This document shows, one piece after another, positions 1 to 64,000 of a stretch of DNA of 64,000 nucleotides (position 1 is the stretch's first letter; every line of letters begins with the position of its first letter). The notes beneath the pieces are model-generated. The model was given only the letters and a program-made list of their open reading frames with translations. It ran no database searches and was not told the DNA's origin. Both the position numbers and the translations under genes were made by a program. The DNA comes from Crambe crambe. Lineage: Eukaryota > Porifera > Demospongiae > Poecilosclerida > Crambeidae. The stretch is taken from assembly GCA_963924555.1 (NCBI GenBank), contig OZ004596.1:2914001-2978000 (forward strand), written 5' to 3'.

Positions 1-1138
1 TTTTATGGCCACTGTGTTTTTTGTAGCTAGGTGGGTGTAGAGTGTGAAGATGAAAATATCTCATATTGCTATTTCTATAGATGAAAAGTTTGACACCCAT
101 GATGTGACTGTCCCTCCATCTGCTTGTGTGACCAGTTCAGATGTATGCATCTACCTCAAAGCTAGTAGTGAGGAGAGAAATTGGCCATCAAGAACAGCTT
201 CTAGTGTGCTTATGGCAGCAAGTCGTGAAAAAGTTCTTCCAAACTTTATCTTAGCTATACATTATAAGCATTATATAATTCTTAGCATTAATGTTTAACT
301 TTAAGATGTTTTATGAACACATGTGCATTTCTAATGTAGCTATACTGTCAAACCTCACGTGTACGTTTTGAGGCGAATTTATTTGCAACCGGAAGTAGAT
401 TAAAGTCAGTAAGTGCAGGACAATCAGGATTTGTGGGTCATATTTTGCTACAATCATCACTGAACTAGTTTGCTGAGTTCTGGGGTTGTGGCCTTTGCGT
501 TATGGTTATGTCCGGCGAAAGTATAGCTACACTTCATGTCGTGGATGCCATATTTGCAAGGGATTGAAGCACCACTTGGCCTCATGTCCTTTAACGGCCA
601 TATTTATGTACTTAAGGTGACATGCACCCTCTCTCCTTGTTAATTATGTTTATTCAACAGCTCATACATACAAACACAGACATGGGACAATAAAGATCAA
701 TGGATAAAATGAAAGATAAAACACATTAGAACTAAGCCAGATTACTTATGAATGGAACAGGTTTGCGTTAAGGATATGTCCGGCGAAATGATTAGGCTAG
801 TCAAATTCACTAAAATGCCCAAAAACTATGTTCAAGCTCCTAATATCACTATTGTGAAGCCCCTGGATACCTGTTACTACAAATGCGTGTTTTCAATATC
901 TAAGAGTCTCTGCTTCCAGTGTTATGCCAGTACAAGGAAATCCTGTCAGGACGCCATCAGTGCACCGCCCCAGGTTGCTATCTCAGAAATAAACAGGTTT
1001 CACGCACGCGTGCGGTTCGACTGTAGGCCTATACAAGCTATTTTAAATTTTTTTCTGTTGTTCCAAAAGCCCGAGAAACAAGCAATCAATTTGGTATGGC
1101 CTTAGTTTTGCAAGCCTAGCTATTGCTAGCTTTTTTTT
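1..1138. other. Unassigned sequence, no gene recognised
   Basis: Open frames exist at 44-298 and 752-1105 on the plus strand, but neither shows a recognisable domain or convincing splice context. A short stretch around 490-530 resembles one around 763-800 (both contain TATGTCCGGCGAAA after a TTGCGTTA-like string), so this is probably repeat-derived. Nothing else is supported. Confidence 0.5.
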
Positions 1139-1149
1139 TTATAAAGATA

Positions 1150-1754
1150 AAATTGCAAAATAGCTATGAGCTAATATTAATGTGTACCTATTGAAACAGA
1201 GGATAGACGTAACGTTTGAAGGCAATGCCGGACGGAGTTCGAGTTTAGTGCCTGGTGGCAGATTGTTCCACAAAGCTAGTGGCTCATGTAAAAAAGGATG
1301 ATTCATGGGTTCTCCACGATATGGTTTTGGAGTAAATAGATTGGGAGGAAAGTCTAGTCTTTTCTGGAGGATCTTGTGGAGGCATAACATCTTGAGAAAT
1401 GATCTGTGGTTCTGTAAGGTGGGAAGCCAAGTATCCAACAATTCCTCGTAGCTACTGCCCCATTGTTTTTGAACTGACTCTAATTGGTGGATATCTTTAG
1501 GTCTCAGACCTGAGCAGCATAGCATATTCAAGATGTGAATGGATTTGGGTCTTGTAAATTTCAAGCAGAGAGTCTGGTTCTGACACAGCATAGAATCTTC
1601 TATACAGTACTCCTAACAGCTTCCTAAATTTAGCACTGATGAAATCTATATGAGGTGACCATGACAGGTCGGACGAAATTATAACACCCAAGTATTTGAA
1701 ATGTGGGACTGAATCCAGGGGTGTACTGTTGATTACTGTTGAAAGAATAATCAA
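1150..1754 (-). pseudogene. LINE reverse transcriptase C-terminal fragment
   Basis: Relic of a non-LTR retrotransposon on the minus strand. The frame from 1754 down to 1497 reads FKYLGVIISSDLSWSPHI, followed by a K-rich helix and an HLEYA motif. This is the familiar end of the palm and thumb in CR1/L2/Jockey-type reverse transcriptases. A frameshift near 1500-1515 moves to a second frame (1591 down to 1139) with the usual following region: LESVQKQWGSSYEELL, NHRSFLKMLCLHKI and LWNNLPP. The endonuclease and the catalytic YADD region are absent, so this is a truncated 3' piece. The upstream side runs into the inverted-repeat element starting at 1781. The family is confident; the exact clade is not resolved. 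Confidence 0.8.
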
Positions 1755-1780
1755 ACCTTACTACGGAAATTTCTGCATGT

Positions 1781-2175
1781 ACAGTGGATTTACGCTCCGT
1801 TCGAATATTCCGTATGCCGTACATAGGAAGCGTATGCTTTGTGCGTGCATACATACATTTTTTTTATAATTATTTTTAAATTCATTATTAATTTTGAAGT
1901 GGCCCCAAAGGGCCTAATAAGTGAATGTCAGTGTGATGAGAAGAAGGTCTGTTGTGGTAGATGAAATGGTTACTACTCAGAGACAAGTCCTGACTCAGAA
2001 TTGATCAAATCAATTGATGATGGTGATGGTGCTTGTCTGCAAGCTTGTCCACAGCTGGAGCGAGCTCCCCTTATGCACTGGATGGCTGAACGTACATGCA
2101 TTTGAATAGAAAAACAAGGCATACGCTTCCCGTGTACCGCATACGGAATATTCGAACGGAACGTGAATCAACTGT
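1781..2175. mobile_element. Small inverted-repeat element (MITE-like)
   Basis: About 395 bp bounded by inverted arms of roughly 55-60 bp. The left arm contains CCGTTCGAATATTCCGTATG and the right arm its reverse complement (CATACGGAATATTCGAACGG) around 2139-2158. Termini read ACAGT...ACTGT. No coding potential was seen inside and no target duplication was identified. Confidence 0.65.
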
Positions 2176-5100
2176 CTATTGTTTTTATTGTTCTGGGCAC
2201 AGGCTAGCTTGCTAGCCCTGCCCTGCCCGTACAGTCGCGTAGCCACCGTGCAAATTCTATTGCAGACCGGAAGTGACGTCATGGGCCAAAATGGCCAAAT
2301 TTTGTAAGGCCGAGGTGGTCAGTTTTATAGTTTCTTAACAGCGTGTAGCGGTGATGGAATGAGAAGTTTCTTACACAATTCTTTTGCTAAATAGAAGTAT
2401 TTTACCGATTTACCAACTTTTCGATGTAAGACTAGCGCCACGAAGAGAAACAGGCAGTTGACCTTGCTCCTTACCAATTTAGCAAGCTGCCTCGAGCTAC
2501 GACTTTTGCCGCTAACATCCAGCAGAAGTATTTTGCAGTTTCAAGATTCAACAAGAGGTAAGTTCAGAGTATATTCTAGAGTATTTGGACAAAAAAAAGT
2601 TGAGTGCATGTTGCGGAATGATTTGTGCCAAGTGATTAGGAGCATGTGTTCAAATGAAGTTACAACATTCAAATTCTGTGCAGGTGGTCTCCATTTCATC
2701 ATCCATTATGGGATATCCTAAGAGCAGAATGAGTGTCAATATTGAGCACGAGAAATTTAGTCATGGAACTCACCACTGACAAGATTGCTGTGATCAAATT
2801 CATCTTCAAAGTCACTGTCAATCTCATCTCCAGTTCTACATCTGTCTTCAGCACATGGTTCATCTTCAGCACATGGTTCACCTTCAGCACATGGCTCACC
2901 TTCGATGAAAGTACCATGCCAAGTAAGCACAGTATAATTATATTAACTTATTATTACCTGTCTCTGTCTCCAAGTTTTGACAGTGAGTACACACGCACCC
3001 TGGCCCACATAAATGACCTTCCTTTTTACATTTGCATCTCTTTGTAGTACATCCGGTTTTACAACCACAGCCATGTGTCAAAAAGGCAACCCTGGTTCTT
3101 ATTTTGACCTTGTTCTCTTCCGACTCCCATTCAACAGTAACAGTTTCACCATCTGTGTTCCATCCAAACCATTGCAGTGGTAGCAAAGACATAGTGTTTT
3201 GACATGCCTGCTGCCAGTAATCGGACACCCATAATGCCCTTAGCCAGTGCAATTCTAGTGCTTCTATCGAAGGGGGTAGCTGGTCCTCAAAGGAAATCCT
3301 TTCCCACACCTTTGATCGTATTTCACAGTACCACTCTGTGTGTTGTTTTTTGGGTGAGTCACCATTGGTGAATAGGTTGAAATGAGCCACAGGTGAGCTC
3401 TCCATAAATGCTCCCCTATGCTTCATGTAATATGCTGCCCCAATAGCACGCATGAATGCAAGGAAGCCATCACTTTCGGGGTCTCTGGAAGCTAGAGAGC
3501 CTGGAATTCGGGGATTTGTTCCACATGATATAAATTCAGCAAACCTGAAGAAGGTCTTGAAGAAAGCGGTTTTTCCTATCCCAACAAAGAAGGAGATAAA
3601 ATCACATCCAGTGGCTATGTAAAGCATCTGAATTATTTGTGGACGACTGTCTACAGGAAGTCCATTCAAGAATGGATCAGATGCTAATGCCTCTATGAAT
3701 CTGTTCATGTGTAGCAATGACATTTCCCTCCCTACTGAACTGAGTTGTACAATGACTTCACTTTCCTTGAGGTCAACTGTTGTCAGACCAATAAGGTAGA
3801 CATCAGTGTCTGGAGAATAGACCAACTTTTTGCCTCTTGGCATGTAGTTGGTATGTAACCATACTCTTGTGTCAGCCTCTTCTGCATTGCATTGTAGTTC
3901 AGGAACAAGGTACTCAATTCCGTCACTAGATGTACACCATACTTTGTCTTCGTCTTCACCTTCCCCTGCTCCTGCTACGTACAATTTTTGACCATCCTTC
4001 AGAAGCTCTGGTGCAAGTGCCAGGAAGGAATCACTGGTATACTGCACAAGATTTTTTTTGCATATTCGGCACTGTATGGTTTCTCTCCACCTCAAAGGAA
4101 TTCCTGTTTCATCTGTGAAGGTAGTGTGCTCATGTAGTGTTGAATTTGTGGCATCTCTCCTTCCCCTTTCGATGGTCTTTGGGTGTGGTTTTAGCCTCCC
4201 CGGATTATCAAAAACAATGTGTATCTGTGATACACCTGCTGTAATATACCATCCCACAAACCTTTTCAATAGAAATTTGGTGTACTGTTTCATATTGGAT
4301 AGAACTCTCAAGGGGGTAGTTTGAATCATAAACATTCCTTCCATAATAACACAATCTGGAACCCACCTTGGAGTGAATGCATTGAGAAAAACATTGCAAT
4401 ATCTGTTCTTGAAAAAAACGGTAGTATTACTTTTTTGACCTTTGTAAGGCAGTCCGGTTTCGTCAGCGATGGCTCTAGGCAGTTCTATATACTGTTCGTT
4501 AACTGAGTCTTCACTCACACATTCTTGCATTTTGGCTAGCAGAAGTCTCCCTTTCAGGCATTTAGTCACAAGTGCTTTTTCACGTTGCAGCTGGTTAATT
4601 AACCTCTTCCCTCCCACTTTTTCTGTAGAAAAAGTCTTGAGAGAGTGTGTGCTGGTTTTAACTTTGACACTGGATATGCGCAAGTAAGTATGCTGCACAA
4701 AGGTATCAAAATCATCCTGGCCTATACTTCGGAATGTTAGTAGATCTTGTTGTTGCTGGGGTGAAGCTGTTGTGTTTGTGAAAGGATTCCGCAAGAACTG
4801 ATTCAGGGTGTCGGTTGGAAGTAGCTTTCCTGAGTCTACACATTTTTTCATAGACCATGCATTTTCACTGAACTTTCTGGCTTTCGGGCAAGTGTGTGTT
4901 TCATCAATAGACTCAAGAGTATCAGTTTGATAAAGTTGTGCTTTCAAATTTTTGAGCACTTTTGAGCGGAAGGGAAAATATAGAGCCATGCGGTGTATGA
5001 AATCTTTGGTTGGATGAATCACAGCTGATTTACAGTCTCTATTTATTAGCATCTCGTGAGCCTCGTCTAGAGCTACAAGATGCCATGATGTGCTGTTAAT

Positions 5101-5983
5101 GCTGATGACAAAATTTCCATCTGCGAATGATTGTGAAATATCACTTGGCAGAAGAAGGCAATCTGCCAAATGCTGTGGCAGTATTTTCCTGTAAGTTGGC
5201 CTATCAAATGCACAAAATAGAGGAGCCATATTTTTCAAAGCAGCTACACGAAGCTTCCAATTGCCAGATCGAACAGCAAAGAAGAGTGAAACATATGCAA
5301 AACAATTTTCGAGTATGAATTCACCCCAAAACTGCCAATTTGGATCTTTCTTGCCCATTGACTTGACATAACCTTCAAATTTTTGTAACAACTTACATAT
5401 TTCATCATCCTTTTGTGTCACGTAGGTAGTTACATCTTCTACTTCCTTCAATGCTTCAAAGAGCTGGCTTACTTCAGTGTTTGTAGATATGAAAGTGCTT
5501 GCCATATGAATGTATATTGCTTCCCATGCCCCCATGAAGAACCTGTGAGCATGCTTAAAGTGTGAACACTTGCGCAAAGCTGTCAGAGTTTCTCCTTTGA
5601 AACCGCTCGCTGAAGCAAGTTGCTTCAATCCAGCATCGAAGTAAATTTTGGATAGAACTGGTTGATAGTTCATCAAAATATGGAAATCTCCAGGGAAAGG
5701 CAGTAGCCATGATAACTCTTCACCATAATCCAATTTTATAGACTGTAGAAGTTTATAGGTCTTGGCATCACCTCCAACAACTAGGTGGTCAAGCGTGTTT
5801 CCAATTTCAAATTCTTTGTATAGCCTGTTAATGACATCCAATATTGTTTCCCTTGAGTCGGCAGTTTGATCCAGTACTTCAAGGTAAACATATTTTGAAG
5901 AAGGTTTTGATTGTGGGTATATTTTTTCGAGTAGGTGGTGAAGTGACAAATATTTTTGTTCAGTTGTACCCTCATGAGCTAAC

Positions 5984-6961
5984 CTATCATTCAGAATAAT
6001 TATAACCCACAAGTAAATAATAATCTCTTAAGGCGGCGGGTATGCATTTGCTCATGAGTTAATGAGGCGAGTAGTTGCACCAACTATGAGATGGTACAGT
6101 TGAAAACTACAGTTTCATACTTCCTACTCTACAACTGAGGCCTAATCAGACACTCGAGAACACTACCGTTGCAGAGAAACTCAACCGCTAAGCAGCCATA
6201 CCTCGATCGATTTTTTGACATCAATTTTCTAGAACTACAGACTTGTGTTGACTGTCTTTTGTGCTTATTCCAGTTGTATAAACCAAGATGCAGGGCTGCA
6301 CGGAGAGTTTTGATTTTAGCCAGAAAAGCCAACACTCCAGAATTTTGATCACTTTTAGCCGTCGATTGAACGATCGGTGGGCCATAGCTCTCGCGTACAG
6401 TGGCTTCTTTTCAAAATCTCTCTGTCTGGCCCTGCCCACTGGTTCATATAATAAGAAAAAGTACAAAATACGGTCAGCACATGGCTGCAGTTTGAGAAAA
6501 TTGACATCAAAAAATTGATCGAGGTATGGCTGCTTAGCAGTTGAGTTTCTCTGGGACGGTAGTGGTCTCAAGTGTCTGGTCTGCCCTCAGTTGTAGAGTA
6601 GGAAGTGCTAGTTAGTATGAAACTGTAGTTTTCAACTGTAGCATCTCATAGTCGGTGCAACTACTCGCCTCATTAACTCATGAATTATTCATGAGCAAAC
6701 ACATACCCGCCACCTTAATATGTGTGCAATCATTCAACATCAATTCTATATGGTGCACTCCTGTTGCCTTTAACCTTAGTTGGTGTGCACCTTTTAGAAT
6801 TGTAGTTATTGTCTAGCTATGAGTAGATTTCTACCTGGGATGTATGCCCTCTAAGTAATAATTATGGGCAAAGGAAGATGACCTTGGGGGGGGGGGGGGT
6901 CCTGGTGGTATTGGGGACATTAGAAGGTGTATGGTGTATGTAAAACCACCCACTATTTTAC
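5984..6961 (-). other. Intron 1 of the Academ-like gene
   Basis: A 978-bp GT-AG intron. It is inferred because joining the flanking exons gives a 45-residue stretch that aligns without gaps to the uninterrupted frame of the second copy. It contains the TTAA-flanked element 6028-6718 and a run of about 13 G near 6886. Without the inserted element the intron would be 287 bp. Confidence 0.7.
6028..6718. mobile_element. TTAA-flanked inverted-repeat element, copy 1
   Basis: A foldback element bounded by TTAA on both sides (6028-6031 and 6715-6718). Arms begin TTAAGGCGGCGGGTATG and end in the complementary CCGCCACCTTAA, then continue through a shared GCTCATGAGTTAATGAGGCG tract for about 80 bp, with further complementarity inward. 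TTAA target use is typical of piggyBac-type elements. Relatives lie at 17650-18029, 23690-24026 and 45101-45724. Confidence 0.8.
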
Positions 6962-9350
6962 CTTAATACTATGTAAAAGAATCCAATTTTTTTCAATTTT
7001 TCCACTTCCTTTTCTTCGTCCTCTGTTGGTTTAAATTCTTTTAGTGAATGTCCGATTCTTAAAGGAGAATAATGATTTGTGGACATGTGGTTTAAAGGAT
7101 GATTTATGTCAAGTTGATTTTCTGAAGGAAGCATTTGTTTTGAGTTACTAGAAGAGCATGAAGACTCATACTCTGTTAATGTTCGAGATCGTCTTGCAAC
7201 TTTTTTGCATGGTGGGCCACTTGTTGGATTAAGAGGTAGAAGATCTCTTATAGGTACTGTGTTCTGGTCCATGTTGGTATCTGGATTTGTGCAACTGAGT
7301 GGTTGAACTATTTGCACTGTTGTGCCATGAAAGCCTCTGTTTTGTCTATTATAGACCATTGCATGCCTTTGGGCAATATCAACATTATCGATTGTAACAA
7401 TACTTAGCACTCCAGGGTTAAGTTGGTGACAGACTCCAACCTCTTGGATTTTACTGACTTGGTATTGTACATATCTACGGTGTGTATCAACAGAAGCTAT
7501 TGCCCCAAATTTGTTTAGAATCCTGATGAGCTCATAGGAGCCTCCTTGAGAATCAACTAACTATGTCAGTGAGAAGTACATGTAAAGGGAATGAACAACA
7601 TGTATTGGTGGCAAAGAACATCACACATGTGCAGTATAGACAGTGCAATTTTCGTTTCAGGCTAATTTTATTTGGTGGTATATTTTTTCTCTTCTCAGTA
7701 ACAGTTCTGGTCATCGTAACTACCATATTCCAAATTTTAGGGTCGATCATGGAAATTGCATTGTCTACAGTAAATGTAGAGATATCTTGCGGCTCTATTG
7801 CATCTTCTCTTAGTACTGTGTTGATATGAGAATGAATGCATTCATTCGTCCACGTATAAACCTTTTCCCTTGTGTTTTCATCTGGGGGGGTAGTGCAAAT
7901 ATCTTGAGTTGCAAGATGTATGAAAGATATCCCCGTCCCCTGAACCAATTTTAGTGTTTTGGTTAGGCATGTGATGAGATCTGTGCCACGTCGATACAAT
8001 ACAATACCCATTGATTTTACTGTGCATGAATACATGAGGTGATGGCCAAAAAAGGCAATTAATCTATTGAGTAAACATCTCTTCGGTACTTCTTCCCTTA
8101 TTTCTGACTCACTTGCATCTTTTGTTGCTTCCTTCATAAATAAATTATAGGTATCGGTCAGCAGTACCGCTAATTTTTTCTTAAGGATAGTGCCAACTGC
8201 TGTGATCACACATTTCATGGTATTATCTATCTCTCTCTCTGCCCCCACAGAGTTCACTTGTTGATCAAGATCGTGATCATGGCTAATGACATCTTTATTT
8301 TGTATGATTGAAAGGTGAGCATTATAACAGTTGGTGCATATATCGTCTCTTGATGTAATATTCATTTCAATATCACCATGAATAGAAAAATGAACCTTAA
8401 TGGTTTGGGGATCTGGGCAGTGCCTGCTTGGGCCCTTAATATATTGTCTACATGTGATGCACTTGTTATGGGTATACATATTAGCATGAAGTAATCTGTG
8501 AACTTGCTTGTAGTGTGTATCGCATAAGGGTATAAGTTTGTTGTGGTCATCTGAAGGAATGGTTATGTTGAATAGTGTAGAGATACGCTGTATCGTGAAT
8601 GAACTAGAATGGATGATGGTATTATTGGTGTTGGTGGCTGTGCATTGTGGAATGATGCAGTGATATATCATTTTGCTCTTCCAACGTGGGACATAATCAT
8701 CTTTATTTATATTTCTTTTTATATTTCTTTCACATGGCTTGCAGACACAACTTGCCTCATCCACATCCTCCTCTAACTGAACGAGCTTCTCTTTAATGGA
8801 GGTACTCCATGAAGATGGATGGGAATAATAGTTGGACTCTTGTTTACAGAGAGAACATGGACCACAAGGATGTTGAGGGTGGCGAGGATGAACTTTAGAC
8901 ATGATGACTAATTTGGGAATAAAATGGTTTTAATGTTCTCATATTGCTCAATAAATGAAGCATGCATAACTACTTGTATAATACTTTTGCAGTTACAGTT
9001 TTTGGATATTTGGTGCATCTATCATTAAGCTACTTAGTGAAGGGGGTAACTAATACTGTTCTGCTTGCGGAATGATTTGTGCCAAAAGTCTACAGACCTA
9101 CATGCTTACCTTACAGTTGTGGTTAATTGCTTCCTACACGGAAATTAATGAATATTTCAAACACGATGGGATAGAACACTTCTTCCTTGTTATTTATGCA
9201 GCTGCACTTGTAACTAACCGCTTTTTTGCGGCCTGTGTACAATTTTATATGTAGCTAACATTTATTGATAAATTCGCGGAATTAAAAAGTGCTTCGAAAT
9301 AGGAAATGTATTATTCCAATGTCACTTCCGGTCGGGTGGCTACGCGACTG

Positions 9351-10384
9351 CGTAGAGATCGAAAAAATATTAAAAAAACTATTTAATTGCGCGCGCGGTT
9401 ACGTGCTTGAGAGAGTCGATCGGCGCGGCCATGAGGCGCCAGCGTCCAAATTAAATTTGTTGCAGACCGGAAGTGCTTCCTGTTAAATATTCGCTCGCTC
9501 ATTTTTTAGACAATATTTTGTCATTTTTTATACCCATCATATCTCCGTCATTTTGGCAAAGATGTTTAAGAAATTACATGAAATTGTTTTTCACTTCCTA
9601 TAGATTATAATGATATAAAAATGAAAGCAGTTAAGAATGCCATTGCAAGTTTGACAGCAGATCCATTGGCAGTACTTCATCATGTACATATCATAGTGGC
9701 TGTGTATCTACCGTTCAAACATCAGTTTCCAGGACTTTTACACTCTCAAACTTACTGTACCAGTAGAACGATAGTTGTTTCCATTCATCAAAAAATTAAG
9801 TTGTTCTTTTATAATGATTATCGACTATAGATGCTATTTTCATACCATTAAAATTGAGAAAATTAATATGAACTAACTAGATGTGAAAGTAATCATTACC
9901 CTGGTTAGCCTCACAAATTTATACAGAGAAATAACCATCACAGTAACTAAGCATGTTAGCTTAAGTATATGCCTACCATTGCATGTGAGGCCCTAGTTAG
10001 CCTTAAGGATTGTACTAGTTCTGCTATGCTGAGCTGCACCATGCATGGTTACATGATCTACATGTTACTTGTATAATTCTAATTCTGGCACACAAGATCC
10101 AGCTGCCTGCACTAGCTGTTGAATGGTCCACAGAAGGTACACTGTTAGTGGTTTCAACAACTTTAGTTTGAGGTTTGAGGTATGTAAACAAACATAACTG
10201 TAGTTGACCAGTTATTATGTACTACATGTATACCAAAAAATTAGCTGAATGAAGTTATTCACCACTTGCATAAGATTGGCAATTTAGGAAGTGGAATTAA
10301 CAGAAGTGAAAGCTTAGGTAACACCAACTTAGAATACCACCTATAGATAATTATCATAAAAATTAATACAAAATATTATAGATA
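9351..10384. other. Spacer between the two Academ-like copies
   Basis: Open frames here are short and unrecognised. A stretch at 9440-9475 (ending TTGCAGACCGGAAGTG) resembles the left terminal module of the element at 2232 and could be the decayed 5' end of the second copy. No counterpart end was established with confidence beyond 15591. The remainder is A+T-rich with no visible feature. Confidence 0.4.
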
Positions 10385-13300
10385 ATGAGTCATTCTACCA
10401 GAACCAGCAACATCCCTGTCCCAGAAGTCACTTCCAGCATTCATCATGGACAGCCATGCAGTCCATGTGTCCTCTGCAAAAAGGGGAACCAATCAAAGCA
10501 TTTCCACCCTAAATCATGGAAGGACTCGTGCATGAAATGTCTTCAGGAATACGAGCCATCTCTAGACATCAAATCATCTGTCGACCATGTCGAAATGATG
10601 TAAGTAGCATCGGTATTGATGGCTTCATCCCTAGGTGGAGGAAATCCAATATAAGTACAGTATGCTATGTGCCTGGATGTAACAGTACTGATACTAAAAT
10701 CACCAAAATTGTTGACAGTGAAACACCACAAACATTTTTCTGTGGTGATTCACCTGAGCAATCAGAGTTTCACATGGGGGGTACACCTCTTTGTACTTCT
10801 CACTATGGGGAATGGTACAGGCATCTCCACCCATCGCAACACTTGAAATGTAAAACATGCAATAGAAGTATCACTGAAAATAAGAGTCGTTGTTTTCCAG
10901 AACCAGCATTGATTGAGACCTTTTTGAAAGAAAATGAAGATTACACCAGCAAAATCCACCCTCAAGATAGACTACGTTATACTTGCTACAAATCATATTT
11001 AATCATTATAAAGCATCTAAAAAAATGGTGAATAGTACAGATACAGATCTTCATGCATTATTAGAAGAAATCAATAAGGGACTATCACATGTTACAGATC
11101 TACATACTTTTAATAGTGCTCTTCACTATGCTTCCAGTGTATCAGCCATCCACTTGGGTGAAGCACTGTTAAAACAAACAGCTATGCTACTTCCAAAAGT
11201 TTATGCCATCTTTAAAGATACCCTGGTAAAAGTCACCAGTGAACAGGGAATACCGAGTGAAGAACTTCCCAGTCATGCTTGGCTTAGAAGCCAGCTTTCT
11301 ACACACCTAGACCACCACATGTCTTATCGATGTTCAGTTATGAGATATGGTACACTTCTATATCGATTTGGGGGTGACTTGGTGCATGCACTTGTGTGGC
11401 TTTAGGAAGCCAAAGTCATACTGAAAATCCCAGGGAAAATGATTCACTTTCCGAAATTTGTTCCTTGGTAAATCTAAAATGCCATGCCCACATCAAGAAG
11501 CTTATAGCTCAGGATGCTGAAAGTCCTCATCTCATTGAAAATTTTGAAGTTGATGAATTTATTGATAGCATTGACCCCATTTTATGGAAAGCAGTGTGCA
11601 TAATAACAAAATCATCATCCACAAAAGCAATTAAAAGGGACTCATCACATGTTCGCAAAGTTCGAAGACTTTTTTGCATATGTACACTTCTTTTTACCAT
11701 AAATAGTCAATGTTCCTTCCCACTCCACACTCTCATAGCAGATGCTGTAGAGACTTGTGGAGGATCAAACAGATTAATGAGATTGTTAAACCGCTTCGGT
11801 GTGTGTGTTAGTCCAGAAACACATGCTAGGTACCTTCAGTATAGGAATCAGAAAAGAAAAAGTGAAGGACCCATGGCCGCATTCCCTAATAACACTTTCA
11901 TGTTTGTGTCAGCAGATAACCTAGACTTTATTCATGGTTATGCAAGAGTTTATTGTGGAGAACAACAATCAAGTTGGCATGGGACCACTATTCAAATTGT
12001 ACACCCACAACCCCATAATCTCAGCAGTCCTACTGACATGAATGTAACTGTCTCAATGACAGACGTCACTAACTCAGAGAATGAGGTCTTTAACATATTA
12101 CCTGATACCCTTTCAAAGAGGCCACACTTAACATTGTCTCCCAGAAAAAAAACTCTAACCTGTTCTCCATGCCCTAAAAAAAAAAGGCGCTCAAGGACAG
12201 GTATGGAAGGTGGTCCAGGTGATGAAATGGACAGTTTACCCTCAATTGACAGAGTCTCCACTCTAAGGGAAGCATTAGAAAAGCCTAAAATGAATATCAC
12301 AGCTTTTCAACTAAAAAGTAATGAGAACAAAGCTCTCACAGAATTCAAAAAAATGAGCACCAATTATATGCTTTTAAAAGTTGCTAGCACAACTCATGAA
12401 AACACCTTGATCGACTTCACCACTTACTTTTCCTTATCAAACCAAGTACCACAACCAGAGCAGTCAAATATCATTTTCTTCAAGGTCTTAGATCAGAGGT
12501 GTGATGATAAGGAAACACTCCTTAATGTCATCAATGATATGTTTGTAGAGTTTGTCCAATCTGGAAAGAAAAAATTTGTTTTATTGGAGGGTGACCAAGC
12601 CACATACGAAAGGCTTCAGTCCATTAAGGCATTATATGGAAATGACCTATCCTGGATGGTTCCTTTTCCAGGAGACTGGCATTTTCTCAAAAATTATCAA
12701 GAGGTTTTACTGAAGATTTATTTGGATGCAGGTCTTAGAGACTTGGCCAAAGCTAGTGGATACCAGCCCAACTCAGTTGATTCTAACTTAAAAGAACTCA
12801 CCACTTTCTTTTAGAAGCATGGGAGTCCATCTACCGGTTTTTTCTCTCTCAATTTCTCTCGAAGAAAGCTCCACCAGATTTCTTAAGGTATAGTGCTGAC
12901 TGGATAAATTCATTTCCTTCGATAAACCAAGAAAGCACATTCAGGAATCTGAATGAAATGATAACAGATATAACAGAAAAATATAGCAGCTTCCAAGATC
13001 AGTTTTTGGGACTAACTGAAAAAGAATCTGGGAAGAACAAATTTGGTTGCAATTTGTCTTCGAGGATTGCTTTGCTTATGTAGCATTGTATTTAGCTATA
13101 CGAAGTGGTAACTGGGACCTAAGAATGGCAGCTATCAAACAGATGGCAGCACTTTTTACAGCCTTTGATAGGCATAACTATCAAAAGCTAATCCCTCAAC
13201 ATCTACTTGACATGCGTACAATTCCTGAAGAGGTCCTTTCTAATCTGAAGCAAGGAGGCTTTTCAGTAAGTATCCTTGGAAGGCCTTGTCATTCTCTTGG

Positions 13301-15591
13301 AATAGACGAGGCACACGAGATGTGCATTAATCGGGAATGTAAGGAGTTCATAACCAAACCATCAGCAGATTACATCAATCGAACTGCACTTTTCCTTCCT
13401 ATTAGAGCAAGTGCAATGAAAAACAGAAAATCAGCTCTTTCCAGAAAGGAAAAATACTAGCTTCAAACCAATTACAACAATACATGCTACAGATCCTGAA
13501 AGCAAGAAACTTGAAGGCAATGTCCATTGCCAACTAAAGAAGCTAGGCTCAAGTTCTCTAGCAACAAACGACTCCACAGAACTCTGTAATCTATTCAATC
13601 AAAAAACACTATCTTCAGAACAAGTACATGATCTCATGAACTTTAGGAGTATTGGACAAAGAGAGTATGACTTGCGAGTAAAATCCCACATTCTACGAAA
13701 CCCAAGTGAAAATCCTCCCAAATACCGCAAGAGCCTACTTACATTTACTGAAAGGCGAGGAAGGAAAAAGAAAGGGTCTGAGATAGAGAGAGAGAGAAAA
13801 CTCCAGCTTGAATGCTGGAAAAAGAGAGTTGCTTTTGCTATGAGCACTGGAGCTCAAGTAAACACTTCATATGAACAGTGTCTAGAACTACCTAGAGCAA
13901 TAGCAACAATCGATGGTAAGCCAGTCAAGGGCAATAAATCTAATACTACAACAGTTCTGGAGAAAAGGTATGCAGCTGCAACTCCCAAGATTATCACAAC
14001 ATCATTAAAATCTGGATGGATACCTGACACAGTGGTCATGGAGGGCATGTTCTTGATAAACATCACACCATGGAGTGCACACAAAAACATGGGACACTGC
14101 TGATTTTTTAATCAGGCAGCATATCCTTCCCCACTTCCAAGGTATGTCAAAAGAAGTACACTTACTTTTTGATGATCCAATCTGTGATGGAGTAACCCCA
14201 AAGCACTTTGAAAGACTACATCGTGACCAAGCAAATCAGGTTCCCGATGATCATTCTTGTTCTGATTTTTCTCAAGACATGTTAATTCCACCTAAATGGA
14301 GGAAAAACATATTGAACTGCAGGAACTGCAAGAGAAGACTCGTTAACTTCTTGTCTTCGTATATTATGGAAAAAATTCAGCTAAAACTTGGCCCTCAACA
14401 AAAATTTGTTACTGCTGGGGGGTTTGATGGTCCTATGAAAAACAAAGCAAAGTTTGTCACTAGCACTACTTCAGCATTGCATGATAGTACACTATCATGT
14501 AATGCTGAAGAAGCAGACATGAGGATCTGGCTGCATGTACTAAACTCGGCAGGTTCAAAGAAACTGGTATTAAGCCCCGATACTGATGTATATCACATAG
14601 GCTTACCTATCATATCCAGAACAGAACTTGATGTGGTGGTACGACTGAGCCCCTTTAGCTCATTGGAACACCGTCTGCTTGACATGCAAGCTCTCATCAA
14701 AGCATTCAGAAATGACCCAGATCTTGCTGTGGTGGATCAAGCCCTTTCTCCTTCTGTTATGCAAACATTATATATATGCACAGGTTGTGATTTCATTTCC
14801 TTTTTTAATGGATTTGGAAAAGCCACCTTTATAGCCACACTATTTGAATATTCCCAATTCATTTGTGGAAATACAGAGCATGCTCCAGGGATATTGACTA
14901 ACAGTGACACACCAGGCTTTATGGCTTTCCTTAGACTAGTAGGATGTGCCTATTTTAGGAAACCAAAAGCAGCATTTTTACCATCATTTCCCAACCCAAC
15001 AACACTTTTCAACTCACTTGTGATAGACGATCAACCACATACTTCCCATCACAGCATATGGCTTGACACAATAAGGGAAAAAATATGGACAAGAATACAG
15101 TATGAAGATCAAATGATTCCTTCATACGATGCACTTCTGAGACACTGGAAGCGATCATGCTGGGTACGTTCTGTATGGAGTCAATCAACTTCAAATCATA
15201 TCACATATCCACCATTAAACGATCATGGATGGAAACAGCCTGACCAAAACACGCTCTCCATTGTAGCGAGAGTAATGTCTCCCAGATACGATCAAGGGTT
15301 GACCTCATTTGTAAGGGATGTGGTTGCAAAACTGGATGCCACACAGCCCGCTGTAAATGCAAGAAAAGACATCAATGTTGTGGTGTAGGATGCAAATGCA
15401 ATGGATGTACTAACCTGCCTTTACAGGCTACCAGCCATCCCTCGAACACTGATTTGGAGACAACTGACAGTGACTCAAGCTCAGAAGATAAAGATGACCA
15501 TACTGAAGATCACACTTTTGGCAGCATGTCTGTTGATGATATAATGATGGAAGTTTTTGGTGACTTCGAAGATACAAACACAATCAACTGA
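10385..15591 (+). pseudogene. Decayed Academ-like transposase, second copy
   Basis: A diverged relative of the 2757-8902 gene on the opposite strand, so the two lie head-to-head. Alignment can be followed from the N-terminal cysteine cluster (PCSPCVLCKK) to the acidic tail ending at the stop 15589-15591. The frame changes about eight times: near 10570, 11025 (an A run), 11398, 12795, 13040, 13435, 14095 and 15305. In-frame pieces retain HGTTIQIVHP, CNAEEADM, SPDTDVYHIGL, TGCDFISFF and the cysteine module (GCGCKTGC near 15316-15339). It is uninterrupted at both places where the other copy has an intron. It is beyond function as it stands. Confidence 0.85.
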
Positions 15592-17649
15592 AAGACTCTT
15601 ATTATTGATGAAACTCTATGTATAAAACTAATATCCTCACTAATTATACTTGAAATTTGAGCTACAATAACTTGTAACCACCTACAGGGAACAAACTACA
15701 AACTGCATCCTAGTTAAAAACATTGACTGCATGTTCTTAGGCCAACTTATCTAATATGGGAAGCCTTGGGAACTAATGTTTGAACAGAGAATTATTATAA
15801 CCATAATTATCAAGCTGATCCTTTCAGAACCTACCTTTTTCTAAGCTGTCTGATGCCTCTATTCTTTTTTATTAGGAGATAAGTTTTGTCCTTTCATGAT
15901 CTTCTTGCACTGTTCTCCCTTTCTGCCAAGATACTTTTACAAAGGATCACCTAGTCACTTAGAAAAAATGAACTAAACATAGCCCACGAAACACGTGGAT
16001 TTTGTTATCAGCTGTTTAATGACGTAATCGTTATTTATATAACATTGTACGCACATAATGCATAGATACTATAACTTCCGGACACGGGATTGGAAACGGG
16101 TGGTTCGCGCGAGATTTTAGGATACAATCCGCGTTGTTTGCTGAGTCAGCAAAGACGTTGCCAAACAGATAATGGCTGAAGCTATAGGAGAAATACAAGT
16201 AAGCAAAGATTGTAACCTTATTATAGCTATGTAATTCACTTTTTAGGCCCCTCTTAATGAGTCTGAGATACATTCAGGCAGTAAAAGGTTTAAACTTCCT
16301 TCATCAAACGCTTCTGCATCTCAAGAGAGTTATATGCATGGTGCCTGGACTGCAGGAATGAATGTTAGCTTTCAAGTTTTGCTTTAATCCATAGCAAACT
16401 TGAAACAGCTCTGACTATTTAAAGTCAGCTGTAAACAAAGGTGGGGGTTTACCATTATAGCATTTATTCATCGGATGAATTCATCTTAATGTGGAAGAAA
16501 TTCTTGGTGTCATCACAAAAATATGGTGGATTTCCCATCTTCCAGAATATCATCTGATAGGTTTTTTAGGTGAACATGATGGGGGATCTACTGTTACAGC
16601 AGCATGTCCATTTTGATACATTTATAGAACTGTGAAGGACAGAGTCCATGGTGAAAAAAATATGTATGGAGTGGTTATTGAGTTTAGAGGAACTTTTGGA
16701 TGAAGAGCTAGCTATAGAAGAAGCAGCAGTCCAATCTTCAGCAAGTGGATCCTCAATGTGAACAGAAGTGGCTTGTATTTTGTATTAGATCTATATATAT
16801 AGATGATGCATTTGACATTTTTATTGATTAAAAAACTATTGTACGAGCAATTAAGGCTAGAGAAATATCATGTGGAAAAAAGATGAAATCATGGAAGAAG
16901 TAATGAGAGATGAATGAATTGGTCTATATATAGTTGCACTGGATATGAATGTCAAAATTGGGAAGGAGTTGCTGAAAATGATCATTGAAGGTGGATCAAG
17001 ATGAGTGAATTGCATGGTTGAAACTTTAAGCAGAGGTTGAAAAAGTCCCTCCAATGTTCTAAAGGACTGTGCAAAGTCCTCATCACCAATAATCAAGAAT
17101 TCATGCAGCATGCTTTTTTTTTCTGTTATAATGATTCATTCATGTTTGGAAATCATTCTCTGCTTTGCATTTTCTTTTTCCAAATCAGGCTTGGAACTGT
17201 GAGCCCTGCAATTGCCTCTAACTGGACCTCTACAAAATGTATTAATCACCCATAGTGCTTGAGTGTTGTTGATAAATTCCTCAACACTAGGATTATCATG
17301 AGTTCCACCTCTCTGTCGCTGGCACCCAAAAAACTTTTCAGAAGGTGCTCACTCAATTTTTTTTTCACTCCATCAATGGAAAAACAGAATATTCCATAAA
17401 TGATAATACTATAACAAGGAATATTAGCAAGCTAACAAGAAGCTCTAGCTACCTGTCATTTTCAAACCCAGCGCAAGGTCTCAGGGCTAAGGAGCATTTT
17501 CTTTTTCTTAACTTTGGAAAACCCTTTCCTTGCTTTTATGCTCCATCCAAATAGACAAGAATAGACAAGAAACTCTTCTTTTAGCCACTATATATAAATG
17601 TAATGATAAAAATCGTCACAGGTAGGAGTATCCATGCATTCAGTTCAGA
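15592..17649. other. Intergenic, repeat-derived
   Basis: The stretch 15592-16060 shows nothing recognisable. Around 16061-16096 there is a sequence (CATAGATACTATAACTT, then GGATTGGAAAC) related to the termini of the elements at 18087 and 20984, so it may be a truncated end of that family. The stretch 16400-17640 has scattered broken frames without recognisable domains. Confidence 0.45.
16172..16386 (+). CDS. Possible two-exon small ORF, unknown
   Basis: The sequence allows ATG at 16172, a 9-codon exon to 16198 (MAEAIGEIQ) with donor GTAAGC, and an acceptor TTTTTAG at 16246. A second exon follows (APLNESEIHSGSKRF...) to a stop at about 16384-16386, roughly 55 residues in all. The splice sites are good but no family is recognised. 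It could be the 5' end of a transposon gene, because the surrounding DNA looks repeat-derived. Weak support. Confidence 0.25.
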
Positions 17650-18029
17650 GTTGACCGTATTTCGTATTTTTATTATATGAACCAGTGGGCAGGGCCAGAC
17701 AGAGAGATTTTGAAAAGAAGCCACTGTACGTGAGAGCTATGGCCCGTCGATCGTTCGATCGATGGCTAAAAGCAATCATTCAGGAGTGTTGGCTTTTCTG
17801 GCTAAAATCTCTCCGTGCCACCCTGCATCTAGGTTTATACAACTGGAATAAGCACAAAAGACAGTCATCACAAGCCTGTAGTTCGAGAAAATTGACGTCA
17901 AAAAATCGATCGAGGTATGGCTGCTTAGCGGTTGAGTTTCTCTGCAACGGTAGTGTTCTCGAGTGTCTGGTTTACTCGCCTCATTAACTCATGAATTATT
18001 CATGAGCAAACGCATACCCACCGCCTTAA
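17650..18029. mobile_element. TTAA-type inverted-repeat element, copy 2 (truncated)
   Basis: Closely matches the right part of the copy at 45101-45724, from TGACCGTATTTCGTATTTT to the terminal TTAA (18026-18029). The left half is missing. About 25 bp beyond the TTAA (CTGCATGCTTAATCGTATC...) are also shared with the 45-kb copy. The open frame inside it (17685-17987) is shared only because the DNA is repeated. Confidence 0.75.
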
Positions 18030-18162
18030 CTGCATGCTTAATCGTATCGGTGCAGTTCTCTGGCTATTCGACCTCTATTAAATATAAACCATAGATATAA
18101 CACGGAATAGGATTGGAAACTCCCCAAATTCGCGGACTATCCGTGCCATAGCGCGCGCGGCC

Positions 18163-19683
18163 TGTCACGCAAAATCCGGTCCCCCACCAAAAGTGGTCCC
18201 CCCGGACCAAAAGTAGCTGCCAAAAACCGTCCCCCCTTGCAAAAATTGGTCCCCTTGCGCAACCGTGCGCAATAATACAGCGTGCTCGGCTAGTTCTCTG
18301 TCATTTTTGGTGTCTGGCTGTGTCATGGATTCATGCTCTGAGACTGAAGAAGATAGAGAAGCTGTATTGGTGAGGGATGCGGTGCAATACCTTCAGAATG
18401 CTATTTACCCTCCAGGTAATGCAACTACTAACTAGAGTCTATTGCTAGCCATACAGTACAGCCAGTAGTAAATCAGCTTGAGATTGTAGATACCTATATC
18501 ACCACCCGTGCTAACGTTCTTTGTAGGAGCTACTAAGAATGAAAAGAGGGTCATTTATAGAAAGGCAGAGAGAATTATTGTGAGAAAGGGTGAAGTATTT
18601 TTCAAGAAGAAAGGTGGAGAGCAAGTGAGTTATACTGTAAATCTGCTATCATAGCTACCTGCAATAAAAATGTTAAAATATAATTACTATCTCAAGTTGC
18701 ATTTTGCTACAGGTGCATTATATCTCAGAGAGGGAAGAAAGATTGAGAATTTTGGAGTCTTGCCACTCAGAGCCAACTTCTGGACACCTAAGGTTGAAGA
18801 AAACAGTGGCACGTATTAATGAGAGATTCATTTGGCCTGGAATCATAAAAGATGTTAATGAATTTGTGAGTTATAATTCTGTCTATATAATTTATTCTGT
18901 GCTACCAGCATGCAAGCAATGGTCATAATATTAGCTATATCATTTTGGTGATGGCATAGGTTGACAAATGTGACGCTTGCCAGAAGTATCGGCACAACCA
19001 TGCAAAATTAGAAATGACCACTCAAATTAGCCAGTGCATGCAAGGCCATGGTGACCAGACATTTGAGATTGTTATTTTGAACCCTGTAGGTGGGTACGAT
19101 TGTGGACTTTTTGCACTTGCATCAGCGTGTACAATGGCCAGGACCCCTCGACTATCAGATTTGACCAGGCAATGATACGGCAACATTTGATAGATGGGTT
19201 GTCAAACAAACTGTTAATGCCATTCCCTTGGAAAATTAAAAGGCGTGTGAAGAAGCTTGTACCAGCAAGAACAGAGGTGGTCAAGGTGTACTGCACATGC
19301 AGACTGCCGGATGATGGACATAAGATGGTTGAGTGTTACCAATGTAAAGAATGGTACCACACAAGTTGTGTCAAGATTCCCAGAACATATATAGACAATC
19401 GGAAGAAGTGGAACTGTGGTAGATGTATAATAGATGTAGCTATAATAATTTTATAGTGAGGCCATGCCCTATACTGTATAATTTTTTTTTCTCTTAGCTG
19501 TGTTGAGATTATGAGTTGGGGGACTTACTTCAGTATGGAGGGGGACCATTTTTTGCTGCCAATTTTGGTCTGGGAGGGGGACCATAATTTGCTTGGGGGG
19601 ACTGTATTTGGCAGCCAATTTTGGTCCGGGGGACTGATTTTGGCAGCTACTTTTGGTCCGGGGGGACCGGATTTCGCGTGACA
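18163..19683 (+). mobile_element. Ginger-like transposon, internally deleted
   Basis: A 1,521-bp element flanked by GGCC on both sides (18159-18162 and 19684-19687), a 4-bp target duplication. Ends are TGTCACGCAAAATCCGGTCC and the reverse complement of TGTCACGCGAAATCCGGTCC. The inverted repeats extend further with G/C-run units (GGACCAAAAGTAGCTGCCAA), several times on the right. It encodes remnants of an integrase-type protein with C48 peptidase and PHD modules. Terminal TGT and a 4-bp duplication agree with what I recall for Ginger1 elements. Confidence 0.8.
18324..19456 (+). pseudogene. Ginger-like protein remnant: H2C2, C48 tail, PHD
   Basis: The exon model has good splice sites: 18324-18415 (MDSCSETEEDREAVL..., donor GTAATG), 18529-18624 (ends KKGGEQ, donor GTGAGT), about 18714-18865 and about 18961 onward. 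Exons 3 and 4 encode an H2C2 zinc-binding domain (SGHLRLKKT, INERFIWPG, then CDACQKYRHN), as precedes retroviral-type integrase cores. The DDE core is missing. After a junction near 19050 comes GGYDCGLFALASACTMA, matching the cysteine active-site end of Ulp1/C48 peptidases. A one-base loss near 19140 shifts the frame to 19100-19456, which continues with a PHD finger (CTCRLPDDGHKMVECYQCKE, then H..C and CGRC). The element is non-functional, but its domain order is clear. Confidence 0.75.
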
Positions 19684-20983
19684 GGCCTGCTATGCTCACA
19701 ATATGCGGCCTAGTTAAAAGTCAAACAGGCTTCTTTATAATCTAGCTACGTAGCTATCTGAAAGATAGTCTTCTTATAGAGAAAAACACAAACAGGACTG
19801 ATATTTTTTGGAGTTGCTGTTTGCTGACTTGGATGATAGGAAGAGGTGGATGCACAAAATGTGGGGTTATTCTGTGACTTGTACAATACGAGTACACATT
19901 TTAAATGCTCATCCTTATATCATTCTCTGATATCCCACTGAAATTCAAACATTCCCTTCTTGTTCTTCTGATCTTTAAGCTGATCATGGTGCACGACCCA
20001 GCAATGGCCCAGTAATCTGCCTCTGACTTTGCAGGCAGAAATTGCTTCCACTCTCTTCTTTCACTGGTTATATCTCACATTTTGTAAGGTGAGGGAATTA
20101 TTAGTTGTAATGAACTGCACTGCCCACTCCCTGGGTATACTGGACTGTGATCTCGTCAGCATGGTGTATAAACTCTTGGCAGAGGAGCTCAGTAGATGGA
20201 ATGTGGGATTTGGATAATCAGAGATGTGTCATCTTCTCTTTTTCTCTTCCTCTCGTGGTTCTTCCTTGTATCAAATATCAATTTTCTTCTAGCTACTCAT
20301 CCTTGTCTAATGACAATATGCCTAGCTAGCTAGCTATTTTCATGACAATTTTATAGTGCACAACATTGTACTTCGAAGTTCTACTCGTTTCATTCCAATA
20401 GTAATGCTGTTACTGCTTCCATACATATTCAAATGAACATACATTTCTCTTATTTTCATAGTGTTTTTGTTACACAAAGTAATGTACCAAATTTATATAA
20501 AATATGACCATTAGATAAGTTATAACAGAATTCATACATAAGAAAGTCATTTAATCCAGTAGTTCATACCTCAATGCATGCAATTTATACTTGCTAAAAC
20601 TTTAATGCTATCTCCTAACTAGAGAAAATGTGACACAAAACATTTCAGCCATGAAGTAAGGTCACTAAACAGTCCTCCAACTCTCGTATGGTTACTGCTT
20701 TCTCACCTGCAATAAGAAAAGATGATCGTGGTAAGTTCCGTGCATGTTTCACGGACAGTCCTGGCCTAGCAAACTGTAGCACGCTTTGCAAAAACCACAA
20801 AACCACAAGACAGAGCGTCTACAATATCGCCTAAAACCATGGCAACGGAGCGAAAATGCTATGCATATGGCATGCAAGGATTGTCCGTTTACAATTATAT
20901 TAGGCCTATGGGCGCACGTGACGAGTTTCCAATCCTGTTCCGTGTAATTATATCTATGGTTGAATGCGTTCTTTGCATAATAG

Positions 20984-21870
20984 AACCATAGATAGTAGAC
21001 ACGGAACAGGATTGGAAACTTAATACTACCATGCGCGTGCTATCCGTGTTTGCCGGGAAATTTTGGCGCGAGATATGAATGCATAGTTACCACATAATAT
21101 GTAGTTAAGAATGAGTTCTGCAAAAGATATCAGAGCGAATATTAGTTTAGTAGCTTAATATTAGCTGGACTAGAGTGTTTCCATGTTGTGCTTTTATAAA
21201 ATAATAAAATTTAATATGAGACTAGATCTAGCTAGATAGTATAAATCTATGAGAGATTCAGTATCTCAAGTTTTGAAAGATGAAGAGTTTAGTCTTCCTC
21301 TCCAGCCATCTATAGATGCCCGTTCTTGTGCAGAGAGCTTTATGGAGTGGATAATGAAACATGATAATCCAAATAAATAATAGAAATGTAATAATAATAA
21401 CTATTTAACCCATAGTTTAACACTGCAATCAAAAAAAACTAACAGCTATGAATCAATATAACATATATCATCCGATAGACAAACTATTATACTACTAAAA
21501 GATATCAAACGCTTGACTTCTAAATTTATATTAGTCCTGTTCTAGTCCCACAAATTGGTAGGCCTATAAAATCTTTAGCAACATATCCTACACCAAAAAC
21601 AGTTATTACACTCTTTATTTCAGTCTATTCCAGTAAGAAACTTTACCTTCCAAAATTCTATAGGATAAAATTGCAAGAAAAACACTTGTACTCGTAGCTC
21701 TAGTCCCACAAAGTCTGTACCTCTCTTCCTCAGAAAATGTATTGCGACAATAGGGCTAAATTTTCTATGGTTACAACGCGGATAGCACGCGCGAAATGTA
21801 TTAGCTTAATGGGAGTGACGTCACATGACGTAGGCAGTTTCCAATCCTGTTCCGTGTCTAATATCTATGA
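20984..21870. mobile_element. Inverted-repeat element, sister of 18087-20961
   Basis: The left end reads AACCATAGATAGTAGACACG then GAACAGGATTGGAAAC. The right end (about 21836-21870) is complementary, TTTCCAATCCTGTTCCGTGT then TATCTATGA. Subterminal stretches also match in inverted form (GCGCGTGCTATCCGTGTT against ACGCGGATAGCACGCGCG). About 890 bp with no coding frame recognised. Confidence 0.7.
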
Positions 21871-22219
21871 TAGAACGAGTACACAAATGGGTGAATGAAC
21901 TCGAACTACTTACAGATTATGCCAAAAGCCAACCACATGCAGCCTATTCAGCCCTTACGAAGGGTCTTACCTCTAACTGATATAGGCGACTGGGGGTTAT
22001 AGTGACTTCAGTCACCAGATCCTCCGACACCGGACGTAGCCACTTCGAAGAAATGTGTGTATTGATCAGATGGCCTATGTACACTCGTAGTGCTATTATG
22101 GCTATAAAAAGTTAAACATGCACTAAAGTAAACACTCCTTGGATTAGTTAGAGCGCTTCATCAATAATTATTTTTGACTCCATCACAAATAATAGAAACG
22201 AACCCCTTTAGAGCTACAT
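21871..22219. other. Spacer upstream of tRNA-His
   Basis: No gene or repeat structure recognised. Confidence 0.4.
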
Positions 22220-22291
22220 GCCGTGATCGTCTAGAGGTTAGGACATTACGTTGTGGCCGTAATAACCCAGGTTCGAATCCTGGTCACGGCA
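22220..22291 (+). tRNA. tRNA-His (GTG)
   Basis: A complete cloverleaf. The acceptor stem GCCGTGA pairs perfectly with TCACGGC, the D arm is GTCT/GGAC, and the anticodon stem TTACG/CGTAA encloses the loop TTGTGGC with anticodon GTG. The T arm CCAGG-TTCGAAT-CCTGG contains the B box GGTTCGAATCC. No intron. The discriminator is A, and a T-rich tract (TATTTTTCC) follows as a polymerase III terminator. It lies about 245 bp past the SSRP1 stop on the opposite strand. Confidence 0.97.
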
Positions 22292-22536
22292 TATTTTTCC
22301 CCTTGGATTTTTTTTTTCTTTTAAAAGTATAAAACACTCTATCCATATAACTTACAGCTGCTCCTTAAGTTCACCCAGACTGTCAACATGACTTTTGTTA
22401 CAGCATAGTTACAGTATCTCAATATCATGTTGTGAAGCCAAAAAACAAAACAAAATGCAACAACAACAAAAAAAAAAACAACCAAAAAAAACAAAAAAAA
22501 AACAAAAAAAAAAACAACTCTATCCAAATTAAAATA

Positions 22537-25500
22537 TCAGTCTGAATCAGATTCTTCTCCAGACTCGCTAGTCATATCTGCTTCCCCTTCACTTTCATCC
22601 TCACTGGGAAGAGACTCTAGCTCACCGTCACCACTATGACTTTGTTGAATACGAGTCTGTATACCACCTACATGGTATAGTGAGGGAAAAAAACACTGAC
22701 TAAACACCACAAAATGAATAGGCCCCCCCCCCAGATATTAAGTCAGTAGTGACCCTACATACAGTATCAGACTATTGTCATTCCAGAACCTCTCCAACCA
22801 GTACATGCAATGAGCTTGAGCATTATTATTTCAGTCAATAGTTATGAGAATACTGTATCAATCTTACATGCAACCAAGTTATAGTACTGCATGCAATGTA
22901 AGTAGTCTGATAAGCAGAATACTAACGATAACACGATTAGAAGTACTTCTTTTCTGTGTTCACTTTGATTTTGATATACAGCTTCTACCAAAATAACATT
23001 GCACATACATTATTACCAGTTTAATTAGTGAAGCGAATAGCTATAAAAATTGTGTCAGTTATTATCAACCCCAGTAATGTAGTGATTTATCACTAAGCTT
23101 TAAGGCCAAATTTGATTCTGTCTATATCATTGAAGTTTAAGGAGCAAGATTCTCAATGTTGGACATGCTAAAACGGTGATACCAACTGAAGATCTTGAAG
23201 TGATGTATGAGAAGTACCCCAGTGGAATGTATCTTTATGGTGTGATGCTGAAGAGACCTCAGTCAGAAAAAATATGCTAAAATGGTAGCAAATTGAAACT
23301 TCTGAGCTAGGATGATAACATCAAATGAGAGCACTGTTGAACCACCCTTTGGCAGTGTTATAACAAACAAAGATTCTCTTAAACAGACAAAAATATCTTC
23401 ACTGTTAGGCTGATCTAAGTGGATCGTCTTGCTGGTCTGGAAGTTGTAATGCTTACATAGACATGCTCCTAAAATAATCAATGAGTGAATACTAGGGCAA
23501 ATGTCTGCAACAGGGAGCGAGCAAATATTATAGGCTTCTGCTCAACTCGAAAGATTTGCTGTTGAGTTGGGTGATTCCACCTGGCAGCTGTCCCTATATA
23601 GAGTGCTAGCACAACTATTGCTGCATATATCTGTGCTGGATGACTTGACCTGGAGCCTACCATAGAGTCACAATCAGTAGTTGTTTATTTTAAGGTGTGT
23701 TTGCTCATGAATGATTCATGAGGTGGGTAGTTACACAGGCTATGGGATGCTGCAGTTGAAAAATATAGTTTCATACCGACTAGCACTTCTTACTCTAGAA
23801 CTACTGTAGCAGAGAAACTCAACTGCTAAGGAGCCATACCTTGATCAATTTTTTTCATGTTAATTTTCTCGAACTGCAGCCATGTGCTGACCATATATTG
23901 TACTTATTCTGAACCAAGATGCAGGGCAACTCGGTTGAAAGCCACTGTAGGCGAGAGCTATGGCCCATCGATCGCTTGATCGACAGCTAAATGTGATCAA
24001 AATTCAAGAGTGTTGGCTTTTCTGGCTAAATATCACAAGATAAGAAGTGTGTGTTTTCTGGTGGCACACACTTTATAGAACTCGTGTTGGCAAGAATTGA
24101 TAAAAGATAAGTTAGAACCTAGGCCAATAATTAAGCTATTTCCAAGCTATACATGCCATATTACTAACCAACCTTGAGAATGATCTTCGTTCTCTAATGA
24201 ACTAGTATCTTCATCACTTTGAACAAATTCAGCACTCTTGATTTTCTGACTTTTTGATCCAGATAATTTAGTCATTCCAGAAAGTTTCTTCAAAGATGGA
24301 TTTTCTCTGGATCTTAAACAGAAGAAAAAAGTAAAAGTACACTCCTATATCAGGCTCCAGTAGCCTACATGGCCTTTTTAAGCATTATTTTCCTCCCTTC
24401 ACTTATTATACAATATAATGTCATAGTATTAAAGCTATTAATATTGTAGGAAGTTAATGACAGATAAAGTGATATGGAAAAGTGTTGCATGCATTGTAAG
24501 TTGTAAAAAAATGACAAGCCAACAAATTACTATCTTTTTCAAAAGCACAGAGTTATACTATGGCTGCTTTTCTATGAGTGAAAGAGCCTATACTATGAAT
24601 CACTTAATCAGATCTTAGAGCTACTGTACAAGCTGGAGGACTGCACCATCTGCATGCATTTGTGATACTTATAAGGAATTCCCCTATCACAGTCATGTAT
24701 CAATGGTTAATTGAATCTTCCAATGCAAGTGTGTACACAATACTGAATTACATAAAGAGGGTGCAATTTGGGTCAAAGTCTCCCCTTCCTGAGCAGAGGG
24801 GCTCACCCTGCTTACTGCAATTATGTGTATAGTTAGTATGCATACAGTAAATGTATGTGCGTAAATAGCACTGCACAGTTTGATAATAATTAATGGTGCC
24901 AGAAGAAATCATAGTCACCATGTACTGGACTTACTTCATAGGGGATTTTGAAGTCCTGGGTGCAAAACTAGCAGCAGCTCCAGATGACCTATATTCAGCT
25001 ATTTGCTGCTGATATTTCTTCTTTGCCTTTTCAGATAATTCTTCATATTTCTGATTCATTATAGTACATTAATCTTTAATAATAAATATTTTAATTTCAA
25101 CTCACTTTTTTCTCAATAAATGGGAGTGCTTTCCACATGATACCAGCTTTCTTGCTTACATCAGTAACTGATATTCCAGGGTTATTGGCTTTGATGATAT
25201 TTCTTGTATCTTGCAGCCACAGCATGTAAGCTGTCATAGGTTTTTTTGGTGCATTTGGGTCTTTTTTTGTAGTCTTAGAGCCACTAGTATTCTGTCAGTG
25301 ATAAAACCATAGATACTAGAGGTTATAGTATCTACAGGCAAATTAAGTGCATATCAAGGTGCATTGATATTCTTAAGCCCTCTTTTTTCCCTCTAATAGT
25401 CCACCTCCCTAACAGACCACATACTCTAGTACAGTGATACATTTTTTTTTTTCTTGATAGATTTCATGGACTCAGATGACTCCGTTTTTCTCTTCTTGGG

Positions 25501-28500
25501 ATGCTTGAGTTCTTCACTACCAGCATCTTCATCGTCTGAGATTTTGGCTTCAGAATCATACCTGATTAATTAATTATAATTATATGATTATTATTATAAT
25601 TGGGCCATACATTTCCCCATATATGATAACAGATATGAAGTGATTAATTTTTTCCCTTTATAACTAACTTTAAAGGAAATATTACTTATACCCCACATAA
25701 TCATAAATTGTATAGACTATGTAATCAGGATTGGAAATGCCCCATAGCAACAATACAATCTGTGTGGTACAATCCGTGTTGCAGTGCATGGAAGAAGCTG
25801 CAAACTTTGACGCGGAGGAAACCAACCCTTTGATGTTCTGAGGTAAATAATTAGTAATTACATGACCTTACTCATGGAGAAAGCAAATTTCTTGCTGCTA
25901 AGACATCCATATATCAGTTTGTTTTTAGCTTGTTATTGCTTTGTGTACCTGTATCTCCTTGCATAAAAAAACAACAAAAAAACAACAACAAAAAAACAAC
26001 TTAGTTTCAGAGTTTGGTGTACACTTTACTACATGCCCCATCCCAAAATGTAGTGATGCATACAACAGCTTCAGTCAATAGTTCATATTAACTGGGTGTG
26101 TCTTTGTGTACCTTTTCGAAAGAGCTGTTCCTAGTAACCCCCAATTTATTTTCATAACAAGTAGTTATTTCTTCATGCCCTTGCACCTATGCTTTCCAAA
26201 TGTGTACATTCAACAAAAAGCTCAATGGTTAGAATACATAGGATGGGCAGAAAATTTACAAACAAGCCAAACCCTGCAAGAAAAGCATAGACATCCTCAG
26301 TGTTCTCAATCCCTCTGAAGTTAGCAGATGCAGCTTCTAGAAATGAAAATGTCTTTCCTTGTGAAATTTTTGCTTTTTGGAAGATGTGCAAACTCTGGCC
26401 TTTTACCCTCAGGTTTACTGTATCAGGCTACAAAATTATAAAACCACATCTATTGCAAAATTAGAATGGACGACTATTCTGTGGAATTCAGAAAAGCATA
26501 ATTATTATTTGCAAGCTCTAAGAGTGCAACATGGAAGTTCACAGGTGTATATTGCCAGACTACTCTTAGATGACCAAGGCTTGTGGGAAGATGCTATTTT
26601 AGTCTCTTCCTAACACATCTGACTCTTGCCACTGCTGAAGAAACATGAGGTTGTGAAAAAAACTTGACCTCTGTATAATGTGTCCATGAAATGAATTCTC
26701 ACATTGGCTGCATCTAGAAGAGGATAGTCGGACTAGTGAGTATGATTATATCATATAACATATTATAGTTACCAATTCATACTTGCAGATAGCCTAGCTT
26801 TGGCTCAAAATACAGAAATTCCCTTTGAGCCATGGAATCACAGCAGCAGAAGGCAGTTAGTCACGCCAATCTTACATACCTCAGAGATGATGAACTTAGT
26901 AGAGAGAGAATTCAGCACCTTCATGCAGGTGGAGCAAAAAAGGTGCAGAGATCAAAGAAAAAACTGGAAGAGATAACAAGGATCAATGGCTGCACACTTG
27001 TGCACTGGGAGATTCGAGCTCCCAAGCAACACATTGGAAACAGCAGACAAAGGCTGGTTTTCAATATCATGATGCCAGGCATGATTAACGCCGTCATCGG
27101 TCAAATGGTGCCTATGGGATGCCGAGAAAGAGTGGTTGTCTCCATCTTCCCTCCCAACAAACACTGAGGGACTATACTCATGTAGGATTGGATCTTCTAA
27201 GGAAATGGACACCATGCTTATGCAGACCTCCAAGATACATGTCCAGAGAATGAGAAGTTTGTCTCTGTAGTCTTTGATGAGATGGGAGCAAGTCACTATA
27301 GTTTATGCACCTTAAAAGATGTGGCTTCAAAGTTGTTGCAGCCACTGGTGATGGTGCTAGCCCCAATCATGCCTTTCTTAGGATTTACTTCCAAAAGAAA
27401 GCCCCAAACCCCTTCATAACAGGTAAATGGCTCATCTACTTCTCTGACTCACCTCATCTGCTGAAAATTATCATGGCCAGCAGCAAGAGACGGATGTGGG
27501 TAAGTTTTAAATAGTAGCTCTGAGAATTTGGAGTCATCTAGTCAGTCTCTACCACAGCTGAAGTATGAGCATCTCAATTCCTTTAGTAAAATGCATGTTG
27601 ACCTGCAGCACAGGTGAGTGAAATGCTCACATTATTCAATTCTTATAATTTGCTTGACCTAGGCTTTTAAGTGGCACAGTAGCAGCTGCTCTCAAAATGA
27701 CTGGGGGTCCAGATGTGCAAAAAACAGCTGAATTCATTGGCATGGTTGATAAACTTTTTGACTGTCCTGAATATCACACAGGAAACACTCAAGGAATACA
27801 TTCAAGGACCCCTTTCAACCTGGAGACCTCAGGAAAACAACTGGAATAGCTATGCTGGTGATGTGTCTATATTGATTCAATATGAAGACAAATTTCTGTG
27901 AGTGGCGTTGAAACGTAAAGGCAAGCTTAGTCAAGCTCAGTGATGTGAAAACCTGGACAGGCATTCGTTTCACAGGAAGATCATCAAGCTAGTATATCTT
28001 GAAGTCTCATGGTAGAATTGGAACTGGTACTTGGTGGCTGTGTTGTGGTAACAGCTGAACAAGCTGCTGTCATTGGAAGGTTTGCAGCACTCACAGAAAG
28101 GGTGAAACTGGAGAGTACAGTGCACAAAATGGTGGAAGGGTGACCTGTAGCCTGCACAATAACAGCACAAGGGCCTATAAAGTTGTTTGTTATCTCCACA
28201 ATAAACTGTGTGTATGAGTAAGCGCAATGAGGAGTCCGGGCAGTTGATATTGTGTTTCCAATCCCAGTTATGTAGTCTATACAATCTATGTTATAACCAG
28301 ACATGATGTGTAATAAAGTCAGAATAGACCAGATTGAGTATAATATGGTAATAACCAGTGTTGTGTCCTGCCCAGCCCGAAGATCAAAGAAGATTCGAAC
28401 TTTGAATTGCATAAAGTTCGAGTGTGCTACAACCCACCCACACACAAATACTTGTGGTCAATAAAATTCCCCGTCTGAAACCCAACAAGCTTTTCTGAGA

Positions 28501-30503
28501 GTAGCTAGTATAAAAGACAGAACATTCTAGCTGGTCAACAGCAAGCTGGTATTTTGCACGCCGCCTTCTTTTGATCTTTGGACTGGGGAGACACAAAATA
28601 CTTGTATCCCTCGTGCTTGGGAGTCTCCGGATTTAAAGCTCTCTCGGGCCTTGAGCTTTAAACTGGATATATCCCTTAAAATCACAAAATAGAAAGCTTA
28701 ATGACAAAAGTTAGGAGGTACAGCTTAACTTTAAGGATAATATTTTATGTGTGCACTTTTGTATTTTAGCAAGTGCTTGGGAATTATTTTTGCTAGTTTG
28801 CTCAAAATACAATTCATGTAAAAAGAGTTCTATATGGCCACCCAGCTTCTTTTTGGTTGCCGTTTGATACACAGTAATTATAGATCTCCATATAAACTTT
28901 ATGATTTCATCAGGTAATGATCTTAATGCACCAGCAAAATGTATTAGTGTCCTAAGGTATGCCAGAGAGGCTAGAGAATTAACTTTGCATGCAATTATTA
29001 GTGTGATACTTGAATAGAGCTAAATAGCACTGAGGCATAAATAGCTTGATCTCTGGTGTATATGTACAGGTATGTATAGCTAGTTCTACTTCAGTCACAT
29101 ACTCAAGTTCGTCTTCACTTCCACTCTTTCCAGCTACATAATCAGAATCCTCTATAAAATAAAAGGATTAGTAAAGGGGACTGAACAATCTCTACTAGCA
29201 TGCCATATGTACTACCATGATTATGTACCATAGTATGCATATCAAATAATGAAAATACCATCTTCAGAGTCTTTATCTTCTCCTTCAGCCTTCATCCTTT
29301 CCAAATAAGCGTCATGGTCACTATCAGATGAGGCATCATCTCTGAATGTGAGTGCATGATCAGGTACTTTGCCTTTGTTTCTGACTCGGAGATTTTTTTC
29401 TGACACAAACTGAGAGAGTCTATCATAATCTTCCCTATATATAGGAAATAAAAAAAAGGAAGTAGGGATGGCTGTGTGCGGTTCAAAAAAGACCAGCAAC
29501 AAGAGAGTGAACTTCAACCCTTACCATCATCAATATTACCAAACTATGAGCTATTCCTACTTCACTCCTATGATAGGCCAAGATGAGATATAAGAAGCTC
29601 TAGGCTTATTGCTTTGTTACAACAGCAAAATCTTATAAAGAGTCGAAGCACTAAAGAATACTTGCTTGCTAGCTCACTGTCAAATGTTGCATGGAATATT
29701 TATTCTTGCTCTAGCTAGTGTCTAAACTGGATACCAAAGGGCTATGCTTCATTTTGGACTGCGCATCAGGTCAGAAATTGTACTACCGTCTCCATGATGA
29801 CGATCTTTATCATACAATCTAAGAACATGTGCAAGCAGAGTTCTTTAGCTTGGCACCTGTAGCGGCAAGCCTTGATGAGATTCTGCTAACATGGCCATCA
29901 CAGTTACTTCAATTGTAAGGTCTGTACCTCTCCCCTTCAGTATGAAATCTGTACAAGTAAAGAATACAATGTAGGCTGTTCTGGAGGTAGGCCCAAGGGT
30001 ACTGGTGCCGGTGATGGTTATCTGTAGGCCATTCTGGAGGGGCAGCAGGCAGTTCTGGAGATAGGCCCAAGGGCACTGGTGCCAGTGATGGTCACTCTGT
30101 AGGCTGATGGTCACTCTGTAGGCTGTTCTGGAGGGGCACTGGTGCCAGTAGGCAGTTCTATGTAGGCCCAATGAAGGTGTTCTGGAGGGATCGTTACTGT
30201 GATAAACTAGTTTACCTCTTCTTGCAGGCCATCCATCTGAGCCTTATTATCAACTTTGTGCAGGTTGAATCATGCCACACCACTTCTTCCCCCTGCCACC
30301 ACTAGCGCGTTATATTGACAACCCTTTCCCTATTCATGTCATGCGAGATAGTTCTAGAGCTTACAAATACAGCACTAAAGGGAGGATTATCCTAAAATTT
30401 TTAAAACATCCATATCTTCATTATACTACCTTGATTTAGGTCTCAAAAGAGAGCTCTCTTTGAGAGCTTTCCAATGGTGTACTTAGTTACAACTTCACAC
30501 CAC

Positions 30504-30534
<31 letters not shown>

Positions 30535-33500
30535 ATATGGAAGACCTGACATGACCTCAGTATTTTAAAAATTACCACATACTTAGGAGGCCTTTGATAC
30601 TCCTATCATAGCTTCTATGGGCCTAGCTGCTTTGAATGAGTGCTGGGATTTCAAGGGGGGGTATGGTTTCAAAAAAAAAGAAGAGGTAAATGTGAAAAAA
30701 AAAGGTGTCCTTTTTTCACATTTACCTCTTCTTTTTTTTTGAAACCATACCCCCCTTGAAGTCCGGACTCATTCAAAGCAGCTAGGCCCATAGAAGCTAT
30801 GATAGGAGTATCAAAGGCCTCCTAAGTATGTGGTAATTTTACAAGTATTTTTTTAACCATGTCAGGTTTTCCATATTTGGGGGGGGGGGGGGGTGTAAAG
30901 TTGTATCTAAGTACACCAATGGAAAGCTCTCAAAGAGAGCTCTCTTTTGAGACCTAAATCAAGCTTATAGGGGGTAGCATAATGAAGATATGGACGTTTT
31001 ACATTTTTTATGGTATAGTCTACCCTAGCTAGCTAGTCAGCCATGAAAGTTTCGTGCACAGAGAATCCAACAGAGAGTTGTGTGGAAGAATCACCAACAG
31101 CTCAACTTATAAATTAAGCTATCTGTGGTACCTTGTTGCTTTTCCCTAGGCTTTGGTTGGCATTCTTCATAGCAACTAGCTAGCTGAGCTGGATTTATGG
31201 AAACCCCACCCCTTGAATAGCTTATTCATGTGACGACTGTTACCAAATATTCTAGCTAACTGCTTGCTTGGTGGGGGGGGGGGGGGGGGGGGGGAATAAA
31301 ATTACATACCAAGTAGAAAATATGTAATGTAATCTAAATGAATAAAGCGTGTTTCTTCCCTGCGTATCACAGAGCTTTGCTGCCATCACAGATCTCTAAA
31401 GTACCTTCGTCCTTCTAACTAAGAGCACCTACCTCTACTTCGTTTTGGACTGCGCATCAGGCCAGAAATTGTACTACCGTCTCCATGTTGACAATCTTTA
31501 CCATACAATCACTGAATGCTGCTCTACTTGGTATTGGTTACGCTTGGTTACATACCAAGTAGTAGAAAACAAAAACAAAAAACCCTAATCTCAAATCATA
31601 ACAAACTTACTTCATCAAGCTACTGAAATGATGAGCATTTCCATCCTTCATTTCCACTTCAAAGTCAAATGATCTGCTGACTCCTGCACTTCCACTCATA
31701 CGAGCAAAGTTAACTGAAGCAATCCCATCAAATTTAATATACACAGCAGGCTTATGAACGAATATAAAACCCTTATCAAGTGGATACAGATATCCAGAAG
31801 TAGCTCTGTTAGAACACACTATTGCACACTGATTGTTCTTGCTAATGAAAGAAACAATTATCATACATATAATACATGAAGATTTCTATTAAAGGTAGCT
31901 TTATATTTATAAGTGATGAAAAAAAAAAAAAAAGTCCACTTCTCAAATATAAGCCTATTAAGGTACCTAAAAAAAATCTACAGAATGATTTTGAACTGCC
32001 TTGAAAGGAAGTTAACTAGATGCCTTGATGTATTAACTATTAAAAGAATATTTGTCATCCTAATGTTTGCATTTTTGGTGGTTTTATAAATGCCCCATAT
32101 TTGAGTAGGAAAACATTCAACATTCAAAGTTTTTGATGGAATTTAATCCATTGCATTTGCAGCACAATAAATACCTTTTAAAAGCTCCTGGAATAGTTAC
32201 TTTTTTCCCTATTAATACTTTCATTACACGGCTGAAAATTTCATAGAAAGAACCAGACATTTCCTGACTTAGTTTAGTGTTGTCACCATAACGCTCCTTA
32301 ATCTCATCTCTGCATAATCAATCAAATGAAAAGAATTAATTCACCTGCTGAATGGAGACCCCATGCAACAATATTCATATATAGAAAGATTTTAGAATAG
32401 CAAAAGCGGAATCTTGCATGTCATGCGTGGCTCTGTATCTCACTCAAAGGGAAATAAGAATGTTTCAAGTACTTAAGAAAACTGGCTGTTCGTAAAGTTT
32501 ACAAGCTACATATTAAAGCGTACAAAAATAAAATGGTGAAACTCCGGTTTGAATTTTTGCTCCTTTTCTCAAGTACTATCTTACATATGGTCAATAGCAT
32601 GATGCCACTTTTGGCATCATGCTATGGTGGTTGAGCTAGACAACCATATGAATCATCTCATGGCACCGCAAATCTCTGACAAAAACCATCTCCTATAGTT
32701 CGGCAGATAACTTCAATTCCTGCAATGGTGTATCACAAGAGAAGGATAAACCATCCAATGCCTTCTCTAAGGATTTGCGCTGAGTAGCAATCAGCTTGTG
32801 TGTAGAGTACACCAGCCGCCACATCCCACACTCATCACACTCGATCATCAACCCAGCATTGTTTACATGCTGAAGTTTTCCATGGAAAGGTAGAGTTCGC
32901 TGCTTTGAGGAACGTTTCTTGGCAGATGGTCGATGTTCTTCAGTAGTATCAGAACCATATACAGTGTCGAATGGTAAGAAGTGTCCATCTAACCCAGGGG
33001 TAGGATCTGGAAATGGTTTGATTAGTTTGAATACTTCCCTCGGGAAGTGAATAGGTTGCAAATGCCACAAATTTCTTTACCACACTTCATTATTTCAAAG
33101 AAGTAGTGTCTTTGCCTGGTGCAGTGTTCAAGACATTTTGCAATTGAAGGTGCCTTTTCAAGATCTGACTTCTTATTTTGATCCTCTGGAGCAGGTATGG
33201 AATTCGTGATACCTGAAAGAGCATTCCACATAGCTTTAATATCCTGCTCTTGAGCAGCACGGGTATGGTATTGAGGAAGCAAAGGCTTAATTATTTCCAC
33301 TACTGGAATGCTCTTTGTAAAGATAATTTCAATGGGATCCTTGTCATTATACTTCCAAACAGAATGCAAATTGCTACAATTGTTTCCTGGTGAATACGTT
33401 GAAAGGACCACAGGAATGTCCAGTCCTCCATTAAGGTTCTTCAGAAACATATACCGTTCATGTGCTCCCCCCGGACAGCTATCAGTCAAACAGACATGCT

Positions 33501-36500
33501 GATAGTCTTAAAGATCATTTCTGCAAATTTCTTCATATATTTAGGAATGAGATGGTGATTAATGTAACAGAAAGTGAATCGGACAACTGATGAACTGGTA
33601 CAGGAGAGGAGTTTACCTCTTTTGCACATTTGTTTTGTGCAGAAAGGTCACTATACTGAGCCGAGGAACTGGCAAACTGCTCTATACATGGTTTGCATTT
33701 CAATACGCTGATTACAAACAACTAAAGAGAGCAGATGAATGACTATGTGTAGAATTGATGCACACATGTTTTCAACCTTCCTCTATGTTCAGATATTTCA
33801 GGCTTATTATATCCTGTAAATGACGAAACGAAATCCGGCTATTTGCATCCTTGCTTTGTAAGTACATGTGTACGCCCATCTATGTACCAGAGACAGTTAA
33901 CAAGAGTAGTGACTAATTTCTTTCCCTGCCACATCAGCCTCAGCAGAACCCCATGCTAATCCCTTCTCTTGTAATTACATCATTAAACAAAACAACTTCA
34001 TAGTCTTGTTCTCCTTAGTTATTTTGCTAGGAACTTTAAGACTTCTTTGTGAATTCATTAAAACCTCAACCACAGATTGAGCCGAAGTACCCAGGGTAGT
34101 AGTACATGCACTCTCAGAACTTCCATCCACAATAAATTTTAGAAAAGGACCAACTCCTTGATGCAATTCAACATCCAAATCAACTAGGTCTAAAGCATCC
34201 TTAGAGCGACCCAGGTAGGGTTTTGTAAGGGTAAAGTTATTTAGTACAGCTGTACCTGTACAGAGACGGTAGTAATATTCACGGATACTCTCTTTCTCCA
34301 AAAGGGCAGAGCTGATCTTCCAAGGCAGTACAGGACTCCTTTCACTGACAACTGTAATGTTTATTAGCGCCATATAGCTCAGAAAGTTAAAACTCCTTCA
34401 CTCCTTCGACACACCAGACTGGATCCATCATATGATTATCACCTGATCCATCACGTGCTCTGTCCTGCCCCGCCCTTTTTTGTCTGGCCCCGCCCCTTTT
34501 GGGTCAGAGTTTATAGTCCTCCAATCTTGCATTTTTGAAAATAGACGCAGGAGGTGGACCAGAAACTAATGATTGACTTGGTGTGGCCTATTATTGACAA
34601 CAACACTAGAGATATAGAGGTCCAGTAACAGTGATGACCTTTACCTAAAATACTCAACTGCATTTGATATTGCATTGCTAGGGTAGCATCTTCATCTCTT
34701 CTACAAGGTATTTACTATTTTCTACTCAGTGTGCAGTTAAGGAAAGAAAGAAAGAGAGAAAAAAAAGAGGAGCGGACGAAATTATATACGGATGAAGTGA
34801 AATACTTCATCTCATCTACCCCTTGTTTCTACTCTTTTTAATATTTCATCCCTATAGATATTAAGGAAGATGTCATACTGATTATAAGCCAGACTATTCT
34901 TTTTGAATGACTATAGTCAAAATAAGCTGCTAGGTCGACCTCTATAATATTGGAGTTAGCGGCTATGATTCAGCTAGGTTGCAGTCACTTGGATCTTTAA
35001 ACCAGCCAAACCATACAAGCTTATGAATTGAACTTCTGTGATAATGTTTCCGGCAGAGTCAATTAGGTATGCACATCAATACTGCTATATGGTTTCTAGT
35101 AAAAAAAAGTTTCTTCCTTGCTCCTACAGCAGGGGGGGGAGCTCGAATCGTGAAAAGTGACACCATAATAACTAGCACACTATACACATCTACCACATTG
35201 CCTTTTCCATTACGTACTGTGAACCAAAAGTTCTCACAACCTATATAAGAACCCAGCTAACATTATTACAATTTATGGCACTTTTAGTTTGACTTGTGAC
35301 TACACATCAAGCCCAACATGCAATAATTTACTTTACATTTGCACATAATTATTCTTACTCAGTGAGTGTGAGAGCTACATCGCAGTCATCTTCAGTAGGA
35401 AGCAATAGTATAACAAAATGATATCTGGTTTGTCCTTGACGTAGGGGAGGGTCCAATTGAATGACAAAGAACATCTGCCTCTGGTCATTATGTGGTAGAA
35501 GCAGCAACCGTATCACAGATTTGTGAGGGATCTTGTAATCATATGTCTTTCCATGCAACTGGAGGAAGCTTGGGAATACTTTGATCGAGTACCTTCCTCT
35601 GCATGAAGTAATATTTACAGCCATATAATATCAGTAAACTGTAAGAAACCTGGGAGTTAAGCAGTGAATTTCAGCAAAAGTGACTATTGCATCTCCAATT
35701 GCCTGAATAACATCAGCTTTTGCCAGAATCCTGTCATGCAGTTCCTTCACAGGATCAGGGCCAGTAGATTCCTGATCTAACGCATCACCCTCCTCATCAG
35801 GTACAGCAGGTGAATTACTAAGTGGTACATGAAATCTCATCTCCACTAAGGATAAAGGGGAATCTTCACTCAAGTGAAACTCCATAACCACTTCATTCTT
35901 CCCTGATGTGACCTACATTTAAATTTAGAGTCTTAGCAAATATCACTAAGAAAATATCATCATAGTGGGTACCAGGTAATTATTACTACATCTTGTATGT
36001 AATGTTTCCGCTCTTACAGGTACTCTAAAACTTTATTCTTCCACTAGTCAGCCTATATATAAGCTTACGCTCAATATCTACACTATCTTGTTGCTCTTCT
36101 CTGGGCTTTCATTGGCACTTCATAGCAAGAAACTAGCTTCTGTCTCAAAACTCTGCACACTGTTTTTATGCGCAGGCGTGACTGTTCATGTAGCTAATTC
36201 TGGTTTTTCTCTAAACAAATTTAGTATGTGATTGGGCTTGGAAAAAAAACTTATTTGGATACCAAACCAAACCTGTGAAATTGTATTACATACGTACCTG
36301 TGATACCTCATTAAGTGGGATTTCAAATGCAGGCTTGTTATCCACATTAAATGATAGCAGAGAACCTCTAAATGTTATGTCACCCCAATTCCATCCTTTC
36401 ACACACAAATCAATCTCATGAAGATCTCTGTGATAATTACTTTTGAAGTAGCTCCTCAGATCCATAAAATCCTGAAAATATCAAAGTTTATGTAAGTGTT

Positions 36501-38266
36501 AGCGTACTGTGTGCACCAGTTTAATATTCAATGGGAGGGGGGTCTGGAATACTGGAGGGACTAATGGACTGAAATAAAATACTTGAATATAAAATTTGAA
36601 TGGAGAAAGTAAACATGCTTTTGTATACCTGCATAGTATGTACTGAGCGCTAGATAAGGAAACTAGCCAGCTAGACAGCTACATATCTAGTCCGACCAAG
36701 ATTTTTGAAGCATATAGTACCAAGTGTTTGCAGCTATGTTAAACAGCCTGTCACACCCTCTCTCTATTTTAGGAAGTCTTAATCCCCCCCCCCCCCCCAA
36801 AAGATGTACATGCTTATGATTTAGAGTACATGCTGAATACTCACTGCATCCTTGAATCCTCCAAATTTAGTAATAGACCCATCCTTGTAAATCACTTTAA
36901 CTTCATAACCCCTAGCAACTCGCATCCACTCCAGATCATCGATATCACTCTCACGAATTTGGAATACTCTACCAGACTTCATGGATTTAAAATATAACCC
37001 ATCTTCCTGTATTTTAAGTTTACCAGGATCCTAGGAGGAAAAAAAGTGCATCTATCAGATACTCAATTTGAGGAAATCATTTAAATATCATCTATTATCA
37101 GATGCTACTTTAGGTTTGACTTACTGGTAATTATTTACAGCTGTTGTGCTTGAAAGGTCCAAATTTAATCATAAAGCTGTGGGTAAACTTAATGAGTGAT
37201 ACAGGAAGGAAGTAGCTAGAGTGATACAGGAAGAAGTAGCTAAAGGGTGTAACTGGATAATAAGCCATGAATCGGTGACCAGGTTGAGGTGAGACACACA
37301 CTAAAAAGGTTCTATTTCCACTGGCTGATATAGAGAGCGTGGTAGTAGCCTTGTCCCCAGGCCCTATAGGATCTTGTATAACTATGCAAAATATTAGAAG
37401 CAGAGCCAGTTATGATAGAGTTCCAATTCATAATGGGCGATGATGGTTGACCATGGTGGCTGTATCTGTTTAGGATGGAGATGTGACGACTGAATCTTAA
37501 TCCCTCTCACTGAGACTACTTTTCAGACCAAGGCTGGGATTAGGTAGCTAGCAGGTTATTTTCCTTTCATACATGTTTAGCTCATGAAAATGATGACCAT
37601 TTCCAATCAAGTGCATGTGCAAGTGAAGGTTTGCACGTAGTGGACCCCTAGTTTTAAGAATCAATGATGGATATGGCATAGCCAGCCCCGAGTGCAAGGG
37701 TCTGGTGACAAGCAATACTTGGAGTTCATTAATTCAGGTAAAACAATTAAAATCATCTCAAGGATATCATCAAATGGGTTATGAATCTGATTAAATTTTG
37801 CACTGAGGTGATGAAATAGAAATGGAGGGAGTATAAAGAAAACTAGAGGCTTTGCTTTTGAAGGAGAAAGAGGCTATGAACATACTCTTGAATGCTATCA
37901 TAGTATCATAATAATTATGTGTGCTTCACTAGTTCCACTTCCTGTGTCAAATTCCTCCAGAACAACTGTGGCCTGCTTCACCAGACCCTCGTTTCACTCA
38001 ATGCTGGCTGTGCCAGACTACATGTACCCATAAACTGAGGAAGCTGTGACATTGATTGCATGTGATAGAGTGGTGCTGCACAGACACAAAAATCTTATCA
38101 AAGAAGTATTAAGCAATCCTTTTGCTACGTAGCTGTGGCTGAGTTATAGTTAGCTTGTCAAATAACCGATGAAGTGATAGTTTGAATTTTGTGTCTGATA
38201 AATAACTAGTAGTATCGAACTCACAAAAACTCCTCTGAAAACGTGTCCAATATCCCTATACTCCAT
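22537..38266 (-). CDS. SSRP1: SSRP1, FACT complex subunit
   Basis: The HMG-box subunit of the FACT histone chaperone, which with SPT16 handles nucleosomes during transcription and replication in the nucleus. Fourteen coding exons: 38266-38225, 37030-36845, 36471-36298, 35912-35650, 35598-35359, 32309-32175, 31841-31611, 29434-29259, 29151-29103, 25561-25441, 25291-25106, 25050-24935, 24312-24173, 22667-22537. They total 2,190 nt, or 729 aa, close to the usual ~700. Seen in order: the N-terminal dimerisation/PH region with LCVKGWNWGDITFRGSLLSF, then CLTPRGRYSIK with HGKTYDYKIPHKSVIRLLLLPH and the Rtt106-like segment NMSGS-type EMSGSFYEIFSRVMK with SSGLLYP-type SGYLYPLDKGFIFVHKP. An acidic, serine-rich linker follows, then one HMG box (KDPNAPKKPMTAYMLWL..., residues about 548-620) and an acidic tail. 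All junction phases agree. It shares a short divergent promoter with UFD1. Confidence 0.95.
22668..24172 (-). other. SSRP1 intron 13
   Basis: Contains the partial TTAA-type element at 23690-24026 and otherwise unrecognised A+T-rich sequence. Open frames at 23263-23663 show no family resemblance. Confidence 0.6.
23690..24026. mobile_element. TTAA-type inverted-repeat element, copy 4 (partial)
   Basis: Begins TTAAGGTGTGTTTGCTCATG and follows the left half of the 45-kb copy (CAGTTGAAAA...TAGTTTCATACC, GAGAAACTCAACTGCTAAG). It fades after GTTGGCTTTTCTGGCTAAAT near 24026. Diverged and lacking the right terminus. Confidence 0.65.
25562..29102 (-). other. SSRP1 intron 9, transposon-bearing
   Basis: A 3.5-kb intron holding a P-element relic on the opposite strand (26832-27875). 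The flanks at 25720-26600 and 27980-29000 have broken open frames without recognised domains. A stretch at 25780-25840 (ACAATCCGTGTTGCAGTG) resembles one at 16124, suggesting a further shared repeat. Confidence 0.55.
26832..27875 (+). pseudogene. P-element (THAP9-type) transposase relic
   Basis: Several frames on the plus strand, antisense to SSRP1, carry P-element transposase signatures. They are LPSQQTLRDYTHVG (about 27150-27190), VFDEMGASHY (about 27270), GFKVVAATGDGASPNHAF (about 27317), IYFSDSPHLLKII (about 27440), KMHVDLQHR (about 27590) and TVAAALKMTGGPDVQKTAEF followed by DKLFDC (about 27674-27765). Known P transposases have LPSxRTLRDYTH, DEM, GFKVxAxTCDGAS and the SDPPHLLK block in that order. 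Frameshifts, missing middle segments and stops make it inactive. The N-terminal THAP finger was not seen. Possible introns with GTAAG (27499) and GTGAGT (27613) are retained. Confidence 0.8.
29740..30310 (-). mobile_element. hAT-related repeat fragment with internal repeats
   Basis: The inverse complement of the stretch 63000-63640. Shared landmarks are TCAGAAATTGTACTACCGTC, GGCAAGCCTTGATGAGA-type sequence and a region of degenerate repeats (AGGCCCAAGGGCACTGGTGC, GTTCTGGAGG, TCTGTAGGC) at about 29970-30185. At 63 kb the same sequence leads directly into a hAT-type frame, so this is probably the 5' region of a related element. Shorter matches occur at 31441-31510 and 49595-49640. Confidence 0.6.
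30378..31032. mobile_element. Near-perfect long palindrome (foldback element)
   Basis: Two arms of about 300 bp meet at an axis near 30705 with almost no spacer. The left arm has GATTTAGGTCTCAAAAGAGA, the C run, CACATACTTAGGAGGCCTTT and AAGAAGAGGTAAATGTGAAA; the right arm repeats all of them in reverse complement. Flanking DNA (AATACAGCACTA to the left, CTAGTCAGCCATGAAAG to the right) is continuous in a related repeat at 49180-49205 (ATACAGCACTAGTCAGCC). This identifies the insertion point and a probable CTA duplication. It lies in SSRP1 intron 7. Confidence 0.82.
31033..31215 (-). repeat. Dispersed repeat R1 fragment
   Basis: Matches the 49190-49370 sequence (AGTCAGCCATGAAAG, TTGTGTGGAA, GTACCTTGTTGCT, CTTTGGTTGGCATTCTT, AACTAGCTAGCTGAGCTGG). 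R1 copies occur throughout the SSRP1 and FET introns in both orientations. They appear to be pieces of the inverted-repeat family at 51717 and 56270. Confidence 0.6.
32594..32625. repeat. Perfect 14-bp hairpin
   Basis: ATAGCATGATGCCA and its exact complement are separated by CTTT. It lies about 65 bp past the end of the transposon-protein relic in SSRP1 intron 6, on that relic's 3' side. Confidence 0.7.
32693..34373 (-). pseudogene. Transposon-type protein relic in SSRP1 intron 6
   Basis: Pieces of one protein on the minus strand: 34373-33975 (MALINITVVSERSPVLPW...), a weaker 33721-33533, 33489-33022 (DSCPGGAHERYMFLKNL..., KCGKEICGIC) and 33070-32693 (FKLIKPFPDPTPGLDGHF, IECDECGMWRLVYSTHKL...SFSCDTPLQEL). 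The last two join by one frameshift near 33050. CxxC pairs suggest zinc binding. I recall similar proteins as multi-copy uncharacterised sequences in sponges and corals, which suggests a mobile element, but I cannot name the superfamily. It shares SSRP1's orientation yet is not spliced into it, because SSRP1 exons 5 and 6 join in phase across it. Confidence 0.6.
37031..38224 (-). other. SSRP1 intron 1
   Basis: About 1.2 kb with no coding frame recognised. A short tandem duplication (GATACAGGAAG.AAGTAGCTA) occurs at about 37199-37245. Confidence 0.55.
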
Positions 38267-38345
38267 ACCCGCGATATATATCGCATATGCATATGCGCAT
38301 AAGCTTATGCGGTCTTGACGTCCTCTACCAAATCAACAGAAAAGA
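38267..38345. promoter_or_regulatory. Bidirectional SSRP1/UFD1 promoter with three palindromes
   Basis: Only 79 bp separate the two divergent start codons. They contain three 14-bp perfect palindromes: GCGATATATATCGC (38271-38284), GCATATGCATATGC (38283-38296, overlapping the first by 2 bp) and GCATAAGCTTATGC (38297-38310). A TGACGTC core, like an ATF/CREB half to full site, follows at 38315-38321. A shared core promoter is inferred from position; the palindromes are seen directly. Confidence 0.75.
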
Positions 38346-41300
38346 ATGGTAAGTTAGCTAATACTAGGAAATATCCTCCATTCATTAGTAGGTGCTATTT
38401 TTAGTCATTGTTTGGGCTTGAAGGACCAGACTTCTCCTTCGGACATGGTATTTTCAGGGAGCAGTATAGATGTTACTCCATGATTTTCTCTAGCAAGAGC
38501 TCAGAAGAGATAAAACACGGAGGTAAAATTATTATGCCTCCTTCAGCATTGGAAAAGTTAGCTCGACTGAACATAAGCTATCCTATGCTATTTAAGCTGA
38601 GTAGTACTAAAAGAAACAGTGAAACTCATTGTGGTGTATTGGAATTTGTAGCAGAAGAAGGAAGAATATATGTACCTCTTTGGGTGAGTTAATGCAAATA
38701 GAGAGGAAAAATGTCTGATCAGATAACTCCATGACACAAGGAGGTCCATGTACTAATAGCTTATATTATTATTAGCTACCAATTTTCAGGCTTTAGATGA
38801 CTACACCAAACCCTTGCCTGAGATTAAGAGTTGAGCATGACTGTGTTGGGTGCATTTTGTAAATCTGCACTACACCGATTTGCAGGTCGGTTGTCACATA
38901 AGGGTCTTCAATTTGCATGGCATGCAACCCTTTTTGTGACAACAGACCTGCAAATCAGTGTACAGGGTTTTGCATGATTTGCACATTCAATTCCAAAAGC
39001 GCCATGTGCATGCTCAAAATTGCTAGACAACGTTGCATATTGGTGAGTAATGACTAGTACCCCAAACTGGTAGAGCTCAACTTCCATTGTCAACCAGTGT
39101 GACTTTACAAGTTCTTCCTTCTACAACAAGCCAGGCAAAAATGCAGTAATAGGCAAACTTTTGCCAAGCAATTTTGAGCATGCACGTGGCGCTTTTGGAA
39201 TTCAATGTGCAAAGATCATGCAAAACTCTGCACTCTTTATAAATTACATGACGATTTATAAATTGTGCAGCCTATAGATTGTGCCTAACATTCAGTAGCC
39301 ACACATAGACACGGGAATTTTTGTACAAGATTTTTGCTCAGTTAGATAGCTAGCTATTATTATTTCGTTGTTTTTCACTCAACAGAAAGAAAAAGTAGTT
39401 AGCTAGCTAACTCTGTCTTGTGAAAATAATTCACCCAAAGCATCATGGAAATGTTCCAAATGTACTTTTAGCATGAATTTTTTCTGTCCTACTTAGCTAT
39501 CTTATTTTTTGCCTACAAACATCGTTGATCATCTCTAAAATGTTTCATTTTAACTTGCCATCCTCTTTTTCAACTGTATAATTACATGTAGCCAAACCAT
39601 ATAAGACAATAAAATGTGCAAATAGTCAAACCATTATGCAATGGTTTATAAATCATCGCGCAATTTATGAAATGTGCAGTGCAATTCATAGTGCAGATTT
39701 ATAAAACGTGCATTTGTAGGCTCCCCTAAAAGAAACAAAATATAGTACACTGATGGCAGCTACAGAGCTAAGGTAAACAGTAATTCTGTGAGTCACTGCT
39801 ACATTTAAGGCTTCTTGTCATCTGGGCAAGGTGAACATGCAGTAGTACCGCTGATGATTGAATCTTCTTACTTTAGAATTCTCAAAGTGTTGGCTACACA
39901 CTTTTGTAGCGGCATCCTATCTTTTAGAGCATGAACTGCACTTTGTGTCTAGGGCCTTTAATTTGTGTTTTGAGAGTATAATTTAATAATGTTGCATTTA
40001 CACATAATAGTGGTGATCTATGTAGGCCGGAAATTTTTAAACCTTAGGCTGATTGTCAAACAAGATAACTGACTGGCTAAATTTTTGATTGCTTGTATAT
40101 ATTCCAGATAATGAACCAGTTATACATTCAAGATGGCGACATAGTGGTAGTTCAAAATGTGACACTACCTCTGGCTCTCTATTCCAAATTTCAACCTCAA
40201 ACTGTAGACTTTCTGGATATACATAACCCTAAAGCAGTGTATCCTAATAGTTGATGAGTGTAGTACTGCTGATGGGTGCCCATCATATTCACCTATGCAT
40301 ATATTCCTGACTTATGATACTCAGACTGGAGAGTAAACTTCGATCCTTTGCTTGTCTTACCAAAGGTGATATTATAGGTATTGAGTATAATACCAAAGTA
40401 AGCTATCAATTTAAGTGAATTGACTTGTTGATCATAGTTTTCCTTGGTATCTAGATCTATGAGTTACTCGTGGAAGACACTAAGCCAGATAAAGCAGTAT
40501 CTATTATTGAATGCGATATGAAGGTATTTTAAGTATATCAATTTATGTTAAGTTCACTATGTATGCTTACAAGGTTGATTTTTCTGCTCCTGTTGGTTAC
40601 CGGCCTCCACATCCAATACACTCTATGGAAACAGAGTCTACAGATACTCAAGAGGTGTATAACCCAGTAGAACTAGATAATTACATAATTTCACTGAAGC
40701 ATAAATAATATACACACAGGGATTGGAAGTGCATGGAATAGGCATTTTATGCCATACCAAAATTGTTTTGTTGAAAATCACCATACCATAATAAGAAATT
40801 AATACTGGTATTTGAGCCATAATTATATAGAGTTGTCGTCCATATTCTTTACCACCTGGGGCAATCTATTCAGCTAGCTGTGGATCACTAATTAGCTCTC
40901 AGACCACTCCCACACATTTTCCAGTACAGGGCAAAAATGGGAGTACTATATTATTATGGTACAATCTAACAGGTTGCAAGGGATGCAGCTATTAAAGAGG
41001 CCACAGAGAAGAATGCTGATTTTACAGTTAGTTTTAACATCTTGTTCACATCAATTATGAACTATAACAATTATGTGTAGGCATTCTCTGGAGAGGGCCA
41101 GAGATTAGATGGAAAAATGAATAAGAATGTAATTTCCTCGGCTGATGTTTCAATTGAAAATATTAAAAGAGGAATACCTAATTATAACTACAAAAAAAGA
41201 AAATTGAATTTTATTAAATCAAAAACTCTTCTTGCTAACCAATCAGCCGAGACAATGGTAAGTGGTAGGGTACTTTCAATCCTTATGAACGAGTAGTTTT

Positions 41301-41418
41301 ATCATAATAATTGATGTGACTTAACCCCAAATTATCGACGTAGGAGGAGGAAGATTTTGTGGCATTCTCAGGTGAGGGGCAAAAACTAAGGATTCCAAGG
41401 AACAAAAAGAAAAATTAA
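38346..41418 (+). CDS. UFD1: UFD1, ubiquitin recognition factor of p97
   Basis: A cofactor that with NPL4 guides ubiquitinated substrates to the p97/VCP ATPase in ER-associated degradation. Nine coding exons: 38346-38348, 38405-38683, 40108-40238, 40325-40397, 40455-40523, 40574-40654, 40973-41026, 41081-41257, 41344-41418. They total 942 nt, or 313 aa, against about 307 in vertebrates. The first coding exon is only the ATG, spliced to TCATTGTTTGGG. Family blocks seen: QYRCYSM, GGKIIMPPSALEKLARLNIS then YPMLFKL, THCGVLEFV-type HCGVLEFVAEEG, YSKFQPQTVDFLDI, NPKAV/LESKLRSFACLTKGD, DTKPDKAVSIIECDM and FSAPVGY. Two FSGEGQ(R/K)L motifs near the C-terminus match the p97-binding SHP box. Convergent with granulin. 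Confidence 0.96.
38684..40107 (+). other. UFD1 intron 2 with inverted-repeat element
   Basis: Holds the element at 38848-39710. The remaining parts, 39720-40107 included, show no recognised feature. Confidence 0.6.
38848..39710. mobile_element. Inverted-repeat element in UFD1 intron 2
   Basis: The outer ends are loosely complementary (TGCATTTTGTAAATCTGCAC near 38853 against GTGCAGATTTATAAAACGTG near 39692). Inside, a stronger inverted repeat runs 38958-39020 against 39172-39233, including GCACATTCAATTCCAAAAGC and its near complement GCTTTTGGAATTCAATGTGC. No coding frame was recognised. Confidence 0.55.
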
Positions 41419-41466
41419 ACACAATGTATCATTATTATCATTAAAAATGTATGTACAGAGAAATTT

Positions 41467-42601
41467 TTATAGCAAGTCTTTATCAAGACGATTTGGGTAT
41501 TGGATGCATGTACCACCAGATTCACACTTGTAATTCTTTGGACAACAGTGTATCATATCTGGACAGCATACACTTTCTGTGCCTTGACAGCATCCCCACT
41601 CTCCTGAATTAAGCACACAACAGGTCTGATCATCTTTGCATTCAGATTTAGTGTCTGGACAAACGTTGAAACTAGCACCAATCAAATTGTTGACAATATT
41701 ATGCTCAATTCCAGGTAGTATTTTCATTCCAACATGATTCTGAATGGGGATGGATCCATTTTCTTTTTTACATGTCATATTTCTGGTATCACAAGTATAA
41801 CCTTCACTGCAGCAATACCCACCATCACAGCAAACGGCTTTAGGAAGGGGACAACAGTCCCAAACATTACTAGAAATCTCACAGCATGTATGATTCAAAT
41901 TGCACTCGGTAGAGTCATCTGGACACAAAACTTGGGAAAGTGGTGGTAACGCAGGTAGCTTAGTAAACTTGGGAATAATTGAATTACCACGACTGCATTT
42001 GTCTGAGTTGGGATCACAATAGTACTGATGAGGGCAGCAGTGAATTTTATCACTGCAGCATACTGCTTCAGGTGTAGGACAACAGCCATAACCAGCGGTC
42101 ACTAGAGGACAACAGGTACTTCCGTCTGGACACTGAGTCTTCCCATCAGCACAGATTATAGTTTTTGGTGAAGAATTAGAGTATGAATCATTCACATGAG
42201 ATTCGTTTATACGCATTTGTGACCAAGGTACACTAGAAGTATTTTTCTTACATCCATTTACTGTTGTATTACAGTGGTAGTTTGCTGGACAGCAATGTAA
42301 CATATCTTCACAACATACAGGATAATTAGGCTCACAGACACCATATGTATGATCTTTGACTTCACAGCAATGATAGCCAGTAGGACATTCACCTGGCCCT
42401 GAATATTTGGTAGTCTAGGATATGATTTCACAATAGCATTATAATATTTCCAACAAAAAGGCATTATGATACGAAATACCCAGGCTCTCCTTGCAGTCTT
42501 GCCTGCGCAGTGTTTATGTCTTAACTTACATTAAGAGGATGACATCTGGCAAAGTTTAGCATAAAGATGGCCCACAGGCCTGCTAGGCGCAGTACAGCCA
42601 T
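41467..42601 (-). CDS. Granulin/progranulin-like secreted protein
   Basis: A cysteine-rich secreted or lysosomal granulin precursor. Exon 1 (42601-42530) encodes a 24-residue start with a hydrophobic signal peptide (MAVLRLAGLWAIFMLNFARC) and ends at donor GTAAGT. Exon 2 (42414-41467) encodes the rest, for 339 aa in all. Four granulin modules are visible, each with the paired-cysteine pattern: YHCCEVKDHTYGVCEPNYPV then CCEDMLHCCP; STCCPLV...AVCCSDKIHCCP; HTCCEIS...AVCCDGGYCCSEGYTC; QTCCVLN...SVCCPDMIHCCPKNYKC. The first module lacks the leading C-x5-C. The linkers carry several N-x-S/T sequons. This is fewer repeats than vertebrate progranulin (seven and a half). Its stop is 48 bp from the convergent UFD1 stop. 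Confidence 0.95.
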
Positions 42602-42836
42602 ATTAATATCTACCACGCCAATGTACCCGAGTCGATTATTACATTATTATTATTAGTGGACTTACACGTGCGCACAGACTGCATATACCGCGTACCATAT
42701 AGCGCGATATTTTCGTGGGTGACAATTTCGTGGATTTCGTGGTTTTGAAAAATACGACCCACGAAAGTTTTTCGCTATACGGTATATGTAGCACGTGCGC
42801 ATGCACACGAAGCGATCAAGAAAGCTAAAGGTTCAC
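42602..42836. promoter_or_regulatory. Divergent granulin/FET promoter region
   Basis: 235 bp between the granulin and FET start codons. It contains a small inverted-repeat element (42682-42788) flanked closely by two direct CACGTGCGCA strings (42665-42674 and 42792-42801), each with an E-box CACGTG. Promoter function is inferred from position. Confidence 0.55.
42682..42788. mobile_element. Mini inverted-repeat element in promoter
   Basis: About 107 bp. Arms: CATATACCG...ATATAGCGCGATATTTTCGTGGGT, and on the right ACCCACGAAAGTTTTTCGCT then ATACGGTATATG. A related A+T/CG-type terminal motif occurs at 55574-56092. Confidence 0.65.
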
Positions 42837-45800
42837 ATGGCTTCTCAAGGTTAGTAGTAGGTGTGTGAGAACGAGTTGGCCGTGAATAATGGCTCTCTTC
42901 AAGGGCGTCGGGTCGATGCGCCCTTGCTCTCTTTGTATAATATTTCCGTTAATAGAGGTCGGAGTTTGAATTTTGTTTCTCCTGTTGTATTGCATTGTAC
43001 TAGTGCAAACAACTAAGGATTAATCTAATGTTTTTCTTTCATAGCGTATGCGCCTCCAGCGGTGTATCCCCAACAACCAGGAGTGTAAGTGCTCTTTAAA
43101 TCATAACTATATAGAAAGGAAGACTAGGGGTAAACTTTGTTATTCTATGGATCATGAATCCATCTGGTATAGACCCTCACCACTATTTTAAGTAAAGTAA
43201 CTGGTCCAAAAGAGTTGGAACAAGCCTAAATTGATGAAGGATGAATTCCCATAGTCTGGTGGCACAGCCTTGAGTGCAAAGCACTAGGGTCTGGAATCAC
43301 ATACTGTAATTGTATAAATTTTCGATGGGGTTTTTTTTTTCGGAATCCTTGAAAATAATAACGAAGTCTTATTAGTATTATGACGGCAATGTGCATGTGT
43401 GTGTGATGCGATATTGATAGCAGTTGGGGAAAAAACCTGGAGCAGATAGTCCGTGAGATGAGAGTATCATGCTTCATTACCGGGACCATGGTCTTGCTTC
43501 TACAACGAAGCGTCTCGCCTTCCATAGCAGTCTAGATTTTAATCTGGCTGTCGCCAGCCTGTGTGGCTTTTGCAGAAAATCTACTAAACAAGTATTAAAA
43601 TTGCGTAGTATGAGTCGTATGATGTCATGGCACTGAATGACCTATTGACCTTTTCTACAAGAAGCAGCTAGATTGAAGGCAGTTCTGACAGCATCCTGTC
43701 TTGTTTTTGTGACAGGATATGGGAAAGGCTTATGCTATGATGTTTCATTATACTGTCAAACTTCGACGTGTGCACGTTGGGAAATACCAGACCCTCGCGC
43801 TTTGCACTCGAAGCCAAATCCTTGGACTATTGTCATCCTAGCTATGAGCAAAGAGAACTTTGTGTGGTACATGTAGTGTTTCTGAGTGCTAGAGTCAAAT
43901 ACCGTATAGCCAGAAATATTGATGGGAATTATATGATTTCCTCAAAAAAACAAAACAACCAATAATGGTATTTAGAATCTGAAATATGCGCGTGCGTGTG
44001 AGCTGTGTACAGCTAGCTAGCTATCATCGATTTAGCATGAGTTCTCCAGTTGTGTTAGGGGCCATCACTTCTACAAAAGTGTATGAACTCCAATTCTTTG
44101 GGAAGAATTAGAGTGTAGAAGAGAAATTGATACTGACAGCGATCCTTATGCTGTAAGATGGCTGCAATCGTTGGACACATCCCTCGAAGACTTTCAGCCA
44201 CTTATTCTCTCTTTCTTTATAGTGATGGATAGCTCTTCAATTCGTTGTGCTTTCACAGGTTCAAGGCACTACTCCAGGGAGGCCTATGAATTTTCTTCGA
44301 CAGTGGTGTGCAATAAATGGAAAGCAATGTATTGCGAACTTAAATTAAATCTTGCAACTTTTTCGATGGTTTTATTTTTAGCGATTTGATCCTTAAACCG
44401 CCAAAGTGTCATTAAAATCTTTGTCAATATTTCCGGCTATATGGTATGTGTAAAATATATGAAGTGTCTGGAGAGCCAGCAACAATAAAAAGAAGAAAAG
44501 TAGCAGCTAGGGCCTAGGGCTAGGGCTGGGCAGGCTAGGCTAGGGCTGGCTAGAGGGCTGGGCTAGAGGCTAGGTTAGGGCTTATAAATATGTACATAAA
44601 ACCAACTGCTTTTGGATTTCACTTCTATTTTGGCATGTTGACTTATATTTTACGCTGTGTCTAGAGAGCCGGCAGCCAGCATCCATAGAATTTGCTTAAA
44701 GAGCCAGCAGGTGACACTTAAAATTTTTCTCTCTCCAAAGATTGGGGATTCTGACCAGAGACCTCATGTTCAATAGACACACTGACCGATCCACCACAGT
44801 GGCGAACACTGCAGAAGCTAGAAATCATTTGCAGAAAAATATGAATAGTGGAAACAGCCAGAAAATGCCTAAGAAATTCTTAAGAGAACTCTGCATCACT
44901 ATATAGTGTAATATAGGCTATACTCCATATAATGGTGTGCTGCCAATCATTACCTACTCTATCTGAAAGGCTTTAGGCTGCATGAGACTACAAGGTGAGC
45001 TCTGTCAGTAGCTGAAAACTCATAGCTAGCTGGAGTGCCTTTAGTAACAAGTTTAGATGATATTGCTGGCAACAAACTTTTATACAGAGCTGTTACTGTC
45101 TTAAGGTGGCGGGTAGGTGTTTGCTCATGAATAATTCATGAGTTAATGAGGCGAGTAGTTGCACCGACTATGAGATGCTACAGTTGAAAACTTACAGTTT
45201 AATACTGACTAGCACTTCCTACTCTACAACTGAGGGCAGGCCAGACACTTGAGACCACTACCGTCGCAGAGAAACTCAACCGCTAAGCAGCCATACCTTG
45301 ATCGATTTTTTGACATCAATTTTCTCAAACTGCAGCCATGTGCTGACCGTATTTCGTATTTTTATTATATGAACCAGTGGGCAGGGCCAGACAGAGAGAT
45401 TTTGAAAAGAAGCCACTATACGTGAGAGCTATGGCCCGTCGATCGTTCGATCGATGGCTAAAAGCAATCAAAATTCAGGAGTGTTGGCTTTTCTGGCTAA
45501 AATCTCTCCGTGCCACCCTGCATCTAGGTTTATACAACTGGAATAAGCACAAAAGACAGTCATCACAAGCCTGTAGCTCGAGAAAATTGACGTCAAAAAA
45601 TCGATCGAGGTATGGCTGCTTAGCGGTTGAGTTTCTCTGCCACGGTAGTGTTCTCGAGTGTCTGGTTTACTCGCCTCATTAACTCATGAATTATTCATGA
45701 GCAAACGCATACCCACCGCCTTAACTGCATGCTTAATCGTATCAGTGCAGTTTCCAAACAGTTTTTTTACATGCAGTTCAAAATGAGAATGTGGACTCTA

Positions 45801-48800
45801 GTACAGACACTGCTAGCTGGCTAAACTGAAAGGCTTCACAATTATATTGTTACTAAGCACTCTTAGTTTATGCTGAGGGTTAGCACTTCAGTGCTTTTCA
45901 TTAACCCTCAGCGTATGTGCGAGGGTTACAGTACTCGTCTGGTTACATTCACCATGCTTCAATTTCAGCCATATTAATGTCTAGATGATACTCTCCAGTG
46001 TTTAAATTGAGTCGACTTTTGGAAAAGCCGGAAAGAAGGGCAAGATCCCTAGCTCCATACTATATAGCTTATCATATGATGCACCTCTGTGCTGCTGACC
46101 ATTACCTACTCTACCTGTTTAGGCTGCGTGAAACTACAGAGTGAGCTGTGGACTGGTGTAGAGTGACAGCATAAAATATGAATGAAAACTTGGTGTCTTT
46201 TCTACAACGGTTTTATGTAGCCATTATCTGCTCAATTTCTGCAAATGCATTATAAATTTTGATACTAAGCACTCTTGGTGTGTGCCGAGGGTTAGCACTT
46301 CAGTGCTTTTCATTTTATTATGATCCTCTTTAGCTATTGTCCCCAGAAAAAAAATAGAGCGGTAAATTATGTCACTGCGCATGCGCGTAATCAGTCGCAC
46401 GCGAGATCGTCAGTGTGGATAGGCTGAGTTTCGAACTAACTGTAGAGCTAGAGTCGAGTAAGGTATCGAAGAGGTAGTGAAAAGTCATTATTCCAAGCGC
46501 ATAAGCTTAAAAGCCTACCTTACCGCTGGTGCTGGATTCTCTCCGTGCACTAGCTAGCTGAGCCAGACTATAGCTAGCTTTTATTGAAGTCTAAGCTTTT
46601 ATAGTAGCTTGGCGCTAGCGCGCTCTGGGGACAGCCCTGCTAGCTAGGTCATAGCTATGTAGTCTACATAGGTTATTTTTGCTTTTACTGCTCATGGATT
46701 TGGTTTTCTTGCTACTTTCTCAAGCCACCTTTTGCTCTCATTCAAGGGCCTCTTTCTGGTAGGCACCCTCTACTGTTGACTTTTATATTAGTTCTGTATC
46801 TCCCATGCCAATGCTTTTTGAGATTGTTGATATTTATAAGGGTCATTGCTGGCACTCATTGTCAAGTTACGTGAGCTGATCATAGAGAAAAGAAAATGGC
46901 ATAACAGCGGCATGACTGACTATCTGTGCTTTTGAACGGAAGGTAGCACATGATTTTTGGCTCTTCTATGTACACAGTCAAGAGGACTCCAGCTGAAAGG
47001 AAGTTGGGTTCAGATCTTAGCTGGAAAGTAAAAACCATTTGAAATTAGGCACCTTGATAGTGTACAAAGGAATGCTACACCCTCAGGCCTGTGATATCCA
47101 ATATTAGACAGATCTGACGACCATGATGGGTGTATCAAGGCCAGCAATGTGGTGGTATTCCATAGTGATCGAGCTGAGAAAAAAACCCCCCTACACTGAG
47201 AAAGCTACTACTCTCCATGATAAGCTTTATTATGATGCAGGTATAATCAACAGGCAAGTGAGGTACCTCCAGCTCAACCACCATCACAGCCTGGGGCAGT
47301 GACAACTCCAGCTGCCTATGGTGAGTGCTTTACTGTACTCTTATAAGTGAATTAAAAGGCCATGTAGGGTTAGTATGTACTTTTACCTATAGCAGTTTCT
47401 GTGAACAAACATCAAAATAAGTGGTCTGGGTTTAGGTAGTGATGTGATTGAAAGCAGCATAATTTTGGTGTTTGTTCAGAGAAACTGCTATAGGTAAAAG
47501 TACAGACTTTTTTAAGCATAATTTTTTCCCCCTTCACTTGTTTGTTTACTTTTTATGTGACCTTTACTTAATTCAAATACTCTGGCTGCTGGCCTTGCAC
47601 ACGCACGTGATAGTGACAGATGCTTCAAAGGAAACCTCTCTTTGTTGTTTTTAAAGAGCAGGCTATGCCATCTTTAGAGAGGTCTGTCATATTAATGATG
47701 TACCTAGCTCATCAATAAGATAGTGGTTAATTAAGCCTCGGTGCACACATGCTGCAGTGAAGCTTACGGTAGTCATTATCTGTTCCCACTCTATCAGCTA
47801 TATGGCGTGTGCAAATGATGTCATTTTAAAATAGCTGACAGTGTAGTTTATATTGAAAGTCATTCGATAGGAGTGAGTAGATAACGATGACTCAGCCAAC
47901 CAGCCAAATTAAATCTAGAAGCTGCAGCGGAGAAGCTGGCAGAATGGGAGAGAGAAGACAAATGGGTGAGAGACAAATAAAGAAGACAGAAACAGACTAA
48001 TGAATTCAAGAAGCTAGGTAGAGGAGAGAAGCAGGGAGCTGACATATTGTGCTTTTATGTTTATCTTCCTTTCAGCTTCTCTACTGCAGCTACTAACCTC
48101 ATTTGTCAGATTGGCAGGCAGAAGTATATTATGCTAGCCTTAGCCCCCTCTGGGTATAATCCTGAAAGACTGTTATAAATGTGATGATCCTGCTTACTGG
48201 TAATCAGAGTTATTCTGTGATAACAGCTAAAAATAATTCTTATAGTATATGTAATTAGTATCAGAGAGAGCAGTAGCTCTTTCTATGTAGGGATGATCCT
48301 CAAAAGAATTGAGACACAGCAGAGCACCATACTATATTACTTGATAATGCACATGTGCGTTATATCTAAAAGTAAGCAACAAGGTGTGGCTAGGATCATG
48401 TTCGTTGAACTTTTTGGTGGTGGTGGTCGTCATCATCGACCAAGACATACTCTGTGCAGCTATATAGTTAGTGATCAACATTATTTAGACTTTGCTTACT
48501 ACCGTACTTGCTTGACAGCTTCTACTGCTTCAGAGAATAGTAGCTACAGTTAGGTACTGCTAAATAACGACCCCCACCTTATGCATGCATGAAGTTAGGT
48601 TTATACTTCCATGTGCACTCAGTGAATTGAAACTGTAGCTAGCTATAGGTGTGTGTTGACCAGTACAATCTCAATCTCTTCACAACTATTTCTTTGGTGA
48701 CATAGATTCGCTGATGTATTTCAGATGCTTGTACATCCTTGGCCTCCTGTGTTAAATTGGAACACTTGACTTGCTCATCATAATTATTGGGCTGTGCTAT

Positions 48801-51800
48801 GACATGGAACTGTCCAGGAGAACTGTACATGCTCAAGAAACTTTAAGAATCTTTCATCTGTCCCTCTGCACACACAGAATAAATATTTCACAGAAAATGA
48901 AATTACATACCAAGTAGAAAAACTAAATAATGTAAGTAAGTAATATTTCTGCTCTTACATGCACTCTAGAGCTTCATTCTTCCCATCTCAGTACTTACTA
49001 CTGTCATAAAAGAGCTGGAAATTACATGCCATCTTTTCTCAACCATTGCTCAGCAAACGCTGGTAGTTCAGTGAGGCCAACACCATTTTTTTCCAATTAG
49101 ACGTCGCATACTAACACTTTATATTGGCAACCCTGTCCCATGTCAGGAGATAGTAGTCTAGAGCTTACGAATACAGCACTAGTCAGCCATGAAAGCTTTG
49201 TGCACGGAGAATCCATCAGCAGAGAGTCGTGTGGAAAATCACCAACAACTAAGGTGGGCTTTCCAGCTTATATCAACTAAGTTACCTTGTTGCTCTTCCC
49301 TAGGCTTTAGTTGGCATTCTTATAGCATGAACTAGCAGCTAGCTAGCTGAGCTGGATAGACCTTATTCATGTAACAACCTTTACCACTAACCACTCAAAA
49401 TTCTTCTTGGTATGCAGTTGGCCCGTGAAATTACATACCAAGTAGAAAAAGAAAATACGTAATGTAATGTAATCTAATCTAAATAATCAAAGCATGTTTC
49501 TTTCCTGCGTACCACAGAGCTTTGCTGCCATCATGGATCTCTAAAGTACTATCGTCCTTCTCCATGCAATTAACTTAGATTGCCTAACTCTACTTCATTT
49601 TGGACTGCGCATCAGGTCAGAAATTGTACTACCCGTACATATTATGCTGTTGTTCTACACCGGTCCACAGACACAAAGCTCACTTGTAGTCTAGCCTTTC
49701 TCATCGAGTAGGTAATGGTCAGAAGCGTAGTGTGCACACTATATGGAGTAGTGAAACCTTACCTTCTTTCTGGAATAAAGCCTTATCCAAGAATTAGCTC
49801 AATTTAAACACTGGGGCTGTATAATGTACTGTATCCTCATATGAAAACAATCCCTGCATTTATATATCCTGCCTATAGTCAGTTGTAAATGTAGGAATTG
49901 TTTTCATACGAGGCTGCAGTACATTATGCGCCCCAGCTTGATTTTAGTCGTAAATGTAGGGATTGTTTCATATGAGGCTGCAGTACATTATAATAAGGGA
50001 AAAAGCATTTCGTGAAATGAAAAAAAAAAATGTAGGGATGACCACTGCTCAAAAAGTAAGGAAACAAGAAGGATGCAATCTTTGTTCTGCATATCCAGCC
50101 AACAATCCCTACATATATGTCGGGTAGCTTCAGATTGTAGTGTAGTAATGTACGTATATGTAGGGATTGTTGGCTGGATATGCAGAACAAAGATTGATCC
50201 CATTCCCATCCTTCTTGTTTCCTTACTTTTTTTGAGCAGTGGTCATCCCTACATCTTTTTTCATTTGCTTTTTCCCTTACTTGTTCCTGATCTTTTTTCC
50301 TCTCTTTTATGGTTTTAGTTATGTCATTCTTCTATGTGTATGCAGGGACAGATGAAAGAAGAATAGTTCTCCAATAGCATATCAGCCCAATCATTATCAA
50401 CGAGTCAAGGTGTTGTTTATTGTTGAGCTATACTTGGAGGTCAAAGATGCTGAAATAGAGTCTATCGGTAGATGGATTGGTGAATCTAAATCCCCGAGTT
50501 GATACAGTAGTCTATCATCATTATATAATAATTAGACAACAAGACCTAGGGATCTAAGTTATTTAGAGACCCGAGGGCCCTGGGCTATAGCGACCCGAGC
50601 GCAGCGAGGGCGCTACTAAGGGCCCGAGGGTCTCTAAATAACTTAGATCCCGTTGGTCAAGTTGCCTAACTTATTTAGAACATAGCAACATAGTTTTGGA
50701 ACTTAGACTAAAGTAGAAAGGCTTCAAATGAATTGCTAAAGTTAGCTAGTCAGCCATGAAAGCTTCGTGCATGCAAAATCCAGCAGCTGAAAATCACCAG
50801 AACTAAGGTAGGCATTCTAGCTTATACGCTTGAAAATATGAACTAACTAAGCTTTCTACGCTACCTTCGGTACCTTGTTACTTTTTTCCAGGCTTTAGTT
50901 GGTACTTACTAGCATCAGGAGGTGAGAAACTAGCTTTCACCATAATGGTTTTTTCTATTTCTAACACACGCCCACCAGGCGGGGTTGGTTGGTTACTATG
51001 GATTCATAACAATATTTCTAATTGCTGCCCACCACAGGGTACTAAGTGCCTTTAGCTACGGTAGTAGGTTTACTAAGTGCCATAGGCTCTTAGTAAACCC
51101 TGGTAGGTTACTAAAGAAAATAATGAGGTCTAAAAAACAAAGTAACTGTTTTAACTAGAGCTAGCTAGCCAGAGACAGCTGAGTAGTATTATAATTTCGA
51201 ATAATTGGATATCAAATACATGCGCATGCGTATTATAGAAAAGATGGCTTCCACTAATTGAATTAGTCCAGTGCTGTGCTCCGTAGTGTCTCCTTTTTCA
51301 TCGACTCTTTCGAGGATTGAGTAGAAAAGATCGTAGTTGGTAGAATTTGGAGTGGATTTATCCAGAAATCATAGCTGTAGCTTGAGGGGTTCAAGAGATA
51401 TGGTTGTCTAAGAAGAATAATAATTATAGAAGAAGAAGAATTCAGAGGTTTACCTGCTTGCCGTATTTCTGAAACAGTAAGATCACTGGTCCTGAAACTT
51501 GGTCTGCACATTGTAGTAGGCTCTAGTAGGCTGGATAATGATTCACAGTAGCTTTTGTTAGGTGTAAGTGGGGGAACTAAAATTTCACTTTTGTATTAGT
51601 CCATAGGTGGCGCGCGCGGCCGTCCGAGTCATCCCTACATAGAGAGTGCTACCGCACTCTCTGATACACCCCAGCTAGAGTTTAGGCCATCACTTAACGT
51701 TTTATTTTTCACTCTCATATGTGACCTTATTTGCATTGTAGCGAAAATTAAAAAAAAAATTGCTATGTTGATATTCATTATCTATGGCCCTCTGGCTCTC

Positions 51801-54800
51801 TACTGCACAAGTTTCAAAACTCTAGCTCCTATGATGCCTGAGGAACAGCTCCTAGAAAACTCCAGGTAGCGTCCATTAGAGTTTTGAATAAGCTGAATAA
51901 GCAACGTAAACATTAAATCCGTTCACTCCCGCAGACTACTAAAAGTTGAGTGGGTGTGGTTTCGAACTAGAGTCGGAGAGAAGCTAGTTTCTCGCCTCCT
52001 GGCGCTAAGAGTGCCAACTAAAGCTCAGCAAAGAGCAACAAGGTACCGAATGTAGCTTAGTTCATTTTTCAAACGTATAAGCTAGAAAGCCTACCTTAGT
52101 TCTGGTGATCTTCCACATGACTTTCTGTTCCGTGCACGAAGCTTTCATGGCTGGCTAGCTAGCTTTAGCGCTTTATTTGAAGTCTTTCTACTTTAGTCTA
52201 AGCTCTAAAACTTTGCCAGATATTAGTTTAGGGATCATAATTGTGATTTATACAGAAAAAAAATTTATTGTTAAAAAATTATTAATTCACAAAAAATTCT
52301 CCTACGTAATAATTAATTATTTCGCTACAATGTATATTTTCGCAAATCCGGTCACATATATATATAAGTAAAGAAGAAAATTTTTTTATTATAAATGTAG
52401 GGATAGTTAATTTGTCAAAAAAAGGTGGAACTGGGTGAGATTAGGCAAGGATGAAGTCGAATGTGGGTTCATCATCTAGTGACTGCACCCAGATTTGACT
52501 CATTCTTTCAGCTCTTGTTCCAATTTTTTTCCGACCAGTTAACTGGTCATCCTTAGCTGCTCGATCAGCCCGCTAGATTTCATTTCTAGATAATGCACAC
52601 CTCACAGGTAGCTGCTTATGCATCAAAGTTTACACACTGTCCTTACAGCTATATCTAATAGCAGCTGACTTTAGAGAAGAAATGCTTTTGTTTGAAAACT
52701 TCAAAAGTGATTGAGAGTCATGGCGATGTTTACGCATGCGCATTATGCTCAATGGCTTCTTTGTATAGTCAACTGTACTAAGAAAGCGGCTTTTTTTTTC
52801 TGAGTGAACTACTGATGGGACATGGACCTGGTCTGAGTAATATGGAACAAAGCTCAAGCATAGCCCAATTTTTTCTCCAGCATTAGATGATGATTATGAT
52901 TAAGAACCTGAAGAATGAAATTATGCCTTTTATTATTCTTTGTGTGGAGTTTTTCAGCCTCCAAAACTCCTGCATGATAAGAATGTGCATAAAAGACATG
53001 GTAAGCAGCCATAGCAGCTACAGCTTGAGAAAATCCAACTTCATTTTGCTATGGAAGGGCATAGGTCATCCCTACATAGAGAGCACTCTGAATATATATA
53101 TATAATGGCTGTGTTAGGCTGTAACATTGTTTTCGGCTTCTTCATAGATTACACAAATTCTAGTTATCAGCAAAGTGGAATGTATGGAGCATATCCTCAA
53201 GTTTCCCAGCAAACTACTATGAACACTTCATACCCTTCTGTTGTTGGGACTACTGTCTATAGTGCCAGTTCAACAGCGCCTGCTTATGCGAATGCGCAAC
53301 AACCAGTCTCCACTGCAACCTATAGTGCTGGACAGACTGCTACTGGATATGGAATGCCTCCCAATCCACCTGTGGCAAGCTATGCTGGTTACCCAGCTCC
53401 TGTGGCCACAGGAACTGTTGGAGCTACTGCTCCACCTCCCCCTCCTGTGGTAGGAACTGATGGGGGACAATATGGAATTCGACCTCCAAGTCAGCAAGGC
53501 ACTGGAGAGGTATGAAGCATGAGTAGAATGTTTGTTTTTGTTTGTTTTTCAAGAGAAACCTCTTACCAAGTAGAAAAATGATTAGAACCATAGATACTTA
53601 TAACTATGCCACACAAGTGGTGGGGTTTTGAACTGGAGTCGGAGAGAAGCTAGTTTCTTGCTACGAAGCAACAACAAGGCACTGAAGGTAGCATTCAGCA
53701 AGCATGGTATAAGGATCAAAATTACGTAGTACGTGGCATCTAATTATGTAGCTAAGGGGAAAAATACTGTATTCCGTTCTACTGGCCTCACTAAATGGCT
53801 TAGAAAGAGAAGATGCATAGTAGTAAGTACTGAGAGGAAGAATGAAGCTTAACATTATTTATATTTTTAGCATTAATTTTTCTACTTGTTTAAAAAAAAA
53901 AAATTTTTAAGGACACAAGTAGAAAAATGATATGACTAATCATGAGCCTGGTTGAGTACCACAGTGTGGTTTAAGTGACTGATAAAGGCTCATGTCGCAT
54001 AGCAGCTCATGAATACTGCTCATAAAGGTTCATGAAAGCTCATAAGCTTGGGCGACTAATGGGCCAAAGGTTCATGAGCTACTCATGAGTTAGCCACAAA
54101 TTTGTTTTTTGTTGTTTGTATATGCCATCTTCAAGTTATAAGCTATTGCTAAGAAAACATAGTTCAGTGAAGCCTGCAGACATAGCATATGTACACAGAT
54201 TGACATAGCTTACGATCCTATGATTCAAATTCTGACAAGTGAGCTTAGACTAAAGTAGAAAGGCTTCAAATATTTATAGTGTCAAAGCTAGCTACTCAGC
54301 CATGAAAGTTTCATGCAAAGAGAATCCAACACAGGGGCTGGAGTTTCCAGTATCATTTTTCTACTTGGTATTTGGTACCCTTAAAAAAATTAAAATTGCA
54401 TACTCAAGTAGAAATTCCATACCACCAAAGCAAAATTAAATTACATACCAAGTAGAAAATTACATACCTAAGATAGTTTGATGAGACCAGTAATGAAATT
54501 TTTTTTCCATATCTACGTAAATAGTCTTTAATATGAGCTTAGGGTCCTTGATCTTTCCAATCACCTGTACATCAATTGAGTAGCACTTCATAAATCTTAC
54601 TGTTGAGTGGCAGGCAACTTGCATTCATAAAAGCCATAATGCTTACCACAAGGCACAATCCACTTAGATAAGCCTAGTGCCTAAAAGCTAGCCTATTACA
54701 ATTGGAGCATGCCATTATTGCAGGAGGTACATATGCCTGGGGCATTTTAGAGTGTAGACCTAGATATTCAAAGGTCATAAGACTGTATGAACTAAAACTC

Positions 54801-57800
54801 CTTTCTCTTCTACCCTTGCTCTACTTGTTCTCAGAAGGCTACAATGAAATACTACTGCATCTGCACAGAAGAGGGAAGAATTTTTAAAAATCTAAAATTC
54901 ATTCGAAAAAAAATTGACTTTTGTTCTGTTTCTTTATAATAAGATCGACACACCGACTTACTGGCTATAGTCATCGGCACCTAGAGACTGATCTTTGCTA
55001 TTAGTTTTTACTAAGGTTCTATTTCACAATTCAGTGATTGATAGCACTTGTAACACTAGCTAGTCTTTCTCTGCCATTTTGAAGCCAGTTCACGTGTACT
55101 GATAACTAAATCCTAGGGAAGAGCAACAAACAATGTATGAGCAACAAGGTACTGAAGGCAGCACAGATTAATAGCTTAGTTTATAAGCTGGATGGAATTT
55201 CAAACTGGAGTCAGACAGAACCTAGTTTCTTGCTTCCTGGTACTACAAGGCGCCAACTAAAGCCCAGCAAAGAGCAACAAGATCCGAAGGTTTAGTTTAT
55301 ATAATTGAGCATAAGCTTATAAGCTGGATTAGTTCTGGTGATTTTTCATGTGACTCTCTGCTGTTCGATTCTCCGTGTACAAAGCTTTCATGGGTTAAGA
55401 TTTAGTTATATATTTTTCTACTATGTAATTAAGGACAAATTGTATACTAAGTAGAAAGACTGCTGCACTATTAGCTTTTTGCAAGCAGGAGAAAAGGTTA
55501 TGAGAACCATGCTCAGCAGATAGAAAAATATAAGTAGCATGTGCAGTTATGGAACTATATTTATGTGCATGCATACCGTAATCGTATAAATTTTCGGAGG
55601 TTTACAATTTCGTGATTTCCGGAGCTGTTCCTATAATAAAAAATTTCCGCAGGTCTAATTTTCGTAGCAAGCACATGGAAAATAATGCATGCGCATAATA
55701 GCTATATCATTGCCTGCTGCTAGGGCCGAGTGACATGCATGATGGCTACCTTCTCGTGATTCGTGGCTACTACAGAGAAATCTAGATAGTCCCCCAAAAA
55801 GAAGAAAAGCTGAGCTGGCGACGCCAGACTAAAATCTAGACTGTTACTGAAGGCGAGACGCTTCGTTGTAGAAGAGAGACAGGATCCTGGTAATGAAGCA
55901 TGATACTTTCGTCTCACGGACTATCTGCTCCAGGTTTTTTTCCAGCTGCTATCGATATCGCATCGCATGCGCATCGTCGTCGTATATGACGTCATAGTAT
56001 ACTAAAACTTCGTTTATTATTTTCGAGGATTCTGATAGACTACGAAAATAACGAAAATAGAACCCCATCGAAAATTTATACGATTACGATAATTGATTTT
56101 GATGTGGTAGGTAATGGTTGTCAATGTTGAATACCACTGTGTAACAATATAAAATGGCATCCCACCATCTATTTGTGTTTTCTCTGCAATGGCTTGGAAG
56201 TAGATATTTTATTCTATGATTGTAGTAAGTACTAAGAAGTAGAATTATTTTTATACTTTGTGCTTATTATATATGTGACCGGCTCTGGGAAAACCCTCCA
56301 TCCGGTGAAAATTAAAATTTTTTTGTTATGGTAAGATTTATTATCTATGGCCCTTTGGCTCTTTATTGCGCAAATTTCAAAGCTATAGCCTTTATGACGC
56401 CTGAGGAATAGCTCTTAGAAAGATCGAGGTAGCGTCCATTAGCGTTATTGTTTTTTCGAGAAAAGCTGACTAAGCAACGTGAACATTATTTCCGGACATG
56501 CCCGTGGACTATTAAATTGACGGTGGGTGGGGTTTCGAACTGTAGTTAGTAAGAAGCTAGTTTCTTGCCTTTTGGCTCGAGAAAGGTCCAACCGAAGCTC
56601 CGAGAAGAGAAGCAAGGTACCGAAGGTAGCGCAGATAGCTTAGTAAGTTCATATTTCCCAGCGCATAAGCTGGAAAGCCTGCCTAAAGTTCAATGAATTT
56701 CAGCCTGACTAGAATCTCGTGCACGAAGCTTCAATGGCTGACTAGCTAACTTTAGCGCTTCATTTGAAGCCTTTGTACTTGTAGTCTGAGCTCCAAACTT
56801 AATCTGTGCTTTGTTCAAGGATCATAGTTGTCATTTATGCTTAAAAAAATTTTAGCCAAATTTTGGCACTGCCAACTAAACGTGCTCATATCTGATAATT
56901 GATTTTTGCACCGGACGGAGGGTTTTCCCAGAGCCGGTCACATATAGTATTTTTTCCTAAGTGCAACTACATACTAAGTAAAGTTATATTGGCAGGGTTT
57001 TCAGTAGCCTCGTTCCCAGGCCTTTTTTTTTTTTTCAGGGGGAGGGGGAAAATAGGGCCTGGTATACACTGATTGCGCATGCGCTAAAATGCCCCGGCAT
57101 TCCAGGGCCTCTGCATACTACATCGTAATATCATCTGCATACCTTTACTATTGCCTAAGAATAATGGGTGTGGTTAGTTTCCTAAGATTATTTTTGGAAG
57201 AGTTTTGCTTTGAAAGAGGAGCAGCGCCTGGCCATTCAACGATTTACAAGGGTAGACATGTCTTCGTGTGTGTCTCCCCACAGGTAGTCTCGCAAACCAG
57301 ACTTCAGGAAGAGTCTGTACTACCAAGTGCTTCCCTGGCTGGCTGTCAGAAAACCTGGTAGTGTCTCCACTCATCGCTCTGATAAACTCTTAGAAAGAGA
57401 CTGAGAGGCGTGAAATCGGTGGTCATCTCATCTCAAAACAGTATCTCTTGCTTCAGACTCGAGCCTTTGCACTGACAGTGTCTTCTTTTGTGATCCTGAA
57501 GCCCTGTTCGTGTCTAGGTGGAGGGGAAGCCTACTAGTATTGATTACTACGTCATAATAACCACGTGGCTGTCGTTATGACAATTAATCTTGTGCATTTG
57601 CAATCAGTGTATACCAGGCCCTATTTTAATGAGCCTGGGAATGAGGCTAGGTGTTCAGAAAATTCCCCAAGGGAGGGGGCGGGGGAGATACAAATATATG
57701 TATGGGTAGGGTTTTTAACTAAGTCAGAGAGAAGCTAGTTTCTTGCTTCCTGGCACTACAAAGTTCAAACTAAAGCCTAGAGAAGAGTATAGATAGCTTA

Positions 57801-60800
57801 GTTCATATTTCCAAATGTATAAGCTGGAAAGTCTACCTTAGTTTTTGGTGATTTTCAACATGACTCTCTGCTATTGCATTCACCGTGTACAAAGCTTTCA
57901 TGGATGACTAGCTAGCCTATTATGTAGAAAAAATATCATTCCGTTCTGCTTGCCGCACTTAACTATTTAGAGTTTGCTGAGCAATGGCTGAGGAAGAGAA
58001 GATAGCATATAATTTTGTGACCAGTAGTACTGAGATAGGAAAAATGAAACTCTGGAGTGCGTGTAAGGGCAGAAACATTATTTAGTTTATTAATTTCTAC
58101 ATAGTATTTACACACTTTTTATAATAATTTTCCTTCAGGTCGGATACGGACAGACAGCGTCAGCTCCTCCTGCACAACCTCCCTCTGCCTTTAGTGGTCC
58201 ACCTCCACCTAGTGGAAGTTTTAGCCAACCACCTCCTACTGGCATGCCTCCAGGTCCTCCAGTCGGAGGAGGATTTCCTCCTCCCCCTCCCCCCCCTCCT
58301 CCTGGGAGTGAATTTGGCAGCTATGGAGGTCCTCCTAATATGGGGGGCCCTCCCCATAGAGGCCGTGGTGGTGGCAGTGGTGGTGGTAACTATGGAGGAT
58401 ATGGTGGTGGCCGGTAAGGTTTTACAGTACTTTTTCATTAGTGTATAGTGTTCATCATTTGAGGAGGGTAACACTGTTTGGGGGAAGACAGGAAGAAATG
58501 ATATCATTCGTAGGTTTCATCCCTTGTAGTTATCTTCCTGTATTGTAGGGTATAATGTAGTTATGAAGTGTTATGACATGGATGAAACATCACAAATCCA
58601 GTATCCAAATTAAATTAAAATTGATTTTGTGACCGAGCCACTTGTATAGCAGTTTGTACTGGCTTATTTGCTGCCTGACAACAGGAGAAAATGAGACAGG
58701 TGTGGGCTTGACTGCTTGACCTTGACTAGTTAGTACTAACCACTGATCCATGCCATCTCGGAGTTCATCACAAAGAAATTTGGACTACCAATACTAGTAG
58801 TATGAAGAAAATTATTATTACTCGTATAAATGTATCTCAAAAAATAGAATAATGAATGCAAACAAAGATGGGGGAAATTCAATCGGTATTACACCTCGGA
58901 CTGTGAATGTGTGCCACATTACCAGAATCCTTTATACACCTGCAAGCACACAATTTGATTAGGATGATGATCTCCATGTCATACACCTGATAAGTCAAAA
59001 TGACTGAATTTTTATCTGACATTGTATTATCTGCAACAATTTGCTATCTTTTCTTCAATTTCATGTATCCCACGTTTTTGGTGATTCTTGGTCTGAACTA
59101 TTTAAAAAACCCAATTTTATTATTGTGGTTGTTTCAACGGTACTAATCCTCCCACAGTGGAGGCAGAGGAGGAGGTGGTAGTTCAGGTATGGGTAAGTAA
59201 TTGCATGGCAATTATATGCCTATATGCACTTCACATAAACATTTGAACTACTGTCGTCATAGTTAACATAGTCGCGTATGTGGTTTCAGTATGCTGCACT
59301 GACCATTATCAATATGAAAATGTGAAGATTTTGCTCATTTAGTTGCCACAGATTGCTCTTACATATCAAATGGGTGTGGTTATAAAAAGTGGCAAAAAAA
59401 AAATCAAGCTATATAAAGTACCCCCTCTACAAAATCCTGGATACTCCACTGAACTTTCATCATTATTGTGAACCAAAAGGAAGGATAAATGCTGATGGAG
59501 TTCGTATCTACTGGTGTTGTACCTTGTATACTTGATTATTATTGCATCAAGCCTTGATTCATAACCAGACCATGCCGTGTCTGGCAGTGAGATCAAGATC
59601 CAAGAGTCACGTGCACGGAGGCCAAGAGTTGTGTGCATGGGGCGGGGCATAATTTAAATAAATATCTAGGTTTAAAGCTAACAAGTTGGAAAATGACAAA
59701 ACTTTGTTTTTTGAACATGTGGTTATAGCAGTTTAATGAACCATTTCTGAAATAATGACGTGAAAGATGATGAATGACCGGATGAAAATAGCAATTTTAG
59801 AAATTACTGTAAAATGACACTGCTTTATTTTCTGCTCTTCATACTTGAGTCCTAGCACATTGAAGGTGCTCTGTCTTTGAGACAGGAGTTGTTGATAGTA
59901 GAAGAGAAGCTTTCCTGCATAATAAAAAAAAATGTTTGTGTTGGTGTAATGGGGCAACCCGTGCCATCCCTACATAGAAAGTACTATCGTACTCTCTGAT
60001 AAAGATTCTTGTTACCATCTCCAATTATGTAATTCTCGGGCACAACAAAGTTCTAATTTAGGTATATAGTTGCATTACTATATAGAGCAAGAAATTTTAG
60101 CCATATCTAGTGATGGAAGATACCAATCATACAGAACGTTCACGTTTAGTTCACAAATAATTTTCTTTTGGTTATCATCTCAGAGTTATCTGAAATTCTC
60201 CATGACACCTTGTCAGAAGTTTTGTGAGGGATCTCTACTGCGTTTGCAGAGATATGGTTGCGGAAATAAATCTGTTTACATAATAAATGCATTTATTGGA
60301 GCAATTGAAGATGGTATAATTCTTCTATGATTGTAGTAACTACTGAGATGATAGAACAAAACTAGAGTACTTATATTAATTTTCTACTTGGTATGTAATT
60401 TATGTTCAGTTACGGTATTCCATTCTAACAATGTATTAATGCTAGAGTTTTTCATGAGCAAAATCTTCATGTTTTTCTATGAAAACAGCTGTGATAGGGA
60501 ATGAAAATGTATAATACTATTTATATTAATTTATACAGGAGGAATGGAAAAAAAGATTCGTGAGAATGCAGTGTACATAAGTCTCTTGCCTGATGATGTC
60601 ACTGAGGAAAAACTAGGAGAAGTGTTTGGCTCTATTGGTGTAATTAAGGTATCCTGTGAAGCTAGATTCCTTGACAAAATATTAATCTATTTTTTAAATT
60701 TTATTCTTAGACCAGCCGGAAAACTGGAGGACCCAGTATTAACCTTTATAATGATAAACGGACTGGAGCTTTCAAAGTAGGATTCATACGTAGTATTATA

Positions 60801-61515
60801 ATTTGGCAGTTTGGCAGTTCTGATTTGAAACACCACTAATAAATCTGCTGTGACCTTAGAACCCTCATCGAATAACAGAAATGGCTTGCTAGTACGGTGC
60901 TTTTTTAAGTTCTTCAAGTGCAGAGACAATACTGAAGCAGAATTACGCATTTGCTGAGCCACAACTTTAGACTACTACCTTCCACTATTAAATTCGTTAC
61001 TATTCTATATCCTTGGAAGTCACTAACTTAGACTCCAGTCAGTCACACACCAAGTGTTGGACGAGTTTTTGTGCATTTAATCATTACTATTCACTGCCAA
61101 ATTTTATTCCCACCAAGCCTAATTCACTAAATTAAACTGCCCACTATAATTATTATAACTATATTATTAGGGTGAAGCTATGGTTGTGTACGAGGACCCA
61201 GAAGCTGCCAAGGCAGCTATTGAGTGGTTCAATGGTAATTTCATAGTCTGTTATTTACAACATGACTGTTACAATAAATATTGTAGGCAAAGAATTCTTG
61301 GGGCGCACTGTTAAAGTGGAGTTTGCTACTTACTTAGAACCAATTGGTGGATTTGGAGGTGGTGGACGAGGTGGCAGGGGTGGTGGAAGAGGTGATGGAG
61401 GATTTCGTGGGGGTGGTAGAGGCCGTGGAAGGGGAGGTGGTGGTGGTGGTGGTGGTGGATTTGGTCAGCCTAATTTTGTTGCTAGTGAAGGAGATTGGCA
61501 GTGTCCTGATCAAGG
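42837..61515 (+). CDS. FET-family (FUS/EWS/TAF15) RNA-binding protein, 5' part
   Basis: A nuclear RNA-binding protein of the FUS/EWSR1/TAF15/cabeza family. Ten exons seen: 42837-42849, 43045-43084, 47241-47320, 53148-53509, 58139-58413, 59158-59192, 60539-60648, 60711-60776, 61171-61234, 61287-61515. All phases agree; 424 complete codons. Residues 1-268 are a low-complexity region rich in Y, Q, S, P and G with proline runs (exons 4-5) ending in RGG. An RRM follows (about 272-360): NAVYISLLPDDVTEEKL, GPSINLYNDKRTGAFKGEAM, AAIEWFNGKEFLGRTVKVEF. Then come an RGG tract and the start of a RanBP2-type zinc finger (EGDWQCPDQG), cut by a GTAAGT donor. The rest of the finger, expected as CGNxNF, was not found before 64000, so the gene continues to the right. 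Introns 2-4 are 4-6 kb and repeat-filled. Confidence 0.92.
44505..44585. repeat. Degenerate GCTAGG-rich simple repeat
   Basis: A string of variants of GGGCTAGGGCT / GGCTAGGCTAGG over about 80 bp, with no fixed unit length. It is not a telomeric array: only one TTAGGG occurs. Confidence 0.6.
45101..45724. mobile_element. TTAA-flanked inverted-repeat element, copy 3
   Basis: The fullest copy of this family. TTAA lies at 45101-45104 and 45721-45724, the left arm is TTAAGGTGGCGGGTAGGTGT and the right arm ends GCATACCCACCGCCTTAA. A second internal inverted pair surrounds GGTATGGCTGCTTAGCGGTT. It is 624 bp. The open frame 45377-45682 inside is not interpreted as a gene. Confidence 0.85.
45857..46320 (+). 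repeat. Duplicated dispersed repeat unit
   Basis: The string TACTAAGCACTCTT followed by GAGGGTTAGCACTTCAGTGC occurs at 45857-45897 and again at 46264-46309. Sequence following the first copy (GTGCGAGGGTTACAGTACTC) recurs near 62708. A multi-copy repeat of unknown class. Confidence 0.55.
47377..47503. mobile_element. 127-bp inverted-repeat element
   Basis: Arms of about 40 bp: GTACTTTTACCTATAGCAGT through GAACAAACA on the left, and TGTTTGTTC through ACTGCTATAGGTAAAAGTAC on the right, with about 45 bp between. No coding capacity. Confidence 0.8.
49150..49370 (-). repeat. Dispersed repeat R1, uninterrupted copy
   Basis: Matches the sequence split by the palindrome at 30378-31032, and so serves as the related empty site. 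It includes AATACAGCACTAGTCAGCCA and the CTTGTTGCTCTTCCC / TTTAGTTGGCATTCTT blocks. It is followed by ACATACCAAGTAGAAAA (49433), a motif seen at many R1 edges. Confidence 0.65.
49811..49936. repeat. Inverted repeat adjoining a direct repeat
   Basis: The left arm CTGGGGCTGTATAATGTACT ... ATGAAAACAATCCCTGCATT is complementary to the right arm AAATGTAGGAATTGTTTTCA ... ACATTATGCGCCCCAG. Part of the right arm is repeated directly at about 49947-49992 (GTAAATGTAGGGATTGTTTC, GAGGCTGCAGTACATTATAA). Confidence 0.7.
49994..50282. mobile_element. Palindromic element, TGTAGGGATGACC termini
   Basis: Arms of about 100 bp. The core TGTAGGGATGACCACTGCTC (50031) is the exact complement of GAGCAGTGGTCATCCCTACA (50234-50253), continuing through ACAAGAAGGATG and AATCTTTGTTCTGCATATCC then AGCCAACAATCCCTACATAT. 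The complementarity also extends outward through AAGGGAAAAAGCA. The related string CATCCCTACATAGA appears at 51638, 53067 and 59967, marking other copies or ends. Confidence 0.78.
50534..50667. mobile_element. GC-rich foldback element
   Basis: Arms of about 45 bp: GGGATCTAAGTTATTTAGAG then ACCCGAGGGCCC on the left, complementary to CTCTAAATAACTTAGATCCC on the right. The terminal AGACAACAAGACC resembles the complement of GGTCAAGTTGCCT. The loop contains GACCCGAGCGCAGCGAGGGC. 134 bp, no coding capacity. Confidence 0.8.
50690..50960 (-). repeat. Dispersed repeat R1 copy
   Basis: Contains CTTAGACTAAAGTAGAAAGG, GCTAGTCAGCCATGAAAGCT, TACCTTGTTACTTTTTTCCA and TTTAGTTGG, all matching in complement the interior of 51717-52361. 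Confidence 0.6.
51717..52361. mobile_element. Inverted-repeat element, ATATGTGACC termini (copy 1)
   Basis: The left end is CATATGTGACCTTATTTGCA then TTGTAGCGAAAATTAAA; the right end is TTTCGCTACAATGTATATTT then CCGGTCACATATA. The interior matches 56270-56946 (TATCTATGGCCCT.TGGCTCT, CTGAGGAA.AGCTC, AGGTAGCGTCCATTAG) and contains an R1 block (GAAGCTAGTTTCTCGCCTCC to CATGGCTGGCTAGCTAGCTT). Confidence 0.75.
55195..55400 (+). repeat. Dispersed repeat R1 copy
   Basis: Reads CTAGTTTCTTGCTTCCTGGT, GCGCCAACTAAAGCCCAGCA, AAGAGCAACAAGATCCGAAG and CGTGTACAAAGCTTTCATGG, matching other R1 copies at 51960, 57720 and 61760. Confidence 0.6.
55574..56092. mobile_element. Inverted-repeat element, TACCGTAATCG termini
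   Basis: The left end TACCGTAATCGTATAAATTT then TCGG is complementary to the right end CGAAAATTTATACGATTACG. Interior sequence (ACGCTTCGTTGTAGAAG, AATGAAGCATGATACTTTCG, GACTATCTGCTCCAGGTTTT) is inverted and similar at 43430-43520 in FET intron 2, a related partial copy. Confidence 0.72.
56270..56946. mobile_element. Inverted-repeat element, TATATGTGACCGG termini (copy 2)
   Basis: The left end TATATGTGACCGGCTCTGGG then AAAACCCTCC is complementary to the right end GGAGGGTTTTCCCAGAGCCG then GTCACATATA. 677 bp. The interior is shared with 51717-52361, including an R1 block at 56525-56800. TA at both ends is compatible with a TA target site. Confidence 0.82.
57005..57650. mobile_element. Inverted-repeat element, AGCCTCGTTCCCAGGC termini
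   Basis: The left end AGCCTCGTTCCCAGGCCT, with AATAGGGCCTGGTATACACT then GATTGC, is complementary to GCAATCAGTGTATACCAGGC, CCTATTTTAATGAGCCTGGG and AATGAGGCTA on the right. About 646 bp with arms of about 60 bp (a T/G run interrupts the left arm). The open frame inside is not a recognised gene. Confidence 0.82.
57705..57915 (+). repeat. Dispersed repeat R1 copy
   Basis: Reads AGAGAAGCTAGTTTCTTGCT, TCCTGGCACTACAAAG, TAAGCTGGAAAGTCTACCTT and AAAGCTTTCATGGATGACTA. Confidence 0.6.
58414..61286 (+). other. Inter-exon stretches of the FET gene
   Basis: Introns 5 to 9. The parts at 58414-59157 and 59193-60538 contain a CATCCCTACATAGA end motif (59967-59980) and a CTACTTGGTATGTAATTT motif (60384-60401) of the dispersed families. 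The introns closer to 60711-61286 are short and plain. Confidence 0.55.
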
Positions 61516-61587
61516 GTAAGTGGTCTGTAGCATTTACGACTAGCTTCAAATTCAGAGGAGGTTGGAAGTGATCAATTTTTCTATATA

Positions 61588-61589
<2 letters not shown>

Positions 61590-61642
<53 letters not shown>
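61590..61642. repeat. (CT)n microsatellite
   Basis: About 26 uninterrupted CT units in FET intron 10, 75 bp downstream of the exon 10 donor. Confidence 0.95.
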
Positions 61643-61644
<2 letters not shown>

Positions 61645-61734
61645 AAGGACAACAGCATACTAAGTAGAAAATGATATTGCATTTAGAGAAAAAGCCAGTC
61701 ATGCCCACACATAAACCAGTGTCTAGTTAGAGTC

Positions 61735-61960
61735 AGACAGATCTTTGATAGTGCAGGCATGAAGCTGGTCTCTTGCTTCCTGGCACTACGAAGCACCAGT
61801 GAAGAGCAACAAGATACCAAAGGTAATGTTAGCTTAGTTTATATTTTCAAGCGTAAGCTTATAAACTGGAAAGCCCACCTTAGTTCTGGTGATTTTTCAC
61901 ATGACTCTCTGCTGTTAAATTCTCTGTGCATGAAGCTTTTGAATTCATGGTTGATTAGAT
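61735..61960 (+). repeat. Dispersed repeat R1 copy
   Basis: Reads GTCTCTTGCTTCCTGGCACT, GAAGAGCAACAAGATACC, AAACTGGAAAGCCCACCTTA, CACATGACTCTCTGCTGTTA and GCATGAAGCTTTTG. Confidence 0.6.
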
Positions 61961-63039
61961 AGCTCTAAATTCTTGATCAAGCATTGGGTTCAAATTGTGC
62001 AACTTTGTAGAGAAATGAACCAAATATTCTAGCTAACTGCTCAAATTCTATTTGGTATGCAGTTGACCCTTGGAAAAGAAAAAGAACTCACTTTTTCATG
62101 GTACACATCAACATGAATGGCCAACCCATTCATGTTCTCTGATACAAGTATGCAAACAATCAATTCACCATAATTGAAATGATTATAATAATTTACTGCC
62201 AGTTTCAACCTCCTTTGATTGGAAGTGGTGATGAGTTGCACTAGATGATCCAGATTAAACACATAATTGTATTCGTTAACAAGGATTGTGATGCTCATGA
62301 TGTAGATCATAATTTGTACTGAATTCGATTATGTGTGGTATGAAGATCTCTAAATGTGCACAGGGGCCATCTGAACTTCCGTCCAACAGTGTAAAATATA
62401 GATACTAGAGATTACACGGAAGGGTAAGAAATTACCTTTGTCCATCTCAAACCATTGCTATGTATTAGTGTTACAAAGCATCTGGAAGGTGAGACAAGGT
62501 TCTACTTGGCCGCTACGCTACACTATATAGGAGGCCATGCCCCTTTTAAAATTATTATGCATGTCGTTAGCTCTCCACCTTAAAGGGTACAAAGTTTGAG
62601 TTATTAATTTGAACTTGAAATCATGATTTGGAGTTGACCTTCCGCTTGCCATTAAAAAAAAAAGTTTCTTCATGATCAGCTTGCCTTAATTAACCCTCAA
62701 TACATGTGCAAGGGTTACAGTACTCAGTTGTTTGTTACATTGACTCCAGTAGTGATTAGAACATATCAACTTCTACTTTGACATCTAGACGATATTCTTA
62801 AATTGCATCGATTTCTTCTTTATCGTAGCAATATGCTTGTACATGTTTGTTGACCATTACCATAGCTGCCAGAAGTGGTCAGGCAAGTCAGGCATTTGCT
62901 GGACCAATAATTAACGCTTAAACTGGTAAAGGTTATCACACGCACAATCTATCAATTCACATTGTGTGAAAGTATCTTTGGTCATGTGGTGCTAGTGGAG
63001 GGGGCAGTCAGTAGGAATGATAATGTGGTGGCAAGGGAA

Positions 63040-63919
63040 GTCAAGTTGTATGGCACGATTTGACCTGCACAAAATTTAAGGCTCAGGTGGATGGCCTGCA
63101 AGAAGAGGTAACAGTAACGATTTATCACCCTTGGAGATCCCAGTCCCCTCCAAAACAGCCTACGGAGTAACCCTCACTGACATCAGTGCCCTCGGACCTA
63201 CATCCATAACTTCCTACTGGTACCAGTGCCCTTAGGCCTATTTCCAGAACTGCCTACTGGCACCACTGCACCTCCAAAATGGCCTACAGAGTAACCATCA
63301 CTGGCACCAGTACCCTTGGGCCTAACTCCAGACATTCAGTTACCATCACTGGCACAAGTGCCCTTGGGCCTACCTCCAGAACAGCCTACATTGTATTATT
63401 TACTATTACATATTTCTTACTGAAGAGAGGTACATTTTTTGCAAACCTTACAATTGAAGTGACTGTGTCACAAGACTTGCACGTACACTAGTTAGCAGAG
63501 TCTCATCTCTGTCTGCAATCAAGGCTTGCCGCTACAGGTGAGAAAGAACTCTGCTTTCACGTGTTCATAGATTGCATGGTAAGGATCGTCAACAAGGAGA
63601 CGGTAGTACAATTTCTGACTTGAAAAATCTCTTGATGGTCCTCCAGAAGTTACTGATTTATCTTTCCAGGGGCACGAAACTAGATCTTGTCACAGAGAAG
63701 CTGTTCAGCAGATTACAACCATCCCAGCTAGACAAAAATGTTGCTGAAAGTCTCACTTCAGCCATTGCTGAAGAGAAAATGGTTAACCGTGCTTGCTTTC
63801 TCAAGGTCCTAAACTTAGTTCATTTCTTGGCTCGGCAAGGATTACCTCTTAGAGGTGATAATGAGGCTGATTGGAATTTTAATCAATTATTGTTAGATGT
63901 AACGATAGCATTTCAGTGA
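63040..63919 (+). mobile_element. hAT-like element fragment
   Basis: Starts with the degenerate-repeat region (GCACAAGTGCCCTTGGGCCT and variants, 63150-63395), which is also present inverted at 29740-30310, and runs into the coding fragment 63572-63919. Element ends were not identified, and the window edge may cut it. Confidence 0.6.
63572..63919 (+). pseudogene. hAT-type transposase N-terminal fragment (DUF4371-like)
   Basis: A 115-residue frame with GDGSTISDLKNLL, EKLFSRLQPSQLDKNVAESL and NRACFLKVLNLVHFLARQGL then PLRGDNEADWNFNQLL. The LARQGLPLRG block followed by a D/E-rich NFxQLL is characteristic of the DUF4371/hAT-like transposases common in animal genomes. The catalytic DDE region is absent and a stop follows at 63917-63919. 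It lies on the FET strand, in an intron or beyond that gene's visible part. Confidence 0.7.
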
Positions 63920-64000
63920 ATGGAGACTAATAAATATACTAGTCATGCCTTTAAGTTACTAAGGAGCTTAGTTTGTAATTTGCAAACATCTAAATACACT

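What the first reader, a model, noticed from the sequence alone, without database searches (positions are those of the whole stretch)
2232..9350. Complete boundaries of a 7.1-kb Academ-like transposon
Exact 16-bp inverted termini (CAGTCGCGTAGCCACC), a second matching 13-bp block inside each end, and a CGTA duplication outside both ends enclose exactly one long gene. Large autonomous elements with a visible target duplication and an almost intact transposase are rare outside the commonest superfamilies. This copy looks young.
Basis: partly seen in the sequence, partly recalled or inferred. Interest (0 to 1): 0.75.

Follow-up and report, generated by a model that had tools for sequence, protein, structure and literature searches.

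The report
Young Academ-type transposon with proven boundaries
A 7.1-kb jumping gene that fits the known Academ group and moved recently in this genome; its exact ends and 4-base target duplication are confirmed by sister copies and undisturbed target sites, so it is a new family of a known kind, with an unusual repeated motif inside its two ends.

Summary
Window 2232-9350 is a complete DNA transposon: exact 16-bp inverted termini, a second 13-bp block, and a 4-bp duplication (CGTA). In the window's own genome, 14 of 16 independent two-ended insertions have 4-bp duplications, all different. Five sister insertions interrupt repeats whose undisturbed copies carry the target once; for the window's insertion the empty site is only suggestive. 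The single gene, on the minus strand, encodes an RNase-H-type DDE transposase joined to a FEN1/EXO1-like nuclease and a CXC motif; nuclease plus 3 or 4-bp duplication is how one paper characterises the AcademX lineage. A 978-bp GT-AG intron carries a nested TTAA-flanked foldback element, and one private frame break near 7560 makes this copy probably dead. A sister copy is 99.5% identical, and substitutions between the two indicate purifying selection (8 synonymous, 5 nonsynonymous), so the family was active recently. Fifteen two-ended derivatives, 11 of them about 2.6 kb, share its ends. Two extras: a 21-bp direct repeat inside both ends has 47 exact copies in the genome, all in loci of this family; and a sister family next door carries a homologous end on the other side of its gene. 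New family of a known kind.

The parts
2228..2231 (.). Target-site duplication CGTA, left copy
2232..2247 (+). Left terminal inverted repeat CAGTCGCGTAGCCACC
2265..2277 (+). Second inverted block GACCGGAAGTGAC, 17 nt inside the left TIR
2611..2631 (+). 21-bp subterminal direct repeat TTGCGGAATGATTTGTGCCAA, left copy
2938..5983 (-). Exon 2 of the transposase gene to the end of the open frame: later part of the RNase-H-type transposase (DUF6589), FEN1/EXO1-like nuclease, CXC motif; a further short 3' exon is possible and untested
5984..6961 (-). Intron, GT...AG, 978 bp (inferred from sequence; no RNA data)
6028..6718 (.). TTAA-flanked foldback element nested in the intron; a separate repeat family, 40 places scored of 294 candidates
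6962..8902 (-). Exon 1 from the first ATG: cysteine-rich N-terminus and first candidate catalytic Asp; frame break near 7560, not shared by the C6 and C12 copies
9065..9085 (+). 21-bp subterminal direct repeat, right copy, same orientation as the left one
9321..9333 (-). Second inverted block, 1 nt inside the right TIR
9335..9350 (-). Right terminal inverted repeat
9351..9354 (.). Target-site duplication CGTA, right copy

Best explanation
A recently mobile cut-and-paste DNA transposon of the AcademX lineage, now probably inactive in this copy. Shown: its ends, its 4-bp duplications, undisturbed target sites for sister insertions, one gene whose frames show recent purifying selection, and a family of deleted derivatives that share its ends. 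Inferred: the intron; that the DDE transposase recognises the TIR (and perhaps the inner 13-bp and 21-bp repeats), cuts out the element and joins it to staggered cuts 4 bp apart, which repair turns into the duplication; that the fused flap-type nuclease processes DNA ends or flaps during excision or joining; and that the derivatives moved with protein supplied by full-length copies.
Confidence: 0.9

Rival explanations
1. A new superfamily that only resembles Academ: DDE plus flap nuclease and CXC motif, acquired independently.
For: Membership rests on architecture and TSD length, not on comparison with Academ reference proteins; DUF6589 has no paper in the library; Pfam has no XPG hit in 32 members.
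Against: 3 or 4-bp duplications, with a nuclease rather than a helicase, is how PMC10045372 characterises AcademX against AcademH (passage).
Confidence: 0.06
2. A P-element or hAT relative, given the best fold matches.
Against: Those superfamilies have 8-bp duplications (recalled); here 4 bp, with 5-bp matches in 0 of 15 loci; no flap nuclease is known in them (recalled).
Confidence: 0.02
3. Chance inverted repeats or a segmental duplication around an ordinary gene.
For: One pair of loci, L014/L015, is a duplicate including its flanks.
Against: Same termini with different flanks in 16 independent loci, and empty sites.
Confidence: 0.01

Closest known systems
AcademX lineage of the Academ superfamily
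   Same: 3 or 4-bp duplications and a nuclease, as summarised in PMC10045372 (passage seen)
   Different: Own family in this genome; GT-AG intron with a nested foldback; 21-bp subterminal direct repeat. Whether reference AcademX families share these could not be checked
AcademH lineage
   Same: Same superfamily by name
   Different: Helicase and 9 or 10-bp duplications; here 4 bp, and no helicase in the Pfam scans
Mytilus edulis protein P0026, one source name 'Tesmin/TSO1-like CXC domain-containing protein'
   Same: 36% identity over 97% of the exon-2 query; one 1790-aa predicted protein
   Different: Predicted as one protein; the transposon around it was not examined
Neighbouring family B (window 9438 to about 16060; L046-L052)
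   Same: CAGTCG termini and GACCGGAAGT block; of 5 copies with both ends found, 3 have 4-bp and 1 has 3-bp duplications and 1 none, read by eye; related protein
   Different: The homologous long-spacer end lies on the other side of the gene; subterminal repeat inverted instead of direct

Membership tests
AcademX (Academ) | 3 or 4-bp target-site duplication | tested here: met
   4 bp in 14 of 16 independent loci, 3 bp in one, none in one; criterion from PMC10045372 (passage)
AcademX (Academ) | Nuclease encoded with the transposase (XPG type; the name XPG is recalled, 'nuclease' is) | tested here: met
AcademX (Academ) | DDE transposase of RNase H fold | tested here: met
AcademX (Academ) | Sequence or tree placement among Repbase/Dfam Academ references | not testable with these tools
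   No reference set held; Kojima 2020 not held
AcademH | 9 or 10-bp duplication | tested here: not met
   4 bp; 5-bp match in 0 of 15 loci
AcademH | Helicase domain | tested here: not met
   No helicase in Pfam scans of the three window frames or of 32 aligned members
Kolobok | TTAA target site (recalled) | tested here: not met
   14 different 4-bp duplications, none TTAA
P element / hAT | 8-bp duplication (recalled) | tested here: not met
   4 bp; 5-bp match in 0 of 15 loci

The most novel reading that the evidence does not exclude
In this lineage the transposase recognises a compound end made of the TIR, an asymmetrically spaced GACCGGAAGT block, and a pair of subterminal repeats about 265 to 380 nt inside. 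The ends are a module independent of the gene: between the two sister families lying side by side here, the gene is inverted relative to homologous ends, and the subterminal pair is direct in one and inverted in the other.
Probability: 0.35. Interest if true: 0.5.

Novelty: new member of a known kind. Interest (0 to 1): 0.35.

Why it matters
It gives a cleanly bounded, recently mobile Academ-type family with empty sites, a spliced gene under selection, derivatives and candidate recognition motifs. No biochemistry of this superfamily appeared in the passages I saw, so it would be a good substrate for asking what a transposase-fused flap nuclease does.

Tried and rejected
Sequence-only searches of solved structures found no DDE or nuclease relative at E <= 0.001 (at higher E only weak rows, among them EXO1 at 2.2 and CXC proteins), so folds were needed. 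The foldback at 6028-6718 first looked like a young insertion that broke the gene; it lies in a GT-AG intron and is shared by the C6 and C12 copies. Paper searches, listings only unless said: Academ with transposon, transposase, target site duplication (258 papers, 20 listed); DUF6589 (0); AcademH/AcademX (7); 'Academ superfamily' (3); five terms including sponge (0); Academ, XPG, transposon (0); Amphimedon queenslandica, transposable elements, 'academ' as a word start (48, 15 listed); Academ, Repbase, TSD, nuclease (5); Academ, Porifera (3, unrelated by title). None of the listed titles describes this family; that is absence from these listings only. A protein search of the own genome for related families did not complete. 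The 21-mer was sought in family B with up to 5 mismatches: none in L046-L052. An excision-footprint reading of the private 4-bp change was not pursued.

Full report
Observation. The 16-bp termini, 13-bp inner blocks and CGTA duplication are where stated. Searches with each end and with the interior (the tool says counts are lower bounds) found one other near-complete long copy on C6, a third on C12 with large inserts and a lost left terminus, truncated pieces, and many shorter derivatives. I fetched 37 regions (C12 takes two of them); four (L042-L045) carry only distant matches. With the window, 17 loci have both ends: two long copies and 15 derivatives, 11 of these 2.6 kb, one 1.8, one 2.3, and two of 7.0 and 7.6 kb that hold other inserts (lengths).

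Boundaries. The 17 begin with CAGTCG and end with CGACTG at corresponding bases, several with small changes inside the termini (L009, L021, L024, L026, L029). Taking L014 and L015 as one, 14 of 16 have an exact 4-bp duplication; L016 has 3 bp and L019 none. The 14 are CGTA, TATA, AACA, TAAG, GATC, TATT, GACA, TGTA, ATAG, CAAC, GTTT, TTCT, AAAT and TACT; the last, L029, was read by eye, the others by script, 13 of 15. Pairing left flanks with other loci's right flanks gave 0 of 210 matches. A BLAST of 300-bp flanks of the 17 loci against each other found L014 and L015 identical; other matches are internal repeats that do not continue in register from the termini, except one instructive case: L019's right flank holds L024's target undisturbed, with the two flanks of L024 meeting over one copy of CAAC. 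For 15 loci I joined the flanks with one copy of the duplication and searched the genome. Four constructs (L014, L017, L020, L026) match repeat copies over the whole junction; one example of each is 139 or 140 of 140 identical. The other 11 were not really tested there, because only 40 of 2416 candidates were scored (L024 is an example). A separate search with the window's junction found a place on C3 matching 63 of 71 columns with a single CGTA; bases just left of it differ and only 16 follow it, so this one is suggestive only.

Gene. On the minus strand, frames 8929-7553, 7560-6958 and 6027-2938 are parts of one protein. Intron 6961-5984 begins GT and ends AG. The second half of exon 1 joined to exon 2 gives 1214 residues without a stop and aligns through the junction with six long predicted relatives (chosen from 38) at 37-42% identity. 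The intron holds a 691-bp TTAA-flanked foldback that is its own repeat family (40 of 294 candidates scored) and is also present in the C6 and C12 copies. Near 7560 this copy has a 4-bp insertion that breaks the frame; the C6 and C12 copies lack it. The C6 copy has frame breaks of its own elsewhere. So neither of these two copies, as assembled, encodes the whole protein.

Age and selection. The window and C6 copies are 99.5% identical over 7057 ungapped columns, with 13 indels. Differences in coding frames are 8 synonymous and 5 nonsynonymous on 1057 and 3884 sites, dN/dS about 0.17, P 0.002 one-sided against no selection. Ten of the 11 derivatives of 2.6 kb (L015 left out as a duplicate) are 98.3 to 99.5% identical to each other. 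This supports recent mobility.

Inside the ends. A 21-bp motif stands in the same orientation 379 nt inside the left end and 265 nt inside the right end. It occurs 47 times exactly in the genome, 0 times for the reversed control; I matched all 47 to fetched loci of this family. Of 24 loci given to a script, 23 were long enough at the right end and 19 at the left. In the right end the motif is the most conserved stretch, 0.996 identity over 23 copies against 0.849 on average; in the left end 24 of 409 windows, in three clusters, are at least as conserved. L031 (right) and L032 (left) have 19 of 21. The copies are related, so this is not 23 independent tests; the exact identity of the two ends' copies is the better argument that it is functional. 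Family B has no such 21-mer but an imperfect inverted repeat at similar depth, kept in its copies where that part is present. The long-spacer end of family A, on the 3' side of its gene, aligns with the end of family B (L049) on the 5' side of its gene: score 46 against a shuffled maximum of 26. The other three A-to-B pairings, including the two short-spacer ends with each other, do not exceed their shuffled maxima. Hence, on the evidence of one end, the gene is inverted relative to homologous ends; whether the gene flipped or ends were exchanged is unknown.

Comparison with what is known. PMC10045372 (two passages seen) says AcademX makes 3 or 4-bp duplications and AcademH 9 or 10-bp, and relates this to nuclease and helicase; it cites Kojima 2020, which I could not read. 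PMC10294476 (passages) lists 100 curated autonomous Academ elements in bivalves. PMC9587614 and PMC10799480 were seen as passages only. Verdict: a new family of a known kind, well documented here, with an open question about its end architecture.

Noticed in passing
window 2611-2631 and 9065-9085: 21-bp direct repeat TTGCGGAATGATTTGTGCCAA inside both ends, 47 exact genome copies, most conserved stretch of the right end; candidate transposase-binding site.
   Followed up: partly
window 9438 to about 16060: Copy of a second, related family (L046-L052) on the + strand, 87 bp away; the CAGTCG terminus of the other copies is not recognisable here. One homologous end lies on the other side of the gene than in the element of the finding.
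   Followed up: partly
window 6028-6718; also about 17630-18027: TTAA-flanked 0.7-kb foldback repeat, 40 places scored of 294 candidates; nested in the transposon's intron, and a similar stretch further right in the window, seen by eye.
   Followed up: partly
window 1781-2175: Another inverted-repeat element (62-bp arms, 89%) just left of the insertion; parts of it are repeated in the genome.
   Followed up: no
L012:1991-2720: Right-end fragment 100% identical to the window copy over 730 bp with no left end found: a recent truncation or rearrangement.
   Followed up: no
L014/L015 and L033/L034: Pairs of derivatives with the same flanks, so segmental duplications or assembly duplicates (300 bp identical for the first pair; 14 bp seen for the second).
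   Followed up: partly
window near 7560: The private 4-bp change that breaks the frame is a short tandem duplication of the length of an Academ target duplication, so could be an excision footprint; a single case, not tested.
   Followed up: no
window 41467-42414 (-): Open frame with granulin-like repeated cysteine modules (recalled resemblance, no search made; frame).
   Followed up: no
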